A stretch of 64,000 bases of DNA from Pigmentibacter sp. JX0631 (lineage in GTDB: Bacteria; Bdellovibrionota_B; Oligoflexia; Silvanigrellales; Silvanigrellaceae): the NCBI RefSeq assembly GCF_029873255.1, contig NZ_CP123622.1:1024501-1088500 (forward strand), written 5' to 3'. The translations under genes were made by a program, and so were the position numbers. Under the pieces are notes generated by a model that was not told the origin of the DNA, did not search any database, and saw only the letters and a list, made by a program, of their open reading frames with translations. Shown here piece after piece: positions 1 to 64,000 of this stretch; the stretch's first letter is position 1; each line of letters opens with the position of its first letter.

Positions 1-2
1 AT

Positions 3-119
3 TTGGAAGATTGTTGCCGTGGACAAAAAATTCATCATATCGTCTTTTTCGGCAGTGAGAAAGTCATTATTATTTTATCTAAATTAGAACCTATAAAAAA
101 CATTATACAAAAAGAATAA
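3..119 (+). CDS. C-terminal fragment of a possible RelE/ParE-type toxin (cut by window edge)
   Basis: An open frame enters from the left edge and stops at TAA 117-119, giving 38 residues. The pattern of a basic stretch, then HHIVFF, then a hydrophobic strand VIIIL resembles the last strands of RelE/ParE-family toxins, whose chains end in a similar beta-strand pair. No partner antitoxin can be seen because the window starts here. The identification is weak: the fragment is short and lacks the region needed to decide. It lies next to IS remnants, a usual place for toxin-antitoxin genes. Confidence 0.25.
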   Translation: MEDCCRGQKIHHIVFFGSEKVIIILSKLEPIKNIIQKE

Positions 120-172
120 ATGACTAATAATTTAATTAATTGTCAAATTTTATAAATAAATTAAATTATTTT

Positions 173-438
173 TCAATCTCTCAATGTTATAGCTCTATTT
201 AAATCACATCCAAGTATGATAATTTGTAGCTTTTTTAAATCCAATTTTTCACACTCTTCCTCTGAATTAGGTGTTTTAAACTTTCCGTTTAACATTCTTT
301 TTGTTGAATGCAAAAATCAATGTCCATCATAATACAGAATTTGCAGACAAGTTTTTTGTTTATTTCTAAAAACAAATAAAGAGGATTACTAAAGTCTCTA
401 AAGTGATCCCTTTTATGTAAAATAATACTTTTGCTCAT
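173..438 (-). pseudogene. IS66-family TnpB (Orf2) remnant, frameshifted
   Basis: Two minus-strand frames join across a frameshift near 289-296. The first begins at ATG 438 and reads NPLYLFLEINKKLVCK; the second reads NGKFKTPNSEE followed by a KLDLKKLQIIILGCDL tail. Together they follow the IS66 accessory protein TnpB in order: a phenylalanine-rich LFVF-like strand, a basic KxK, the GRF-P-P motif, and the final L-LL-GID-like helix. The N-terminal third is missing or unrecognisable. This is a dead insertion-sequence gene. No terminal inverted repeats were recognised. TnpC pieces lie about 2 kb away on the opposite strand, so the original element has been rearranged or there were two copies. Confidence 0.6.
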
Positions 439-465
439 AATAATTTATTACTTTTCACCCTTATA

Positions 466-1452
466 CTACTTTGATTTTTTCCCTGTATATAATAAACAAT
501 CTGAATAATGATATTTTGATACAATGCACTCATATTCAAGCTCCATTCTGTGGAAGAAATCTGATAATTCACAAAAAATTTCTTTGTTATTATCTTTATG
601 AATATTTAGTAATGGATCTGACAATGCAATCTCTCCATTAGGTTGCGGTTTTGAATTTTGAAGCCAAAAAATTTGATTAAAAACAGGATAACCTTGAAGC
701 CCTTTAATACTACCTTCAAAGCCACAGACTTTAAAAACTTCAATTAAAGATGTTGGTGTAAAATAATGGATATGAGCTTTATGATAAAAGAAATTAGAAT
801 AACCAAGATTTTTGTAAAGTGATAGTAAAGCATCAAAATGATTCGGAACTTCAAAATGAATAATTCCATTATCAGATAATAGTGAATGAGCTTTTCTGAG
901 AAATTGAACAGGGTTTGCAACATGTTCCAAGACTTCAAAACTTGTAATTATATCGTATTGTTGATTTGCTATAAAATCAATAAAATTAACATTAAATATA
1001 TTTGCCTTCAAGTATTCATTTTTGGCATATTGATAATCTTCTCTATTTGGTTCAATGCCATGAATAATTTTAGCTTTAGAATGTTGTAAGACATTAGAAA
1101 TAACTCCACCAAATGAGCAGCCTATTTCTAAATAATTCGTATTTTCTGTTATATGGTTAGAAAATGAATCATATTGCTTTTTATTTAATTTACTATATAT
1201 TCTCCTGTGCTGATCAGATTTTGTATGAGAATTAAGAGTTGAAGAAAATTCTTTTCTATAATTTTCTTCATAATAATTTTCACTCTCCCAAAACTCTTTT
1301 CCTAATATTCCATGTCCATTAAATTTATTTTCCCAAATATAAGCATTTCTACCATCACGAAGAGTAATCTCTTTTTTATAATAATCACTAACAGACTCAT
1401 GTTCAAAACCGACTTGATCTAGCATTTCTCTTGTAATTTTTGTTTCATTCAT
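466..1452 (-). CDS. class I SAM-dependent methyltransferase, surface-glycan associated
   Basis: A 328-residue protein with a Rossmann methyltransferase core. Motif I is YLEIGCSFGG at residues 107-116, the ribose-binding acidic residue follows in GIEPN (132-136), and the FEVLEHVANP segment (172-181) plus a following GIIHFEVPN strand are typical of the Methyltransf_11/23 families. ATG 1452 has an AAAGGAG Shine-Dalgarno about 5 bases upstream. The N-terminal 90 residues look like a substrate-specific cap. It is the last intact gene on the minus strand at the far end of the polysaccharide locus, cut off from it by IS debris. Methylation of a sugar or glycan terminus is likely by context, but the acceptor cannot be read from sequence. 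Confidence 0.75.
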   Translation of the reverse strand: MNETKITREMLDQVGFEHESVSDYYKKEITLRDGRNAYIWENKFNGHGILGKEFWESENYYEENYRKEFSSTLNSHTKSDQHRRIYSKLNKKQYDSFSNHITENTNYLEIGCSFGGVISNVLQHSKAKIIHGIEPNREDYQYAKNEYLKANIFNVNFIDFIANQQYDIITSFEVLEHVANPVQFLRKAHSLLSDNGIIHFEVPNHFDALLSLYKNLGYSNFFYHKAHIHYFTPTSLIEVFKVCGFEGSIKGLQGYPVFNQIFWLQNSKPQPNGEIALSDPLLNIHKDNNKEIFCELSDFFHRMELEYECIVSKYHYSDCLLYTGKKSK

Positions 1453-1803
1453 AAAATCTCCTTTAGAGTTAGTCTTTTATAAAATAATAATCCATAATAT
1501 TCTTTTATAAAAATCAAATCAATATGTTAAAAGAAAATCGACTTTTACATAATAATTTTATCCAATTTTAGTTGAACTATTTTCTTTACATCCTAAATTT
1601 GAGCACATTCTATAAATCATTTTTTAAAGATAAATAATAATAGTTAAATCGGTCTTTCATTTTATGCTTAAACCATCCTTTCAATAAATTTGTATTGATT
1701 ATAGCGTCCCCCATCGTCAAGACAAAAAGAGAACTAATTTCATTAATGCACAACATGATCTAATACTTCTATATTTCTATCCCCTTTTAAGCTAAACTGA
1801 CCA
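1453..1803. other. intergenic stretch with IS3-end-like sequence
   Basis: No convincing gene is present. The minus strand around 1700-1725 reads GTCTTGACGATGGGGGACGC, which resembles the non-coding tail that follows orfB in many IS3-family elements. It lies downstream of the dead IS3 transposase at 1804-2493. The rest is AT-rich with stops in all frames. I did not find a matching inverted repeat on the other side, so the element's ends are not defined. Confidence 0.35.
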
Positions 1804-2493
1804 TCATGCAAACCTCCTGTTGTTGTTATTTTGATCCTGTGAACTGACAATGGTATTGTAATCCAAAGATTGATGAAAACTTTCGTAATTATAAAATCTA
1901 AAATACTCTGTAATTCCTATTCTAAAATTTGTATAAGTTTCGTATTTTAAGCTCCACTGGAATCACTGGACAAATAAATTATCAAGAAAACACCGTCTGC
2001 CATCAATAATTATTTGTATGCTTTCTTCGAGAAGTCGATTTGTAAATTCATTGATGGTAATTTGAGAACCATAATCTGTATTGAATATTTTAGTTTTACC
2101 AAGCTTTAAAGACTCTTCAAGGGCATCTAAAAAGAAAGAGGATTTCAATTTATTGGTTAATTTCCAAGATAAAATATAATTACTATTCCAATCAATAACG
2201 GCATAAAGATAAATCTTACTTTTTCGTAATCTAATGTATATAATGTCCATAATCCAAACCTGATTTATTTCAGTAATATCCATACCAGACAATAAATAGG
2301 GATATTTTTTAAGCGCAAAATTTAGAATAGAAAGGTTTTTCTTTAAGTAAATCAACTGCAATACCATAAGGCTCATTAAACGATCAACTTTTTTAATATT
2401 GATTTTTATATTTTTTGCCTGACAAAGATATGCAGTTATTCTCCTGCTCCTACAAAAAGGGTATTGAGTATAAATTTCATCAAAAAGGTTCAT
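1804..2493 (-). pseudogene. IS3-family transposase OrfB remnant (DDE integrase core), nonsense-inactivated
   Basis: The frame from ATG 2493 gives 176 residues ending at TGA 1963-1965. The same frame continues after the stop with FQWSLKYETY and a YNYESFHQSLDYNT tail to TGA 1804-1806, the usual end of IS3 OrfB. The YPFCRSRRITAYL helix, RLMSLM motif, KYPYLLSG linker and NQVWIMDI strand are diagnostic of the family. The first Asp is kept in MDIIYI and the second in NTDYGSQ. Exactly 35 residues later, where the catalytic Glu should be, there is Gln, followed at once by the stop. No OrfA is present upstream. The element is dead on two independent counts. Confidence 0.8.
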
Positions 2494-2529
2494 AATATTT
2501 ATGTTGCCTTAATTCTTTTCAAGGGGTTT

Positions 2530-2876
2530 AAAAATGAAAAGTTAACTAAAAACATGATATCAAAGGAACGGCTTTATTTTCATAAAAATAATTCACTTTC
2601 TTTGATGCTTGAAATGAAAAACAAAATTGAACAGGATATCCATAATATAATATTTGACCCAAGTGATTAATTAGTAAGCACTTTATTAAACTCTGCGCTA
2701 CCGTTGCCGATATTTTAACCTCTATCTTATTTATTGCAAAAGAAAGTAATTTAAATTTTGTTGATTACCTTAGGGTTCTTCTTATTTATCAAAACCTTTG
2801 GATGCAAAACCCAAAAGATTGGTTACCTTGGAATTATCTAGATACAATCAACATAATTAAAAACCACTCTCTATAA
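2530..2876 (+). pseudogene. IS66-family TnpC transposase, C-terminal remnant
   Basis: The plus frame includes KERLYFHKNNS and then a helix ending in FDPSD before a stop at 2668-2670. After a frame change the sequence resumes with VADILTSILFIAKESN, then NFVDYLRVLL, and ends with DWLPWNY and a TAA at 2874-2876. This matches the C-terminal order of IS66 transposases: a basic ER-yR-S helix, then the IYSLIETAK-NGL-YL segment, then LLPWN. The central DNN/GRKNW part is missing, so there has been an internal deletion. The call rests on motif order only. It abuts the dead IS3 gene on the opposite strand. Confidence 0.6.
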
Positions 2877-2881
2877 AAAAT

Positions 2882-3217
2882 TTAATACCATTTATTGTAA
2901 TTGTAAAATGCACTTATTGGGAGGACACAAGAAGAAGCGATATGTTCAAATACATGAAACAAAGAAATAACATCATAATAATTATCTTGAAGCTCTATAA
3001 TGTTTGAATACGTATTGAAACCTTCTTGTTTAAGCATTTGATTTACATCTTTTGAGCCTCTTTCCTCCATATCTGCATAGTACTCTTTGCTAAGATGAGA
3101 TGTATTATTTAAAAAAATAATGCCTGATTTTAAACATTTCATTACATAAACATTTGGGATATCTTTTGTTTTCACTGCATATTGAATTATATTTTCTTCA
3201 TAAATAATATTTATCAC
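2882..3217 (-). pseudogene. truncated methyltransferase fragment
   Basis: The 111-residue frame starts with a segment like the front of glycan methyltransferases (VMKCLKSGIIFLNN, SKEYYADMEERGS) and then jumps to NTYSNIIELQDNYYDVISLFHVFEH, the post-motif region around strand 4. The SAM-binding motif I that should lie between them is absent, and the tail after FEH is unrelated. The simplest reading is an internal deletion plus loss of the C-terminus. It lies between the IS remnants and another broken methyltransferase, suggesting this end of the polysaccharide operon has decayed. It is unlikely to make an active enzyme. Confidence 0.6.
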
Positions 3218-3333
3218 ATATGGAATACAATCATTCTAAATTATATATCTGAAATTAAAATTAAAAGCACATTTATGAATATTACTTTTTAAGAATTTTT
3301 TTTCAATCTTTTAATATAATATTTTCGATCTGT

Positions 3334-3692
3334 TTATTTATATGCGCAACCCATAAACATTAATTCTCTAGACCATCTAAAGAATTTATTCTTAGTTCGC
3401 ACGGGTATAAAAGGAGAAAGTTTTATTAGGCAGTTTTTTTTCGATATCGCAAGTAGATATTTGAATACTTGGTTGAAAATTTTAGCTTCAGCAGATAAAT
3501 CTGAACCATAAGCTTTTAACCCTAAATTCGAAAAACCAGAAAGAAACTCACCTCTTCCACATCCCACTTCTAAAAATGTTTGCCCAACTTTCATATTAAA
3601 TTTATCAAATAAATGTTTAGTCAATTGCTCAGGATAACTTGTATATGGAGCTCTTTCTCACTGCTGTAAACTATTTTTAAGTAGTCAATCAT
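3334..3692 (-). pseudogene. broken class I methyltransferase (frameshift plus internal deletion)
   Basis: A start at ATG 3692 opens MIDYLKIVYSSEK, then a frameshift near 3650-3660 moves into APYTSYPEQLTKHLFDKFN and on to LEVGCGRGEFLSGF, a clear SAM-binding motif I, followed by GSDLS. The chain then jumps to AKIFNQVFKYL and a WSRELMF terminus typical of the very end of such enzymes. About 100 residues of the catalytic core are missing. The gene lies directly downstream of the aminotransferase at 3711-5072 in the same direction, so it was probably once the next cistron of the operon. Confidence 0.65.
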
Positions 3693-3710
3693 TATTTTTT
3701 ATCCTATTCT

Positions 3711-5072
3711 TCATAACAATTCGCTTAAAGACTCTTTTAAAATTCCAATTCCTTCAATTAAAGCTTCATCATCTATAGATAAAGGAGGCCCTAACTTAAT
3801 TGTCCCACAGCATGTTCTTATAGATAATAATCCTTTTTGCATTGCTTTTTCAATAATTCTATCTACCAGATCTATGTCTAATTCTTTTGTTATAGGATTT
3901 CTAATTAAAACTGCCCATACCATACCAGTGCCGAAAATTTCACAAACAATACCTGGCATTTCTGATTGCCATTTATATAATTCTTTTTCTATAATATTAC
4001 CTTTTCGCGCTGCTTCATTTATCAAATCTTCTTCTAATAAGGCAGTTATAGCAGCATAAGCTGCCGCTGCACCTAATGGATTTCCACCATGAGTACTATT
4101 TAGTGACGGATCAATATCAATAATTTCGCTTCTACCAATTACAGCAGAAACTGGTAAACTCGACGAAATCGCTTTTCCGCACCATATGATATCAGGAGTA
4201 ATGTCAAAATGTTGATAACCAAACAACTTACCTGTTCTTCCAAAACCAGCTTGAACTTCATCAAAGCCTAATAAACTATTGTTTAAATCGCACCATTGTC
4301 TTAAAGCTTGCATATAATCTTTTGGAAAAAAAACAGCACACCAACCTTGATAGGGTTCAGCATAAAATCCTGCGATATTTGATAAGTCAACGCCTGATTG
4401 TTCTAAGTTTTTCATGCTATATTCAAAAAATTCTGCGCCAGTCATATTTTTTTCTTTTAAAACCCAAGGATAGGGATAAGGTAAATGAAATATTTCTGGA
4501 TGATTATACTTAATCCATTTTTTTCCACTGGGCTTTCCACCAAGGGTCTGAGACCCCATGGTTTTTCCATGAAATGATCCTTCAAAACCCACTACAATTG
4601 TTTTATTTTGGTTAATTTTAGATCCATATAATCTTAACATTTTAAGAGCGGCTTCTGTCGCTTCCGAGCCCGTCGATAATAAAAGCACTTTATTTAATTG
4701 CTTTTCAGTAATATCTAAAATTAATTTACAAAGCTTTGCTCTTAATTCAGTTTGATAATAATAAGCGTTCAATAGTTGATGATTCACAGTATCTATAATG
4801 GCAGAACATATTTTAGGATGCGAATGGCCAACATTGGCAACAAAAATTGTTGACGTAAAATCTATCCAACAGTTTCCAGAAGAATCAAAGACTTGATATC
4901 CAGAAGCTCTGTCCCAAACAACCGGAAGTTGATCATTCATAGACAAGGGTTCTAAAGATAAACATTCTTGAATGATAGGAATTGTTGCTGGGTTTGGTAT
5001 GGGTGTATTAATGTTACGATATTTTGTCGCAATTTTATCGACATTTACGGGAGTCAGGGAAAACTCATACAT
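3711..5072 (-). CDS. class III PLP-dependent aminotransferase
   Basis: A 453-residue fold-type I enzyme of the ornithine/glutamate-semialdehyde aminotransferase class. LSTGSEATEAAL (132-143) binds the cofactor phosphate, FDEVQAGFGRTGK (270-282) carries the conserved Asp271, and WCGKAISSSLP (297-307) holds the Schiff-base Lys300. STHGGNP (327-332) is the usual second-subunit phosphate contact. ATG 5072 has a TAGGAG site upstream. It is the last intact gene of the nonulosonate/heptose set, 20 bases after the VOC gene. It probably installs an amino group on a keto-sugar or a side-chain donor; the substrate is not deducible. All catalytic residues seen are intact. Confidence 0.8.
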   Translation of the reverse strand: MYEFSLTPVNVDKIATKYRNINTPIPNPATIPIIQECLSLEPLSMNDQLPVVWDRASGYQVFDSSGNCWIDFTSTIFVANVGHSHPKICSAIIDTVNHQLLNAYYYQTELRAKLCKLILDITEKQLNKVLLLSTGSEATEAALKMLRLYGSKINQNKTIVVGFEGSFHGKTMGSQTLGGKPSGKKWIKYNHPEIFHLPYPYPWVLKEKNMTGAEFFEYSMKNLEQSGVDLSNIAGFYAEPYQGWCAVFFPKDYMQALRQWCDLNNSLLGFDEVQAGFGRTGKLFGYQHFDITPDIIWCGKAISSSLPVSAVIGRSEIIDIDPSLNSTHGGNPLGAAAAYAAITALLEEDLINEAARKGNIIEKELYKWQSEMPGIVCEIFGTGMVWAVLIRNPITKELDIDLVDRIIEKAMQKGLLSIRTCCGTIKLGPPLSIDDEALIEGIGILKESLSELL

Positions 5073-5092
5073 TAAATAATCTCCTATTTAAA

Positions 5093-5542
5093 TTAAATCA
5101 ATATTTCTACAAGTTCAATATAATTTCCTTCTGGATCCTGGCAAAAACAAACTTTAGCTTTTCCAGAAGAAGATAGTTTGGGAAGACTTATAAATTTAAT
5201 ATTATTTAATTTCAAATAATTGTATGCTTCATCTACATTTGTAACAGTCAAAGCCATATGCGCATTTCCTAAATCATATATCATTTTTGAATCTTTTTTG
5301 CTATCACCTCTATTTATATTTAAATAAAGTAATAACTCAAGCATCCAGCCATCAGGGGCAACCATTTTTACAACATGAATTTTGCAGTTTTCCACCCCAA
5401 GTATATGAGATATAAAATCACCTTGTTCAATCTCGTTTGATTTAATTTTAAACCCCAATAAATTAACATAAAATGATATCATTATATCTATGTTTAATAC
5501 AGGAATGCCTATATGCCTACCAGCATTAATAATCTGATTCAT
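5093..5542 (-). CDS. VOC (glyoxalase/dioxygenase-fold) metalloprotein
   Basis: A 149-residue single-chain member of the vicinal oxygen chelate superfamily with two beta-alpha-beta-beta-beta modules. Candidate metal ligands fall at the standard places: His10 in GRHIGIPV, Glu69 in MLELLLY, His95 in AHMALTV and Glu143 in YIELVEIL. The DPEGNYIELVE ending is characteristic. A GAGGAA site precedes ATG 5542. It sits 13 bases after gmhA in an operon of sugar genes, where VOC proteins can act as epimerases, isomerases or lyases. Its reaction here is unknown; the family also includes lyases and resistance proteins, so the name glyoxalase should not be taken as the function. Confidence 0.75.
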   Translation of the reverse strand: MNQIINAGRHIGIPVLNIDIMISFYVNLLGFKIKSNEIEQGDFISHILGVENCKIHVVKMVAPDGWMLELLLYLNINRGDSKKDSKMIYDLGNAHMALTVTNVDEAYNYLKLNNIKFISLPKLSSSGKAKVCFCQDPEGNYIELVEILI

Positions 5543-5555
5543 AATTCCTCAAAAT

Positions 5556-6128
5556 TTATTTAAATAAGTTTTCTTCAACAATTTCACAAATAATATGTCC
5601 AATCATAATATGACTTTCTTGAATATTTGGTGTATGTTCTGAGGGAATTCTAATACAAACATCGCATATATCAAGCAATTTCCCACCACTTTTTCCAGTT
5701 AATCCAACAACGATCATACCTTTTTTCTTCGCTGCTAAGGCAGCCTCAAGAACATTTTTAGAATTTCCACTTGTGGAAATTGCTAATAAAACATCATTAT
5801 GAGTTCCGAAAGCTTCTACTTGTCTAGAGAAAACAAAATCATAATTGTAATCATTCGCTATTGCGGTGAGAGATGAAGTGTTACAGTTTAACGCTATGGC
5901 AAAAAGAGCTTTTCTTTCTATTAAAAATCTTGAGACAAATTCTGCTGCAATATGTTGACTGTCAGCAGCACTGCCTCCATTTCCGCATATCAGTAGTTTA
6001 TTATTTCCTCGAAAAGCATTTTCAATTACTTTAACTGCAAATGATATTTCTTCATGGCATAGTTTTGCTATATTTAATTTAACATCTATTGATTTTTGTA
6101 TTAATTCCTGAATTTTATTTTCTTCCAT
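5556..6128 (-). CDS. gmhA: sedoheptulose-7-phosphate isomerase (phosphoheptose isomerase)
   Basis: A 190-residue SIS-domain protein that converts sedoheptulose 7-phosphate to D-glycero-heptose 7-phosphate. The hallmark CGNGGSAADSQHIAAE stretch (48-63), the phosphate loop STSGNS (118-123) and TPNIQESHIMIGH are present. The zinc ligands line up with those of the E. coli enzyme at a constant two-residue offset: His59, Glu63, Gln170 and His178. ATG 6128 follows an AGGAT site and lies 2 bases after the nucleotidyltransferase stop, so the pair is translationally close. Together with the nucleotidyltransferase and GHMP kinase this supports an activated-heptose branch. Confidence 0.88.
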   Translation of the reverse strand: MEENKIQELIQKSIDVKLNIAKLCHEEISFAVKVIENAFRGNNKLLICGNGGSAADSQHIAAEFVSRFLIERKALFAIALNCNTSSLTAIANDYNYDFVFSRQVEAFGTHNDVLLAISTSGNSKNVLEAALAAKKKGMIVVGLTGKSGGKLLDICDVCIRIPSEHTPNIQESHIMIGHIICEIVEENLFK

Positions 6129-6130
6129 TT

Positions 6131-7204
6131 TTAATCCTTAAATGCAAATTTATAATTACTTTCTTGAATAGAAATATCAAATTTCTTTGCAAAACCTGAA
6201 AGTTCATTTTCAAAAGTAGTAGAATATTCATAGACAAGATCAAATTTTGCTTTATTTTTTCCTAAAAATGTTTCTACAATTCTTCTAGCATTAGAGTCTT
6301 TAATACAATATCCTATTAATAAATTATTTGGCTTACTACACAAATCTAAAATATTCATAAAATGCAGAATTTTTTCCTGATTATTTTCCATTAAATTTCT
6401 ATAAAAATTTAAAATATCAAAAAAAACTAATTTTCTACTTTCTAAAAAATCTAATTTATCTGAAAAATAATTTTTTAAATCATTCACAGCTTGATTATAT
6501 CTTTCTGGTGTACCAATATCTCTAATATAATCAATAGATTTATATGCAAAAATAGCTCGCTCTTTTTGCAATAAACTTGGAAGAAAATCTTTTTCGAAAT
6601 TCTGGGGAAATTTATCTTGAACATCAGAAATTAATTCAGTATTTAAAATAGAAACAGCTGCATTTACATTATTAAGAAAAAGCATTTCATTAGGATGCGG
6701 ACGAACTATTAATTCATTAATTTTTCCAGTTTGCTCGTTGTAATCTATCAAGTCAGCATCTAAAGGATGAAAGTTCGAATGAACAGTCAGTGTACATTCA
6801 GAGTTTTTTTGCTCATGATATAAACAAAATTTATTAAAATTAATATTAAAAATTAAATCTCCGCTTAAAAAAATGAGATATTTTCTATCTACTTTATTTT
6901 TAACCAGAGATAAACAACCAAATGTATCTAAAGGAGTTTCTTCAATAATAACTACCACTTTATCGTCGTAGCATTGATTAACTCTTTGTTTAATGATCTC
7001 AGCTTTATATCCAGCTAAAATAAATATTTTTTCAATTCCTAAGTCTAAAAGTGAGTCTATCTGCCAAAAAAGAACTGGTTTGCCATTAAATTCAATGAGT
7101 GGCTTAGGAAGCTCCGGAAATAAAGCTTTAATTCTAGTTCCTTTTCCACCAGCCAGAATAGCTGCTGAATAGTTTTTAAAATTTATTTGACAATGCTCTC
7201 CCAC
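6131..7204 (-). CDS. sugar-phosphate nucleotidyltransferase (HddC-like) with unusual C-terminal extension
   Basis: A 357-residue protein. Residues 12-246 are a complete nucleotidyltransferase: AAILAGGKGTRI with LPKPL downstream (signature 14-37), the SGD metal site near 114-116, and IGTPERY at 230-236. This resembles D-glycero-D-manno-heptose 1-phosphate guanosyltransferases and related enzymes. Residues 247-357 are extra. They begin SRKLVFFDIL, where bifunctional relatives carry a HAD phosphatase starting with an FLDRDG motif, but the second Asp and the other HAD motifs are absent. The start is GTG 7204 with a GAGG site 6 bases before it. It is coupled to gmhA. The nucleotide used (GTP or other) is inferred from neighbours, not shown. 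Confidence 0.78.
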   Translation of the reverse strand: MGEHCQINFKNYSAAILAGGKGTRIKALFPELPKPLIEFNGKPVLFWQIDSLLDLGIEKIFILAGYKAEIIKQRVNQCYDDKVVVIIEETPLDTFGCLSLVKNKVDRKYLIFLSGDLIFNINFNKFCLYHEQKNSECTLTVHSNFHPLDADLIDYNEQTGKINELIVRPHPNEMLFLNNVNAAVSILNTELISDVQDKFPQNFEKDFLPSLLQKERAIFAYKSIDYIRDIGTPERYNQAVNDLKNYFSDKLDFLESRKLVFFDILNFYRNLMENNQEKILHFMNILDLCSKPNNLLIGYCIKDSNARRIVETFLGKNKAKFDLVYEYSTTFENELSGFAKKFDISIQESNYKFAFKD

Positions 7205-7212
7205 CTAATACC

Positions 7213-7980
7213 TCAATGAAAAAAACTAGTCTGACCACCATCTACTGTTAAAATAGCGCCTGTAATAAACGAAGCTTGTTTAGAACAAAGAAACAAGCAT
7301 GCTTGTGCAACTTCATTCACTTCCCCCAAACGATTCATAGGGACATGCGTTTTAAGCATTGTTTGAACTTTTATAGGATCTTCTCGCATTTTGATATCCC
7401 ATACTCCACCTGGAAAAAATATATTCCCTAAGGCCAAACAGTTTACCCTAATTCCTTTTGGTGCTAATTTTTTTGACAGGTGTTTAGAAAACGTCTGTAA
7501 AGCAGATTTTGCAACTGAGTAATCTATCGGTGCCTCATAGGCTTCTAGCCCACAAATAGAACTAATAAATAATATATTACCAGAAGATTTTTCCAATAAA
7601 GGAAGGAATTCTCGTACCGTATTCACTGCTGAATTAAAATTTAAATTCAAGACTTTCTCAAATTGCTCAGAACTCGGAACAGGATCTAATACACTTTTAC
7701 CACTACCTACGTTACAAACTAAAATATCTAATTCAGAAATTTCTTTTTCAATATTTTTTCTTAAATTTGATATAGAAATAGAATCAGTAAAATCACATTC
7801 TCTCAACTCTACTTTTTCTTTAATTTCCATTGGAAATTGTGAATTATTAAAAGAGTCTATAGTTCTAGCAGTATAAAAAACTTTTGCTCCATTTATAGCA
7901 AAATGATTTGCTATACTCAATCCAATTCCTCTGGAAGAGCCTGTGACAAGAACCTTATTGTTTTCAAATTCAATTTTCAT
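7213..7980 (-). CDS. short-chain dehydrogenase/reductase (classical SDR)
   Basis: A 255-residue NAD(P)-dependent oxidoreductase with all classical SDR elements: TGSSRGIG cofactor loop (13-20), CNVGSG replacing the usual NNAG (89-94), Ser140/141, and Tyr154-x3-Lys158 in the DYSVAKSA segment. The C-terminus ITGAILTVDGG is typical of the FabG-like branch. It lies 8 bases upstream of the nucleotidyltransferase and 17 bases after the cytidylyltransferase. By context it oxidises or reduces a sugar intermediate in the nonulosonate/heptose set. ATG 7980 has a GTGG-rich but unremarkable ribosome site. Confidence 0.8.
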   Translation of the reverse strand: MKIEFENNKVLVTGSSRGIGLSIANHFAINGAKVFYTARTIDSFNNSQFPMEIKEKVELRECDFTDSISISNLRKNIEKEISELDILVCNVGSGKSVLDPVPSSEQFEKVLNLNFNSAVNTVREFLPLLEKSSGNILFISSICGLEAYEAPIDYSVAKSALQTFSKHLSKKLAPKGIRVNCLALGNIFFPGGVWDIKMREDPIKVQTMLKTHVPMNRLGEVNEVAQACLFLCSKQASFITGAILTVDGGQTSFFH

Positions 7981-7997
7981 TTCACAACCACTATTCT

Positions 7998-8732
7998 TTA
8001 ATATTTATTTACAAGATAATCGTGAACACTATACTTGTATTTCTGAATTTGATATTCTAAATATTCAAAATCATTTATAGTATCAATTTCAGTACAGACA
8101 GGAGATTCAAAAGCTAATATTTTATCTCCATGAAGAGAATTGTTTTTCATAATTATATCATTAATAACTATATCAATATACCCATCAGGAATATAAACTT
8201 TTGGTACCTGTTGACGGGGGGCTACTGAGTAATTATTAATATTGTTACCCGCTAAAGGTATAAAATATTTATTCAAGTTATCTTTTAAAAACCATTTATA
8301 AGGAGACTCAGGACATTCATGTGCAGAGCGTAAAGAAGTAAAATCATTATTTTCTAAGAAAAGTTTTATAGCATTACTTAAAATATTGACTTCTCGCAAA
8401 GGTGTTGTAGGTCGAAAATGCACCCAGGAATCAGGTAATTTTACATCATTTTTTAGGAACCAATGAATTGTATGCTGCATAAATTCCAAATCACTTGAAT
8501 TGTCTTGGGATATATCCGCGGGACGAAGAAAAGGAACTTCTGCTCCAAATTTTAGTGCTATCTCTGCAATTTCTTCTGAATCTGTAGAGACAATTACTTT
8601 TTGAATTTGGGGACACATTTTTGCTGCAGCAATTGAATAAGCAATTAATGGAAAATTACCAAGTAGTTTGATATTTTTTTTTGGTACCCCTTTTGATCCG
8701 CCTCTTGCAGGAATTATTGCATAGAAATTCAT
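7998..8732 (-). CDS. CMP-nonulosonate cytidylyltransferase (NeuA/LegF/PseF-like)
   Basis: A 244-residue enzyme of the acylneuraminate cytidylyltransferase family, which activates a nonulosonic acid with CTP. The N-terminal IIPARGGSKGVPKKN (6-20) is the diagnostic CTP-binding signature, followed by STDSEEIAEIA and a FLRPADISQD segment. ATG 8732 overlaps the end of the preceding TIM-barrel gene by 4 bases, so translation is coupled. It is the direct partner of the NeuB-type synthase two genes upstream. Family members differ in the acid they accept (sialic, legionaminic, pseudaminic, Kdn), and the sequence alone does not choose between them. Confidence 0.85.
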   Translation of the reverse strand: MNFYAIIPARGGSKGVPKKNIKLLGNFPLIAYSIAAAKMCPQIQKVIVSTDSEEIAEIALKFGAEVPFLRPADISQDNSSDLEFMQHTIHWFLKNDVKLPDSWVHFRPTTPLREVNILSNAIKLFLENNDFTSLRSAHECPESPYKWFLKDNLNKYFIPLAGNNINNYSVAPRQQVPKVYIPDGYIDIVINDIIMKNNSLHGDKILAFESPVCTEIDTINDFEYLEYQIQKYKYSVHDYLVNKY

Positions 8733-9580
8733 ATTAAATTCTCTTTTATATTTTTAAACAAATCTTGTATGTACATTAACTGCTTTTTAAAAATATTTAA
8801 ACCTTCATCATCTCTGTATGCTTGCATAATAAATAAACCTTCATAGTTTAATTTATTCAATAATACTAATACTTCTTTTATATTTGCATCTCCTGTTCCA
8901 AGAACGACAGAGCCACCGTTCTTTTTTCTGTCTTTTATATGAACGTCTGTTACATAGCTGCCATAAAACTCAAACTCTTTACTAGGATTATATCCAATAC
9001 TTGCACTATTTCCAATATCATAATTAACAGCGATCATTTTACTTGGAAAATTTTTAAGTAAAGATAAAAATTTCTCAGGACACAAATCAGTTTCCAAAGA
9101 TAAATAAACTGAATTTAATTCAGCATCCTTTAAGCATTGTGAAATTGACTGGACAAAAATCATTTTATCATCATCAGTTTTTAAAGATGAATTATCTACA
9201 CAAGGAATTACTATATTATTTACTCCAAGAGTAGGCGAAATTTTTATGATATGTTTTAGAATAGAAACAGCTTCTTCAAGTCTATATTTATCTGTCCCAT
9301 GCAAAGGAGATTCCATAAAAAAATCTGCACAAATACTTTTAACAGTGACGCCTGTCTCTTGAATAATTCCTTTAATTTCCTCAATACCACCGGAATAAAT
9401 TAAAGGATTTTTTTCAAATTTGGCATAGTCTAAAATAAATTCAATACTGTCTAAATTTAAGGAAGCTGCTATAGGGAACTCATCTTTCCAAAAATGAATA
9501 GGGTGTGCCTGATATCTTCCTTCAAATTTTGGTAACAAGCGCCCCTGCATTACACCAAGTTTTAATTCTTTCAAAACCAT
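8729..9580 (-). CDS. sugar phosphate isomerase/epimerase-like TIM barrel
   Basis: A 283-residue protein of the xylose-isomerase-like (AP endonuclease 2) TIM-barrel superfamily. The opening LGVMQGRLLP, the acidic strands LSLETD (160-165, Glu163) and NYDIGN (186-191, Asp188), and VHIKDR (213-218, His214) supply the usual divalent-metal ligands. It overlaps the NeuB-type gene by 10 bases and the cytidylyltransferase by 4, so all three are translated as a unit. A GGAGA site precedes ATG 9580. An isomerase or epimerase step on the precursor sugar is likely. The gene upstream carries a second, divergent barrel of the same superfamily fused to NeuB. Confidence 0.75.
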   Translation of the reverse strand: MVLKELKLGVMQGRLLPKFEGRYQAHPIHFWKDEFPIAASLNLDSIEFILDYAKFEKNPLIYSGGIEEIKGIIQETGVTVKSICADFFMESPLHGTDKYRLEEAVSILKHIIKISPTLGVNNIVIPCVDNSSLKTDDDKMIFVQSISQCLKDAELNSVYLSLETDLCPEKFLSLLKNFPSKMIAVNYDIGNSASIGYNPSKEFEFYGSYVTDVHIKDRKKNGGSVVLGTGDANIKEVLVLLNKLNYEGLFIMQAYRDDEGLNIFKKQLMYIQDLFKNIKENLI

Positions 9581-11484
9581 TTCTCCAATCTCTCAAGCGC
9601 AATCCAAAACCCTTCACCATCATTTTTATGCCCCTGCCAAATTTCAGGAATAAATGATGCTTTTGGACAATGCTTATCCAACAAATAAGCTAGCTTATTA
9701 AATTCAATCTCTCCCTCACCAATTTGGAGACCTTCACCGTCTACTCCTTCTGCATCACCTAAATGAATATGAGCTGTGTAAGGTGCGACTAAATTTAAAA
9801 ATTGCTCCATACTATATTTGTGATAATTACACGTTAGATGCGAATGTGAATAATCTAAACACATTCTATAATTAAATTCTTTACAAAACCAAGCGCATTC
9901 TTCAGGAAATTTAAATAAGTTTTGATATTGCTGTCCCCCCATATGCCATGGAAAAGGAGCCATTGTTTGTGGTATTAACTCTACTTCAGGATCTTCAAAT
10001 TGTTTGAAACTTTCAAGAAGTTCAAAGTACATAGGCTTTCTTAGATGTTCTTGCAGAGGAGAATTTTGTGTAAATCCCCCTACGTTTGCTACAATTAAAG
10101 GCCTTTTTTCATTTGGAAAATATTTTTTTAATTCCTTCGTAATAGAAACAACTTTTTTCATATTTTGAATAGACTTTTTCCTATACTCTAAATCAGGAGA
10201 ACAAAGATCTAACAGATGATCACCTTCAAACAACTCAGGAGCATGAACAACAAACCCTTGTGTATAATTCCTATCAAAAAATTGTGAAATATTCTCATCC
10301 ATATCTTTGTAACTTAAATGAAACTCAACAATGTCCGGATGAGATATTTCTATTATTTGTTTATAGTCATGATATCTTACAGGCACACCCCAATTTCTTT
10401 TAAATTTATATTTTTTAGGTCTAACTAGTAAATTACCGGGAAGATCAGAATCATACAAAATTTCACCTGGGTTAATATTTCTCTTTGCTAAATTCCCAAT
10501 TAATTGATTAACTTTATAGGGCTGTAGACCTTTACCTGGGCTAATAAATTCAAACATGTCTTCTTTAAATACTTCATCCTTACTAATAAAAACTTTAGCT
10601 GTAATACTTTTCGCTAAGTTTTCTCTATTAATCAACTCTCCTTGGCTTATTCTTCTTTTAATATTTTTCGAACCGAGGGCTAACTCCACATTCCTGATAC
10701 AACGAACCATTTCTTTCATTTCGCTAGGCAATAGACTAACTTTATGGTCGTTACCTTCCATTTTTTTATCGAAAGTAAAATGCTTCTCAATAATTTTAGC
10801 GCCTAAAGCGACAGCTGCAATAGGAACTTCAATTCCTCTTTCATGTCCTGAATAACCTACTATTGAAGTCATTTTTTGGAGTTGGGATAAATAATTTAAA
10901 TTAACATCTTTAAAAGGACTGGGGTAAGTAGAATTGCAATGTAATAAAGCATAAGGAGAGTCTAAAGAATTCAATAGATCAATAGCAAATTCAATTTCAT
11001 TTTGAGATGACATCCCACAGGAACAAATTAAAGGTTTTCCTGTTTTTGCAATGGCTGTTAGGAGTTCATGATTTGTGAGATCAGCTGAAGCAACTTTATA
11101 TAAATTAATGCCGTAATCTGCTAAAGCATTTACACTTTGTACATCCCAAGGAGTACAGAAAGCAATAATGTTCTTTTCTTTACAGTAATCAAATAATCCA
11201 AAAAGGTCATGATTAGATAATTGAACTCTAGATAATAAATCTAGAGTATATTGTGTTGACAAATCTGCTTCACTATTTTTATTAGCAAAAGATTTTCCAT
11301 ACAAACTTTCCATATTTCGCATTTGAAACTTTACGGCATCGACTCCACAGTCAATAGCGGAATCAATAAGCTCTTTGGCAAGTTTAACTGAACCATTATG
11401 ATTATTTCCAATTTCAGCAATAATAAAAGCAGGTTGATTTTCACCTACCCCTTTGTTTTCAACTTTAAACTCTTTAAATATCAT
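9571..11484 (-). CDS. NeuB-type nonulosonic acid synthase fused to a C-terminal TIM barrel
   Basis: A 637-residue fusion. Residues 18-265 are the NeuB catalytic barrel, which condenses phosphoenolpyruvate with a hexose-derived aldose: FIIAEIGNNHNG, KFQ (52-54), HCNSTYP (182-188), GYSGHERG with His214, and KHFT with His235. The two histidines match the metal ligands of known sialic acid synthases. Residues 294-350 are the antifreeze-like SAF domain that closes the neighbouring active site. Ordinary NeuB proteins end there at about 350 residues. Here about 280 further residues form a xylose-isomerase-like barrel with LDYSHSHL, HIHLGD and FIPEIWQGH segments. It lies one base after the GHMP kinase. 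The fused barrel probably makes or epimerises the aldose substrate. Confidence 0.83.
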   Translation of the reverse strand: MIFKEFKVENKGVGENQPAFIIAEIGNNHNGSVKLAKELIDSAIDCGVDAVKFQMRNMESLYGKSFANKNSEADLSTQYTLDLLSRVQLSNHDLFGLFDYCKEKNIIAFCTPWDVQSVNALADYGINLYKVASADLTNHELLTAIAKTGKPLICSCGMSSQNEIEFAIDLLNSLDSPYALLHCNSTYPSPFKDVNLNYLSQLQKMTSIVGYSGHERGIEVPIAAVALGAKIIEKHFTFDKKMEGNDHKVSLLPSEMKEMVRCIRNVELALGSKNIKRRISQGELINRENLAKSITAKVFISKDEVFKEDMFEFISPGKGLQPYKVNQLIGNLAKRNINPGEILYDSDLPGNLLVRPKKYKFKRNWGVPVRYHDYKQIIEISHPDIVEFHLSYKDMDENISQFFDRNYTQGFVVHAPELFEGDHLLDLCSPDLEYRKKSIQNMKKVVSITKELKKYFPNEKRPLIVANVGGFTQNSPLQEHLRKPMYFELLESFKQFEDPEVELIPQTMAPFPWHMGGQQYQNLFKFPEECAWFCKEFNYRMCLDYSHSHLTCNYHKYSMEQFLNLVAPYTAHIHLGDAEGVDGEGLQIGEGEIEFNKLAYLLDKHCPKASFIPEIWQGHKNDGEGFWIALERLEKWF

Positions 11485-11485
11485 T

Positions 11486-12874
11486 TTAATTTCCCTGATT
11501 TAAATCACTTACTCTGACAGTCCAACTTCTTACACCCTGCATTTCAAAAATAAAATCTTTAACAATGAGACCTTTTTCCTTCAAAAACTTTGTTAATCTC
11601 GCTTTTTGTTCTGCGTGAGATTGAAAAAGAAAAAAACCACCTCCACCCGCACCCATAATTTTACCGCCAATAGCACCATTTAATTTACTTGAATTATAAA
11701 TATCATCTAAAACGTCATCACTTATGCCATTTGCAAATTTTTTCTTAAGCTCCCATGATTCATCTAGCAATAAACCAAAGGAATCTATTTCTCCTCTAAG
11801 CAATAAAGATTTCATTTCATATGCTATTTCTCTGGTTCTATGGGCATATTCAACGACATGATTTTTTTTCATCTCTTTTTTCTGCTGATTATGAATTTGC
11901 CCAACAGGATGTCCTTTTCCTGAAAAACAAACAAGTAATCGTTCTTCCAATTCATTAATAACTTCTTGATTTAATTTCAAAGAAAACACTTCATTTTTTT
12001 TGGAATTAAATTCAATAAAATTAAAACCTCCAAAGACAGTAGCATATTGGTCCTGCCAGCCTCCAGCAAAAGCAAGCTCAATTCTCTCTGCTTGAAAAGC
12101 CATTTCAGCAATTTCATGACTATTTAATTTATCTTCTCTAAATTGATTAAATGCAGAAATAACTGCAGATACAACTGCTGATGAGCCACCTAGACCCGAA
12201 TGCAAAGGAAAATCGCAATAGATCTCTAATTCAAAACCATATTTAGGTTTTAATAAGTTTAATACTGCTTTAATTAGATCTAAGTTACCATTATAAATCA
12301 TTTCATCTATAGTAGCGAATTCAACTATTTGATTAAAATCATGCGAAATAATTGTTATCTTTGAATCTAGCCGTTTTTTTAAGCTACAATGTGCATAAAG
12401 ATTAATAGTAGCATTAAATACAGCGCCACCAAAATCAGAAAAGTAAGATGTTAAGTCGGTACCCCCCCCCCCAAAGCTGATACGGACAGGTGCTTTTCCT
12501 CTTGCCAATAAATTTGCAGTTTCTCTATAATGTAACATTTCAGGAAAAATAATATCAATTGGTTTACCTGAATCATCAATAATAGGAATAAATTTACATC
12601 CACAATCAAATATTTTTAAAACTTCTTCTCTAGTATAAAAAGAATTAACATAATTAAATGAAGTATTGACGAAGTTTTTTGGGCTGTCTAATTGATGAGC
12701 CCCTTCAATAAATGCTCTTCTAATATCACCGTCTGTTAATAATCCTTTAATTTTTTGATTCTGATCTAATGCAATGATAAAACCTTTTGCATTGCTTTCA
12801 ATTTTTTCTAAACAATCCAATATTGTGGTATCTTCTTTAATTTCTAATGATAATTCACTAATTATAGGTAGCAT
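11486..12874 (-). CDS. CBS-domain GHMP sugar kinase (HddA-like)
   Basis: From ATG 12874 the protein has 462 residues. I prefer this start over ATG 12916 because a GAGAGG site lies 8-9 bases before it and it avoids overlapping the upstream gene. Residues 6-115 are two CBS repeats (KIKGLLTDGDIRRAFIEG is typical), usually regulatory adenine-nucleotide sensors. The rest is a GHMP kinase: APVRISFGGGGTDL near 128-141, the ATP loop PLHSGLGGSS at 223-232, and GAIGGKIMGAGGGGF near the C-terminus. This matches D-glycero-heptose 7-phosphate kinases. The FGGGG codons contain an 11-base G run. Fusion of CBS and kinase is also seen in other surface-sugar clusters. Confidence 0.82.
   Translation of the reverse strand: MLPIISELSLEIKEDTTILDCLEKIESNAKGFIIALDQNQKIKGLLTDGDIRRAFIEGAHQLDSPKNFVNTSFNYVNSFYTREEVLKIFDCGCKFIPIIDDSGKPIDIIFPEMLHYRETANLLARGKAPVRISFGGGGTDLTSYFSDFGGAVFNATINLYAHCSLKKRLDSKITIISHDFNQIVEFATIDEMIYNGNLDLIKAVLNLLKPKYGFELEIYCDFPLHSGLGGSSAVVSAVISAFNQFREDKLNSHEIAEMAFQAERIELAFAGGWQDQYATVFGGFNFIEFNSKKNEVFSLKLNQEVINELEERLLVCFSGKGHPVGQIHNQQKKEMKKNHVVEYAHRTREIAYEMKSLLLRGEIDSFGLLLDESWELKKKFANGISDDVLDDIYNSSKLNGAIGGKIMGAGGGGFFLFQSHAEQKARLTKFLKEKGLIVKDFIFEMQGVRSWTVRVSDLNQGN
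12462..12472 (-). repeat. 11-base poly-G tract inside the GHMP kinase gene
   Basis: Eleven consecutive C on the plus strand are eleven G on the coding strand, spelling the Gly codons of the FGGGG nucleotide-binding loop. It is by far the longest G/C homopolymer noticed in this AT-rich window. Runs of this length slip during replication, and a change of one base would truncate the kinase at about one third of its length. It could be a phase-variation switch, or a site prone to sequencing error. Confidence 0.85.
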
Positions 12875-12893
12875 ATAAAAATACCTCTCTATT

Positions 12894-13724
12894 TCACCAA
12901 ATTGATCTTCCACCATCGATCACTAAATTGGCGCCATTCATATAAGACGATGCATCTGAGCATAAAAAAATAATAGCACCTTGATATTCATTTGCATTTG
13001 CCATTCTACCAAGAGGTATTTTTTTAGCTACATTCGATAGAAATAAAGTATTTTGATTATTAAATACACCACCTGGAGAAATTGAATTAGATCGCACTCC
13101 TTTATCAGCCCAATAAGTTGCTAAATATTTTGTTAAACCAATTATACCATGCTTTGTTATGGAATAACTAACTGGTTTTACATCTTGTTGATCATCCGGT
13201 AAACCTTCTTTGTAATATAATCTTTGATCAGGTGCAATTATGCCTAAATCTGAAGAAATATTTATAATATTCCCAAAATTTCGTTTTGACATTTCTGTAC
13301 CAAAAATTTTTGAGCAAATGACGGAACCTTTTAAGCTAACATCTAAATCTTTTGACCATAAATCAAAGTCTAAATTTTCTAATCGATTATTTGCTTTCAT
13401 ACCAACTGCGCCTACAGCTGGATTACAAGCAGCATTGTTAATGAGCGTGTCAACAAATATTCCTTTTTCCTTTAATTCATTAAATACATTTAAAACACTT
13501 TGTTCAGAAGTGATATCCATTTGATAATAAATGGATTGATTTACATATTTTTGATTTAGATCATGCGATAAATTCTTAACTTTTTCAATATCGATATCGG
13601 TTAAAATAACATTGCCACCAAAAGCCATTATAGCTTCGGCATGCATTTTTCCTAATAAACCTGCACTACCCGTAATTAATATATTTTTATTTTCTAAAGA
13701 AAATAAATTATTTGAGATATTCAT
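12894..13724 (-). CDS. SDR oxidoreductase similar to flagellin-modification PtmA
   Basis: A 276-residue classical SDR with ITGSAGLLG (17-25), INNAACNPAVG (95-105), Ser157/158 and Tyr187-x3-Lys191 in SYSITKHG. The AGLLGKMHAEA start and the insert before the catalytic Tyr resemble PtmA-type proteins from legionaminic/pseudaminic acid clusters. ATG 13724 follows an AAGGTT site and overlaps the GT2 gene stop by 4 bases. It starts the tightly spaced block running down to the aminotransferase at 3711. Oxidation or reduction of a nucleotide-sugar or sugar-phosphate intermediate is likely. Confidence 0.78.
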   Translation of the reverse strand: MNISNNLFSLENKNILITGSAGLLGKMHAEAIMAFGGNVILTDIDIEKVKNLSHDLNQKYVNQSIYYQMDITSEQSVLNVFNELKEKGIFVDTLINNAACNPAVGAVGMKANNRLENLDFDLWSKDLDVSLKGSVICSKIFGTEMSKRNFGNIINISSDLGIIAPDQRLYYKEGLPDDQQDVKPVSYSITKHGIIGLTKYLATYWADKGVRSNSISPGGVFNNQNTLFLSNVAKKIPLGRMANANEYQGAIIFLCSDASSYMNGANLVIDGGRSIW

Positions 13725-14713
13725 AAACTAACCTTTATATTTTTTAACATTTTATTAAGAATATATGACATTTTTAAGAAATTTTGTGCAAAGCCCAATT
13801 TAGTATAAATTTCTGGCTGATATTCTTTTTTTGATTTTGTCACTAGTAATTTTGATAAATCCTCGTTCCCAGCATCAAGAGCTCTCATTGCCGCTCTCAA
13901 ATAAGAAAATGATTTGTTCATTTTATAAAACTCCATTGTTTTATTACTAATATTTATTTCAGAGTTTTTACTAATGAATGAGTCTAAACATTTATACATA
14001 ACATCTAAATCACAATTTTTACGTATAGCAGAAGATCCCTGCTGTTCATGAATACGATAATTTAATAGAGGTTCCATTACAAATGCTATTTTTTCTCCAT
14101 TTTTAAGTATTTTTAACCAAGCATTTAAATCTTCATTAGTTGGAAAATCATCATCAAATAAATTTTTTAATAAGCTTGATTTTCTGGTCATATAACTAGG
14201 ACAAGGAAGAAAATTTCCATACTCAAGAAAAACTGGTAAAATGGAATTTAAATCACCGATTAATAATTTAGCTTTTTCTTCAAAAGAAAAATTGTATAAA
14301 AAATTATAATTTTTATTCTTTATAATATTTTTTTCTGAATTTAAAAAATTTAACTGAGTAAAAACATGATTTACTTCTGAGTAATTTAACAAAACATTAT
14401 ATTGTTTTTCAATTATTTTCTCAGAATAGATATCATCAGCATGATATATTGCCACATATTTACCGTTTGTTTTTTCAATTGCACTTGAAATATTTTTTGT
14501 ATATCCGATATTTGTCTCATTTTTAAAAAATTTTACTCTAGAATCTTTTCGACAAAAATCACTAACTATAGTGGAAGAATCATCAGTGGAACAATTATCA
14601 GAAACAATAATTTCAATATTTGAATATGTTTGTCTTAATAAACTCTCTATTGTAAATTTAATAAATTTGCCGCAATTATATGATGGTATAGCGATTGAAA
14701 CCAATTCGTTCAT
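13721..14713 (-). CDS. glycosyltransferase family 2
   Basis: A 330-residue GT-A fold enzyme. VSIAIPSYNCGKFI, then NIEIIVSDNCSTDDS, forms the nucleotide-binding half, and AIYHADDIYSEKII carries the DxD-like metal motif. The ATG at 14713 is chosen over the upstream TTG 14728 because AAAGGAA sits just before it. There are no membrane segments apart from a short hydrophobic C-terminus, so it is cytosolic or peripheral. It overlaps the following SDR gene by 4 bases. Donor and acceptor are not predictable from sequence. Confidence 0.82.
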   Translation of the reverse strand: MNELVSIAIPSYNCGKFIKFTIESLLRQTYSNIEIIVSDNCSTDDSSTIVSDFCRKDSRVKFFKNETNIGYTKNISSAIEKTNGKYVAIYHADDIYSEKIIEKQYNVLLNYSEVNHVFTQLNFLNSEKNIIKNKNYNFLYNFSFEEKAKLLIGDLNSILPVFLEYGNFLPCPSYMTRKSSLLKNLFDDDFPTNEDLNAWLKILKNGEKIAFVMEPLLNYRIHEQQGSSAIRKNCDLDVMYKCLDSFISKNSEINISNKTMEFYKMNKSFSYLRAAMRALDAGNEDLSKLLVTKSKKEYQPEIYTKLGFAQNFLKMSYILNKMLKNIKVSL

Positions 14714-14752
14714 ATATTTCCTTTGCAAACTAAAACTAATATAAAAATTAGA

Positions 14753-15880
14753 TCAAAATGATGAATATAAATTAATAATTTTTTTGACAATTATTTCTTC
14801 ATTATATTCAAGTAAAAATTTATTATATGCATTAAGCCTTAACTGTTCCATAAGCTCCTTATTTAAATAAAGTTTTTTTATTGCAGTTCTAAGACCTTCA
14901 ACAGACTTGACGTTTACCAATATTCCCGTTTTCATGTCTTCAACAATTTCATTACAACCAGGAACATTGCTTGTTATGATTGGTCTTCCACATGCTGCCG
15001 CTTCAATAAGAGCTTTGGGCAAACCTTCTCTGTAAGACGGTAAACATACCATTGTAGCTTGCTTATATAAATCTTTCATATTTTGTTGATAACCTAAAAA
15101 TTTGACTGAAGGTACTGCTAAAGAAATTTGTTCAACTTCCTGCTTAGTAAGAGAAGATGGATTTCCACTATCAATATCCCCTGAAATCCAAACTTCATGT
15201 GGAAAGTTTTCCTCTAAAAGAAGCTTTGAAGCATTACAAATTTCATAAATTCCTTTTTCTTTTATCAATCTAGCAGGAACTAATATAACGGGAAATTGCC
15301 GATTATTAGGAAGATCTTCAAAATAATTAAAATCAAATTGAGAAACTCCACTACCTTTAATTAAGTATAAATTTTTATCTCTAATTTTTAATTTATTTTT
15401 GAAAAAATCAAAGTCTACAGTATTTTGAACAATTAATCTGGAGTTTTTGCCATTAAACAAAAACCGATATACTAAAATCACAAAAAATTTTATAGTTCTT
15501 GCATAAATAGCTTGTGAAATAAAAATTGTACCTAAACCCGAAACTGCAAACACAACTTTCTTATTCAGTAGACGTAAAGGAATGCCACAAAATATTATAG
15601 GAATAATAGTTACTAAGTGAAATATTTTATCAAGCTTAGATATTTTAAACCCTAAAATAAATATTCTCAATAAATCTATTAATCGAATTCTCTGCCTTGA
15701 AAAGGGTAAGTAATGAAAATTTATATTATAATTATTTAATATTTTTTCTTCTTTTTTTGTTATTTCAGGCGCAAATAAAGTAACTTCTCCATTAAGTTTT
15801 AACACTTCGCGTGCAATATTAATTCTATGAGACAGAAAAAAATTTGTATTATTAATTATAAAAGCTATATTAATCTTCAT
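14753..15880 (-). CDS. glycosyltransferase family 4 (GT-B)
   Basis: A 375-residue GT-B enzyme. The N-terminal half begins INIAFIINNTNFFLSHR and the C-terminal nucleotide-sugar half contains VPARLIKEKGIYEI and the signature LPSYREGLPKALIEAAACGRPII, where the EGLPK-E pattern (E-x7-E) contacts the donor. A hydrophobic stretch around residues 75-125 may associate with the membrane, as in undecaprenyl-linked transferases. It overlaps the next upstream glycosyltransferase by 4 bases, indicating coupled translation. Confidence 0.82.
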   Translation of the reverse strand: MKINIAFIINNTNFFLSHRINIAREVLKLNGEVTLFAPEITKKEEKILNNYNINFHYLPFSRQRIRLIDLLRIFILGFKISKLDKIFHLVTIIPIIFCGIPLRLLNKKVVFAVSGLGTIFISQAIYARTIKFFVILVYRFLFNGKNSRLIVQNTVDFDFFKNKLKIRDKNLYLIKGSGVSQFDFNYFEDLPNNRQFPVILVPARLIKEKGIYEICNASKLLLEENFPHEVWISGDIDSGNPSSLTKQEVEQISLAVPSVKFLGYQQNMKDLYKQATMVCLPSYREGLPKALIEAAACGRPIITSNVPGCNEIVEDMKTGILVNVKSVEGLRTAIKKLYLNKELMEQLRLNAYNKFLLEYNEEIIVKKIINLYSSF

Positions 15881-16971
15881 GTATAATTTTTACCACTTGT
15901 AATTAAATTATAAATTAATTTAAATTTTGCTAAATAACATTCTTCAGAAAAAAATGACTTAGCTCGGTGAAAATTCATTTCACCATATTTTTTTAGAATA
16001 TTTTTATCAAAAAATTGCATTATTCTATTTGCTAATAATTCAGGATTTCTTTCCAAAACAATTTGCATATTATCGTCACCTAAAAACTCTTTTGGATTAG
16101 CATGATAGTTTAAAGTTATGCAAGGTACAGCTGAAATCATAGCTTCTCCTAAAGCGTTTGGCATTCCTTCAACCATGGAGGTAATTAAAAAAATGTCATG
16201 ATTTACAATTTCTTTATCAACTTCTTTACAATAACCTTTAAAAAAAATATTTTTTTCTAGACCAAAATTTTTGACCATTTGAACTAAATTCAAATACTCT
16301 GGGCCCTCACCATATATTGAAACATTAAAATTAATATTTTTTTCTTTCATTATACTAAATGCATTTAAAGCAATTGGATAGTCTTTTATTTTTATAAGTC
16401 GACCTATCATTATAATTTTTAATAAATTGCTGTCAAAATAATTATTTTTTACAACACCATTTTCTTTTATTATATTCCCAAGTTCATAAATGGGTTTTTT
16501 ATATTTAATAAATGCATTTTTCCAAGCTTCTTTTGCATCAAACGTTTGAACTATTAAACCGTTTGAAAAACAGGTATAAATAAAATTTAGCATTAAAAAT
16601 TTTAAATTCCGATACAAAAAGTTCTTATTTGAGTATTTTAGATAATATTCGGGATGAGTTTGCTCAAATGGAATCCAACGGATTTTTCCTAAAATTTTAA
16701 AAAGCAAGCAGTACTTATGATCATGAGCTAAGAAACTAATAACAATATTTTTTTTTGCCTTATATAAAGATTTAAATATTTCAGTAGAATATTTTCCACT
16801 TGGGCAATATTTATAAAAGTGATTTTCATCTATTTCTTTACAAAGAAACATTATTGAAAAACCATTTTCAATAAGTGTTTGTGCTTGTATAAGAATTTGC
16901 TTTTCCGCACCTCCACCCGATTTTATATAAGAGAATGCAAAATAAATAATTTCATTTTTATTATATTTCAT
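15877..16971 (-). CDS. glycosyltransferase family 4 (GT-B)
   Basis: A 364-residue protein starting at ATG 16971, which has a GGTGG site, rather than the in-frame TTG at 16992. The start contains SYIKSGGGAEKQILIQAQ, the typical GT4 donor-loop GG-AE motif. The C-terminal half has MIGRLIKIKDYPIALNAF and SMVEGMPNALGEAMISAVPCI with the E-x7-E pair. A moderately hydrophobic middle section (NFIYTCFSNGLIVQT) suggests membrane contact. It is one of three GT4 enzymes in the locus, each likely adding one residue to the repeat unit. Confidence 0.8.
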   Translation of the reverse strand: MKYNKNEIIYFAFSYIKSGGGAEKQILIQAQTLIENGFSIMFLCKEIDENHFYKYCPSGKYSTEIFKSLYKAKKNIVISFLAHDHKYCLLFKILGKIRWIPFEQTHPEYYLKYSNKNFLYRNLKFLMLNFIYTCFSNGLIVQTFDAKEAWKNAFIKYKKPIYELGNIIKENGVVKNNYFDSNLLKIIMIGRLIKIKDYPIALNAFSIMKEKNINFNVSIYGEGPEYLNLVQMVKNFGLEKNIFFKGYCKEVDKEIVNHDIFLITSMVEGMPNALGEAMISAVPCITLNYHANPKEFLGDDNMQIVLERNPELLANRIMQFFDKNILKKYGEMNFHRAKSFFSEECYLAKFKLIYNLITSGKNYT

Positions 16972-17029
16972 AAAACCACCATTATAAAACAATTCTTAAA
17001 TAAACATTTTTTAAATTATTTCAATTAAA

Positions 17030-18052
17030 TCAAACTTTATTATTATAGTCTTGATACCAATTTAAAAATAAGTTTAACCCTTGTTCTATACTAGTTTTAG
17101 GAGTAAATTGAATATCATTATTTAAATATGTAATATCCGCGTAAGTTGCAGGAACATCACCTGGCTGAATGTCTTCATGAATTATAATTGCTTTTTTATT
17201 AAAAAATGATTCCATTTTATTTAGGAGATCTTTGACATAAATAGGCTTATTATTTCCAATGTTATATACTCGATAAGGACTTGAACTAGCTGATGCAAGG
17301 GGCTGATTTGAATTCCAGCCAATGAGTTGTGTGGGTTTGTGTTCACAAAGGCGAATAATACTTTCAGATATGTCATCAACGAAAGTAAAATCTCTTAGCA
17401 TATCTCCACGGTTAAATAATTTCAAAGGTCTATCATTTTTGATAGCATCAGCAAATAAATACATAGCCATATCTGGACGTCCCCAAGGGCCATAGACTGT
17501 GAAGAATCTTAGTCCCGTGCATGGTAATTGAAATAAATGCGAGTATGTATGAGCAAGCAACTCGTTACTTTTTTTAGTCGCAGCATAAAGACTTATAGGG
17601 TGATCAACAGGGTCATCTTCATGAAAAGGAAGTTTGGTATTGTTTCCATATACACTACTACTAGAAGCATATATGAGATGCTCTATAGAATTATGCCGAC
17701 AACATTCAAGAATATTGATAAAGCCTTCTAAATTAGACTTTAAATATGCATGAGGATTTTCCAGACTATATCTTACTCCAGCTTGAGCTGCTAAATTTAT
17801 GACAACATCAAATTTCTGCTCTTTAAAAAGAATTTCTAACTCTTTAATATCACATATATCCATTTTAGAAAATTTGAAATTTTCAGATTTTTTATGTTTA
17901 TATATCTCATTTAATCTATTCTTTTTTAAACTCACATCATAATAATTATTTAAATTATCTATACCATATACAGTATAATTTTTGTCTAATAAATTTTTAG
18001 TTACATGGTAACCTATAAAGCCCGCCGCTCCAGTTACTAGAATTTTTTTCAA
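17030..18052 (-). CDS. NAD-dependent UDP-sugar 4-epimerase (UDP-glucuronate epimerase type)
   Basis: An extended SDR of about 340 residues. The likely start is TTG 18052 (MKKILVTGAAGFIG) with GAGG 6 bases before it; GTG 18064 is the other option. Motifs are GAAGFIG for NAD, AAQAGVRYSLENPHAYLKSN, SSSVYG, and YAATKKSNE with the catalytic Tyr-x3-Lys. VRYSLENP and PWGRPDMA match UDP-glucuronate 4-epimerases (LpsL/Cap1J type) better than GalE. The product would be UDP-galacturonate. No UDP-glucose dehydrogenase is in the window, so the substrate must come from elsewhere. Confidence 0.8.
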   Translation of the reverse strand: MKKILVTGAAGFIGYHVTKNLLDKNYTVYGIDNLNNYYDVSLKKNRLNEIYKHKKSENFKFSKMDICDIKELEILFKEQKFDVVINLAAQAGVRYSLENPHAYLKSNLEGFINILECCRHNSIEHLIYASSSSVYGNNTKLPFHEDDPVDHPISLYAATKKSNELLAHTYSHLFQLPCTGLRFFTVYGPWGRPDMAMYLFADAIKNDRPLKLFNRGDMLRDFTFVDDISESIIRLCEHKPTQLIGWNSNQPLASASSSPYRVYNIGNNKPIYVKDLLNKMESFFNKKAIIIHEDIQPGDVPATYADITYLNNDIQFTPKTSIEQGLNLFLNWYQDYNNKV

Positions 18053-18076
18053 ATCAAACCTCACTACTCTGTATTT

Positions 18077-19135
18077 TTATTTCGAATATTTCATATTTTC
18101 AATCAATACTTTCACAAAATTTTCAGCATTAAATTTATCTAATTTATCATTTAAAACAAATTTTTTTATATTCTCTAAATAAGAAAAATATTCAACATCA
18201 CTCATATTAATCATGTATCTATAAATTTCATTAAAATTCTTAAAATCACGATAGTCAATAAAACAATTTTCAGGTATATACTTTTTAATATTATTTTCAC
18301 CTAAGTATACAGGTACACATAAAGCAAAAAAAGAATCAAATATTTTTTCAGTAATATAGCCAGAAATATTTTTTGCATTTTCGTAACAAATAGAAAATTT
18401 ATATTTCTGTAAAGTTTCTATTTTAGAATTTACTTTCCCTTTATAAACAGAAATATTTTTTTTTAAAAAACTTGGTAACATATTATCTCTATCTAATTTA
18501 TTTAACACCTTAAAAGAAATTTTATTCTTTAAAAATGGATTAAAAAAATTGTAAAACACCCCAGATTCCCATCCTGTGCCATATAAGTCAAAATCTATCA
18601 TACTGTTTTTTTCAAACCAATTAATAGCTTTAATTCTCTCTGAATATAATTCTCTTTTGTCATAATTAATTTTATTTCCAGAAATCATCGTACAAAGTTT
18701 TTCTTTTTTTTCATTTCCATATTTTAATTGACTTGGTACCTGATTAGGCCAATAAAATTTCACATACTTTTCATTGTCAACCAGATCAGGATTCCATGTG
18801 AACACCTTATCAAAGTACTCATGATTCGTTTTTATCCAATTATTTTTTTTGATAATTTCACATTCAAAAATGACTAAATTCAGACTTTTATTTAAACTTT
18901 TTGCTTTATTAAGAATTTCTATATTATTTGAAGGAAAGTCTAAAAAAAGAAACGAATCAAATTCTTCAAGTGGCCTTTGATCTAAAGTTTCTATAGTTAT
19001 ATTTTTATTCTGTAGTTTTTCTTTTAATAATACAAACGGGTATTCTAAATTTTCTCCAATAGGGTATCTATTTTTATCAAATATACCATTATCTTTATTG
19101 TAGATATCATAATAACTAAACACACCTATTTTCAT
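18077..19135 (-). CDS. glycosyltransferase family 10 (alpha-1,3/4-fucosyltransferase-like)
   Basis: A 352-residue protein. The C-terminal half contains YKFSICYENAKNISGYITEK followed by IFDSFFALCVPVYLG, which is the GT10 signature (FxFENS-GYxTEK...A-CVPVYxG) used by bacterial and animal fucosyltransferases that take GDP-fucose. ENCFIDYRDF completes the family pattern. No signal or transmembrane helix is seen. Its presence beside gmd and the GDP-fucose synthase gives a complete route from GDP-mannose to a fucosylated glycan. The ribosome site (GAAAG) is weak. Confidence 0.82.
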   Translation of the reverse strand: MKIGVFSYYDIYNKDNGIFDKNRYPIGENLEYPFVLLKEKLQNKNITIETLDQRPLEEFDSFLFLDFPSNNIEILNKAKSLNKSLNLVIFECEIIKKNNWIKTNHEYFDKVFTWNPDLVDNEKYVKFYWPNQVPSQLKYGNEKKEKLCTMISGNKINYDKRELYSERIKAINWFEKNSMIDFDLYGTGWESGVFYNFFNPFLKNKISFKVLNKLDRDNMLPSFLKKNISVYKGKVNSKIETLQKYKFSICYENAKNISGYITEKIFDSFFALCVPVYLGENNIKKYIPENCFIDYRDFKNFNEIYRYMINMSDVEYFSYLENIKKFVLNDKLDKFNAENFVKVLIENMKYSK

Positions 19136-19226
19136 GATAAATAACTTTCGTTAACAAGTTTTTTAATTATAAATATAAAAATCTGCTAAAAAAAATACAA
19201 TTACTAGCAGATTTTTAATATTAATA

Positions 19227-20531
19227 TTAAAGATTCTTGACATGCATTAAATTACTAGCAATATAGTTTAGCATTTCTTCGTTTAAGCCTGGCCATATTC
19301 CAACATAAAAAGATTTTTCCATTATCAAATTCGTATTTTTTAAATCACCAATAACTCTTTTATTTATTTCTAAATATCCTGGTTGTTTAGTAATATTTCC
19401 ACCAAAGAGTAATCGTGTTCCGATCTTTTTATCATTCAAATATTGAAGTAAACTAGAGCGATTCATATTCGCATTTTTAAGAGTTAATAAAAAACCAAAC
19501 CAAGAAGGATTCGCTCCCTCAAGTGCTGTTGGAAAATCAAAATATTCTTCTGCACCTAATTCGATTAATTTTGTCTTAAGGTAATTAAAATTGTATCTTC
19601 TTTTTTCAATAAAACCAGAAACCTTTTTTAACTGAGAGAGTCCTAATGCAGCTTGCCAATCAGTCGCTTTCAAATTGTAACCAATATGTGAATAAATATA
19701 TTTATGATCATAGCCCAATGGCAATTCACCAATTTTCCATGAATATCTTTTTTGACAAGTATTCTCCTGAGCAGGAGCGCAATAACAATCCCTACCCCAA
19801 TCACGAAAACTTTCAGCAAACTTTTTTAGGGCAGGATTATTAGTCATAACAGCACCACCTTCACCTGTTGTGATATGATGCGCAGGATAGAAGCTGCATG
19901 TTGCTAAGTCTCCAAAAGTTCCTACATGTTTTTCATGTATTGTTGCTCCCAAAGCATCACAGCAATCCTCAACAAACCAAATTCCCTTTTCTTTGCAAAT
20001 CTCGGAAATTTTTTTCGCATCGTAAGGGTTACCAAGAGTATGAGCAATCATGACTAATTTTGTTTTTGGAGTTATGGCTTCTTCAATTTGCTCTGGTGTT
20101 ACGTTATGAATTTTTAAATCAACATCAACAAATACAGGAGTTAATCCATATTGTAAGGCTGGATTTATAGTTGTAGGAAAACAAGCTGCAGGTGTTATAA
20201 ACTCATCACCTGGCTTTAACTTTCTATCTTTTAAGAAAGGACTTGTGAGAGCTGAAAACGCAACTAAATTTGCACTAGAACCAGAATTAACCATTAGTGA
20301 ATGTCGCAACCCCCAAAATTTGGCAAATTCTTTTTCAAATTGTTCATGAAATCTTCCAGCTGTTAACCACATATCTAACGAAGCATCTATCAGCATAGAA
20401 AGATCATCAACATCCAAAACTTTTCCATTTGCTGGAAGAAAAGTTTTCTCTGGTTCAAACTTTTTTCCAGCCGCAAAATTTTCTTCATAATATTTATGAC
20501 ACAGAGAATGAATTTCTTCGCGAGAAACCAC
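19227..20531 (-). CDS. rfbH: CDP-4-keto-6-deoxy-D-glucose 3-dehydrase (E1), PMP and [2Fe-2S] dependent
   Basis: A 434-residue DegT/AryC-fold enzyme that removes the C3 hydroxyl during CDP-3,6-dideoxyhexose synthesis. The PLP lysine of the family is replaced by histidine in SFYPAHHITTGEGG (His218 of the pair at 218-219), the mark of PMP-dependent dehydrases. The iron-sulfur cysteines Cys191, Cys249, Cys251 and Cys259 fit the E1 pattern C-x57-C-x1-C-x7-C exactly. The start is GTG 20531 with AGGAG upstream. It follows rfbG by 16 bases. Its usual electron partner, the E3 flavin reductase (RfbI/AscD), is not in the window. Confidence 0.92.
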   Translation of the reverse strand: MVSREEIHSLCHKYYEENFAAGKKFEPEKTFLPANGKVLDVDDLSMLIDASLDMWLTAGRFHEQFEKEFAKFWGLRHSLMVNSGSSANLVAFSALTSPFLKDRKLKPGDEFITPAACFPTTINPALQYGLTPVFVDVDLKIHNVTPEQIEEAITPKTKLVMIAHTLGNPYDAKKISEICKEKGIWFVEDCCDALGATIHEKHVGTFGDLATCSFYPAHHITTGEGGAVMTNNPALKKFAESFRDWGRDCYCAPAQENTCQKRYSWKIGELPLGYDHKYIYSHIGYNLKATDWQAALGLSQLKKVSGFIEKRRYNFNYLKTKLIELGAEEYFDFPTALEGANPSWFGFLLTLKNANMNRSSLLQYLNDKKIGTRLLFGGNITKQPGYLEINKRVIGDLKNTNLIMEKSFYVGIWPGLNEEMLNYIASNLMHVKNL

Positions 20532-20547
20532 GCTATTACTCCTTTAA

Positions 20548-21633
20548 TTATTTAGCAATTTGTTCATATTCTTTTATTTGTTGCATTGTTAATTTAAGCA
20601 TGTTCTCATTGTTTAAATATGCTTCATACCACTTTACGGTGTGTTTTAATGCATTTTTTAAATCCCACTTAGGCTCCCAATCAAGTTTATATTTAGCTTT
20701 AGAAATATCAAGCTTAAGATTAAATGCCTCATGAAATTTTTGTTGTTCCGTTTCTGTTAACCAACTCCCTCCATCACGCCATAATTCGCAGATCTCATTT
20801 ACTATCCATGAAACTTTACGTGAGTCATTTTCTAAGGGCCCAAAATTAAATGCTTCTGAATACGTATCACCATTTTCAAACAGTTTTTGTGCTAGTAAAA
20901 TATAACCACTTAAAGGTTCAAGAACATGTTGCCAGGGGCGGATAGAGTGAGGATTACGTATTTTAATAATAGTTTTATTTGTCAAAGCTTTTATAATATC
21001 TGGAACTAATCTATCAATTGACCAATCACCTCCTCCAATAACATTTCCAGCTCTTGCAGAGGCTATTCCAACTTGATGTTGAGAGTATTTACTTGGATTA
21101 AAATATGATGAGCGGTAACTTGAGACAATTAATTCCGTTGCCGCTTTACTACTACTATAGGGATCATAGCCGCCTAAAGCTTCTTCCTCTCTATAACTCC
21201 AAAACCATTCTTTATTTTCATAACATTTATCGGTAGTCACAATAACTATAGAACGAACCGATTGATCTTTCATACGTCTTACTGACTCAAGTAAATTCGC
21301 AGTTCCTATCACATTAGTTTCATAGGTTTCTATTGGATTAGCATATGAAACCCTAACTAAAGGCTGTGCAGCAAGATGAAAAATAATTTCTGGCCGAATT
21401 AAATTTACATAACTTGATATTAAGTCAAGATTTCGAATATCCCCAATTTTTGTATCAACAAGATTTTCAATACTAATGGTCTTATAAATGCTTGGTGTCG
21501 TTTCTGGTTCAAGAGAGTAACCATAAACTTCAGCTCCTAAATAATTTAACCAAGCTGACAACCATGAACCTTTAAATCCAGTATTACCCGTAATTAATAC
21601 CTTTTTATTTTTCCAAAAATTATTGCTACTCAT
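20548..21633 (-). CDS. rfbG: CDP-glucose 4,6-dehydratase
   Basis: A 361-residue extended SDR converting CDP-glucose to CDP-4-keto-6-deoxyglucose with bound NAD. ITGNTGFKGSWL (14-25) has the GxxGxxG loop in the form specific to CDP-glucose dehydratases. HLAAQPLVRVSY, VTTDKCYEN, and YDPYSSSKAATE with Tyr-x3-Lys complete the active site. AGNVIGGGDWSIDRLVPD is also family-specific. A GAGAAT site precedes ATG 21633. It lies between rfbF and rfbH in the standard order. Confidence 0.92.
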   Translation of the reverse strand: MSSNNFWKNKKVLITGNTGFKGSWLSAWLNYLGAEVYGYSLEPETTPSIYKTISIENLVDTKIGDIRNLDLISSYVNLIRPEIIFHLAAQPLVRVSYANPIETYETNVIGTANLLESVRRMKDQSVRSIVIVTTDKCYENKEWFWSYREEEALGGYDPYSSSKAATELIVSSYRSSYFNPSKYSQHQVGIASARAGNVIGGGDWSIDRLVPDIIKALTNKTIIKIRNPHSIRPWQHVLEPLSGYILLAQKLFENGDTYSEAFNFGPLENDSRKVSWIVNEICELWRDGGSWLTETEQQKFHEAFNLKLDISKAKYKLDWEPKWDLKNALKHTVKWYEAYLNNENMLKLTMQQIKEYEQIAK

Positions 21634-21654
21634 AATATTCTCATTATTAATAAA

Positions 21655-22503
21655 TTATTTCATCCAAGGTATTTCACCAGAACTCCACAAATTTTCAAGA
21701 TAGTCTTTATCTCTTTTTGTATCCATACACTGCCAAAAACCATCATGTTTATACATAACTAATTCTCCTAGTTCAGCCATATTTTGCAGCGGCTCTTTTT
21801 CAAATATACTGTCTGGATTATTTTCAGGCAAAAATTTCTCAAATCCTTTTCTTAAAATAAAATATCCGCCATTAATATATTCTTTTGGTTTTTCAGCAAA
21901 TCTCAATATTTTATTATTGCTATCATCAAATTCAAATACCCCAAATCTTCCAGGATTATGTACTGCTAAAACTGTACCTAATGCAGTATGATTTAAATGG
22001 AGCTTAAGTTCTTCATGCAAATTAGCATTAGTTAGCCCATCTCCGTATGTTAAACAAATGTGTTCATATGATGTATTTTCATTTAAGTAATCAACAGCTT
22101 GTCTGACTCTGTGACCTGTCATTGAATTCAACCCAGTTTCAAGAATAGTGACTTTCCATTTATTTCTATTAAAATGAAAAGGTTCTTTATTAGGTTTTAC
22201 AATAACTTCATGCATATTTTCAGAAAAATTTATTTCAATATTTTTTTCAACATAAGGAAGGGTTAAAAAATAATTTTTAATTTGATCTATTTTATATCCA
22301 CCGCAGATAACAAATTGACAAAAACCAAATTTTGCATAAAAATCCATTATATGAACAATAATAGGCGTACCACCCACAGGAACCATTGGTTTCGGTAAAT
22401 TCATGGTCTCTTCAGACAAGCGAGTCCCTAAACCACCAGCGAAAATAACAACTGGGATTTTTTCTGCTATACTTTTTAGCACCAAAGGTGAGTCTTCATT
22501 CAT
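21655..22503 (-). CDS. rfbF: glucose-1-phosphate cytidylyltransferase
   Basis: A 282-residue nucleotidyltransferase forming CDP-glucose. FAGGLGTRLSEETMNLPKPM (about 21-40) is the RfbF version of the NTP-binding signature, followed by VPVGGTPIIVHIMDFYAKFG. TYGDGLTN is the metal site and GGYFILRKGFEKFL the sugar-binding region. An N-terminal extension of about 16 residues precedes the core. AAAGGATTTAGT upstream of ATG 22503 is a good ribosome site. It opens the CDP branch of the locus. Confidence 0.92.
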   Translation of the reverse strand: MNEDSPLVLKSIAEKIPVVIFAGGLGTRLSEETMNLPKPMVPVGGTPIIVHIMDFYAKFGFCQFVICGGYKIDQIKNYFLTLPYVEKNIEINFSENMHEVIVKPNKEPFHFNRNKWKVTILETGLNSMTGHRVRQAVDYLNENTSYEHICLTYGDGLTNANLHEELKLHLNHTALGTVLAVHNPGRFGVFEFDDSNNKILRFAEKPKEYINGGYFILRKGFEKFLPENNPDSIFEKEPLQNMAELGELVMYKHDGFWQCMDTKRDKDYLENLWSSGEIPWMK

Positions 22504-22528
22504 ACTAAATCCTTTAAATAAAACTTTT

Positions 22529-23650
22529 TTAAGACAGTTTCTCTAATAATTCTTTGTAACTATCAAAACATTTTTGACTATCAAAATCTAACGCTCTTTT
22601 TAAAAGCAAATCATTTAAATCCTCTTTTTGATTTAATAGATCGTACATCTTCTGACTAAATCTTAAAACATTTTCATCCATAATCTCACCATATTTTCCA
22701 TTTTCAAGAATTTCTAAAGCACCTGGACTTTCTAAAGTCATTATCTTTTTATTAAGAGCTAATGCTTCTACAAAAATATTTCCAAATGATTCTAATCTGC
22801 CTGCAAAAATAAAGAGATCTGAAAATGATACATATTTAAAAGGATTTTCTGTATTTCCTATGAAAACTACAAAATAATCTAATTTATTTGCAGATACTTT
22901 TTTTTCCAAACGAGCCCTATCAAGACCATCTCCAACAATCAAAAAAACAAAATTTAAATCTGGATAGTTCTCACTAAGATGCTTTATTGCATCAATTAAA
23001 AAATCTACATTTTTTTCATAGGATAACCTTGAAACTGTGCTAATAACTTTTCTATTTTTACATATTTTTTTTAAATTATACTCTATATTTTCTTGAGATA
23101 GTATCTTTATTTTTTCAATATTTATTGGGTTATAAACTAAAAAACATTTCTGAATTTTTACTTTATAATTATTTACTAAATCAAGTTTACAAGCATTTGA
23201 TACACAAACAACAGCGTCAGATTTATTATAAAGGACTGATAATAATTTGGATAATATTTTATCTTTTAAGAATCTACTTCTTTTTAAAAATTTAGAAGGT
23301 ATTGAATGTTCAACACAAATAACTTTAATTTTAGGCAAAAAATAAAAAACCTTTAGCAATAAAATATGTATATTTGAATTACTTATATTGGAAACAATTA
23401 AATCTAATTTATTTAATTTAATTGCTTTAAATAAGTTTTTTATTTTATTTAAAAAATTTTTAGAAGAACTATAATTCAAATCTACTATGGACACTGTATC
23501 AGGTATTTTTGAAAGCAAAGTAGATGATTTTACGTCCGTTAATAAAAAAACTTCCCATTGTTTCTGCTGAGAGAGATATGTTAAAAGTTCAATTGCAACA
23601 TACTCAGCTCCACCTGTTCTTAATGAAGGGATATAGAATGCTAATTTCAA
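22529..23650 (-). CDS. glycosyltransferase family 4 (GT-B)
   Basis: A 373-residue GT4 enzyme. It begins LAFYIPSLRTGGAEYVAIEL, with the glycine-rich acceptor/donor loop. The C-terminal half has ISTVSRLSYEKNVDFLIDAI and FIFAGRLESFGNIFVEALAL, where the ESFGN-x3-E pattern binds the nucleotide sugar. The start is TTG 23650, preceded by GAGGAA. It lies between the GDP-fucose synthase and rfbF in the same operon. No membrane helix is predicted by eye beyond hydrophobic core strands. Confidence 0.8.
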   Translation of the reverse strand: MKLAFYIPSLRTGGAEYVAIELLTYLSQQKQWEVFLLTDVKSSTLLSKIPDTVSIVDLNYSSSKNFLNKIKNLFKAIKLNKLDLIVSNISNSNIHILLLKVFYFLPKIKVICVEHSIPSKFLKRSRFLKDKILSKLLSVLYNKSDAVVCVSNACKLDLVNNYKVKIQKCFLVYNPINIEKIKILSQENIEYNLKKICKNRKVISTVSRLSYEKNVDFLIDAIKHLSENYPDLNFVFLIVGDGLDRARLEKKVSANKLDYFVVFIGNTENPFKYVSFSDLFIFAGRLESFGNIFVEALALNKKIMTLESPGALEILENGKYGEIMDENVLRFSQKMYDLLNQKEDLNDLLLKRALDFDSQKCFDSYKELLEKLS

Positions 23651-23668
23651 TTAACTTCCTCACTTATT

Positions 23669-24637
23669 TTACAATTTTAATTGATTAAATAAAACTATTG
23701 TTTTAGAAAGGGATTCATCAAAATTAGCTTTAGATTCCCATCCCAACTCTTTCAAAATAGAACAATCCATTAACTTGCGTGAAGTCCCATTTGGCTTGCT
23801 TAAATCAAAATTAATATTACCTTCATATTTTACTAAAGATGAAATTTTATAAGCCAATTCTTTAATACTAATTTCAACCCCTGAACCTACATTTATATGA
23901 GAAAGATTATGTAATTTTCCTAATTGACACTGTTCAAGATCTTTAAAAGATACATTTGCAGCCAAAAAGCTAACAGCATCTCCAAGATCCCTAGAATACA
24001 TAAATTCTCTTAGGGGAGTTCCATCTCCCCAAACAATAACTTCTTTTTTATTTGAAAATTTTGCTTCACATATTTTTCTAATTAATGAAGCTATAACATG
24101 TGAATTTTCAGGGTGATAATTATCATTTTTTCCGAATAAATTAGTAGGCATTACACAAAAATAATCTCTATTATATTGCTTTCTTAAACTGTTAATAAGC
24201 TCTATTCCAGCAATCTTTGCGATTGCATAAGGTTGATTCGTATATTCTAATTTTCCTGACAGTAAATATTCTTCTTTGATCGGTTGTGGACAATTTTTTG
24301 GATAAATGCAACTACTTCCCAAAAAAACGAGACGATGAACATTGCTTACATGTGCTGACCAAATCACATTGCTTTGAATTTGCAAATTTTCAAAAATAAA
24401 ATCAGCTCGAAATGTATTATTGGCATGAATTCCACCAACTTTTGCTGCTGCAAGAATGACAACATCAGGTTTTACATTTTGAAAAAATTCTTGGACGGAG
24501 TTTAAATTTAAAAGATCTAACTCACTTCTAGTTCTTGTTATAATGTTTGAAAAACCCTGATACTCCAGCGACTCAACGATTGCTGTTCCCGCTAATCCTG
24601 CATGACCAGCAACAAAAATCTTATCACTTTTATTCAT
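23669..24637 (-). CDS. fcl: GDP-L-fucose synthase
   Basis: An extended SDR of about 322 residues that epimerises and reduces GDP-4-keto-6-deoxymannose to GDP-L-fucose using NADPH. FVAGHAGLAGTAIVESL, AAAKVGGIHAN, LGSSCIYPKNCPQPIKEE and the Tyr-x3-Lys in NQPYAIAK are diagnostic. ATG 24637 is chosen. An upstream GTG 24646 with GAGG at 9 bases is also possible, and an open frame continues to 24715 without support. It is the first gene of the long minus-strand operon and is divergent from gmd, which makes its substrate. Confidence 0.9.
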   Translation of the reverse strand: MNKSDKIFVAGHAGLAGTAIVESLEYQGFSNIITRTRSELDLLNLNSVQEFFQNVKPDVVILAAAKVGGIHANNTFRADFIFENLQIQSNVIWSAHVSNVHRLVFLGSSCIYPKNCPQPIKEEYLLSGKLEYTNQPYAIAKIAGIELINSLRKQYNRDYFCVMPTNLFGKNDNYHPENSHVIASLIRKICEAKFSNKKEVIVWGDGTPLREFMYSRDLGDAVSFLAANVSFKDLEQCQLGKLHNLSHINVGSGVEISIKELAYKISSLVKYEGNINFDLSKPNGTSRKLMDCSILKELGWESKANFDESLSKTIVLFNQLKL

Positions 24638-24800
24638 CAGCCCCACAATTATAACCTCGCAACTGAAATTTATTATAAAATACTTGAAATATAAGCAAAT
24701 AGTATGAGAAAACATGCTACAAAGCTATCATTCAAATTATAGCATAGCATCATATAAACTACTTTTTAACAATTGTGTAATATACAAGCGGAGAGATTAA
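24638..24800. promoter_or_regulatory. divergent promoter region between fcl and gmd
   Basis: The 163-base gap separates two enzymes of one pathway transcribed in opposite directions. It is very AT-rich. The plus side ends with a TAATATAC stretch and a GGAGAGATTAA ribosome site before gmd. Both promoters of the glycan locus must lie here unless transcription enters from elsewhere. I could not fix individual -35/-10 boxes with confidence. Confidence 0.4.
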
Positions 24801-25961
24801 ATGACAAAACAAAAAACTGCTCTAATTACTGGCATTACTGGCCAGGATGGGGCTTATTTATCTGAATTCCTACTAAAAAAGGGCTATGTTGTACATGGTA
24901 TCAAACGTAGAGCTAGTTCTTTTAATACACAAAGAATTGATCATATTTTCGTAGATCATCACAATCCAAATGCAAAATTTTTTCTTCATTATGGAGATCT
25001 TACTGACAGTACAAATTTAATTCGAATTATACAAGAAACACAGCCTGATCAAATTTATAATTTAGCCGCCCAAAGCCATGTTCATGTGAGTTTTGAAACA
25101 CCAGAATATACAGCAAATGCAGATGGAATTGGTACTCTTCGAATTTTAGAGGCAATTAGAATTTTAAATTTATCATCCAAAACAAAATTTTACCAAGCTT
25201 CTACAAGTGAATTATATGGAAAAGTGCAAGAAATCCCTCAGACTGAAAAAACCCCATTTTATCCTAGAAGTCCATATGCAGCTGCAAAACTCTATGCCTA
25301 TTGGATTACAGTAAATTATAGAGAAGCATATAATATGTTTGCGTCTAATGGAATACTATTTAATCATGAAAGTCCTTTACGAGGCGAAACATTTGTTACA
25401 AGAAAAATAACTATGGCTGTTGCAAATATTGCTGCAGGTCTTCAAGACTGTTTATATATAGGAAATATAGACGCAAAACGCGACTGGGGTCACGCCAGAG
25501 ATTACGTTGAAGGTATGTGGAAAATTTTAAATCATCATTCACCAGATGATTTTGTATTAGCCACTAATAAAACTACATCAGTTAGAGATTTTTTAAAAAT
25601 GGCGTTCAAATATGCTGGAATTGAAATTAATTTTTCAGGAAGCGGAGTAAATGAAATTGGCAAATGCAATAAAACTAACAAAGTACTAATTAGAATTGAT
25701 CCTAATTATTTTCGTCCTACTGAAGTGGATTTACTAATAGGTGATGCAAAAAAAGCAAAAGATCTTTTAAATTGGGAACCAACTGTTGATGTTGAGAAAC
25801 TTTGCCAAGAAATGATCCTCGCAGACATAAAACGCATAAAGGATTTACAAAGTAGCAATTTAAATGATATCAAAAAAGTGGAAGAATTATCTCATTATGA
25901 TGGCGGTTTTATAGCTTGGCACCAAAAAAATGTCTTGAATGAACAAAATATTAGAAATTAA
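24801..25961 (+). CDS. gmd: GDP-mannose 4,6-dehydratase
   Basis: A 386-residue extended SDR that makes GDP-4-keto-6-deoxymannose, the precursor used by Fcl. [20 protein letters not shown] (9-28) has the family's GxxGxDG NADP loop. [47 protein letters not shown] and [12 protein letters not shown] with the catalytic Tyr-x3-Lys follow in order, then [16 protein letters not shown]. It is slightly longer than usual at the C-terminus. A GGAGAG site precedes ATG 24801. It is the only plus-strand gene of the glycan locus. Confidence 0.93.
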
Positions 25962-26661
25962 ACTAGATAAACATTTCAAATCAAATTTAACAAAAATCAT
26001 TTTTAAAAATAATTTAAAGCATAAAAATATTTAACTCTATAAATTACTAGAATATAATCCTGACCCCCATTTGAAGTTGTCACTTTCAACTATAGAAAGG
26101 AGAACAAATGGACAAGCTAAAGGAAACAAGAAAGAGGTATTGGTATCAAGAAAAAGCTTAATTTTAAAAGATTACTTTAATTCTGCTTGAGTTTATAAGC
26201 AATATCAAGAAAATATCTAATTCATCCAGTGACCTTAAATAATTGAGAAGGTATTGCATGAATGGTAAAAAAGAGTTCCATCATTTGTTTGCTATTGAAT
26301 TTCATAAGTCATTTGCTGTTATTTTTTCAACAAGAATTTTTTATAACCTAGTTCTTTGAATTCAAATGTTTCAATTTATTATCTATTTTTTGTATCAATT
26401 TACCGCTTGGTAAAGCCAAATCTGTCGTCTACATATTGATTCTATTAGTGTTGTATATCCTTAAAACTGGAGTAGATGGAATAAATGTGCTTCTATAATT
26501 TCTATTAGATTTAAATAAAAAAACATTATTATTCAATATTGTCTAGATCATTCTTAGTATTTTTTAATTTTATATATCACAAATTAGAAAAAATTAATCA
26601 TTTGGTAAAAATTTTTATATTATTTTGATTTTAAGCTAAGTACTAGATTTTGAAAAAAGAA
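25962..26661. other. 700-base intergenic stretch, mostly non-coding
   Basis: No intact gene is visible on either strand. The stretch is AT-rich with frequent stops and holds one short transposase-like piece at 26108-26220. It separates the glycan locus from the signalling operon. The two flanking genes converge, so terminators would be expected here, but no strong GC-rich hairpin with a T-run was recognised. Confidence 0.5.
26108..26220 (+). pseudogene. possible IS66-type TnpA (Orf1) remnant
   Basis: An AGAAAGGAGA ribosome site precedes ATG 26108, which opens MDKLKETRKRYWYQEKA and stops. A one-base frame shift continues ILKDYFNSA, a stop, then VYKQYQENI. The pattern of RxYW, then a helix ending in NS, then Y-K-Y shared with a YC-like position, resembles the start of IS66 TnpA proteins. 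The match is short and includes two interruptions, so it is only suggestive. TnpB and TnpC pieces of the same family lie at the other end of the glycan locus. Confidence 0.3.
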
Positions 26662-28233
26662 TTATTTCGGCATGAATTTACTAACAACTTTTTTTACTTC
26701 ATCAAGACCGGCTTCTTTTGTTATATAAAATACATTGTCATATTTAAATCCATTTTCACCACCTTGATTTACAAGGTTACTACTAAAGAAAATGAAAGGT
26801 GTTTGTATTTTTTCTTCACGTAAAGCAACTAAAAAATGTGGACCCGTCATCCTAGGCATTCTAACATCACAAACAATTGCCACAATTCTTTCAGCAAGTG
26901 GTTTTTTATCCTCTTGTTGAAAATACTCTAGGGCTTCTAAACCATCACCTGCTTCAATAGATTCCCAGCCTGCTTGTTTCATTGCACGTTTCACAAGCCT
27001 ACGTATATCTTGTTCATCATCAACAATTAAAACTAAAGGATTGTCTTTTCCAGCAAATTTTTCTGTTGCTGTATTACTACTATCAACGGAATTTGCTTTT
27101 TCATTTTCTTCTTTATGCGCTTCTTCTGCTTCTTGAAAACAATTTAATCCAAGGCTGAACAAAATATGTGAATCTTGTAAAATAGCTTCAAATTTAGCAC
27201 TACCTGGCATTTTATTAGCAAATTTTTCCAAAGTAGTTGTAGCTATTTTTTGTTTTCCACCTGGAATGCAAGCGCATTGAGCAGAAATAGTAACAAACTC
27301 ATCATTTCCATTTATATCAATATAAATAACACTGTTACCTTGAGGAATAACATTACACAATTCTGCAAATGCTGCATTCAACCACATAATAAAGTTAACA
27401 GGATTTGCTAATACAGCGGGATCATACGTATCATCTTTTCTAATTTTATAAGTAACACCTTGTGTTGTAAAACGATGCACATTTAGCATAAGAGCATCAT
27501 CCACCATACTCATAATTTTAGTAATTTGTGTTTCAGATAGTTTTGGATTAGAGAATTTTCTAAACCACACTGCTAAATCTTGAATATCTTGCATATATTG
27601 CAAGGCTTTTTTCATATCATCTTGCGAAGCAGGATCTGCTAATGCTGGCATGATTTGAGTTTGTAAAATTCCCCGACACATTGTGATTGGATTTATCAAT
27701 TGATGCGCAATATCTGCCCCAATTTCCGATATTGTATTCATTCTTACAGAGTAATGTAATTCGGCTTGAGCTGACATAAGATCAGCCATTTTTTCACGCA
27801 TTTGTGCATGCGTACTTTGTAATTCATCATACATTTTTGTCAAACTTAAATCTGCTATTTCCATGCAAATAAGAATTTCTTCATTTCCATTCTGCGGAAT
27901 AATAATTTTATGCAGTTTTACTTCTGCAGGAAATGAACCAACAGGACCTCTTCTTACTTGACGTTGAAAGTCATAGGCTTGTCCTAAACTCATTGCTATA
28001 TTAAAAAGATCATAAATTAATTTATGATCTTTCTTATCAAACAAATCACTAATATTAACTTTAGCCGCAGATTTTCCAGCGCCTCCAAACCAAGTTTGCT
28101 TTTTAAAGGTAGCATTGCACCAACGCATGAAATGATCATCTGGACTAAAAAGAGCTATACCAGTTGAAACATTTTTTAGAATTTGGGCTGCAAGATCTTT
28201 ATCCAGATCCTTGCTAAATTCTGCTGCTGACAT
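26662..28233 (-). CDS. hybrid histidine kinase with degenerate ATPase domain and C-terminal receiver
   Basis: A 523-residue cytosolic protein with no transmembrane segments. Residues 12-128 look like a PAS sensor, 130-165 form a coiled coil, and 166-230 a dimerisation helix pair with His177 in AHQLINPI, a variant of the HE-x-NP phospho-acceptor. Residues 240-365 occupy the ATPase position, but N-box asparagines and glycine-rich G boxes are not recognisable. Residues 400-523 are a complete receiver: Asp405/406, phospho-acceptor Asp456 in CDVRMPRM, Ser484 and Lys506. It may act as a phosphatase or be phosphorylated by another kinase. It is the last gene of a three-gene operon, 2 bases after its neighbour. 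Confidence 0.78.
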   Translation of the reverse strand: MSAAEFSKDLDKDLAAQILKNVSTGIALFSPDDHFMRWCNATFKKQTWFGGAGKSAAKVNISDLFDKKDHKLIYDLFNIAMSLGQAYDFQRQVRRGPVGSFPAEVKLHKIIIPQNGNEEILICMEIADLSLTKMYDELQSTHAQMREKMADLMSAQAELHYSVRMNTISEIGADIAHQLINPITMCRGILQTQIMPALADPASQDDMKKALQYMQDIQDLAVWFRKFSNPKLSETQITKIMSMVDDALMLNVHRFTTQGVTYKIRKDDTYDPAVLANPVNFIMWLNAAFAELCNVIPQGNSVIYIDINGNDEFVTISAQCACIPGGKQKIATTTLEKFANKMPGSAKFEAILQDSHILFSLGLNCFQEAEEAHKEENEKANSVDSSNTATEKFAGKDNPLVLIVDDEQDIRRLVKRAMKQAGWESIEAGDGLEALEYFQQEDKKPLAERIVAIVCDVRMPRMTGPHFLVALREEKIQTPFIFFSSNLVNQGGENGFKYDNVFYITKEAGLDEVKKVVSKFMPK

Positions 28234-28235
28234 TT

Positions 28236-29171
28236 TTAATGCTTTTCCTCAACAACAAAAAAATGAAAACTTCTTAATCGACTGTCAAAATCTTTAAATC
28301 GTTTTTCAAAGCGCATAAGACAGACCACTTCGGTCATTTTTCCTGGTTTTACATTGACTATAAAATGATGCAATCTATCAAAAATAAGCTTTATACCTAA
28401 TCCACCACTCACTCTTTTTCCCATAGATTCTGTTTTTTGATTTTCATCGATATATTGCATAACTGTTTTTTTACTTAAAGTACCAAAAGGATCACTGACA
28501 GAAATTCCAAATACTTCTCCGTCAAAACCCCACTTCATTTTTACCGTTTCACTATCTTCCAATTCAAAAGCTTCATGGCGTGCACTATTTTTCATGCGAG
28601 GATTTGCATCAAATACAGCATTTAGCAATAATTCATCTGCTAATTCACAAACTCTATGCGCATAATGTTGGAATCGTTCGCTATTTCCGCCAATTTTAAT
28701 GATAAAACCTTCGAGACTAGTTAGCGCTTCTCTTTTATCAATTTGATTTTTAATTTTTTTTTCATTAAAAATGGATGGAAATCCCAGATGTTTATCTAAA
28801 CCTGGATAATCTTTTGTCTCAAATTTCTTCAATAATAAAATAAGCTCTCTGGCATCAAATTCACCATTATTTGTTGCAACAAAGCATTGTATATTCGCAC
28901 AATCCATCAAACTTGGAATTACTTTTTGCAGAGATTCTTGCAGAATCACAATAATTCTACTTTCTGGGTATGCAAAAGAAAACTCTTTTAAAAAATCTAC
29001 TTTCCTAGCATCAGCAAACAAAAAAAATCTTTCGTGTTTTTCTTTTGCTGCAAAAATTTTTGCTTCTTCTTCAGTTTTGCAAGGTTGAAAATCAACTCCA
29101 GCTGAACGTGTTAACATTCCTAATTTATTTTGAAACGCTATGGAATCAGGTAAGAAGCAAACAACTTTCAA
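28236..29171 (-). CDS. RsbW/SpoIIAB-like ATPase with N-terminal receiver-like domain
   Basis: A 311-residue protein. Residues 1-115 have alternating strands and helices like a receiver but lack a clear phospho-acceptor site. Residues 155-290 resemble the HATPase_c_2 family: DELLLNAVFDA (179-189) as N-box, SDPFG (226-230) as G1, and SGGLGIKLIFD (255-265) as G2. Such ATPases bind and phosphorylate STAS proteins in partner switching. The start is TTG 29171 with GGGGAA upstream, and it overlaps the STAS gene stop by 4 bases, so translation is coupled. Confidence 0.72.
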   Translation of the reverse strand: MKVVCFLPDSIAFQNKLGMLTRSAGVDFQPCKTEEEAKIFAAKEKHERFFLFADARKVDFLKEFSFAYPESRIIVILQESLQKVIPSLMDCANIQCFVATNNGEFDARELILLLKKFETKDYPGLDKHLGFPSIFNEKKIKNQIDKREALTSLEGFIIKIGGNSERFQHYAHRVCELADELLLNAVFDANPRMKNSARHEAFELEDSETVKMKWGFDGEVFGISVSDPFGTLSKKTVMQYIDENQKTESMGKRVSGGLGIKLIFDRLHHFIVNVKPGKMTEVVCLMRFEKRFKDFDSRLRSFHFFVVEEKH

Positions 29172-29674
29172 GCCGCTTCCCCCTTAAATCGTTTGATATT
29201 TGAAGAAATAAAATAAAAGTATTCATTTGGTTCAAAATCAATTTCTAAATCAAGACCATCTTTATTCTTCATCACTAAACTGAAATCATCATAACTTTCT
29301 TGAATTGGTATTTCTTTTCCTAATGTAAGTAACAGAGTTTCATGCGTGTCATTGGAAGGGCAATAAAAATTTGCTTGAATACTTTCAACCAAAGTTCTTT
29401 CACTTAAAAAATCGCTAATGTTAAATTGCTCAACTAACCATCTTGGAACGTTAATGTAAATACATTTCCCGTCTTTAAACTCGTCGAGAATTTTATACCA
29501 AGCTAATATCCCGCATGAATTAGCTCTTTTTACTTTTGAGAAGTCTAAGCGAATGATCTTATCTTTCGAGTTTGCAAATGCTTGTTCTAAACCCTTTTTG
29601 ATTTTTTCAATCGAAGACTCTTCATTTAGTAGCCCTGAAAACTCAACGTTTGAATTGTTTACTACTACTTCCAT
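29168..29674 (-). CDS. STAS-domain-like anti-sigma antagonist
   Basis: A 168-residue protein from ATG 29674, which has a GGGGTG site; a TTG at 29698 is less likely. Residues 1-100 alternate strands and helices, and IIRLDFSKVKRANSCGILAW matches the STAS core in which a Ser after the acidic strand is the phosphorylation site (VDFSGVxxxDSSGI-like). Here Ser in ANSCG is the candidate. The C-terminal 60 residues are specific to this protein. It is the first gene of the operon with the RsbW-like ATPase, the classic pairing for partner switching. Confidence 0.68.
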   Translation of the reverse strand: MEVVVNNSNVEFSGLLNEESSIEKIKKGLEQAFANSKDKIIRLDFSKVKRANSCGILAWYKILDEFKDGKCIYINVPRWLVEQFNISDFLSERTLVESIQANFYCPSNDTHETLLLTLGKEIPIQESYDDFSLVMKNKDGLDLEIDFEPNEYFYFISSNIKRFKGEAA

Positions 29675-29866
29675 CCGATTCACCCCAAAAGTACACAATA
29701 TTTTGTTAAAATAATATCGGTCTTAATTCTGACCTCTTTAGTTCACAAGAAACTTGCTCCAAGCTTTGACCACACCTATAAATATCTAGCTAGCCTTTTC
29801 TAGGCGCTTTTTATTTACCGAAAGGAAACTTTTTTCTTTCTTCTCTACCTTTTAGGAGATTCTACT

Positions 29867-31261
29867 ATGTCTACTCGGATAGAAACAGATAGCATGGGTG
29901 AAATTGCAGTGCCACAAAATGCTTATTGGGGAGCACAGACTCAACGGAGTTTTCAAAATTTTAAAATCAGTGGAGAGCGATTTCCTCGTGTATTTATAAG
30001 AGCTTATGGCTTAGTCAAAAAAGCGGCGGCTCAAGTAAACTCCCAACTCGGTGAGCTAGATGGAGAAAAAGAAAAATATATCAGTCAAGCCGCTGACGAA
30101 GTAATTGCAGGAAAATTGGATGACCACTTTCCACTAGTAGTATGGCAAACAGGATCTGGTACACAAACTAATATGAATTTCAATGAAGTCATCTCTAATA
30201 GAGCTATTGAACTAGCTGGTGGGCAAATTGGAAGTAAAAAACCCGTTCATCCAAATGATGATGTTAATAGAGGACAAAGTACGAATGATAGTTTTCCAAC
30301 TGCAATGCATGTTGCTGCTGCTATTGCTGTTCACGAAAACTTTATTCCAGCAATTGATAAAATAATTTCTACCTTTGAAAAAAAGGCAAAAGAATTTGAA
30401 AATATAATTAAAATTGGACGAACACACTTACAAGATGCGACTCCTTTGACACTTGGCGATGAAATAAGTGGATGGGTTGTTCAATTAAAAATGTCAAAAA
30501 AAGCAGTCTTAAATGCAATGGAAATGGTTTATGAATTGGCTGCTGGGGGGACTGCGGTTGGAACTGGTTTAAACTCACATAAAAACTACGCCACAGGAAT
30601 AGCAAAAAAATTAGCAGAATTTACAAAAATTCCTTTCATCACTGCGCCAAATAAATTTCAAGCTTTAGCTGGGCAAGAAGCACTAGCAACACTTTCTGGA
30701 GCATTAAATACAACTGCTACGGCATTCATGAAAATTGCAAATGACGTAAGATGGCTGGCAAGTGGTCCACGTTGTGGAATTGGTGAAATTTCCATTCCTG
30801 AAAATGAACCTGGCAGTTCAATTATGCCCGGAAAAGTAAACCCAACTCAAAGTGAAGCAGCAACTATGGCTTGTTGCCAAGTGATGGGAAATCATGTTGC
30901 TGTTACCGTAGCTTCGAGCCAAGGAAATTTTGAACTAAATGTTTTTAAACCTGTGATTATTCACAATGTTCTTCATTCAATTCGCCTTCTAACGGATTGT
31001 TTTCTTGGTTTTGAAGAACACTGTGCTAGCGGCATACAAGCAAATACCCAAAGAATTAAAGATCTTATGGAAAAATCTTTGATGTTGGTTACCGCTTTAA
31101 ATACACATATTGGTTATGATAAAGCTGCAAAGATAGCAAAAACTGCTCACCATAATGGAACCACTTTAAAGGAAGAAGCTATAAAACTTGGATACCTTAC
31201 TGCAGAGCAATTCGAAGCTTGGGTTGATCCTAGTAAAATGCTCTCACCTCATGGGAAGTAA
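29867..31261 (+). CDS. fumC: fumarate hydratase class II
   Basis: A 464-residue tetrameric fumarase interconverting fumarate and malate in the TCA cycle. Length matches the family. [12 protein letters not shown]-like start, [42 protein letters not shown] and the [15 protein letters not shown] signature loop with its catalytic Ser are all intact. An AGGAG site precedes ATG 29867. It stands alone, divergent from the signalling operon, so it probably has its own promoter in the 190-base gap. Aspartase and argininosuccinate lyase share the fold, but the substrate-loop sequence fits fumarase. Confidence 0.95.
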
Positions 31262-31280
31262 TTTAACTTCCACTTTAAAA

Positions 31281-31325
31281 GGATAGAAAATAAAAATAAC
31301 TTAAGCCAAAATTATTTTCCTATCC
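31281..31325. terminator. possible bidirectional terminator between fumC and the lipoprotein gene
   Basis: GGATAGAAAATAA at 31281-31293 pairs with TTATTTTCCTATCC at 31312-31325 with one bulged base and an 18-base loop. It sits between two convergent genes and its right arm includes the stop codon of the lipoprotein gene. The stem is AT-rich and neither side has a long T-run, so termination strength is uncertain. Confidence 0.35.
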
Positions 31326-32268
31326 ATTCAATATGTATAATTCCAGGACGTCCATTTTGCCCATCTTGCCCTGGAAATCCATCCCCACTAGCAGAGCCCA
31401 TTACTCGAGCTCCTCCTTGATGCGGAGTTCTTTCTTTGCTACCAATTCCACCTTTACCACCAACACCAACATAAACAGTGAATTTTGTTCCAGGAGTAAC
31501 AGTTAAAGTATGTTCTTCAATTATACTGCTGTATCCATCGAGTCCATCTCCTCCTTTGCCTCCTAATCCCCCATGAAAATAACGCGTTTGTCCTTCTAAA
31601 AAGTTGGGATACTCGAAATAGCTTCCGTGTCCTCCATTCCCACCTCTTCCACCAAACCCTCCTAAACAGACAGAGTAGTCAGTAAATTTTGATTTTATTT
31701 TCATAGTATTATCTGAATTTTTTGTATTTGTAGAAGCTTTTGAAAATGCCAACGGACCAAAAGTAGAAACTTCACCTTCTGTTCCAAAAGTTCCTGAAAT
31801 TTTTGCACTGATGGATTGTGGGTAACCATTTGCTGTTTTTTCTGCAGAGTACCATCCGCTATTTTCATCCCTATATTTTCCTAATTGTCCCAATTGCCCA
31901 GGTTCTCCCGAGTGATGGCCATTCGCTCCTCCTCCGGCAGTGGCATTTCCACCCCAAGAAGCACCAAACCAACTACCTAAATAGTAAGATGCACCTGCCC
32001 CACCAGCACCTCCACCACCACCTGCATTTCCTCCAGAGCAACCTATAACTTTCACTGAAGTCACATGCTCTGGAACAATCCATTCCCCCTGATAAGAGGA
32101 AAAGCTGCCATCAGCATTCATTTGTGCGGTAAAAAGTTTTGAATGTTGATTAGACAAAATATGAATTTCAGGTGGATTCACTTTTACTTTTTCTTCTTCT
32201 TTATCTTTTTTACATGAGTTTAATATAATTAATAAGGAAATAAGTGAAATTTTTTTAAATCGATACAT
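31312..32268 (-). CDS. glycine-rich surface lipoprotein
   Basis: A 318-residue protein with a lipoprotein signal: MYRFKKISLISLLIILNSC, lipobox LNSC, lipidated Cys19, then a charged KKDKEEE linker. The mature part opens with a strand like GEWIVPEHVTSVKVIGCSGG and runs into glycine blocks (NAGGGGGAGGAGASYY, GGNATAGGGANGHH, GGFGGRGGNGGHG, GGKGGDGLDG), ending in GGARVMGSASGDGFPGQDGQ and RPGIIHIEWIG. VPxGVTSVxVxxxGGGGGG is common at the start of glycine-rich domains in phage tail and surface proteins. It has a GGGAG ribosome site. Function unknown; an outer-membrane, surface-exposed polyglycine scaffold is plausible. Confidence 0.65.
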   Translation of the reverse strand: MYRFKKISLISLLIILNSCKKDKEEEKVKVNPPEIHILSNQHSKLFTAQMNADGSFSSYQGEWIVPEHVTSVKVIGCSGGNAGGGGGAGGAGASYYLGSWFGASWGGNATAGGGANGHHSGEPGQLGQLGKYRDENSGWYSAEKTANGYPQSISAKISGTFGTEGEVSTFGPLAFSKASTNTKNSDNTMKIKSKFTDYSVCLGGFGGRGGNGGHGSYFEYPNFLEGQTRYFHGGLGGKGGDGLDGYSSIIEEHTLTVTPGTKFTVYVGVGGKGGIGSKERTPHQGGARVMGSASGDGFPGQDGQNGRPGIIHIEWIGK

Positions 32269-32459
32269 AGTGCTCCCTTCAGGTTTTTATAAAGAAACAT
32301 TAGTGTTTAAACTTAAAAAAATAAGGATATCCTCAGACATAGCACAGATAAATATAAGAAAAATTAAATCAGTGAGAAAAATAATTCAATTTTGCTTGAC
32401 TCTTTGCTATTTAGGAGAGTCAGTATATAAACGGCATTGCCTGACGCATCCAGGAAATA

Positions 32460-32519
32460 TTGTTTTTTGCTTATATTTTCATCAACATTCAAGTCAGATT
32501 TTGCAGGAGTAAGAAGTAG
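32460..32519 (+). promoter_or_regulatory. candidate Phe-rich leader peptide upstream of pheS
   Basis: A 19-codon frame from TTG 32460, preceded by AGGAA, encodes MFFAYIFINIQVRFCRSKK and stops one base before the pheS ATG. Four Phe and a Tyr in 19 codons recall the PheM leader of enteric pheST operons. TTT codons are common in AT-rich DNA, the start is TTG, and no terminator hairpin lies between it and pheS, so this is only a candidate. The stop adjacent to pheS could couple translation. Confidence 0.3.
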
Positions 32520-32520
32520 T

Positions 32521-33645
32521 ATGTCAAAATCAGAAGATATCACCCAAATATTAAATGCTCCATATTCTATTCAGTATCAAAATATTGATGAATTAAAGAC
32601 TCTTATCCAAAATGAAAAATCAGTCTTTATCCAAATTGTTGGGCAAGAAGGGGATCGCAATCCCGATTTGACAGTATTTTCCTCTGAAATCATTGAAGAA
32701 ATTCGTATTCGATTTTCTGGAAAACGCTCACCATTACAAGAATGGCTTAAATCCTTGCGTAATATTCCTGCTGAAGAAAGAAAAAATGCAGGGGCAATTA
32801 TTAATGAACTTAAGTCTGAAATCGAAGCTTATTTGAAAACTTTTTTAGATAATTTTCGACTTGCTGCAGAAACAAAAAAACTAGAAACTCAAACAGAAGA
32901 CATTACGTTACCTTTTCCAAAACTAAATTTAGGAACGAGACATCCAATATCAGTTGTAATGCGCGACTTACTAGAACCTTTTCAAAGAATGGGTTTTTCA
33001 GTCGTTGATGGTCCAGAAATAGATACCAATTTCTATAATTTTGATGCTCTGAATGTTGTTAAAGATCATCCTGCGCGAGAAATGCAAGACACTTTTTTCT
33101 TGGCGAGCGAGTGGGTACTTAGAACTCACACAAGTAATGTGCAAAGCCACGCTATGATGGAAAGAAAATTGCCTCTGAAAATAGTTTGTCCTGGATGCGT
33201 CTATCGGAACGAATATGACATGACTCATCTCCCAAGTTTTAGACAAATAGAGTGTCTTGTTGTGGATAAGGGAATTCACTTAGGCCATTTAAAACATACT
33301 GTAAATGAAATGTTGAATGCTGCTTTTGGGAGACCTGTGAAATTACGTTTTCGGTCTAGTTATTTTCCTTTTACAGAACCTAGTGCTGAAGTTGATGTCC
33401 AATGCCAACAATGCCTTGGAAAAGGTTGTCGGAGTTGTAAATATGTGGGTTGGTCAGAAATAGGTGGTTGTGGATTAGTAAACAGAAAAGTACTTGAAAG
33501 CTGTGGCATTGATACCTCAATTTATAGTGGATTTGCATTAGGTTTTGGTATCGATCGGATGGCGAAAGATAGATTCGCAATAGCAGATCTACGTTCCATG
33601 TTAGATGGAGATATTTCGTTTCTAAATTCGTTTACTTTATCATAA
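32521..33645 (+). CDS. pheS: phenylalanyl-tRNA synthetase alpha subunit
   Basis: A 374-residue class II synthetase subunit from ATG 32521. The N-terminal coiled coil spans about 1-120. The catalytic core has GTRHPIS (138-144), VVDGPEIDTNFYNFDALN, DHPAREMQDTFF, motif 2 RFRSSYFPFTEPSAEVDV, and motif 3 GFALGFGIDRMA (337-348). A four-cysteine knuckle, Cys295-x2-Cys298-x4-Cys303-x2-Cys306, sits between motifs 2 and 3, as in the zinc-ribbon versions of PheS. An in-frame extension upstream to 32437 is not supported by a ribosome site. It is followed by pheT after 23 bases. Confidence 0.94.
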   Translation: MSKSEDITQILNAPYSIQYQNIDELKTLIQNEKSVFIQIVGQEGDRNPDLTVFSSEIIEEIRIRFSGKRSPLQEWLKSLRNIPAEERKNAGAIINELKSEIEAYLKTFLDNFRLAAETKKLETQTEDITLPFPKLNLGTRHPISVVMRDLLEPFQRMGFSVVDGPEIDTNFYNFDALNVVKDHPAREMQDTFFLASEWVLRTHTSNVQSHAMMERKLPLKIVCPGCVYRNEYDMTHLPSFRQIECLVVDKGIHLGHLKHTVNEMLNAAFGRPVKLRFRSSYFPFTEPSAEVDVQCQQCLGKGCRSCKYVGWSEIGGCGLVNRKVLESCGIDTSIYSGFALGFGIDRMAKDRFAIADLRSMLDGDISFLNSFTLS

Positions 33646-33668
33646 TCCCATTTACAAAGGTAACAAAA

Positions 33669-36500
33669 ATGCTCGCTAGTCTAAAATTCATAGAAAGATT
33701 TATTACTCTTCCTAAAGTAACACAAAAATATAATATCAATGGAAAATCAATAGACATTCAAACATATGACCTTCCTAAAATAACTCCCAATTTAACGAAA
33801 CAAGGCTTTGAAATTGATAGTATTATCAAAAAAGGAGAAGGCCTTGAAACAGTTGTTATTGGGAAAATTGAAAAAACAGAATCCCATCCAAACGCTAGTA
33901 AATTACAGATATGTCAAGTAAATATTGGAGACAAAGAATACAAACAAATTGTTTGTGGTGCAAAAAATGCACGAGAAGGTTTATATGTTGCTGTGGCGCT
34001 TCCATCAACAATCTTACCAAATAACATAGAAATTAAATGTTCTAAAATTCGTGAAGTAGAAAGTAATGGTATGCTGTGTTCAAGAGAAGAGCTTGGACTA
34101 CCAGTAATTAAAGAACTTGATGGCGATGGTATTTGGGAAATATCTGAAGATCAGCAAGGCGGTAAGCCTCAAGACTATCTAAATGAATATTTAGGCTTCC
34201 CAATATTTGAAGTGTTAGAAATTTCAGATACTTTATTAGAAATTAGTGTCACACCTAATAGACCAGATATGTTATTTCATGCCGGAGTTGCAAGAGAAAT
34301 AGCGGCTGCTTTTGAGAATTTAAATATCCCTTATACAAGAAATACCTCTGACAAATATTCCATTAAAAACTCTATCAAACCTGAAACAGTTAAAAATGAT
34401 GCTATAAAAAATATAGAATTAAAATGTGGTCATATCAGTTTTTCCGCAGAAAACTCTATTCATACTCCTGCATTTTTTATGCTAGTTGACTCAGTGCAAG
34501 TTAAACCGAGCCCAGCTTGGTTAAGAAATTTACTAGAAAATCTTGGTCAAAACTCTATAAATAACATAGTCGATATTTCAAATTATTTATTACTTGCATT
34601 TGGGCAACCTAGTCATGCATTTGATTTAGAAAAATTACACTCAAAAAATCCTAATGAAAAGAAGATTTATTTAAGGCAAGCTATAGAAAATGAAAAATTT
34701 ACTGGATTAGATGGAAAAGAAAGAACATTAGACCCTAGTGACCAAGTTATAAGTGATATAGAAACAACTCAAGGTTTACTTGGAGTTTTAGGCGGAGAAT
34801 TTTCCAAAGTAACAAAAGATACAAAAAAAATAGTGATTGAATTTGCCAATCCTCATTCCGTAGCTGTTAGAAGATCTTCAAGAAGACATGCTAGACAAAC
34901 TGAAGCAAGTTTCATGTTTGAAAAAGGAATTGATGCCGCTGAAAGATTTTTTGCCGCAGCAGAATATTTTGCTCTAATGGAAAATTTACAAAATATTAAA
35001 CCAATTTATTGTGGAACAGTTCATTCTCACGATAAAAATAAAAAATCTGAAATAAAAACTGAATTTCCTATTAATAAAATTAATTTTTTATCGACTGCAC
35101 AAGAAAAAATTCTAGGTGCAAATATTATACCTTTTGAGAAACAATTAAAAATACTTTCTTCCCTTGGCTTTGAGCTAAGCAATGTAACGGAAAAATCAGC
35201 TTTAATTAACGTCCCCACTTGGAGAAGTTTAGATATTGATGGACAAGCTGATCTAGTCGAAGAATTTATAAGAATAGAAGGAATTGATTTAGTACCAGCA
35301 ACTCCGATGGTAACATTAACGAATGTTAATTATGATGATAATCAATTCAAACACTTTGAAAAACTAAGTTCACGTTGTACCTCTTTAGGATATAGTGAAG
35401 TTATTAGTTTACATTTTATGCGGTCTGATGAACACAAAAAATTAAAACTAGAAACCATAAATTCGTTAGGTGAACCTGTTGCTTTATTGAATCCAATAAT
35501 AGGTGATGAACCCTTTCTACATACAACACTGATTCCAGATCTTCTTAGAAAAATTGCGAAGAATTTAAGCTACGGCAATAACAGTGGACAACTATTTCAT
35601 ATTTGTCGCACATTTCAAAACCGTGATATTGAAGGAAACAGAATCTTTGAACAAAATAATTTGGAAGAATTTATAACTACAGAACTAAAAAATACAAATA
35701 TTCCGCATAGCGAATACCATTTTAAAGAAGGTTTTGCTTATACAAAAGAAAAAACTCAACTTGGAAGACCAGTTGAAACTCCAAGATTAGCTGGAGTAGT
35801 ATTTGGCAATAGAATAGAAAAAAATTGGCAAAATACTTCTGCTATAAAATGGACTTTACATGACATTATTGCACACGTTTCATCCCTACTAAGTTGTATG
35901 GAATGTGAGCCTTCTGTCATTAGAATAACTGATGATAAAAATAAAGAATCTGAAGATTTAAAATTTCACCCTTTTGCTGCTGCATTACACCCAGGAAGAA
36001 GGGTGGGTATATATTTAAAGTCACAAAATAATGAATTTGTTTCTGTTGGTTGGTGCGGAGAACTGCACCCACAAACAATGCGCAACTATGAAATAGATGT
36101 TCCTTGTCTTGCGTTTGAAATAAATGTTTCTTTATTAATAAAACAATTAAATGCACCAAAAACTTTTATTAAGCGAACAGCATTAACTCAAAAATTTCCT
36201 ACAGTTTCTAGAGATTTTGCTTTTCTAATTAATGAAGATATAACAGCAAAAGAAATTCAAGATAAAGTTAGAAGCTCATTAGAAAATCTTCTTTCTAATG
36301 AAACACCTGCAATATTTCAAGATTTAAATATTTTTGATATTTATAGGGGTAAAGGTGTCCCAGAAGATAAAAAATCTATAGCTTTTAATATTCAATTAAT
36401 TCCAACGGAAAGAACTTTTACTGAAAAGGATATTCAAAAAATATCAAATACAGTTATACAAGTACTTAGTTCTGAATTTAAAGCCGAATTAAGAGGATAA
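33669..36500 (+). CDS. pheT: phenylalanyl-tRNA synthetase beta subunit
   Basis: A 943-residue subunit, longer than the usual 790-820. The tRNA-binding OB fold is near 55-165 (VVIGKIEKTESHPNASKLQICQV, then GAKNAREGLYVAVALP and SNGMLCSREELGL). The B3/4 editing region with SVTPNRPDML-like sequence and VDISNYLLLAFGQPSHAFDLEKL follows, then B5, the catalytic-like core, and a C-terminal ferredoxin-fold anticodon domain ending TERTFTEKDIQKI. The extra length is spread over an extended N-terminus and insertions. AAAGG precedes ATG 33669. It partners PheS as an alpha2-beta2 enzyme. Confidence 0.94.
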   Translation: MLASLKFIERFITLPKVTQKYNINGKSIDIQTYDLPKITPNLTKQGFEIDSIIKKGEGLETVVIGKIEKTESHPNASKLQICQVNIGDKEYKQIVCGAKNAREGLYVAVALPSTILPNNIEIKCSKIREVESNGMLCSREELGLPVIKELDGDGIWEISEDQQGGKPQDYLNEYLGFPIFEVLEISDTLLEISVTPNRPDMLFHAGVAREIAAAFENLNIPYTRNTSDKYSIKNSIKPETVKNDAIKNIELKCGHISFSAENSIHTPAFFMLVDSVQVKPSPAWLRNLLENLGQNSINNIVDISNYLLLAFGQPSHAFDLEKLHSKNPNEKKIYLRQAIENEKFTGLDGKERTLDPSDQVISDIETTQGLLGVLGGEFSKVTKDTKKIVIEFANPHSVAVRRSSRRHARQTEASFMFEKGIDAAERFFAAAEYFALMENLQNIKPIYCGTVHSHDKNKKSEIKTEFPINKINFLSTAQEKILGANIIPFEKQLKILSSLGFELSNVTEKSALINVPTWRSLDIDGQADLVEEFIRIEGIDLVPATPMVTLTNVNYDDNQFKHFEKLSSRCTSLGYSEVISLHFMRSDEHKKLKLETINSLGEPVALLNPIIGDEPFLHTTLIPDLLRKIAKNLSYGNNSGQLFHICRTFQNRDIEGNRIFEQNNLEEFITTELKNTNIPHSEYHFKEGFAYTKEKTQLGRPVETPRLAGVVFGNRIEKNWQNTSAIKWTLHDIIAHVSSLLSCMECEPSVIRITDDKNKESEDLKFHPFAAALHPGRRVGIYLKSQNNEFVSVGWCGELHPQTMRNYEIDVPCLAFEINVSLLIKQLNAPKTFIKRTALTQKFPTVSRDFAFLINEDITAKEIQDKVRSSLENLLSNETPAIFQDLNIFDIYRGKGVPEDKKSIAFNIQLIPTERTFTEKDIQKISNTVIQVLSSEFKAELRG

Positions 36501-36635
36501 ATTTCTAAAATATTTATTGTTTAAAATTTGACGAGTTTCTTTTTATTTTATTTTGAATTATTCTTTATATAAAAGATTAAAAGCAAAAAAGAAAGAAACT
36601 CAAGTGATTTTTAAAACTAAAGTCTTTATAAATGA

Positions 36636-36917
36636 ATATTTAAAAAAAATTGCCAAACTATCAATTCTTTTTTCCTACTTACCATATTCTTTACGTTCCA
36701 TGTAATTTGGAGCAAACACATTCCAATTGCAGACATAGAAGCTTATTATTGGGATTGGTCCAGAGATTTATCTCTAGGATACTATGATCATCCAGGAGCA
36801 GTTGCTTGGTTTTGTAGATTAGGAACTTATCTTACAAATGATATAAGTAATTTAAGATTTTTCGTCCCAATTTTTAGTTTATTCACAAATATGTTTTTAA
36901 TTTTATCATATAAATAA
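36636..36917 (+). pseudogene. remnant of a GT39/ArnT-like membrane glycosyltransferase
   Basis: An open plus-strand frame without a good start encodes a hydrophobic segment (FLLTIFFTFHVIW), then IPIADIEAYYWDWSRDLSLGY and YDHPGAVAWFCRLGTYL, and ends at TAA 36915-36917 after about 25 more residues. DEAYYW-WSR-LxxGYxDHPPxVAW is the first periplasmic loop of GT39 and ArnT-type lipid-linked sugar transferases, including the catalytic acidic residue. The normal protein has about 500 residues, so over 80% is missing. The first residue of the DE pair is kept. Confidence 0.65.
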
Positions 36918-37043
36918 TTGTGTAAAATAGTTTTAAAAGTTATTAAAATAAATGAATTTTCAACTAAAGAGGAATTCCACAAAATTAATATTGTAAAAGG
37001 AATCTAAAATTTGCCTGACAATAAAATGGAAGTGATTGATAAC

Positions 37044-37121
37044 TTTTAATTGGTTAAATATTTTTGAAAATTTTTTATTCTTTTAAAAAACTAGTTCCAT
37101 AAATTCTGCCTCTTTTCAAAG
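37044..37121 (-). pseudogene. decayed copy of the 3' end of the S9 peptidase gene
   Basis: The minus strand here aligns over about 70-80 bases, with roughly three quarters identity by eye, to the last 25 codons of the S9 peptidase at 38916-40814. Shared blocks include CCAATTAAAA at the stop and AAAGAAT...AAATTTT. The reading frame is broken by several stops. Both copies have the same orientation and flank the flavoprotein gene. Confidence 0.45.
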
Positions 37122-37141
37122 TAAAATTTATTGACAATATT

Positions 37142-37166
37142 TAAATTTAGAATTATTCTAAATTTA
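37142..37166. repeat. perfect 12-bp inverted repeat (25-base palindrome)
   Basis: TAAATTTAGAAT, a central T, then ATTCTAAATTTA: both 12-base arms match exactly. It lies about 190 bases upstream of the flavoprotein gene. The form is that of a dimeric-repressor operator, for example for a MarR- or TetR-like protein. It is all but GC-free, so it is a poor terminator. A chance palindrome of this length is unlikely but AT-rich DNA raises the odds. Confidence 0.4.
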
Positions 37167-37354
37167 TAATAGTTATATAGATGGCCATCTTAAAACTATT
37201 TGAAAGGCTACTAACTCATAATTAGTTATAAATGCCTTTTATATATAGATATTTTATATGGATATTTTAATCAAATATTTTTTAATAATAGCAGAATTAT
37301 AAGGATGTAGTTTGCTGTTAAACATAGTAAACATTACATGGAGATCTTTATATT

Positions 37355-38866
37355 ATGAAAAAAATATTATTAACATCTTTATCACTATGTATTTTTCAAT
37401 TTAAAGCTTTTGCAGAATATAAAACTAGAGTCATTATTGGAAATGGAACATCAGCGCAAGTATTTCGCAGAACTGCATCAATTGATAACTGGAAAACAAT
37501 TGTCATAGGAGGAAATGGCTTATGGGATAATTTTAAAGAACATAAAATGGGTCAAACAGCCCATATCCTACATTTACCAGGTCAAATAATACCTGCCTTT
37601 ATAAATGCTGATGGCAAAAATAATCTGACCGGATTTCTTGATTCTAGCACTTATCAATTTGAACTTAACAAGTTATCTCAACAAAATAACTATAGAGATA
37701 ATGCAATTGTTTATTCAGAATACTTAGTTAAAAATATTTCAAGAAATGGAAAAAAAGTGATTGTCAATGCTAGTAGCAAAAACATGGATCATATTTCAAT
37801 TCAAGCTGATGAAGTTATTTTAACAACAGGCATTCCTCCACAAAGAAATCTGTCTAATTTAATTCAAGATGCACATAAAAAATCGAACAATCTTGGTTTT
37901 GTCCAAATTCAAGAGGCTGTAGAATACTTAAGTAAAGAAAGCAAGTATTATACAACTGAACCTTTAACTGTAGCATTGTATGGAGGTAGTGCAACTGCTG
38001 CTTGGGTTGCCGATGTAATTGATGAACGCCAGCCTCTTAAATTTTATTGGTTTGCGCGCCCTGGTAAACCAGGTGAAGACAAATTTAAAGAAGCAGCTGT
38101 AGCAGGTGATCGAAATTATCTTATATTAAAAAAAACTGAAGCCATCAGACAAATCAAAGATGTAGAATCAATTATTTATATGTCTGAAGGAGATCTTGAT
38201 GATAAAGGTAATAAATTATCAAAACCAAAAGTAAAAATTAATTTTAATGAAAACTTTGGAAAAGAATCAATCTTTGTAGATCAACTTATTTATGCTTTAG
38301 GCGGTGATCCTAATAGTAAAGAAGGTATAAAAAACATCTTATCTGAAAATCTTAACAATGAACTTATACCAATTCGCGATAATCAATATGTAATTGTTGA
38401 TTATAATTCCCCTAAAAAGGAAACTTATGGTTTAGGATGGACTACTTCAGATGGAATGGTAAAAATTATAGGAACAGCCGCATATAATTTTTCAAGTAGA
38501 AATGGCATACATTCGGTTCAACCTCCAATGGAGACATTGCCTACAAATGGGCAAGTACCTCATGGAATTGCTGTTGCAGCTTCAACAATTTCAGCCTTAA
38601 ATAATTATATTCCAATTATCCAAGATAGAAATGGAAAAATACATTATTCAATGGTGAATATAAATACTGCAAATAGCAACCAATTAGCTTCTTTTATTGC
38701 AATTTACTACCAAGATCTTAAAGAAAAATTTGCAAATTTAGCTGTTGAAAAAATCATTGCAGCAAGATCTAATGCAAGTAAAGCATTTGGTATTTCAGAT
38801 ACTGAGTTTAATGAAATTATAAATTATATAAGATTTTTGCAAAAAGAAACTCTAGATGTAAAATAA
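37355..38866 (+). CDS. exported FAD/NAD(P)-binding oxidoreductase with ComEA-like C-terminal tail
   Basis: A 503-residue protein with a Sec signal peptide (MKKILLTSLSLCIFQFKAFA, cleavage after residue 20), so it acts in the periplasm or outside. A dinucleotide-binding fold follows, with RVIIGNGTSAQVFRR (25-39) and a second loop VALYGGSATAAWVAD near 206-220; ALGGDPNS near 310 is a third flavoprotein-type motif. From residue 434 the chain reads VNINTANSNQL, the signature opening of ComEA-type helix-hairpin-helix domains, followed by helices to the end without the usual LPGIG turn. No clear substrate. A GGAG site lies just before ATG 37355. Confidence 0.65.
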   Translation: MKKILLTSLSLCIFQFKAFAEYKTRVIIGNGTSAQVFRRTASIDNWKTIVIGGNGLWDNFKEHKMGQTAHILHLPGQIIPAFINADGKNNLTGFLDSSTYQFELNKLSQQNNYRDNAIVYSEYLVKNISRNGKKVIVNASSKNMDHISIQADEVILTTGIPPQRNLSNLIQDAHKKSNNLGFVQIQEAVEYLSKESKYYTTEPLTVALYGGSATAAWVADVIDERQPLKFYWFARPGKPGEDKFKEAAVAGDRNYLILKKTEAIRQIKDVESIIYMSEGDLDDKGNKLSKPKVKINFNENFGKESIFVDQLIYALGGDPNSKEGIKNILSENLNNELIPIRDNQYVIVDYNSPKKETYGLGWTTSDGMVKIIGTAAYNFSSRNGIHSVQPPMETLPTNGQVPHGIAVAASTISALNNYIPIIQDRNGKIHYSMVNINTANSNQLASFIAIYYQDLKEKFANLAVEKIIAARSNASKAFGISDTEFNEIINYIRFLQKETLDVK

Positions 38867-38915
38867 CTACTTTCTAATTCATTTCATTTAAAACCAATTA
38901 AAGTCTTTCATGATT

Positions 38916-40814
38916 TTAATTGGATAAATACTTTTGAAAAAATTTTAATTCTTTATCTAAAACTTTTACTATACTTTCGGCTTTTTTAAATCCATGCCCT
39001 TCTCCTGAAAATATATAAACCTCATGATAGATATTATTTTCTTTTAATGCAGTTGCTATCTTTTCGGTTTGTTTAACATTTACAACAGGATCCTTATCAC
39101 CATGAAAGAAAATAATCGGTGTTTTAATTTCATTTGCAGAATTTATTGGAGAACGATTAAAGTATAATTCTTTATCAGTGAGAATTGATCCACCAATTAA
39201 AGATTGATCATAGTATGCTTCAAATTTATGAATATGTTCAGTCATAGCAATTAAATCAGCAATCCCATAAGTACAAGAAGCACAAAGAAATTTATTATTT
39301 TTAACTAATGTAGATAGAAGAGTATATCCACCTGATGAACTTCCTGCTAAAATTACTTTGTCTTTATTTACTAAATTTTTTTGAATCAAATATTTAACTG
39401 CATCCAAACAATCTTCTACATCTTTAATACCCCATTTTCCTTTTAATTCTTCGCGATAAGATCTACCAAATCCCGTGCTACCTCGATAATTAACCTCTAA
39501 ATAAGCAAAGCCCCTACTAGTATAATATTGAATTTTTGGATTCATCAAGCAATCAACATTTGCTGTTGGACCTCCATGAATTTTAACAATCAATGGTGGA
39601 AGATTATTTTCATCCTTTAAATATTCAGGATTAAAAGGAGGATAATAAAATGCATAAACAGATTTATTATCTCGAGCTGTAAATTCAATTTCTTTTGGCT
39701 CTGAAATATAATTAGAAGGAAAGGAATCATCTAAAGATTTTCTCAAAATCTTAAATTTAAATGGTTCTTTTATATTTGAAGAAACAACTGCTAGAGCTAA
39801 TAAACTATTTCCAGCAAACATAACAAACTGATTATTATCTGCAGCAATATTATAAATTGTAGATAAATTATTATTAATTTCAACAAATCCATTATTTTTT
39901 AAATATATTTTTCCTGTTTTCCACATTCCGTTGTCACAAAAAGTAACAATTAAAATATCCTCTTGCAGAAAGGAAAAAGTTCTAGTTCCTGAAATCCACA
40001 TAGGTCTTCCAAAATCACTCTTTTTTTCTAAGATAATTTCGAAAGAATCATTAACTATTTTATATATGTTCCAGTAATTATTTCCATCAAATGTAACAAA
40101 AAGTTCATTTTTGGGACTCCATATTGGCTGGTAACATGCGCCTACTGAAGAATTTAAGATTTTTTTGCTATTAGTTATTATATTTTCAGAAGAAATATCA
40201 GCAACAAAAAGTTCATTATTATCCCACGGCATATTGGGATGATTCCATTGCAACCAACAAAGTTTTTTTCCGTCAGGACTTACAGAAGGATTGCTATAAA
40301 AATCACTACCCGTGAATAATACTTCAGTTTCCTTCGTTACTAAATTTATTCTTACAATTTCTGTTGGAGGAAATTGATTTTGCGTAGAATCATTTTTTCT
40401 CAGACAATATAAAAATTTTCTCTTACTATCTAAAGAAAAATCCGCAAATCTTCCTTCAAAAGGGAACGTAACAGGATTGATTTCTTTAGTGTTTAAATTT
40501 TTATGATAAACCATTCCATCTTTACTATTTGCAAAATAAAGTTGATTCTCTTTTACAAGAAAAGCTCCGCCACCATAACCATGCACCATAGTACCGACTG
40601 AAAATTCAGGCGGTGTTTCATCTTGGATTGAACCATCCGGATGCATAGATACAATAACATTTCTTCCCTTTTCGTCGGGTCTTGATTCTCCCCAGTAAAC
40701 GACGCCATTGTCTATAAATAAATCGGTAAATGAGATTGATTTACTCGCTAAATCTTTTGCCTGAAAAGGGGAATTCCAAAATCCGTAGTCATTTTTATTG
40801 AAGCTTTCTTTCAT
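38916..40814 (-). CDS. prolyl oligopeptidase family serine peptidase (S9C-like)
   Basis: A 632-residue cytosolic peptidase with no signal peptide. Residues 1-370 form a beta-propeller of repeated WD40/PD40-like blades (SPDGKKLCWLQWNHP, WSPKNELFVTFDG). The alpha/beta-hydrolase domain has LIVKIHGGPTANV, the nucleophile in GSSSGG (Ser493), Asp575 in HGDKDPVV and His607 in SGEGHGFKKAE, so the triad is intact. Family members cleave short peptides or acyl-amino acids. It converges on the flavoprotein gene; a worn copy of its 3' end lies on the other side of that gene. Confidence 0.87.
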   Translation of the reverse strand: MKESFNKNDYGFWNSPFQAKDLASKSISFTDLFIDNGVVYWGESRPDEKGRNVIVSMHPDGSIQDETPPEFSVGTMVHGYGGGAFLVKENQLYFANSKDGMVYHKNLNTKEINPVTFPFEGRFADFSLDSKRKFLYCLRKNDSTQNQFPPTEIVRINLVTKETEVLFTGSDFYSNPSVSPDGKKLCWLQWNHPNMPWDNNELFVADISSENIITNSKKILNSSVGACYQPIWSPKNELFVTFDGNNYWNIYKIVNDSFEIILEKKSDFGRPMWISGTRTFSFLQEDILIVTFCDNGMWKTGKIYLKNNGFVEINNNLSTIYNIAADNNQFVMFAGNSLLALAVVSSNIKEPFKFKILRKSLDDSFPSNYISEPKEIEFTARDNKSVYAFYYPPFNPEYLKDENNLPPLIVKIHGGPTANVDCLMNPKIQYYTSRGFAYLEVNYRGSTGFGRSYREELKGKWGIKDVEDCLDAVKYLIQKNLVNKDKVILAGSSSGGYTLLSTLVKNNKFLCASCTYGIADLIAMTEHIHKFEAYYDQSLIGGSILTDKELYFNRSPINSANEIKTPIIFFHGDKDPVVNVKQTEKIATALKENNIYHEVYIFSGEGHGFKKAESIVKVLDKELKFFQKYLSN

Positions 40815-40925
40815 TTTTGCGACCTGTATCTATAAAATAAAATATGTCATGATATTAAAAGAATTCAAATTCTATACCAGAAAGTGAATGTCTCTTTTCT
40901 TAGGTTTAGTTTTAAAGGATATCGT

Positions 40926-41648
40926 GTGAAAAACAAAATAATTTTAATAAGTATTATCGTTCTAGCTTTTTTACTAGCTAGATATCTTAATATAACTACT
41001 AACAGCGAAGAAGAGATAAAAGCCTTTAGCTTTTTTAAAGATCAGATTGATAGTTTAAAATCTCTTTATTTACAAAATAAAATTATTTTTATTATCTTCT
41101 TATCTATTATTTTTTATTTACTAAATATAGCATTTATACCTTTCATTGGCCCCTTTTTTGTTTTATTAGGCGGAGCTTTGTTAGGACCAGTTATCACAAC
41201 TATATTATTTTCTTTTTTGGTCTCTATTTCCTACACTTCATCTTTTTTAATAGTTAGAACAATTTTTATTAAAATTCATTTATTAAAAAAGTTTAATAAA
41301 AAATTTGAATATATAGTTAAAGGATTTGAAAAGGATGGTTGGGTTTATTTATTATCAGTTAGGTTAGCCGCTGTTATACCAGCTATTGCTATTAATATAG
41401 GTATGGGACTTACCCGAATTCCTACAAAACATTTTTATTTTGCAACACAAGTAGGTACTTTACCTATAATAGTTGTTTACTCTTATGCAGGAAGTCAAAT
41501 TCAGCAATTTAAAAGCTTTAATGATCTTATTACCCCTGACTTTCTTCTTATTATGCTATTCATTGCAATTTCTCCAATTGTTTTAAAACTCATAAGTGAA
41601 TTAATTTTAAAAAAACACCCATCTACAAAAAAAAAGATTGACAAGTAA
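40926..41648 (+). CDS. TVP38/TMEM64 (DedA-like) integral membrane protein
   Basis: About 240 residues from GTG 40926, which has AAAGGAT upstream; an earlier GTG at 40884 is unsupported. Five to six hydrophobic segments are visible. FIPFIGPFFVLLGGALLGP and the later VRLAAVIPAIAINIGMGLTRIPTKHFYFATQVGTLP pair (read as two parts) match the TVP38 core: a re-entrant G-rich loop, then RL-P-iP-n-G-t-i-f--t--G--P. These proteins are linked to lipid scrambling or undecaprenyl-phosphate recycling in relatives. It is divergent from the peptidase gene and 100 bases before carA. Confidence 0.78.
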   Translation: MKNKIILISIIVLAFLLARYLNITTNSEEEIKAFSFFKDQIDSLKSLYLQNKIIFIIFLSIIFYLLNIAFIPFIGPFFVLLGGALLGPVITTILFSFLVSISYTSSFLIVRTIFIKIHLLKKFNKKFEYIVKGFEKDGWVYLLSVRLAAVIPAIAINIGMGLTRIPTKHFYFATQVGTLPIIVVYSYAGSQIQQFKSFNDLITPDFLLIMLFIAISPIVLKLISELILKKHPSTKKKIDK

Positions 41649-41680
41649 CAATTTTGAGTGCAATTATAATCCAATTTTTG

Positions 41681-41707
41681 GCTAAATGGTGAGGCCTCGC
41701 ATTTAGT
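41681..41707 (+). promoter_or_regulatory. hairpin upstream of carA
   Basis: GCTAAATG (41681-41688) pairs with CATTTAGT (41700-41707) with one G-T pair, around a core containing the palindrome GAGGCCTC. It ends 43 bases before the carA start and has no T-run. It may stabilise the mRNA end, terminate the upstream gene weakly, or be an operator for arginine or pyrimidine control of carAB-argF. Confidence 0.35.
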
Positions 41708-41750
41708 CGTCAATTTAATTCCTAAAATTATGTTTAATGGAGAAATATTT

Positions 41751-42872
41751 ATGCAGGCATCTTTATTATTAGAAGATGGCTCCTATTTTCATGGCCAAAG
41801 TATTGGATTTCCAATGGAAACCAGCGGAGAAATCGTTTTTAATACTGCTATGACTGGATATGAAGAAGTTTTGTCTGACCCTTCGTATTTAGGACAAATT
41901 GTTCTTTTTACTAATAGTTATATTGGAAATACAGGCATTACTCTCGATGATTTAGAATCAAAACATATGTATGCAGAAGCATTAATTTGCAAGAATATTC
42001 CTGCTTATGCTGACAATTATCGTTCAAAAAAATCCTTGCATGAATTTTTATATAATCAAAAAAAGTCTGCCATTTTTGATCTTGATACCAGATTATTAGT
42101 GCAAAAAATTCGAGATTCAGGCTGCCTTTATGGAATCATTTCAACTACAGATAATGACATCATTTCTTTGAAAGAAAAATTGAAACATACCCAGAAAAAA
42201 AACTTAGCAAATACTGTTTCTATTTATAGCAAAACAGAAAATAATCACTGCATTACTACAAAAGATCAAGAAAAAAAATACAAAGTAGCTGTTTTTGATT
42301 TTGGAATAAAACAAGGAATTCTTGAATGTTTATCTAATTTAGGATGCGATATCTCGCTTATCCAATACCCTTTTTCTATTGAAGCTTTAGATGCCATCCA
42401 ACCGGATGGCATTTTTTTTAGCAATGGTTCAGGAGACCCAAATATTTTAGCAAGTGAAACAAGTATTTTAGAAAACATGCAAAAAATCTTAATAAAATAT
42501 CCTTGCTTTGGTATTTGCCTTGGACATCAATTGATTGGTCTGAGTTTTGGAGCAAAAATTAACAAGCTAAACAATGGACATCATGCTATAAATCACCCAG
42601 TAAAATCATTTCTTACAGTACCTCATAAGGTCATGATAACTTCACAAAATCATAATTTTGTAGTTGATATCGAAAACATAAAAAACGAATTTGAAATAAC
42701 TCATCTCCATTTAAACGATAATACTCTGGCAGGAATGAAGCATAAATTTTTGCCAATTTATTCAGTTCAATTTCATCCTGAAGCAAATCCTGGCCCAAGA
42801 GATGCAGAAGAAATATTTCTATACTTTATTGAATTGATGAATACTTTTAAAAAAGAGAAAAATAATGCCTAA
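41751..42872 (+). CDS. carA: carbamoyl-phosphate synthase small subunit (glutaminase)
   Basis: A 373-residue subunit from ATG 41751, with GGAGA upstream; an earlier ATG at 41730 lacks one. It releases ammonia from glutamine for CarB. The N-terminal domain has LLLEDGSYFHGQSIG and GEIVFNTAMTGYEEVLSDPSY (split across two lines of the motif). The C-terminal class I amidotransferase has FSNGSGDPN, the nucleophile in CFGICLGHQLIG, and the His/Glu pair in VQFHPEANPGP, so the catalytic triad is intact. It overlaps carB by 8 bases. Confidence 0.95.
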   Translation: MQASLLLEDGSYFHGQSIGFPMETSGEIVFNTAMTGYEEVLSDPSYLGQIVLFTNSYIGNTGITLDDLESKHMYAEALICKNIPAYADNYRSKKSLHEFLYNQKKSAIFDLDTRLLVQKIRDSGCLYGIISTTDNDIISLKEKLKHTQKKNLANTVSIYSKTENNHCITTKDQEKKYKVAVFDFGIKQGILECLSNLGCDISLIQYPFSIEALDAIQPDGIFFSNGSGDPNILASETSILENMQKILIKYPCFGICLGHQLIGLSFGAKINKLNNGHHAINHPVKSFLTVPHKVMITSQNHNFVVDIENIKNEFEITHLHLNDNTLAGMKHKFLPIYSVQFHPEANPGPRDAEEIFLYFIELMNTFKKEKNNA

Positions 42873-45800
42873 AAATTTAGACCTTAAAAAAATATTGATT
42901 ATAGGTTCAGGTCCAATTCAAATTGGACAGGGCTGTGAATTTGATTATTCTGGAACACAAGCTTGTCTTGCATTAAAAGCTGAAGGTTATCAAATTATTT
43001 TAATAAATTCTAATCCAGCTACGATTATGACAGATAAAGAAACAGCTGATAAAATTTATATTGAGCCTATAACAATAGAATACGTTTCGAAAATAATTCA
43101 AGATGAACTTCCTGACGCAATCCTTCCTACAATGGGTGGTCAAGTTGCTTTAAATTTATTTATGGAACTTACTGAAAAAGGTATTTTGTCTAAATATAAT
43201 GTAAAAAATATTGGAGTTGATCCTCATACCGTTTCTTTAGCTGAAGATAGAAAACTATTTAAAAATCTAGTTTTAGAATTAGGGTATGATGTAGTAAAAG
43301 GTGATCTTGTTCAAAATAAAGAAGAAGCAATAAAACTAGCTGGAATATTAAATTTCCCGCTAATTATTCGTGCCTCATTTACTTTAGGAGGTACAGGGGG
43401 CGGAATTGCTTATAATCACACGCAATTTCTGCAATTAATTGAAGCCGCATTTTCAGCAAGTGCTAATCATGAAATTTTAATCGAAGAGTCTATTATTGGT
43501 TGGAAAGAATATGAATTAGAAGTTATGCGTGATTGCAATGGAAATTTTGCCGTAATATGTGGTATAGAAAATATCAATCCAATGGGAGTCCACACCGGTG
43601 ACTCTATTACTATAGCTCCATGCGTGACTTTAACTGATAAAGAATATCAATTTTTAAGGAACACAGCAAAAGATATTTTTGAAAAAATTGGAATGAAAAC
43701 CGGTGGAGCTAATATTCAATTTGCAATTCATCCTGACACTGGAAGAGTTGTCGTGATTGAAATGAACCCAAGAGTGTCTCGTAGCTCGGCGTTGGTTTCA
43801 AAAGCTACCGGTTACCCTATAGCAAGAATTTCTGCTAAATTAGCTGTTGGTATTACGTTAGATGAAATAAAAAATGAAATTACGAAATCGACTAGCGCTG
43901 CATTTGAACCCGCAATTGATTATGTCGTGGTAAAAATACCAAGATGGGATTTTGAAAAATATAAAGACGCTGATCCAACTTTAGGAATTCAAATGAAATC
44001 AGTTGGAGAAGTTATTGCATTTGGGCGTTGCTTCAAAGATGCATTTCAAAAAGCTTGGCGTTCTTTAGAACAAAATATTGATGGCTGGCAAAGCTCAAAG
44101 TCTATTTATTCAGAAAATCAGATAAAAAAATTGCTTTCAAATGCGACCCCTAGTTTATTTAGTTATATTAAAGATGCTTTTTATTTAAAAATCTCTATTG
44201 ATGAAATTTATAATTTAACAAAAATCAGCAAATGGTTTTTATATGAGTTAAAAGAATTGTTTGATTGTGAGCAAGAAATAATTCGCGCAAATATTCCTCT
44301 AGAATATTCAACTCTTTTTAAAGCTAAAAGATATGGTTTTAGTAATCAACAAATATCTGAATTAAAAAATTTAGCTGTCGATGAGATAGAACGTTATTTA
44401 ATGAATTATGAAATAAAACCTACTTTTAAAATGGTTGATACTTGCGCCGGAGAATTTGAAGCCCAAACGCCCTATTACTTTAAAACTTATGAATCATTTA
44501 ATGAGAATAAAGTATCTAAAAATAAAAAAATAGTTATTTTAGGAAGCGGCCCTAATCGTATTGGCCAAGGAGTAGAATTTGATTATTCCTGTGTCCATGC
44601 CGTAAAAGCAGTACAGGAATTAGGTTATGAAGCCATTTTAATAAACTCTAATCCGGAAACGGTAAGTACTGATTTTTATATCTCTGATAAATTATATATG
44701 GAACCATTAACTAATGAAGATGTTCTAGATATTTTGCAAGCAGAAAATCCTGCTGGCGTATTAATTCAATTTGGCGGGCAAAGCCCATTAAAATTAGCAA
44801 AAAAAATTGAAAAATCTGGATTTAAAATTCTTGGCACATCATTTAAATCAATAGAGTTAGCTGAAGATAGAAAACTTTTTGGTTCTATTTTACAAAAAAA
44901 TAAAATTGCTGCTCCAAAATTTAGTACCGCTTTGACAAAAGAAGATGCAATTAAAATTGCTGATGAAATTAAATATCCCGTATTAATTCGCCCTTCCTTT
45001 GTTCTTGGTGGGCGTGGAATGGCAATTGTATATACAGAAAAAGAATTGATTGAATATTTTGATCAAGCTCTTGATTTAGATCCTTCAAAACCAGTTTTAA
45101 TTGATAAATATCTTAACGGTGCAATTGAATTTGATATAGACTTATTATGTGATGGAAAAGACATATTTATCCCTGAAATTATGGAGCACATTGAGGAAGC
45201 CGGTATTCATTCTGGAGATAGCAGCTGCATTATTCCGCCCCTGCATGTCAATGCAGAACTTCGTTCGAAAATATTTGAAACCTCTAAAATTCTTGCCCTT
45301 GAATTAGCTGTAATAGGGTTGATGAATATACAATTTGCTCTTTATACCGAAGAATTATATGTTTTAGAAGTAAACCCAAGAAGTTCAAGATCAATCCCAT
45401 TTCTATCCAAAGCAACAGGTATTTCAATGGCAAATCTTGGTACTAAAATTTGCTTAGGAATGGATATAATAAATTTAACACAAAATATTAAATTTAATTC
45501 GCATGAGAAATACTCCTTAAAAGTACCAGTATTCCCTTTTCATAAATTCCCATCTTTTACTCCTAAACTTGGGCCAGAAATGCGTTCTATTGGAGAAGTG
45601 ATGGTTCAAGCAAATACTTTAGGTGAATTATATGCTAAAGGCTTTATTGCCGCCGGATATAATTTAAATTTAAGCGGAGAAATTTTAAATTGCACAAAAG
45701 ATATTTATTTTAAAGTTCTTGAAAACGAACTCGCTATTAATACAAAATTTACCTCAAAAATAATTCATTTAAATAAAAATTCTGATAAAAATAATGTAAT

Positions 45801-45987
45801 AGAAATGATAAAAAATAACAAGATAGCTATTCTTCTAATTTCACTAAAAGATAGTGAAAATTTAGATCTTGAATTCATTCCCCAATTATTAAAAGTTGCA
45901 GTTCAATATAAAGTTCCAATTGCTTCAACTACTCGTTCAACTTATTCAGCTCTAAAAGCTTTATTATTTTTAAATGAGGGAATGTAA
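42865..45987 (+). CDS. carB: carbamoyl-phosphate synthase large subunit
   Basis: A 1040-residue enzyme, slightly short of the usual 1070. Two homologous ATP-grasp halves are visible: ILIIGSGPIQIGQGCEFDYSGTQ opens the first and VILGSGPNRIGQGVEFDYS the second. SFTLGGTGGG and SFVLGGRGMA are the ATP loops, and MNPRVSRSSALVSKATGYP and VNPRSSRSIPFLSKATG the metal-binding loops. The C-terminal MGS-like allosteric domain is shorter than usual, which may mean weaker or different UMP/ornithine control. It feeds argF immediately downstream and pyrimidine synthesis. Confidence 0.95.
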   Translation: MPKNLDLKKILIIGSGPIQIGQGCEFDYSGTQACLALKAEGYQIILINSNPATIMTDKETADKIYIEPITIEYVSKIIQDELPDAILPTMGGQVALNLFMELTEKGILSKYNVKNIGVDPHTVSLAEDRKLFKNLVLELGYDVVKGDLVQNKEEAIKLAGILNFPLIIRASFTLGGTGGGIAYNHTQFLQLIEAAFSASANHEILIEESIIGWKEYELEVMRDCNGNFAVICGIENINPMGVHTGDSITIAPCVTLTDKEYQFLRNTAKDIFEKIGMKTGGANIQFAIHPDTGRVVVIEMNPRVSRSSALVSKATGYPIARISAKLAVGITLDEIKNEITKSTSAAFEPAIDYVVVKIPRWDFEKYKDADPTLGIQMKSVGEVIAFGRCFKDAFQKAWRSLEQNIDGWQSSKSIYSENQIKKLLSNATPSLFSYIKDAFYLKISIDEIYNLTKISKWFLYELKELFDCEQEIIRANIPLEYSTLFKAKRYGFSNQQISELKNLAVDEIERYLMNYEIKPTFKMVDTCAGEFEAQTPYYFKTYESFNENKVSKNKKIVILGSGPNRIGQGVEFDYSCVHAVKAVQELGYEAILINSNPETVSTDFYISDKLYMEPLTNEDVLDILQAENPAGVLIQFGGQSPLKLAKKIEKSGFKILGTSFKSIELAEDRKLFGSILQKNKIAAPKFSTALTKEDAIKIADEIKYPVLIRPSFVLGGRGMAIVYTEKELIEYFDQALDLDPSKPVLIDKYLNGAIEFDIDLLCDGKDIFIPEIMEHIEEAGIHSGDSSCIIPPLHVNAELRSKIFETSKILALELAVIGLMNIQFALYTEELYVLEVNPRSSRSIPFLSKATGISMANLGTKICLGMDIINLTQNIKFNSHEKYSLKVPVFPFHKFPSFTPKLGPEMRSIGEVMVQANTLGELYAKGFIAAGYNLNLSGEILNCTKDIYFKVLENELAINTKFTSKIIHLNKNSDKNNVIEMIKNNKIAILLISLKDSENLDLEFIPQLLKVAVQYKVPIASTTRSTYSALKALLFLNEGM

Positions 45988-45988
45988 C

Positions 45989-46933
45989 ATGAATCTTAAA
46001 GGAAGATCATTAAATAATCTGTTTGATTTAAATATTGATGAGTTTAATTATATTTTGAATTTAGCCCATCAGGTAAAGAAAGAAAAGAAAAGTAATATTT
46101 TTCCGAAAAGACTGCAAAATAAAAATATTGCTTTAATATTTGAAAAGCCAAGCACCAGAACCCGTTGTTCCTTTATTGTAGCTGCGCATGATGAGGGTGC
46201 GCATGCAGAATCACTATCTGGCAGAGATATCCATTTAGGTGAAAAAGAAAGTATTGAAGATACAGCTAGAGTTCTAGGAAGATTGTTTGATGGGATTATG
46301 TTCAGGGGATTTAAGCATAAAACTCTTGAAATGTTAATTAATTATGCAAATGTTCCAGTGTGGAATGCCTTAACAGATATTCATCACCCGACTCAAGCAA
46401 TTGCAGATATTATGACATGCCAAGAATATTTAGGTAAATTAAATGGAAAAAAAATTGTTTATTTAGGAAATGGGAATAACAACGTAACTCATTCACTTTT
46501 AATTGCAAGCAGTATAATGGGAATGGAGATTGTTATTAGTTGTCCAGAAAGGTACTATCCAGATCAAAGCATAGTACAGCAATGCATTAAGCTTAGTAAA
46601 AACTCCAAAGCTAAGATTTCTATTTTAAATAATCCCATTGAAGCAGTAAAAAATGCTGATTGTATTTATACTGATGTTTGGATCTCAATGGGTGAAGAAA
46701 AAAACAGTAATAATGAAGAGAAATGCAAAGAACTTTTACCTTATCAAGTAAACAAAAAAATAATGTCAGCTACAAAAAACTCAGAATGTTTTGTCCTTCA
46801 TTGTTTACCAGCATATAAAAACTTGGAAATAACTAGCGATATATTTGAAGAAAACAATAAATTTATTTTTGATTTAGCTGAAAATAGAATGCATAGCATT
46901 AAGGCTGTAATGCTTGCTACTTTAATCAATTAA
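45989..46933 (+). CDS. argF: ornithine carbamoyltransferase
   Basis: A 314-residue enzyme making citrulline from ornithine and carbamoyl phosphate. ATG 45989 lies one base after the carB stop with GAGGGA as its ribosome site; the in-frame ATG 45974 overlaps that site. The carbamoyl phosphate loop EKPSTRTRCSF, the second-site DIHHPTQAIAD, the ornithine loop DVWISMGEE and HCLPAY, and ENRMHSIKA are all present. SMG distinguishes it from aspartate and putrescine carbamoyltransferases. The carAB-argF order ties carbamoyl phosphate production to arginine synthesis. It ends overlapping the convergent lepB by 4 bases. Confidence 0.93.
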   Translation: MNLKGRSLNNLFDLNIDEFNYILNLAHQVKKEKKSNIFPKRLQNKNIALIFEKPSTRTRCSFIVAAHDEGAHAESLSGRDIHLGEKESIEDTARVLGRLFDGIMFRGFKHKTLEMLINYANVPVWNALTDIHHPTQAIADIMTCQEYLGKLNGKKIVYLGNGNNNVTHSLLIASSIMGMEIVISCPERYYPDQSIVQQCIKLSKNSKAKISILNNPIEAVKNADCIYTDVWISMGEEKNSNNEEKCKELLPYQVNKKIMSATKNSECFVLHCLPAYKNLEITSDIFEENNKFIFDLAENRMHSIKAVMLATLIN

Positions 46934-47637
46934 TTTTTTATTGGAACAAACCACCTATCATTTCTAAAGCCAGGAATAATAGTTCCTGGTTGATCATATG
47001 TAGAGTATGCAATGCTAAAAGCTCTACCATAGATTCTGTCTTGATCCATAAAGCCCCAAAATCTACCATCCGCAGAATTATCTCGATTGTCGCCGATAAC
47101 AAGTAATTTCCCTTCTGGAACAACCCAAACTTGAGTTTCTGTATCTGTTAAACTATTCGATTTTCTTTTCAAAATATAATGCGGTTCTTTGCTAAAGCCT
47201 GATTCAAGAAATAAGTTATACTCATCACCAGTCTCCCCACCTCCAAGATTTTCCATAATGGCTCTATTCGTCTGAAATTCTTGCTTGGCAAGAACACCAT
47301 TTATTGTTAATATTCCATTCGTAAAGGAAACTTTATCTCCAGGTATTCCAACAACTCTTTTAATTAAAGTCAAACTATTTTCTGATTCTGGTCCTTGAAA
47401 GACCACTATATCTCCTCTTTCTGGTTGAGACCAACTATAGATTCGGGTTTGCATAAATGGCAACATGATTCCATATGATAATTTATTTACTATGACATGA
47501 TCCCCAATTTTCAAAGTTGGTAATAAAGAACCAGTTGGAATAACATACCAATTTAAGAAGGTAGATCGAAAAATGAAAATAACTGATATAATCGTTATAA
47601 TTGATTGGAGTTCCTGAATTAGCTTACCTTTGTTCAT
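46930..47637 (-). CDS. lepB: signal peptidase I
   Basis: A 235-residue membrane protease from ATG 47637 (GAGG upstream). Upstream in-frame codons to 47817 would overlap the divergent gene and are rejected. One N-terminal membrane helix (IITIISVIFIFRSTFLNWY) precedes the catalytic domain. The nucleophile is Ser37 in PTGSLLPTLKIGD, where the common SM is replaced by SL, and the general base is Lys93 in LIKRVVGIPGD. VIGDNRDNSADGRFWG is the box E signature. It removes signal peptides such as that of the flavoprotein at 37355. Confidence 0.92.
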   Translation of the reverse strand: MNKGKLIQELQSIITIISVIFIFRSTFLNWYVIPTGSLLPTLKIGDHVIVNKLSYGIMLPFMQTRIYSWSQPERGDIVVFQGPESENSLTLIKRVVGIPGDKVSFTNGILTINGVLAKQEFQTNRAIMENLGGGETGDEYNLFLESGFSKEPHYILKRKSNSLTDTETQVWVVPEGKLLVIGDNRDNSADGRFWGFMDQDRIYGRAFSIAYSTYDQPGTIIPGFRNDRWFVPIKN

Positions 47638-47722
47638 ATAATCTAAAACCTCATTTACAAGAGTCAAACAGGGTATATCATACACTGACACAATTGCGAG
47701 TATATGTAAAAGGAGTTGTATT

Positions 47723-49780
47723 TTGAAATTATTTAAGCATATAGCAAGCGGAGTTGATAAGTTCATACATGCTGGCAATTTAAAGTACGATTTAAACTCT
47801 ATCCTTTCCAGTGCCAATCCAGACGTTTCATTAGAAGAGAGAATTCTTTGGATTCAAAAGCTAATGTATTGGATTCGTTCTACAGAAAAAATTCCACTCC
47901 AATTTGATTCTTCGATAGGCCAAATTCATACTGCAAGAGTTAGCTTTATTTTGCAATTACTTGATAGAAATATTGAATGGAAAATTGCCGTTTCTAAAAT
48001 TTTCCGTTCCGTCATTCAAGAAACAAGTTCTTTACAACTTTTTTGTGATACAGGTCTTCCTAAAGAAGTCGGTTTTTTACAAGAAGCCACTGATAGATTT
48101 TTAAATAAATTAATTCCTACACCCCCAGATGACAAAGAACTTTCAGAACTTTTTTTAAAAATATTTCCCCGCACTGAAGATGCTATTTGGGTTAAAAACT
48201 TAACAAAAGAAACAATAGTAAAAATTATAGAACTATTTGAATTTCAATCAACTAATGAAAATTTATGGGAGAAAATTCATTTTGAAATTACTGAAGCGAT
48301 ATGTATAATTGTTAGCCAAATTCATGCAATAGGACTATCTGATGGGGTAAGAAAAAGAACCAACTTAACATCAGTAAAGGAATCTCCTTTTTTACTTTTA
48401 AACGAATCTATTGATGAATTTTTAAATTTTCAAACTTTGCAAAAAACTGAAGTAATTATTAACTCAATATTAAAATGTAATCATAATATAAAATTATGTA
48501 GATATGCAATTCAAGAAGTTTTTCAACACTTAGAAGATTATGGAATTAGCGTAACATTAGTTTATCAATTAGAAAAATTAACTTTCCACCTAGATAGATT
48601 AGAAGTTCTACTAATTTTCTTGTATTCAAGAGAAAGTATATATAATTCAAATATTATTCAAAATTTTATTTCTAAACTTATTAAAGAAAGTTTAGCAAAA
48701 AAAAGCTTAAAAGCATTGATTCAAACAAACTTAAATCAATTATCAAGAAAAATTGCAGAAAGAGCTGGGAAAACAGGTGAACATTATATAACCAGCAATA
48801 AAAAAGAATATTTTTACATGTTTAAATGTGCCGCAGGAGGTGGTATAGTTACTGCTTTTACAACATTTATTAAATTCTTTATCGTAACAACTAAATTACC
48901 TCACTTTTTTGAAGGATTTTTTGCTTCAATAAATTATGCAGCTAGTTTTGTATTTATTCAACTTTGCGGTTTTACACTAGCAACTAAACAACCTTCAATG
49001 ACAGCAGCTGCGCTTGCAGGAAAATTACATGATATTAAAGAAAGTTCTTCCTTAAATAGTTTTGTAGATGAAATAACAAAATTAACTCGTTCACAATTTT
49101 CTGCTATTTTAGGAAATATTATTCTTGTTGTTCCAATTTCTTTATTAATTGATTTTCTTTACAAAAAAATAACTGGGCATAGCGCTATTACACCTGAAAA
49201 AGCTTATGCAACGATCCATTCCTTTAGTATTTTTGGACCCAGTATTTTTTATGCAATATTTACTGGTTTTTTATTATGGTTTTCTAGTTTAGCTGCGGGA
49301 TGGATTGAAAATTGGGCTGTTTATAGAAGACTTCCAGAAGCAATTGCAAAAAACAAACGTCTTATTTTTTTACTAGGAAGTGAAAAAAGTGAAAAAATTT
49401 CTAAATTTTTTGCGAATAATATCTCTGGATTTGGGGGAAATATTTCTTTAGGTTTTATGTTAGGAATGACTCCTCAATTTGGTAATTTTTTTGGTATCCT
49501 TTTAGATATACGACATGTAACTTTAGCCTCAGGATCTTTCGCTTTTGCATTATCAGCATTGGACTTTACAAATGTAAATAAATATGAGTTTATAAATGCT
49601 TGTTTAGGAATTATAATGATTGGTATTTTAAATGTTTCAGTAAGTTTTTATTTAGCTCTTTCTGTCGCTATAAGAGCTAGAAAAGTTCAAAGTTTGGAAA
49701 GAAAACAAATAAGAGTTGCATTATTTAAAAGACTTATTTCTTCACCACTTGAATTTTTGTATCCTTATTCAAAAAAATAA
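47723..49780 (+). CDS. PF10136-type multi-pass membrane protein (annotated as site-specific recombinase, Gcr family)
   Basis: A 685-residue protein from TTG 47723 with AAAGGAG upstream. Residues 1-350 are a soluble helical region. From about residue 370 the chain has several membrane helices with the family hallmarks GEHYITSNKKEYFYMFKCAAGGG, INYAASFVFIQLCGFTLATKQPS, MTAAALAGKL and TPQFGNFFGILLDIRHVTLASG. Databases call this family site-specific recombinase after a gonococcal gene, but nothing here resembles a tyrosine or serine recombinase active site. A membrane role is more likely. It is divergent from lepB and 16 bases before the next gene. Confidence 0.8.
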   Translation: MKLFKHIASGVDKFIHAGNLKYDLNSILSSANPDVSLEERILWIQKLMYWIRSTEKIPLQFDSSIGQIHTARVSFILQLLDRNIEWKIAVSKIFRSVIQETSSLQLFCDTGLPKEVGFLQEATDRFLNKLIPTPPDDKELSELFLKIFPRTEDAIWVKNLTKETIVKIIELFEFQSTNENLWEKIHFEITEAICIIVSQIHAIGLSDGVRKRTNLTSVKESPFLLLNESIDEFLNFQTLQKTEVIINSILKCNHNIKLCRYAIQEVFQHLEDYGISVTLVYQLEKLTFHLDRLEVLLIFLYSRESIYNSNIIQNFISKLIKESLAKKSLKALIQTNLNQLSRKIAERAGKTGEHYITSNKKEYFYMFKCAAGGGIVTAFTTFIKFFIVTTKLPHFFEGFFASINYAASFVFIQLCGFTLATKQPSMTAAALAGKLHDIKESSSLNSFVDEITKLTRSQFSAILGNIILVVPISLLIDFLYKKITGHSAITPEKAYATIHSFSIFGPSIFYAIFTGFLLWFSSLAAGWIENWAVYRRLPEAIAKNKRLIFLLGSEKSEKISKFFANNISGFGGNISLGFMLGMTPQFGNFFGILLDIRHVTLASGSFAFALSALDFTNVNKYEFINACLGIIMIGILNVSVSFYLALSVAIRARKVQSLERKQIRVALFKRLISSPLEFLYPYSKK

Positions 49781-49796
49781 TTTTACGGAGTGATTT

Positions 49797-50891
49797 ATGT
49801 CGAATCTTTTTGATCCAATTAAAATCGGTGATTTGAGCCTAAAAAATAGAATTATTTTAGCACCCCTGACAAGATGCAGAGCAAATTATGAAAGAGTACC
49901 TAATCAATTAATGGCAGAATACTATGCTAAGCGAAGCGAATTTGGTTTGCTGATTACAGAAGCTACTTCCGTTGAATTACAAGGAGTTGGTTACCCAAGA
50001 ACCCCTGGAATTTGGAGTGATCAACAACTCCATGCTTGGAGCAAAATAACAGATGCTGTTCACAATAAAGGTGGTTTAATTTTCTTGCAACTTTGGCATG
50101 TAGGGAGAATATCAGATAGTATCTATACAAACTCTACACCAGTAGCACCAAGTGCTGTTAAACCAAATGCTAGAATATCTTTAATTCGCCCTGAAAAATA
50201 TTTTGAAACTCCTAGAGAATTAAGACAAAACGAAATTAAAGATATCGTGATTTCCTTTCAAAAAGCTGCACAAAATGCTAAAAAAGCCGGCTTTGATGGA
50301 GTAGAAATTCATGGTGCAAATGGATATTTATTAGATCAATTTTTACAATCCTCAACAAATTTAAGAAATGATGAATATGGTGGATCTTTGACAAAAAGAT
50401 TAAAATTCCCATTAGAAGTAACAGATGCTGTGATAGATGTTTGGGGCTCTGGCCGGGTTGGTTATCATATTGCACCGCGGTGTGATGCTCATGATATGAA
50501 AGATGAAAATCCTATTGAAACATTTAGTGCTTTAGTATCAGAACTCTCTAAAAGAAAAATTGCATTTATTTGTGCTAGAGAACATCAAGCTCAAGATAGT
50601 ATAGGCGCAAAATTACGAAAATTATTTGATGGCGTTTATATAGCGAATGAAGGTTTTACAAAAGAATCCGCAGAAAAAATTATTTCGGATGGAAATGCAG
50701 ATGCTGTTGCTTTTGGTAAACTTAGTATATCTAATCCTGATTTAGTCAAAAAGTTTGCAGAAAATATACCCTTAGAACAACCAAATCCTAAAACTTTTTA
50801 TGGAGAAAATAAGTATCTATTTAATCAAGCAGAACCTATGCCATCACAAGGTTTTTACGAGAGCGATAAGTTAGGATACACTACATATTGA
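49797..50891 (+). CDS. old yellow enzyme family alkene reductase (NemA-like)
   Basis: A 364-residue FMN-dependent TIM barrel that reduces activated C=C bonds with NAD(P)H. IKIGDLSLKNRIILAPLTR opens the barrel, ATSVELQGVGYPRTPGIWSD-type and LQLWHVGR strands bind FMN, and FDGVEIHGANGYLLDQFL contains the HxxN pair for substrate anchoring (His-Gly-Ala-Asn). TNLRNDEYGGSLTKR is the family signature. Cys in the TRCRAN segment replaces the Thr/Cys that tunes FMN. CGGAG precedes ATG 49797. Closest functional relatives are N-ethylmaleimide reductases. Confidence 0.9.
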   Translation: MSNLFDPIKIGDLSLKNRIILAPLTRCRANYERVPNQLMAEYYAKRSEFGLLITEATSVELQGVGYPRTPGIWSDQQLHAWSKITDAVHNKGGLIFLQLWHVGRISDSIYTNSTPVAPSAVKPNARISLIRPEKYFETPRELRQNEIKDIVISFQKAAQNAKKAGFDGVEIHGANGYLLDQFLQSSTNLRNDEYGGSLTKRLKFPLEVTDAVIDVWGSGRVGYHIAPRCDAHDMKDENPIETFSALVSELSKRKIAFICAREHQAQDSIGAKLRKLFDGVYIANEGFTKESAEKIISDGNADAVAFGKLSISNPDLVKKFAENIPLEQPNPKTFYGENKYLFNQAEPMPSQGFYESDKLGYTTY

Positions 50892-50904
50892 AAGTAAAAT
50901 AAAA

Positions 50905-51831
50905 TTATTTTTTACTAAATATATTTGCTATATCCAATCCTGAAGTTTCTACTTCCTTAACAAATTCATCATAATCCGTGCTATTTTTTTTGAGTGGAAT
51001 GAGCTCTTGCATATTGTTAATGCTGTTGGGATAGCTCTTAATGCATTCAGCTATAGCAGGGACTAATTTTGCTTTTAAATCTTCACTTAATCCCTTTCTC
51101 GCATATACAGGTTCATTTGGTATTGGTTTAGATAACCATAAAACCTTTGTTTCTTTAGCTATATTTGGATAAATATTAATAACTTTATTTCGTGCATCAT
51201 TTATTTTTTCAGATTTTCCATCCTTCTCTTTAGCAGAAATTGGTGGGGGGTTATAATATGCTGCAGCTGCATCTACCTGCCCTTGCATTAAAGCAATAAT
51301 TGATGCATCCATACTTCCCGTCGGAACTTCTTGCGCAAATTTTTTATTATTTTTTTTCATTAAAATTTTTGGGTATATATAACTAGATGCAGAACTTGCA
51401 TCAGAAAATGCAAATTTTTTACCTTCAAGATCTTTTATTTCATTTATACTTGAAGTAGATTTCACAAAAATTGCTGATTGATAAGTTGTTGTACCATAGC
51501 GAATAACTTGTAATAATGGTTCTGCACCAAATTTATTTTTAGCTATTAGAAAGCTGACAATATCCCCAAAAGCGAGATCAACTTTTTGCGCACCAATAGC
51601 TTCTACAACGGCAATATAACTATTTGGTACTTGAATATTAATAAAAATCTTTGATTTATCTTCAATACATTTTGCTACAGGTTTAGCACTATCAAGAGCT
51701 TTTGTAGCATGCCCTGAAGGAACTATAGCTATTTTTAAAGGGTTATTTCTAGAACCTAATTGATCTGCTGCAACAACACTATTAGAAATTAAAGCAGAAA
51801 AAAAAATGCTTGTAAATATTTTTAATTTCAT
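50905..51831 (-). CDS. PhnD-like periplasmic phosphate/phosphonate-binding protein (orphan)
   Basis: A 308-residue binding protein from ATG 51831 with GAGGA upstream. A Sec signal peptide (MKLKIFTSIFFSALISNSVVAA) precedes LKIAIVPSGHATKALDSAKPVAKCIED, the opening of PhnD/SsuA-type proteins. DLAFGDIVSFLIA and GKKFAFSDASSASSYIYPKILM contain the SSASS-type anion-binding loop. No permease or ATPase for it is adjacent; the metNIQ genes upstream have their own binding protein. It may use a distant ABC transporter or act as a sensor. Confidence 0.78.
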   Translation of the reverse strand: MKLKIFTSIFFSALISNSVVAADQLGSRNNPLKIAIVPSGHATKALDSAKPVAKCIEDKSKIFINIQVPNSYIAVVEAIGAQKVDLAFGDIVSFLIAKNKFGAEPLLQVIRYGTTTYQSAIFVKSTSSINEIKDLEGKKFAFSDASSASSYIYPKILMKKNNKKFAQEVPTGSMDASIIALMQGQVDAAAAYYNPPPISAKEKDGKSEKINDARNKVINIYPNIAKETKVLWLSKPIPNEPVYARKGLSEDLKAKLVPAIAECIKSYPNSINNMQELIPLKKNSTDYDEFVKEVETSGLDIANIFSKK

Positions 51832-51913
51832 CACAAATTCCTCAATTAAACAATTAATCACAAAACAAATATTATTTATTTCATTTTATTTGTCAAAATT
51901 AAAGAATACAAAA

Positions 51914-51956
51914 TTAAAAAGCCTTAAAATGAATTTCTCATCTTAAGGCTTTTTAA
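51914..51956 (-). terminator. intrinsic terminator after metQ
   Basis: AAAAAGCCTTAA (51916-51927) and TTAAGGCTTTTT (51943-51954) form a perfect 12-bp stem, extendable by two A-T pairs, with a 15-base loop. On the minus strand the 3' arm ends in TTTTT and more T follows, as expected 13 bases after the metQ stop. Confidence 0.75.
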
Positions 51957-51968
51957 CTCCAATTAGAC

Positions 51969-52766
51969 TTACCAAGCAGGAACCGCACCAGGGAATAATT
52001 CTTGTGTTTTCTTTAAAACTTCATTAGAATTCATAACAGCTTTTAATTTATCAAATACTTTTTTAGATTTATCAGATTCTTTCACAACTATAACATTAAC
52101 ATAAGGTTTTGCTGTTTTAGGATCTTCTTTTATTAAAGCATCTGCTGGAACAAAACCAGCATTTTTTACAAAATCATTATTTAAAACTGCTGCAGCAACA
52201 TCTTGAACTGCACGCGCCGCCTGCGCAGCATCTACACTTTTAATAACAATATTTTTTGGGTTTTCACTGATGTCTTTAGGAGTAGGCAACTCGCCAACTC
52301 CATCCTTAATTTTAATAATTCCTGCAGTTTTTAAAAGATTTAATGCTCTTCCTTGATTGCTTGGATCATTTGGTATTATTACAACAGATTTGTCAGTTAG
52401 TTCATTTAAATTTTTAATTTTTCTTGAATATACTCCCATAGGATAAATAAAAGTGTTTCCTACAATGGCTAATTTATATCCTTTTCTTGCTTTAGCTTGT
52501 TCCAAAAAAGAAACTGTTTGAAAAATATTAGCATCTATTTCACCAGAATTTAAGGCCTCATTCGGAATTTGATAGTCAGCAAAGGTAATCGTTTTAATTT
52601 CAAGATCATATTTTTCTTTTGCCAATTTTTTAGCAACATCAAAAACTTGAATCATCGGCCCAGCAGTTATACCTACTTTTAAAATATCAGTTGCATGAAC
52701 AGAAAAAGAAAAAATAATTGAAATAAATGACAAACCAATCAAATAAATTAATTTAGCAATTTTCAT
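51969..52766 (-). CDS. metQ: methionine ABC transporter substrate-binding protein
   Basis: A 265-residue NlpA-family binding protein from ATG 52766 (AAAGGAA upstream). The signal peptide ends ...SVHA-TD and has no lipobox Cys, so unlike E. coli MetQ it appears to be a soluble periplasmic protein. LKVGITAGPMIQVFDVAKKLAKE, TFADYQIPNEALNSGEIDAN and FQTVSFLEQ mark the ligand cleft, then IPNDPSNQGRALNLLKTAGII and VDAAQAARAVQDVAAAVLNNDF. It is the last gene of metNIQ, 20 bases after metI. Methionine is the usual ligand; some relatives bind other amino acids. Confidence 0.9.
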   Translation of the reverse strand: MKIAKLIYLIGLSFISIIFSFSVHATDILKVGITAGPMIQVFDVAKKLAKEKYDLEIKTITFADYQIPNEALNSGEIDANIFQTVSFLEQAKARKGYKLAIVGNTFIYPMGVYSRKIKNLNELTDKSVVIIPNDPSNQGRALNLLKTAGIIKIKDGVGELPTPKDISENPKNIVIKSVDAAQAARAVQDVAAAVLNNDFVKNAGFVPADALIKEDPKTAKPYVNVIVVKESDKSKKVFDKLKAVMNSNEVLKKTQELFPGAVPAW

Positions 52767-52786
52767 AAAAATTCCTTTCAAATTAC

Positions 52787-53437
52787 TTAATGAGAAACTT
52801 TTTTTGTAATAAAGTCACCGGTGAATTGAATTACTAAAACGAGCGCAACTAAAGTAACTAATGCCTGCATCATAACAGGAGTATCAAACTGATAATAACC
52901 GTATTGAATAGCCATGTTACCTAATCCACTACCGCCAACAGCTCCTGCCATTGCGGAATATTCTGTTAGACTAACAAATAAAATTGTTGCAGCATTTGCT
53001 ATTCCAGGAACAGCTTCTGGTAGCAAAACTTTAAAAATAATTTGCATAGGTGAAGAACCCATTGCCTGCGCTGCTTCAATAAGACCTTTATTTACGCTAG
53101 CTAATTTACCTTCAACAATTCTAGCAAAAAAGGGAATAGCCGCAACACTTAAAGGAACCATTGCTGCTGCTGTACCAATTGATGAACCTACAATAAATCT
53201 TGTAAAAGGAATAATAGCAACCATTAAAATAACAAATGGTACAGAACGTCCCACAGTAACAATACTACTTAATGTTTTATGAATGATTTTATTTTCATAA
53301 AACATTCCTTTTGCGGTAACAGTTAAGCCGACCGCTATTGGAAGACCTATTATAAAAGCACATACTCCAGCTACTAAAACCATATAAATGGTAGCTAATG
53401 TTGATTCAGTTAGAGTATTTAAAGTTTCCAGAAACAT
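52787..53437 (-). CDS. metI: methionine ABC transporter permease
   Basis: A 216-residue inner-membrane permease with about five hydrophobic helices. The motif facing the ATPase is present as GLIEAAQAMGSSPMQIIFKVLLPEAVPGI (EAA loop), and GGSGLGNMAIQYGYYQFD is typical of MetI. ATG 53437 gives a 32-base overlap with metN, which agrees with coupled expression and with the usual MetI N-terminus. It forms the transport channel with MetN and MetQ. Confidence 0.92.
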   Translation of the reverse strand: MFLETLNTLTESTLATIYMVLVAGVCAFIIGLPIAVGLTVTAKGMFYENKIIHKTLSSIVTVGRSVPFVILMVAIIPFTRFIVGSSIGTAAAMVPLSVAAIPFFARIVEGKLASVNKGLIEAAQAMGSSPMQIIFKVLLPEAVPGIANAATILFVSLTEYSAMAGAVGGSGLGNMAIQYGYYQFDTPVMMQALVTLVALVLVIQFTGDFITKKVSH

Positions 53438-54461
53438 AACCTAAAACCTCAGTAGATATTTTTAACTCTTTTAAATAGTCAATTCCTAATTTAATTTTGT
53501 GCTGTTCACCTGTTATTTGGCACAACATGATTCCAAGTGGAGAATTATTTATTACATCGATATGAGCCTGTAAAATATTGACATTTAAATCAAATTTTTT
53601 AACTAAACCCGATATAATAGATTCGCTTGCACTATCTCCAACAAAGGTAAATTTTAAAATTGGTGAAGAAAATTTATCTGGTGCTACTGAAAGATTATCT
53701 TCAATATGTTGAGGCAAAGTAACATGAAAAGCAGATCTAACTAAAGCCTTTGTTGCTTCAGCTTGAGGATTGCTAAACATTTCAACCATAGAAGAATTTT
53801 CTACAATACTCCCATTTTCTATCACTGCTACACGATGACATATACTTTTTACAACTTCCATTTCATGAGTAATTAATAAAATTGTAACACCAAATTTTTC
53901 ATTTATTGCTTTTAATAATGCTAAAATAGATTTTGTTGTTTCAGGATCAAGCGCGGAAGTAGCTTCATCACACAATAACACTTTAGGATTAGAAGCCAAA
54001 GCCCTAGCTATTGCAACTCTTTGTTTTTGTCCACCACTGAGTTGATGTGGATAATGATTTATTTTATCTAATAAACCAGTTACTTCTAAAAGATATTTAA
54101 CTCTTATTTCAATTTCTTTTTTATTTTTTCCAGCAAATTCTAAAGGCAATGCAACATTTTTAAAAACATTAGCAGAAGATAGAAGATTGAAATGCTGAAA
54201 TATCATTCCAATATTTCTTCTTTGATTGCGCAATTCAGATTCTTTTAAAGAAGTTAAATTAACACTATCAAGAAATACTTCGCCTGCAGTTGGCTTTTCT
54301 AATAAGTTAACAGTACGAAGTAAAGTACTTTTTCCAGCGCCGCTTTTCCCTATAATTCCAAATATTTCACCTTTAGCTACTTCTAAATCTATTCCTTTTA
54401 ATGCATAGGAAATTCCATTTTTGGTATTAAAAGATTTTTTAATTCCTATTAATTTTATCAT
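53406..54461 (-). CDS. metN: methionine ABC transporter ATP-binding protein
   Basis: A 351-residue ATPase. Walker A is GIIGKSGAGKSTLLR (36-50), the signature LSGGQKQRVAIARAL, Walker B KVLLCDEATSALD, and the H-loop ITHE. Residues about 270-345 (FTFVGDSASESIISGL... LGIMLCQITG) form the NIL domain, an ACT-like fold that binds methionine and inhibits the transporter from inside. It is the first gene of metNIQ. The upstream region holds a candidate Cys-rich leader frame and hairpins. Confidence 0.94.
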   Translation of the reverse strand: MIKLIGIKKSFNTKNGISYALKGIDLEVAKGEIFGIIGKSGAGKSTLLRTVNLLEKPTAGEVFLDSVNLTSLKESELRNQRRNIGMIFQHFNLLSSANVFKNVALPLEFAGKNKKEIEIRVKYLLEVTGLLDKINHYPHQLSGGQKQRVAIARALASNPKVLLCDEATSALDPETTKSILALLKAINEKFGVTILLITHEMEVVKSICHRVAVIENGSIVENSSMVEMFSNPQAEATKALVRSAFHVTLPQHIEDNLSVAPDKFSSPILKFTFVGDSASESIISGLVKKFDLNVNILQAHIDVINNSPLGIMLCQITGEQHKIKLGIDYLKELKISTEVLGYVSGNFKYSN

Positions 54462-54492
54462 ATATAAAGCCTAAAAAATAAATCTGATTTTG

Positions 54493-54516
54493 AATAAATT
54501 GAATTCTAAATTTATT
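54493..54516 (-). promoter_or_regulatory. 8-bp inverted repeat between the Cys-rich leader frame and metN
   Basis: AATAAATT (54493-54500) and AATTTATT (54509-54516) are perfectly complementary around an 8-base loop that contains GAATTC. On the minus strand it lies 6 bases after the leader stop and about 30 bases before the metN start. All pairs are A-T, so it would be a weak structure; it could shift with ribosome position on the leader. Confidence 0.3.
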
Positions 54517-54521
54517 ACAAA

Positions 54522-54557
54522 TTAATGACAACAGCAACAATAGCCAGAATAACACAT
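54522..54557 (-). promoter_or_regulatory. candidate Cys-rich leader peptide upstream of metN
   Basis: A complete 11-codon frame from ATG 54557 to TAA 54522-54524 encodes MCYSGYCCCCH, with five Cys including four in a row, 60 bases upstream of metN on the same strand. Runs of one amino acid in a short frame before a gene for uptake of a sulfur amino acid are the form of attenuation leaders, and Cys-run leaders are known in other phyla. It lacks a clear Shine-Dalgarno, which weakens the case. TGT/TGC runs are not expected from base composition in such AT-rich DNA. Confidence 0.35.
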
Positions 54558-54638
54558 TCGTAAAAATTTATATTGGAGAGGATATTTTATAAAAAGAAAA
54601 ATGTTAAGAAATTTCATTTAATTATCTCGCTTTAGCTG

Positions 54639-54681
54639 AAAAAAAAGTGTAATGCCCGCAAGCTGTATATCAAATCGGCAT
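54639..54681 (-). promoter_or_regulatory. hairpin followed by T8 in the metN upstream region
   Basis: On the minus strand ATGCCG (54681-54676) can pair with CGGGCAT (54658-54652) with one bulge, followed by TACAC and then eight T (54646-54639). The GC-containing stem stands out in this AT-rich gap. A minus-strand TTGACT at 54717-54712 with TTTAAG 17 bases later could start a transcript just before it. It may be an attenuator of metN, or simply an insulating terminator. Confidence 0.35.
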
Positions 54682-54740
54682 CTGCCTACTTAAAACATAG
54701 AAAAGATTTCTAGTCAATGAGAAATTGGAAGGTAAAAATA

Positions 54741-54769
54741 CTGACAAATAATCTAATTTATGATAGTAA
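54741..54769 (+). promoter_or_regulatory. possible lysC promoter
   Basis: CTGACA (54741-54746) and TAGTAA (54764-54769) are separated by 17 bases, a sigma70-like arrangement. The predicted transcript would start near 54776, giving a leader of only about 20 bases before the GTG start of lysC. That leaves no room for a lysine riboswitch in the transcript. Confidence 0.35.
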
Positions 54770-54797
54770 AATTATACCCATTAATTAGGAGTTAATT

Positions 54798-56039
54798 GTG
54801 CAAGAAAACTCTACACTACCAATCACTAATCAAATTAAAAATCAAATTATAGGTCCTGTTTTTAAATTTGGCGGAACAAGCATGGGCTCGATTGAAAGAA
54901 TTGAGCATGTTGCCGATCTTTGTTTAAAATTAAAACCTTCCGCAATTGTAGTTTCTGCTATGTCAGGCGAGACCAATAGACTCGTATCTTTAGCGAATAA
55001 AATATCTGAAAGAATAGACGTACCAGAATACGACATGCTTGTTGCAAGTGGAGAGCAAGTTTCTGTTTCTTTATTAAGTCTTGCCTTGCGGAAAAGAGGC
55101 ATTGAACCCATGCCAATGCTAGCTCCCACAGCAGGAATATTAACCGATGCGCAATTTTCAAGAGCTAATATTTTGCAAGTTAAAGGTGAAGCCATCAAAA
55201 TAGCTTTAGAAAAAGGGTTGCTGCCAGTAATTGCAGGATTCCAAGGCGTTACAGAAGACGGTCAATTAACTTCATTAGGCAGAGGAGGTTCTGATACTTC
55301 AGCAGTTGCTATTGCAGCAGGTATAGGAGCCAAAGAGTGTATCATTTATACTGATGTAGATGGGGTTTTTACAACCGATCCAAGAATTTGCAAAAAAGCT
55401 CGAATTATTCGCAAAATTAACTATGAAGAAATGCTTGAAATGGCAAGCCAAGGAAGCAAAGTATTGCACATAAGAAGTGTACAACTTGCTGCAAAATGGG
55501 GAATTCGTTTAGTAGTTAGAAATACTTTTTCAAGTGATGAAGGAACAGAAATGAGTACAATTGACGAACCAATTGAAGGAGAAATCGTATCAGGAATTGC
55601 AGCTTCACAGAATGAAGCTTGGATCCAGGCTACTTGCCCAAACTCTCCACAATTTAACTTATCTAATGTTTTTGATTTACTAGCTAAAAAAGGAATCAAT
55701 GTTGATATTATCAATCAAGCAGAACACAATAATCATCTAAAAATTAGCTTCACAATTACACAAACAGACTCAAATCTAGCTATGGAATCATTGAAAAAAG
55801 AATTTCCCGCCATCACTCTTAATTTAAGAGAAGACGTAGCTAAGATTTCCATAGTTGGTGTTGGAATGCGAACACATGCTGGCGTTGCAGCTAGAATGTT
55901 TAAAACTCTCGCAAAAAGTGGAATAGATATTTTGCTAGTAACCACATCGGAAATAAAAGTTGGCTGCCTCATACTTCGGGAAAAAGTACCTCAAGCCGTT
56001 AATGCTTTGCATGAAGAGTTTATTCCAAGTCCTGAATAA
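54798..56039 (+). CDS. lysC: aspartate kinase
   Basis: A 413-residue enzyme phosphorylating aspartate, the first step towards lysine, threonine, methionine and diaminopimelate. The start is GTG 54798 with TAGGAG upstream. KFGGTSMGS (23-31) is the kinase signature, SAMSGETNRLVSLA and LGRGGSDTSAVA bind ATP and aspartate, and YTDVDGVFTTDPR follows. Residues about 275-410 are two ACT domains (WIQATCPNSPQFNLSNVFDLLAKKGINVD and ISIVGVGMRTHAGVAARMF), the site of feedback inhibition. The length suits a monofunctional enzyme without homoserine dehydrogenase. Confidence 0.94.
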   Translation: MQENSTLPITNQIKNQIIGPVFKFGGTSMGSIERIEHVADLCLKLKPSAIVVSAMSGETNRLVSLANKISERIDVPEYDMLVASGEQVSVSLLSLALRKRGIEPMPMLAPTAGILTDAQFSRANILQVKGEAIKIALEKGLLPVIAGFQGVTEDGQLTSLGRGGSDTSAVAIAAGIGAKECIIYTDVDGVFTTDPRICKKARIIRKINYEEMLEMASQGSKVLHIRSVQLAAKWGIRLVVRNTFSSDEGTEMSTIDEPIEGEIVSGIAASQNEAWIQATCPNSPQFNLSNVFDLLAKKGINVDIINQAEHNNHLKISFTITQTDSNLAMESLKKEFPAITLNLREDVAKISIVGVGMRTHAGVAARMFKTLAKSGIDILLVTTSEIKVGCLILREKVPQAVNALHEEFIPSPE

Positions 56040-56103
56040 AAAATAATCTATCCCTTTTAAAATAAGTTAAATTGATTAAAAATCATTCAGTTAGTTTGAT
56101 AAT

Positions 56104-56832
56104 TCATTCAGCACGTAAAATTTCGCCAGCTTTCAAACCTGTCAGCTTTTTTAGCCGATGAACAAACCACCAAATACCCAACATTGAAATAGCCATTTTA
56201 GGAATGGCCACTACAAAATGACCTTTCCAAGTCATCTCAGCTAATTCTTTGTTAAAAGCTTCTGTCTGCGCTGGGCTTACAATAATGTTGATGGCTAATA
56301 TATAATTTAAAACACCTCCTAAAAAGAAAGCCCCACCAAAAACCATTGTAATTTGCCATATTAGAGCTTTAAAAGCCTTTTGTGCATTATTTGCTGCTAA
56401 TTTTTCTTCTAATAATTCAGTTTTAAAAATATTTTCATTATAAATCAAATAATTAACAAATGGCTTACCTACCCACGCTGAAGCTATTGTAAATATTCCT
56501 AAAAAAGTAGGAATAGCCGCTTCTTGAATTGCAAACCAAAATCCATCTAATTTATAAAACGCAAATATTCCTTTAATTAAAATACTAACAATACCTAATA
56601 TTGCTATGGGGCTAGCTTGTTTTCTCTTCATGAAATCATAAACGCCATAACCTAGTGGAAAGATAAGGGCAATAATTAGAGTTTTTAAAGGATCGAAAGT
56701 TGTATTGAGTTTATTTAAAATAAAAACAGGTATAACAACATAAAAAATAATTGAAACAAATAAATTTTCTTTTACTTTTGGCTGCGTTGTAGGCTGTTTG
56801 GCTATGTTATCAATTCTTTGTTTATTTTCCAT
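56104..56832 (-). CDS. VC0807-like integral membrane protein
   Basis: About 242 residues from ATG 56832; upstream in-frame codons have no ribosome site. Five or six hydrophobic segments are seen (VSIIFYVVIPVFILNKL, PLKTLIIALIFPLGYGVYDF, ILGIVSILIKGIFAF, PTFLGIFTIASAWVGKP, LIWQITMVFGGAFFLGGVLNYIL, IPKMAISMLGIWWFVHRL). The pattern of P-G-YG-YD-xxRK after the second helix resembles the VC0807/septation-A-like family, whose function is not established. It converges with lysC. The assignment is tentative. Confidence 0.55.
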   Translation of the reverse strand: MENKQRIDNIAKQPTTQPKVKENLFVSIIFYVVIPVFILNKLNTTFDPLKTLIIALIFPLGYGVYDFMKRKQASPIAILGIVSILIKGIFAFYKLDGFWFAIQEAAIPTFLGIFTIASAWVGKPFVNYLIYNENIFKTELLEEKLAANNAQKAFKALIWQITMVFGGAFFLGGVLNYILAINIIVSPAQTEAFNKELAEMTWKGHFVVAIPKMAISMLGIWWFVHRLKKLTGLKAGEILRAE

Positions 56833-56972
56833 AATAGCTTTCTTTAAATGAAGGATAAGCATCAAAAAGATGTAGTTTAGCATAAATTCACGAAAAGTAA
56901 ATTTTTCAATAAAGTTCACTAAATATTAAAACGATATCTTAGTTCACTAGATTTTTTTAATTGAGGGTTGTT

Positions 56973-57572
56973 ATGAAAGAATTTAATCTTGAAGTATTTA
57001 ATAACAGCAATCAGACCCAAGTCTTGACATTTATTAACAATAAAACAAAAGAACTAGGTTTTGATATGGCTTCCCGACCTGAAACTGGGGCTTTACTAAG
57101 AGTTCTAGCTGCTTCAAAACCCAATGGTAAAATTCTCGAAATTGGTACAGGCACTGGGTACGGAACAGCTTGGCTGTTAGAAGGAATGGATGAAAATTCT
57201 CAACTAATTAGCATTGAAGCGAATATAAATGTACAAAATGTTGCAAATGAAATTCTAAAAAATGACAAAAGAGTTCAATTACTGAATGAAAATGGATCTG
57301 AATTTTTAAAAAAGCAGCAATTACATTCTTTTGATATTATTTTTGCAGATGCTTTTCCAGGCAAATATGAATTACTTAGTGAAACTTTAAATCTTTTAAA
57401 ACCTGGTGGAATTTATATAGTTGATGACATGTTACCTCAACCAGATTGGCCTGCAGATCATTTTCCACTTGCTCAGTCAGTCATAGAAAATTTGAAAAAA
57501 TTAACTAATGTAACATCAGTAGGATTACATTGGTCCAGTGGACTAATATTAATGGTTCCGAAATTTAAGTAA
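56973..57572 (+). CDS. class I SAM-dependent O-methyltransferase
   Basis: A 199-residue methyltransferase from ATG 56973 with GAGGG upstream (a TTG at 56961 is rejected). DMASRPETGALLRVLAAS leads into ILEIGTGTGYGTAWLLEGMD, a clear SAM-binding motif I, then LISIEAN for the ribose, FDIIFADAFPGKYE and GGIYIVDDML. This arrangement suits small-molecule or carboxyl/hydroxyl O-methyltransferases. It is the first of four closely spaced plus-strand genes, 9 bases before the PLP enzyme, and divergent from the membrane protein, so a promoter should lie at about 56840-56970. Confidence 0.8.
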   Translation: MKEFNLEVFNNSNQTQVLTFINNKTKELGFDMASRPETGALLRVLAASKPNGKILEIGTGTGYGTAWLLEGMDENSQLISIEANINVQNVANEILKNDKRVQLLNENGSEFLKKQQLHSFDIIFADAFPGKYELLSETLNLLKPGGIYIVDDMLPQPDWPADHFPLAQSVIENLKKLTNVTSVGLHWSSGLILMVPKFK

Positions 57573-57581
57573 AGGTAGTTC

Positions 57582-58850
57582 ATGAAAGAAGCTTATAATT
57601 TAATAAAAAAAATAGATGAAGAATATTGGAAAAAATTCAGAAATGATTTTATTCTTGATCCAAATTTTATTCATTTATCACTTGCAATCCAAGTTTCACA
57701 CAGTATTCAATTAAATAAAGAAATTGATAAATATAGATCTATGATCGATAAAAATCCTGACTTAATGCGAAGAGAAAGACATTTTCATACTGGAGAAACA
57801 ATTACTGCTGCAGCAAAATATTTGAATACAAGTAAAGATTTAATTGCTTTGACAGAAAGTTCGACAATGGCAATGGCCATTGTTTTAAATGGATTTATTT
57901 TTAAAAAAGATGATGAAATAATTACTACTGATAGTGAGCATTATTCGCTAGAAAAATTGTGTGAATATAACGCAGTAAGACAAAATTTAAGTATAAAAAA
58001 GTTTGAATTAAGTAAAGTAATAAAAGGAATTAAAAAAGAACAAATAATAAATGGAATTTTAGATAAAATTACAGATAAAACCAAATTAATTGCAATATCA
58101 TGGGTTAATTCTAAATATGGATTAAAAATGCCAATAAAAGATATTGCAAAAAAATTAAAAAAAATAAATTTCTCTCGCTCTGAAAATGAAAAAATTCTTT
58201 TTTGTGTTGATGGTGTTCATGGATTTGGTGTCGAGGCGTTTCAATCAATCCACGAACTTGATGTAGATTATTTTGCTGCAGGTTGCCATAAATGGCTTTT
58301 TGGTCCAAGAGGTACCGCTATTCTTTGGGCAAGTGAAAAAGGGTGGAAAAGAATAGAACCTACTATTCCATCTTTTGAGAAAATAGCCTGGGATATTTTT
58401 TTATCATGGGAAAATAAAAAGTTTAAAGAAGAAGAATTACTGAAATCAAAATTTTGCACACCAGGAGGGTTTAAAAATTTTGAGTATATTTGGGCTTTGA
58501 AATATGCTTTTGAAAATCAAGAAAAAATTGGAAAAATTAATATTTATAAAAAAATAAAATATTTAGCAGATATTTGTAAAAAAGAGTTAATTAAAATTAA
58601 AAATTTAGAACTCATAACACCATTAAATAGTGAATTATCCTCTGGTTTTATTTGTTTTAATTTCACTGGGATTGAGCCATCTTCAATTGTGAAAAAAATG
58701 TACGATAAAAATATAATTATTGGTCAGTCACCTTATAAAGATACTTGTTTACGAATAACACCTAGTATTTTTAATACTGAAGAGGAAATTATTACAGCTT
58801 GTAATTTGCTAAGAATAATAATTAAAGAGATTAGAAATGAAAAAAGATAA
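57582..58850 (+). CDS. class V PLP-dependent enzyme (isopenicillin-N-epimerase/cysteine-desulfurase-like)
   Basis: A 422-residue fold-type I enzyme. TESSTMAMAIVLNG (91-104) forms the phosphate pocket, CVDGVHGFGVEAF (208-220) has the conserved Asp210 and His213, and AGCHKWLFGPRGTAILW (233-249) contains the PLP-binding Lys237. FCTPGGFKNFEYIWAL is typical of CefD/EgtE-like members. There is no cysteine loop like that of NifS/IscS, so desulfuration is not indicated; epimerisation, C-S lyase or transamination chemistry is more likely. AAAGG precedes ATG 57582, and its end overlaps the next gene by 14 bases. Confidence 0.78.
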   Translation: MKEAYNLIKKIDEEYWKKFRNDFILDPNFIHLSLAIQVSHSIQLNKEIDKYRSMIDKNPDLMRRERHFHTGETITAAAKYLNTSKDLIALTESSTMAMAIVLNGFIFKKDDEIITTDSEHYSLEKLCEYNAVRQNLSIKKFELSKVIKGIKKEQIINGILDKITDKTKLIAISWVNSKYGLKMPIKDIAKKLKKINFSRSENEKILFCVDGVHGFGVEAFQSIHELDVDYFAAGCHKWLFGPRGTAILWASEKGWKRIEPTIPSFEKIAWDIFLSWENKKFKEEELLKSKFCTPGGFKNFEYIWALKYAFENQEKIGKINIYKKIKYLADICKKELIKIKNLELITPLNSELSSGFICFNFTGIEPSSIVKKMYDKNIIIGQSPYKDTCLRITPSIFNTEEEIITACNLLRIIIKEIRNEKR

Positions 58851-60333
58851 TTACTATGATATTGCAATTATAGGTGGAGGTGCTCAAGCAACTGCTTTTA
58901 TTTCAGGAATTTATTCTAATTTTATTAAAAAAAATATCGAAAAAAAAATCAAAATTATAGTTATAGATAGAATAGAAAATTATGGTTGTGGAAAAGTTTA
59001 CAATCAAGATTATCCATGGCTCTTAATGAATACTCCTAGTACTGATTTATCCATAAATATAAATGATTCTAATGACTTTAAAAAATGGTTGCAAGCTAAT
59101 TCTAAAACTTTAGAGCTTTCAGAAAAAAATATTGAATATGTTCCACGCAAAATTTTTGGATTTTATTTAAAAGAAAAATTAGAATTCTTTATTGAAGAAC
59201 TTAAAAAGAAAAATATTGAAATAATAAAAAAAGATTCCCTAGCAAAAAAAATTAATTTAGATAATTATGAAAATAAAGTTACAATAACATTATCAACAAA
59301 TGAAAAAATTTATTGTAATTTCACAGTTTTAGCCAAAGGGCATGATGATTTAAATGATCCATATAAATTAAAAGGAAAAAAGAATTATATTCACAACCCT
59401 TTTCCAGCAATTAAACATCTTGCCAATTTTCCTAAAGATTGTTCAATCGGTATAATAGGGAGTAATTTAACCGCAATTGACATAGCTTTAACATTGGAAA
59501 AACTTGGACATAAAAATTTTTATATGTTTTCAAGAACAGGAAAACTTCCTGAAGTAAAGGGGAAATACTTAAAAAGCGAAGAACCAAAATATGCAAATTT
59601 AAAAAATATAATTAGATATAAAAATGAAAACCTTACACTAAAAGATCTCTTAAAATTTATAAGAAAAGAAATGTACGGACATAAATTAGACTGGAGGGAA
59701 ACTCTATTTTCAAAAAGTAAAGCAAATGAGAAAGATTTATTTATTAAAAAAATAAAGTTAGCGAAAGAAGCTCCTACTCCATTTAATGTTATACTTGGGA
59801 TGATACCTGAATTCGCTAAAACTTGGCGGTTTGTTAAAACTTCTGAGTTTAATAAGTTTATGAATCTCTATTATTCTAAAATTCATCAAAAACATGGTGC
59901 TATACCACTAATAAATGCTGAAAAAATTGAAACCATGCTATTAAATAATATACTTCATATAAGAGATAATATTCAACTTATTGAAAAGAAAGAAGATCAC
60001 TTTTTAATTTATTCAAATAAAGAAGCTATCAAATGTGATTTTGTTATTAATGCCTCAGGCCCTTTAAGAAAAGTATGCCACGAGAATCAAGGACTATTGA
60101 AAGAATTATGTGCAAAAAATTATATAAACGAAATTGACATAGGGGGGATTATTACAAATCCAAAAAATGGTAAAATATTAAGTATAAATAAATTGTGTGA
60201 GCAAAAAATTTTAGCAATAGGACATAATGCTGAAGGAACGCATCCCTTTATAAATAATTTTGCTTGGATTCTAGAAACAACAAATGAAGTTAGTTTATCG
60301 CTGCTGAATGAGGTATTATATGGAAAAGTATAA
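58837..60333 (+). CDS. FAD/NAD(P)-binding protein (FAD_NAD_bd_9 type)
   Basis: A 498-residue flavoprotein-like enzyme. IAIIGGGAQATAFISGI (9-25) is the FAD Rossmann loop, YGCGKVYNQDYPWLLMNTPS the family's variant of the GxGxAY--d-p-hLLN-p motif, and SIGIIGSNLTAIDIALTLEK near 207 the NAD(P) loop. FVINASGPL and LAIGHNAEGTHPFINNFAW near the C-terminus resemble the closing FAD contacts. Relatives are poorly characterised; some occur in natural-product clusters. It is translated in overlap with both neighbours. Oxidation of an amino acid or of the cassette's intermediate is a guess. Confidence 0.72.
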   Translation: MKKDNYYDIAIIGGGAQATAFISGIYSNFIKKNIEKKIKIIVIDRIENYGCGKVYNQDYPWLLMNTPSTDLSININDSNDFKKWLQANSKTLELSEKNIEYVPRKIFGFYLKEKLEFFIEELKKKNIEIIKKDSLAKKINLDNYENKVTITLSTNEKIYCNFTVLAKGHDDLNDPYKLKGKKNYIHNPFPAIKHLANFPKDCSIGIIGSNLTAIDIALTLEKLGHKNFYMFSRTGKLPEVKGKYLKSEEPKYANLKNIIRYKNENLTLKDLLKFIRKEMYGHKLDWRETLFSKSKANEKDLFIKKIKLAKEAPTPFNVILGMIPEFAKTWRFVKTSEFNKFMNLYYSKIHQKHGAIPLINAEKIETMLLNNILHIRDNIQLIEKKEDHFLIYSNKEAIKCDFVINASGPLRKVCHENQGLLKELCAKNYINEIDIGGIITNPKNGKILSINKLCEQKILAIGHNAEGTHPFINNFAWILETTNEVSLSLLNEVLYGKV

Positions 60334-61585
60334 CTCCCAACTCCAGGGTACAATTTGTATTGTAGATGCATATTCAACAGGAAAGAAATTATTACATGAA
60401 TTTAGTAAATATGGTAAAAAATGTATCCATATAAAAAGTACAGAAAAAGAAGAAGATGATCATAAAAGAACGGAATTTATTGCAGAGTTAACATACACAG
60501 GAAATTTATTCTCTTTAAAAGATGAACTAAAAAAATTTAATCCAGAATTTATTATTGCTGGTTCTGAAATGGGTGTAGAACTTGCTGATAAATTAAGTGA
60601 AGTATTTAATATTCAAAAATGTAACAACCCTCTTTCAACGGCATTAAGACGCAATAAATACTTTATGCATGAAAAATTAAAAGAAGCAAATTTAAAAGCA
60701 ATAAAACAATTTAAATCAAAAAATGTTTTAGAAATTATGAATTGGGCAGAGGTAAATAAAAAATGGCCAGTTGTTGTAAAACCACTTAATAGCGCAGCAA
60801 GTGATGGTGTAACTATTTGTGGAAATACAAATGAAATTGAACAGGCATTCAGTAGAATTATGTATCAAGAAAATAAATTAGGTATAAAAAATGAAGAAGT
60901 ATTAATTCAAGAATACGTTGAAGGTACGCAATATTTTGTAAATACTATCAGTTGGAATGGTAAACACTATATTTCAGATATTTGGAAACAAAATAGAAGA
61001 AGATTAAAGGATAGAGCATTTTTATTTGAATCCATGTCTTTATGTGACAGTGAAGGGGAATTAGAAAAAGAATTAATTGAATATACAAAAAAAATTCTTG
61101 ATGCTTTAGAGCTTTCGCATGGCGCTGCTCATAACGAAATTATAATTACAAAAGATGGACCAGTTTTAATTGAATTAAATGCCAGACTAATGGGGGCATC
61201 AATTGAGGATGAGGCATTTAAACAAGCATTGGACATGACTCAAGCAGAAATTCTTGCTTTAGCATATTCAAATCATGATTTATTTTTACAAAATTATGCT
61301 GATAAAAAATATTTAAAAAAACAGCATTTGCATGAAGTTTCATTTATTTACGAAAAAAATGGGATACTTTTAGATTTTCCTAAAAAGTATAGTATTGAAA
61401 GAATGTTTTCCTTTTTTTGTTTTTCTGGATTAAATCAAATTGGTAATGCTGTAAAAAAGACTGAAGATACCTTAGGTCATCCTGGATATGTTTATTTAGT
61501 TCATCATGAAGAAGAAATTATTTCTAAAGATACGGAGCAAATTTTAAAATGGCAACGAAATAATGAATTATTTATTATTGAATAA
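60320..61585 (+). CDS. ATP-grasp carboxylate-amine ligase
   Basis: A 421-residue ligase from ATG 60320 with GAGG 6 bases upstream; ATG 60308 overlaps that site. The N-terminal domain (1-100) is a pre-ATP-grasp fold. WPVVVKPLNSAASDGVTICG contains the ATP-binding Lys and glycine loop, VLIQEYVEGTQYFVNTISWNG the adenine strand, and GAAHNEIIITKDGPVLIELNARLMGA the metal-binding Glu/Asn pair. This set is typical of L-amino acid ligases such as BacD and related dipeptide synthetases. It closes the four-gene cassette and suggests an amide or dipeptide product. It converges with the next gene. Confidence 0.83.
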   Translation: MEKYNSQLQGTICIVDAYSTGKKLLHEFSKYGKKCIHIKSTEKEEDDHKRTEFIAELTYTGNLFSLKDELKKFNPEFIIAGSEMGVELADKLSEVFNIQKCNNPLSTALRRNKYFMHEKLKEANLKAIKQFKSKNVLEIMNWAEVNKKWPVVVKPLNSAASDGVTICGNTNEIEQAFSRIMYQENKLGIKNEEVLIQEYVEGTQYFVNTISWNGKHYISDIWKQNRRRLKDRAFLFESMSLCDSEGELEKELIEYTKKILDALELSHGAAHNEIIITKDGPVLIELNARLMGASIEDEAFKQALDMTQAEILALAYSNHDLFLQNYADKKYLKKQHLHEVSFIYEKNGILLDFPKKYSIERMFSFFCFSGLNQIGNAVKKTEDTLGHPGYVYLVHHEEEIISKDTEQILKWQRNNELFIIE

Positions 61586-61586
61586 A

Positions 61587-63221
61587 TTATCTTAATTTAA
61601 GTTTCCATACATAAAATAAAACTCCATTATGTTGTTCGCCTAAAGAAGCAAGACGGTCTGAATTATATGCAAAAGACATCTTTTGATTTAGAACTACCAC
61701 AAATATATTATTATTATAAAAGTATTCAGACATTTTCTTTGTATAGTAAGAGGTATCATTAATATTTTTTATTGAAAGTTCATATAATGAATCAAAAGAA
61801 CTATCTTTAGGACCTTCATTTGCATAATATGCAGTCGTTTTAAAAAATGAGAAATTTTTATTAGGATCATTTGAAGAAAAACCAAATCCTGTCCACCAAA
61901 GAACATTGGTATCATTTTCTGAAAATTTAGGATAATTTAAATCTGTATCGTAAAATTTGACTTGAATTCCTACATCTTCAAGCTGCTTTTTTATCTCTTG
62001 AATATAAGGAAGCGAATTAATATTCTTAATGTTAGCCCAATATGTATGAACGTGAAATATTTTATTTTTCCAAAGTGAATGTGGTATAGAATTCAAAAGT
62101 TGCTTTGCTTTTTCAACATTTTGTTTATTTAATGGTTTTTGAATTCTATATTCTTTTAGTGCACTAAAAGCTGGGATCATTTGATCTTCAGGTATAATTT
62201 CTTTGTATAAAGAAGTGTTTGCTATTTTTTCACGGTCCAAAGCAAGAGAAATTGCTTCTCTAAATTTTTTATTTTTTCCTAATTCCGTTCTAAAATTAAA
62301 AAGGAATCCACCATTTGAGTAAATATTAGGGAAAATTATTTTTCTGTCAGTACCTGATTTTCCTCTGCCGCTATCTCCTAATAAAATCTTAATATCACCT
62401 TCGTCTTTACTACTAAATATAAATCTAATATATTTTGGTATATCTTCTTTACGATTAAATTTTTTTAAAATAAATTCATACTTTTCCCAATTTACATATT
62501 CAACTTTATATTTTCCAAAACCAACCGGATATTTTTTCCAATTTGTATAAGATTTATCTAATTCTTCTATAGGTACAATAGGTATTCTTCCTATAGAAAC
62601 TTTATTCAAGAAAAATTTGTTTCTCCATTTTAATTTAAAAATAATATTGTAATTGTCAACGACTTCTATTCCTTTTACTAGACCAGTTGGATAGTTTATT
62701 GAATTAATCTCAGTAAATGGAAGATTATTGGTATTTTTTAGTTCTTCAATGCCTACAATATCATTTAAAAGGGATGTTACTACAGAATTTTTTTTATTTT
62801 GTAACAAAGCTCTTAATATTGAAAACTCAACATCATATGCTGTAACTTCTCTTTTGTTCTGAAACAAAACATTCTTCTTTAGAAAAGCTTGACATATATT
62901 ATCTTCACAGTAGTAACGTTCAATTAGTGAGTTCTGTTTAATTTCATCTGTAGTACTTGCTTCATCCCTTGCAATCAAACAGCCATGAACAGAAGCTGTA
63001 AAAGTTTCAATAACATGTGATACCGCCCTTGATGTATCCCACGGAATTTGGGGTATTTCAGAAAGATTAATTGTTATTGTTTCTTCTGCAGGAAATAAAA
63101 CCTGATAAGAAAATAATTGCTTTACTTTATTAAATATAAAAAAAACAAGAAAAGGGATCAATATTGCTAATGCAAATCTTTTTAAATCAATATTTTTAAA
63201 TTTCATTGCAAAATTTTCCAT
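61587..63221 (-). CDS. family 5 extracellular solute-binding protein (oligopeptide/dipeptide type), membrane anchored
   Basis: About 544 residues from ATG 63221; ATG 63206 is the alternative. A positively charged N-terminus precedes one hydrophobic helix (FALAILIPFLVFFIFNKV) with no lipobox, so the protein is probably tethered in the inner membrane facing the periplasm. REVTAYDVEFSILRAL, FREAISLALDREKIA and KQLEDVGIQVKFYDTD are SBP_bac_5 motifs that appear in the usual order. No permease or ATPase is adjacent. It converges with the ATP-grasp gene, their ends one base apart. The ligand could be a peptide or the cassette's product. Confidence 0.72.
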   Translation of the reverse strand: MENFAMKFKNIDLKRFALAILIPFLVFFIFNKVKQLFSYQVLFPAEETITINLSEIPQIPWDTSRAVSHVIETFTASVHGCLIARDEASTTDEIKQNSLIERYYCEDNICQAFLKKNVLFQNKREVTAYDVEFSILRALLQNKKNSVVTSLLNDIVGIEELKNTNNLPFTEINSINYPTGLVKGIEVVDNYNIIFKLKWRNKFFLNKVSIGRIPIVPIEELDKSYTNWKKYPVGFGKYKVEYVNWEKYEFILKKFNRKEDIPKYIRFIFSSKDEGDIKILLGDSGRGKSGTDRKIIFPNIYSNGGFLFNFRTELGKNKKFREAISLALDREKIANTSLYKEIIPEDQMIPAFSALKEYRIQKPLNKQNVEKAKQLLNSIPHSLWKNKIFHVHTYWANIKNINSLPYIQEIKKQLEDVGIQVKFYDTDLNYPKFSENDTNVLWWTGFGFSSNDPNKNFSFFKTTAYYANEGPKDSSFDSLYELSIKNINDTSYYTKKMSEYFYNNNIFVVVLNQKMSFAYNSDRLASLGEQHNGVLFYVWKLKLR

Positions 63222-63448
63222 ATTCAAAATTCTTAATAAATCATTCAAATATTAATTAGTAAAAAAAAAGATCATTGTCTATGCGATAAATAAAATTTTT
63301 ATCTCAAAACTCCACATTTATTAAATGTAATTTATGCAAAATATTTAAATTATTTCAGAATCAATCGAATATTATTACTATTTTTATAAAAAGTCAAATT
63401 ATTTTATCTAAGTTTAAAATATTGCAAATTTGAATCATAATTTTTTAT

Positions 63449-64000
63449 TTAAGATTTTATAAATCTTGTAAAGAATCTTCTTGGATGGAGTCTACTATGT
63501 AAAAAATAACTTTTTTCTTGCATAATTAATTCATGAGTTATGTAAGCTGACCAAATTCCTGCTGAGAACCCCGTAGCAAGCCAGCCTGTGCTTCCAAGAA
63601 TTTTTCCTAGTTTACCAAATTCGCCCAATAACGGTAATTCATCACAAGGATAGCAATCAATTATAATCTTTTTTGCAATTAATTTTTTTCTTAAATCTAC
63701 TCCATTTTCTAAAAAAGGTAAATTAAAATGCATTGTTAAAAATGGTAAAATTACATTAGAATGATAATTTATTATCTTTTCCCAATTCTCGGCAGTTATT
63801 TTTTTCTCATCTAATGATATACCCGCACCTGCAGACGGCAGTAAAAATCTCGGACCAGTCAACTTTAAATAAATATTTTGGTCACTTTGAAAAATAGTTC
63901 CAGCTAAATGACCATTTGCAGCACGAAAAGAAATTGGATTAGAAAATATTTTTTCTTCAAAATTAAAGCAATATTCTACCAAGCAATCACTCATTGGAAC
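63449..64000 (-). CDS. FAD-dependent oxidoreductase (DAO/glycine oxidase-like), C-terminal part cut by window edge
   Basis: The open frame runs through the right edge, so the start is outside; the ATG at 63994 is probably internal. The visible 181+ residues match the C-terminal half of D-amino-acid-oxidase-fold enzymes: a strand-rich substrate domain (ANGHLAGTIFQSDQNIYLKLTGPRF, in parts), then CDELPLLGEFGKLGKIL and GSTGWLATGFSAGIWSAYITHELIM, corresponding to the PIxG...GhG-xG FAD-capping motif, and HPRRFF near the end. The FAD-binding N-terminus cannot be seen. Substrate unknown. Confidence 0.6.
   Translation of the reverse strand, partial: VPMSDCLVEYCFNFEEKIFSNPISFRAANGHLAGTIFQSDQNIYLKLTGPRFLLPSAGAGISLDEKKITAENWEKIINYHSNVILPFLTMHFNLPFLENGVDLRKKLIAKKIIIDCYPCDELPLLGEFGKLGKILGSTGWLATGFSAGIWSAYITHELIMQEKSYFLHSRLHPRRFFTRFIKS

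Follow-up and report, generated by a model that had tools for sequence, protein, structure and literature searches.

The three overlapping genes at 57582–61585 of the window (the whole 64-kb stretch analysed, positions 1024501–1088500 of a complete 3.65 Mb genome) encode, on balance, a cytoplasmic pathway that needs no NRPS and yields a small N-oxygenated metabolite of dipeptide-like or amino-acid amide type. Protein families, fold, conserved catalytic residues, co-inheritance of the genes and purifying selection on them were all directly supported by the analysis. The host, of the order Silvanigrellales, shares its GTDB genus with Spirobacillus cienkowskii; the bacteria that carry the three genes are water-dwelling and kin of a water-flea (Daphnia) pathogen.

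The sequence-only reading had listed four intact open reading frames on one strand with spacings of +9, −14 and −14, and this was borne out. The methyltransferase and PLP genes are separated by 9 nt, the flavoprotein gene overlaps the PLP gene by 14 nt and the ligase gene, when read from the ATG at 60320, overlaps the flavoprotein gene by 14 nt. An alternative in-frame ATG at 60308 would give a longer ligase. Just one terminator-like site was found, within the flavoprotein gene, and it is no better than expected by chance. The cassette carries no exporter, resistance or immunity gene, or dedicated regulator.

Table 1. Genes and putative ribosome-binding signals of the cassette and the adjoining methyltransferase gene (window positions)
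Feature	Position	Strand	Basis or remark
O-methyltransferase-like gene, 199 aa	56973..57572	+	Pfam Methyltransf_3/24
AAAGG, Shine-Dalgarno-like	57571..57575	+	overlaps methyltransferase stop codon, 6 nt before PLP start; read from sequence
PvdN-like class V PLP enzyme, 422 aa	57582..58850	+	Aminotran_5 HMM; NCBIfam PvdN; PDB
FAD/NADPH N-hydroxylating-monooxygenase-like protein, 498 aa	58837..60333	+	PF13454 NAD_binding_9; AF2; Foldseek; profile
GAGG, Shine-Dalgarno-like	60310..60313	+	inside flavoprotein gene end, 6 nt before 60320; read from sequence
ATP-grasp L-amino acid ligase, PRK07206/DdaF subfamily, 421 aa	60320..61585	+	ATP-grasp_4/PRK07206 HMM

The distribution of these genes was searched in eight genomes of the genus (G000–G007), one of which (G001) is incomplete. 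The PLP, flavoprotein and ligase genes were found together in five (G000, G002, G003, G006 and G007), two of them Spirobacillus cienkowskii assemblies (G003, draft; G007, complete). Their order is kept in all five, at 47–91% amino-acid identity, and dN/dS against the nearest relative, G002, was 0.08, 0.19 and 0.05, indicating purifying selection. The retained order and the low dN/dS values argue against a chance arrangement. In G007 a frameshift breaks the flavoprotein gene (L038:11018–12560) in two, and in the near-identical G003 the gene is intact; the frameshift may be either an error or real decay. Neither G004 nor G005 has an orthologue of any of the three genes, their ligase matches being distant paralogues only (~30% identity), and none of the three was found in the incomplete G001.

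Gene-by-gene comparison revealed a common left flank (MetQ, MetI, MetN, aspartokinase, a VC0807-family protein and the methyltransferase) and a common right flank (SBP_5, a DAO-like flavoprotein, a PrmA-like protein, a 328-aa protein and a 360-aa protein). Less of the left flank is visible in draft G003, whose contig starts just upstream of the VC0807 gene. The five genomes have the three cassette genes and nothing else between the flanks, whereas G004 and G005 carry other genes there, spanning about 20 kb. The methyltransferase was found in all seven good genomes and stays syntenic in G004 and G005 without the cassette. Within the window its GC content is 0.32, compared with 0.26–0.28 for the cassette genes and 0.37 for aspartokinase, and both its GC and its conservation level match those of the core flank. 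The flank comparison and the persistence of the methyltransferase without the cassette thus point to an accessory unit of three genes with a core gene, the methyltransferase, next to it. The methyltransferase probably plays no functional role in the cassette, and its co-transcription with the three genes is plausible.

These results narrow what had been proposed as a four-gene cassette. Its three overlapping genes stand as a unit, and the neighbourhood search recovered them as a block in five genomes of the genus; the methyltransferase, which is also present where the three are missing, falls outside that unit. Methylation of the product was dropped from the proposed chemistry, since the methyltransferase occurs without the other three genes, has a higher GC content and is conserved to the degree seen in the core flank. 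The broader idea of an operon-like small-molecule pathway centred on an amino-acid ligase was supported, the three downstream genes being kept as a block in several species. In a concatenated flank comparison G004 and G005 pair together, apart from the other genomes, so one gain or one loss would explain the pattern. Because the flanks are syntenic too, the conserved order within the genus partly reflects descent.

The downstream SBP_5, DAO and PrmA-like genes were considered as cassette parts and ruled out, all being core. The SBP_5 gene (61587–63248) encodes a solute-binding protein whose N-terminus has a hydrophobic stretch and is convergent to the cassette; its homologues form a tandem pair in G004 and G005. 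An Rrf2-family regulator gene (Pfam match) adjoins the methyltransferase gene in G006 (L036:9223–9639), and an Rrf2-similar ORF lies by it in G005 (L066:8673–9155); none is found there in G000.

The flavoprotein has NAD_binding_9 as its sole Pfam match above cut-off. Its AF2 model (pLDDT 81.8, pTM 0.84) comprises two dinucleotide-binding domains with a helical insert, as in the FzmM class. The top Foldseek match was FzmM (8cp2; E = 1.1e-20, TM 0.74 by query, ~13% identity), with putrescine and ornithine N-hydroxylases ranking below it. Among PDB chains, a profile of 12 homologues independently gave FzmM as the top match (E = 1.8e-17); the next match, at 1.6e-8, was partial. In FzmM, Asn62 sits over flavin C4a and is generally conserved and critical in class B N-hydroxylating monooxygenases (PMC10404684). 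By residue alignment Asn65 of the flavoprotein corresponds to this residue and is invariant in all 12 homologues, while Tyr55 corresponds to FzmM Trp51. The stretch of FzmM that holds the L-aspartate-binding Arg266, 409, 412 and 416 lies outside both aligned segments. With FzmM nearest in both fold and profile and the catalytic Asn matched, N-oxygenation is the leading reading of the predicted activity. Other class B monooxygenases oxidise carbon or sulfur, and the flavoprotein may instead be a C- or S-oxygenase.

The ligase passed the cut-off of NCBIfam PRK07206 (NF005543; 361.6 bits, cut-off 302) and fell below that of the DdaF equivalog model (215 bits, cut-off 840). Its best solved relative is an 'L-amino acid ligase' (PDB 30vh, E = 8e-64). 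The catalytic motifs comprise HNE (Glu277) and ELNAR (Glu289, Asn291 and Arg293), numbered from the ATG at 60308. Lys158, Glu289 and Arg293 are invariant in eight homologues, and Glu277 is invariant within the genus. Homology places the enzyme with dapdiamide synthase DdaF, in a subfamily of dipeptide ligases. Dipeptide formation by ATP-grasp ligases, TabS among them, proceeds via acyl phosphates (PMC13338154). No ligase match was found in the phage records searched. Elsewhere, G005 contains a dapdiamide-like cluster (L068:2168–14145; G005:C21) with SbnA and SbnB above cut-off and a DdaF ligase above the equivalog cut-off, together with a TauD-like ORF, an adenylation protein, a thioesterase-like ORF, an asparagine synthase and a transporter-like ORF.

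The PLP enzyme matched NCBIfam PvdN with E = 7.8e-90, although its score of 301.5 bits is below the cut-off of 650. In the PDB, PvdN (5hh9/5i90) was the best match by far. Alignment showed the aldimine-forming Lys237, the N1-binding Asp210, His213 and His236 to be invariant. PvdN is reported to carry out a decarboxylating oxygenation of its substrate using O2 (PMC7497351). The AF2 model of the PLP enzyme (pLDDT 55.5, from a shallow alignment) was left out of the evidence. Most PvdN family members found by profile search carry a twin-arginine signal, and the Tat motif is present in the relatives from P. aeruginosa, Nonomuraea, G047, G212, G248 and G256, whereas the Silvanigrellales proteins have none. 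A PvdN-like protein of Streptomyces cyaneofuscatus is also without the Tat motif and is encoded near three ATP-grasp-type genes. The few cases available suggest that some PvdN-like enzymes form a cytoplasmic branch associated with ligases. The same region of the S. cyaneofuscatus plasmid (L033:3724–13248) also encodes an NAD(P)/FAD oxidoreductase, a 2Fe-2S protein and an MFS transporter.

The motifs named in the sequence-only reading (Lys237 of the PLP enzyme; HNE and ELNAR of the ligase) are present and invariant in the aligned genus relatives. Two of its family labels were too general: by fold and profile, the 'FAD/NAD(P)-binding protein' is a relative of N-hydroxylating monooxygenases, and the 'class V PLP enzyme' is PvdN-like and not a simple aminotransferase.

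We infer the reactions, the order of steps and the substrates as follows. With O2, the FzmM-like FAD/NADPH enzyme would oxygenate an amine nitrogen, either in an amino acid or in the ligation product. The ATP-grasp ligase would convert one carboxylate to an acyl phosphate, to which a second amino acid would be coupled through its amine. The PvdN-like enzyme would form an external aldimine with a free α-amino acid end, which would then be decarboxylated, probably with O2, to give an amide or aldehyde. The product is most likely an N-oxygenated dipeptide-like molecule or an amide.

The same gene set could be read as a sulfur route resembling ergothioneine or lincomycin biosynthesis, in which the flavoprotein would S-oxidise a cysteine conjugate that the ligase makes or caps and the PLP enzyme would act as a C–S lyase, freeing a thiol. 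The wider PLP family does take in C–S lyases: the antibiotic-biosynthesis enzyme LmbF, likewise a PLP enzyme of fold-type I, is a C–S β-lyase (PMC11794154), and the cassette enzyme also matches the hercynylcysteine sulfoxide lyase Egt2. These matches are nevertheless far weaker than those to PvdN (PDB, 1.7e-15 for Egt2 vs 6e-63; NCBIfam, 1.4e-4 for EgtE vs 7.8e-90), and the flavoprotein fold is nearest to N-hydroxylases. The sulfur route is accordingly judged unlikely. Assignment of the PLP reaction type through LmbF/CcbF residue numbers was dropped; the Asp-to-Lys spacing is 37 there and 27 here.

A pathway of all four genes with a methylated product is improbable, given that the methyltransferase remains in place in the cassette-less G004 and G005 at the GC and conservation level of the core flank. 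Such a pathway would fit the gap of just 2–27 nt between the methyltransferase and PLP genes in the cassette genomes, and methyltransferase genes elsewhere: in Streptomyces anulatus one from another subfamily separates the ligase and flavoprotein genes, and one precedes a ligase gene in Yersinia frederiksenii. Just as little probability is given to a housekeeping role, with the three enzymes modifying or salvaging a cofactor, peptidoglycan fragment or cellular dipeptide and no metabolite being secreted. The missing exporter and immunity gene and the peptide-binding-type SBP_5 gene converging on the cassette would suit it. However, the SBP_5 gene is core, whereas the cassette has an accessory distribution, a low GC content and flanks that are kept without it, and the nearest characterised relatives of all three enzymes work in natural-product pathways. 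Anti-phage defence was rejected, the DndA/SspA and mads_2 matches being weak and partial.

The N-oxygenating dipeptide pathway preferred here might also embody a minimal, undescribed logic, in which an N-hydroxy, nitroso or nitro amino acid is joined by ATP-grasp dipeptide ligation and finished by a cytoplasmic PvdN-type O2-using decarboxylase; this more specific proposal is tentative and rather doubtful. If true, it would mean that Silvanigrellales, a Daphnia pathogen among them, make small amides or nitro-peptides of a new class. The cassette pairs two O2-using enzyme types for unusual nitrogen groups with a peptide ligase that stands alone, all in three compact genes that are easy to co-express. 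Literature searches found no described cluster matching this gene set. Pigments are what the consulted papers on Silvanigrellales describe; the Spirobacillus genome paper makes no mention of secondary metabolites or biosynthetic gene clusters.

Related but uncharacterised pairs of a homologous PF13454 protein and an ATP-grasp protein occur in other bacteria and speak in favour of the preferred pathway. The two genes are adjacent in Vibrio coralliilyticus and in Pantoea stewartii, where an MFS gene follows, and are one gene apart in Photobacterium sp. GJ3 (with an MFS-like gene between) and on Streptomyces anulatus plasmids (with the methyltransferase gene noted above). Unlike the cassette, none of these pairs has a PvdN-like PLP gene, and the Pantoea and Photobacterium ligases are distant from the cassette ligase (E = 2.5e-18 and 1.5e-6). 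Other flavoprotein relatives sit in contexts without a ligase, which counts against the pathway. A flavoprotein–ligase pair with a PvdN-like member was not seen in 383 sampled non-genus genomes or 72,556 plasmid records, and contig scans with peptide patterns, which were too specific, gave nothing useful beyond Spirobacillus.

Among characterised systems, FzmM/CreE, an L-aspartate N-hydroxylase (nitrosuccinate synthase), shares fold, profile and catalytic Asn with the flavoprotein. It differs in length (600+ vs 498 residues) and in having Trp51 in place of Tyr, and its Asp-binding arginines could not be matched to the flavoprotein by alignment; moreover, no nitrosuccinate lyase (CreD-like) gene lies beside the flavoprotein gene. 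The PLP enzyme resembles PvdN in its 33% identity over 92%, its PLP lysine, the Asp/His set and the TPGG motif. In contrast to that pyoverdine-tailoring enzyme, it has an ~18-residue insertion around 266–290, no Tat signal (no twin-arginine in the first 40 residues) and no pyoverdine genes in its neighbourhood. The cassette differs from the true DdaF-type cluster of G005 in having no Sbn-like or NRPS genes nearby, but its ligase shares the fold, the ATP-binding Lys158, the Mg-binding Glu277 and Glu289, and the length of DdaF/TabS-type ligases.
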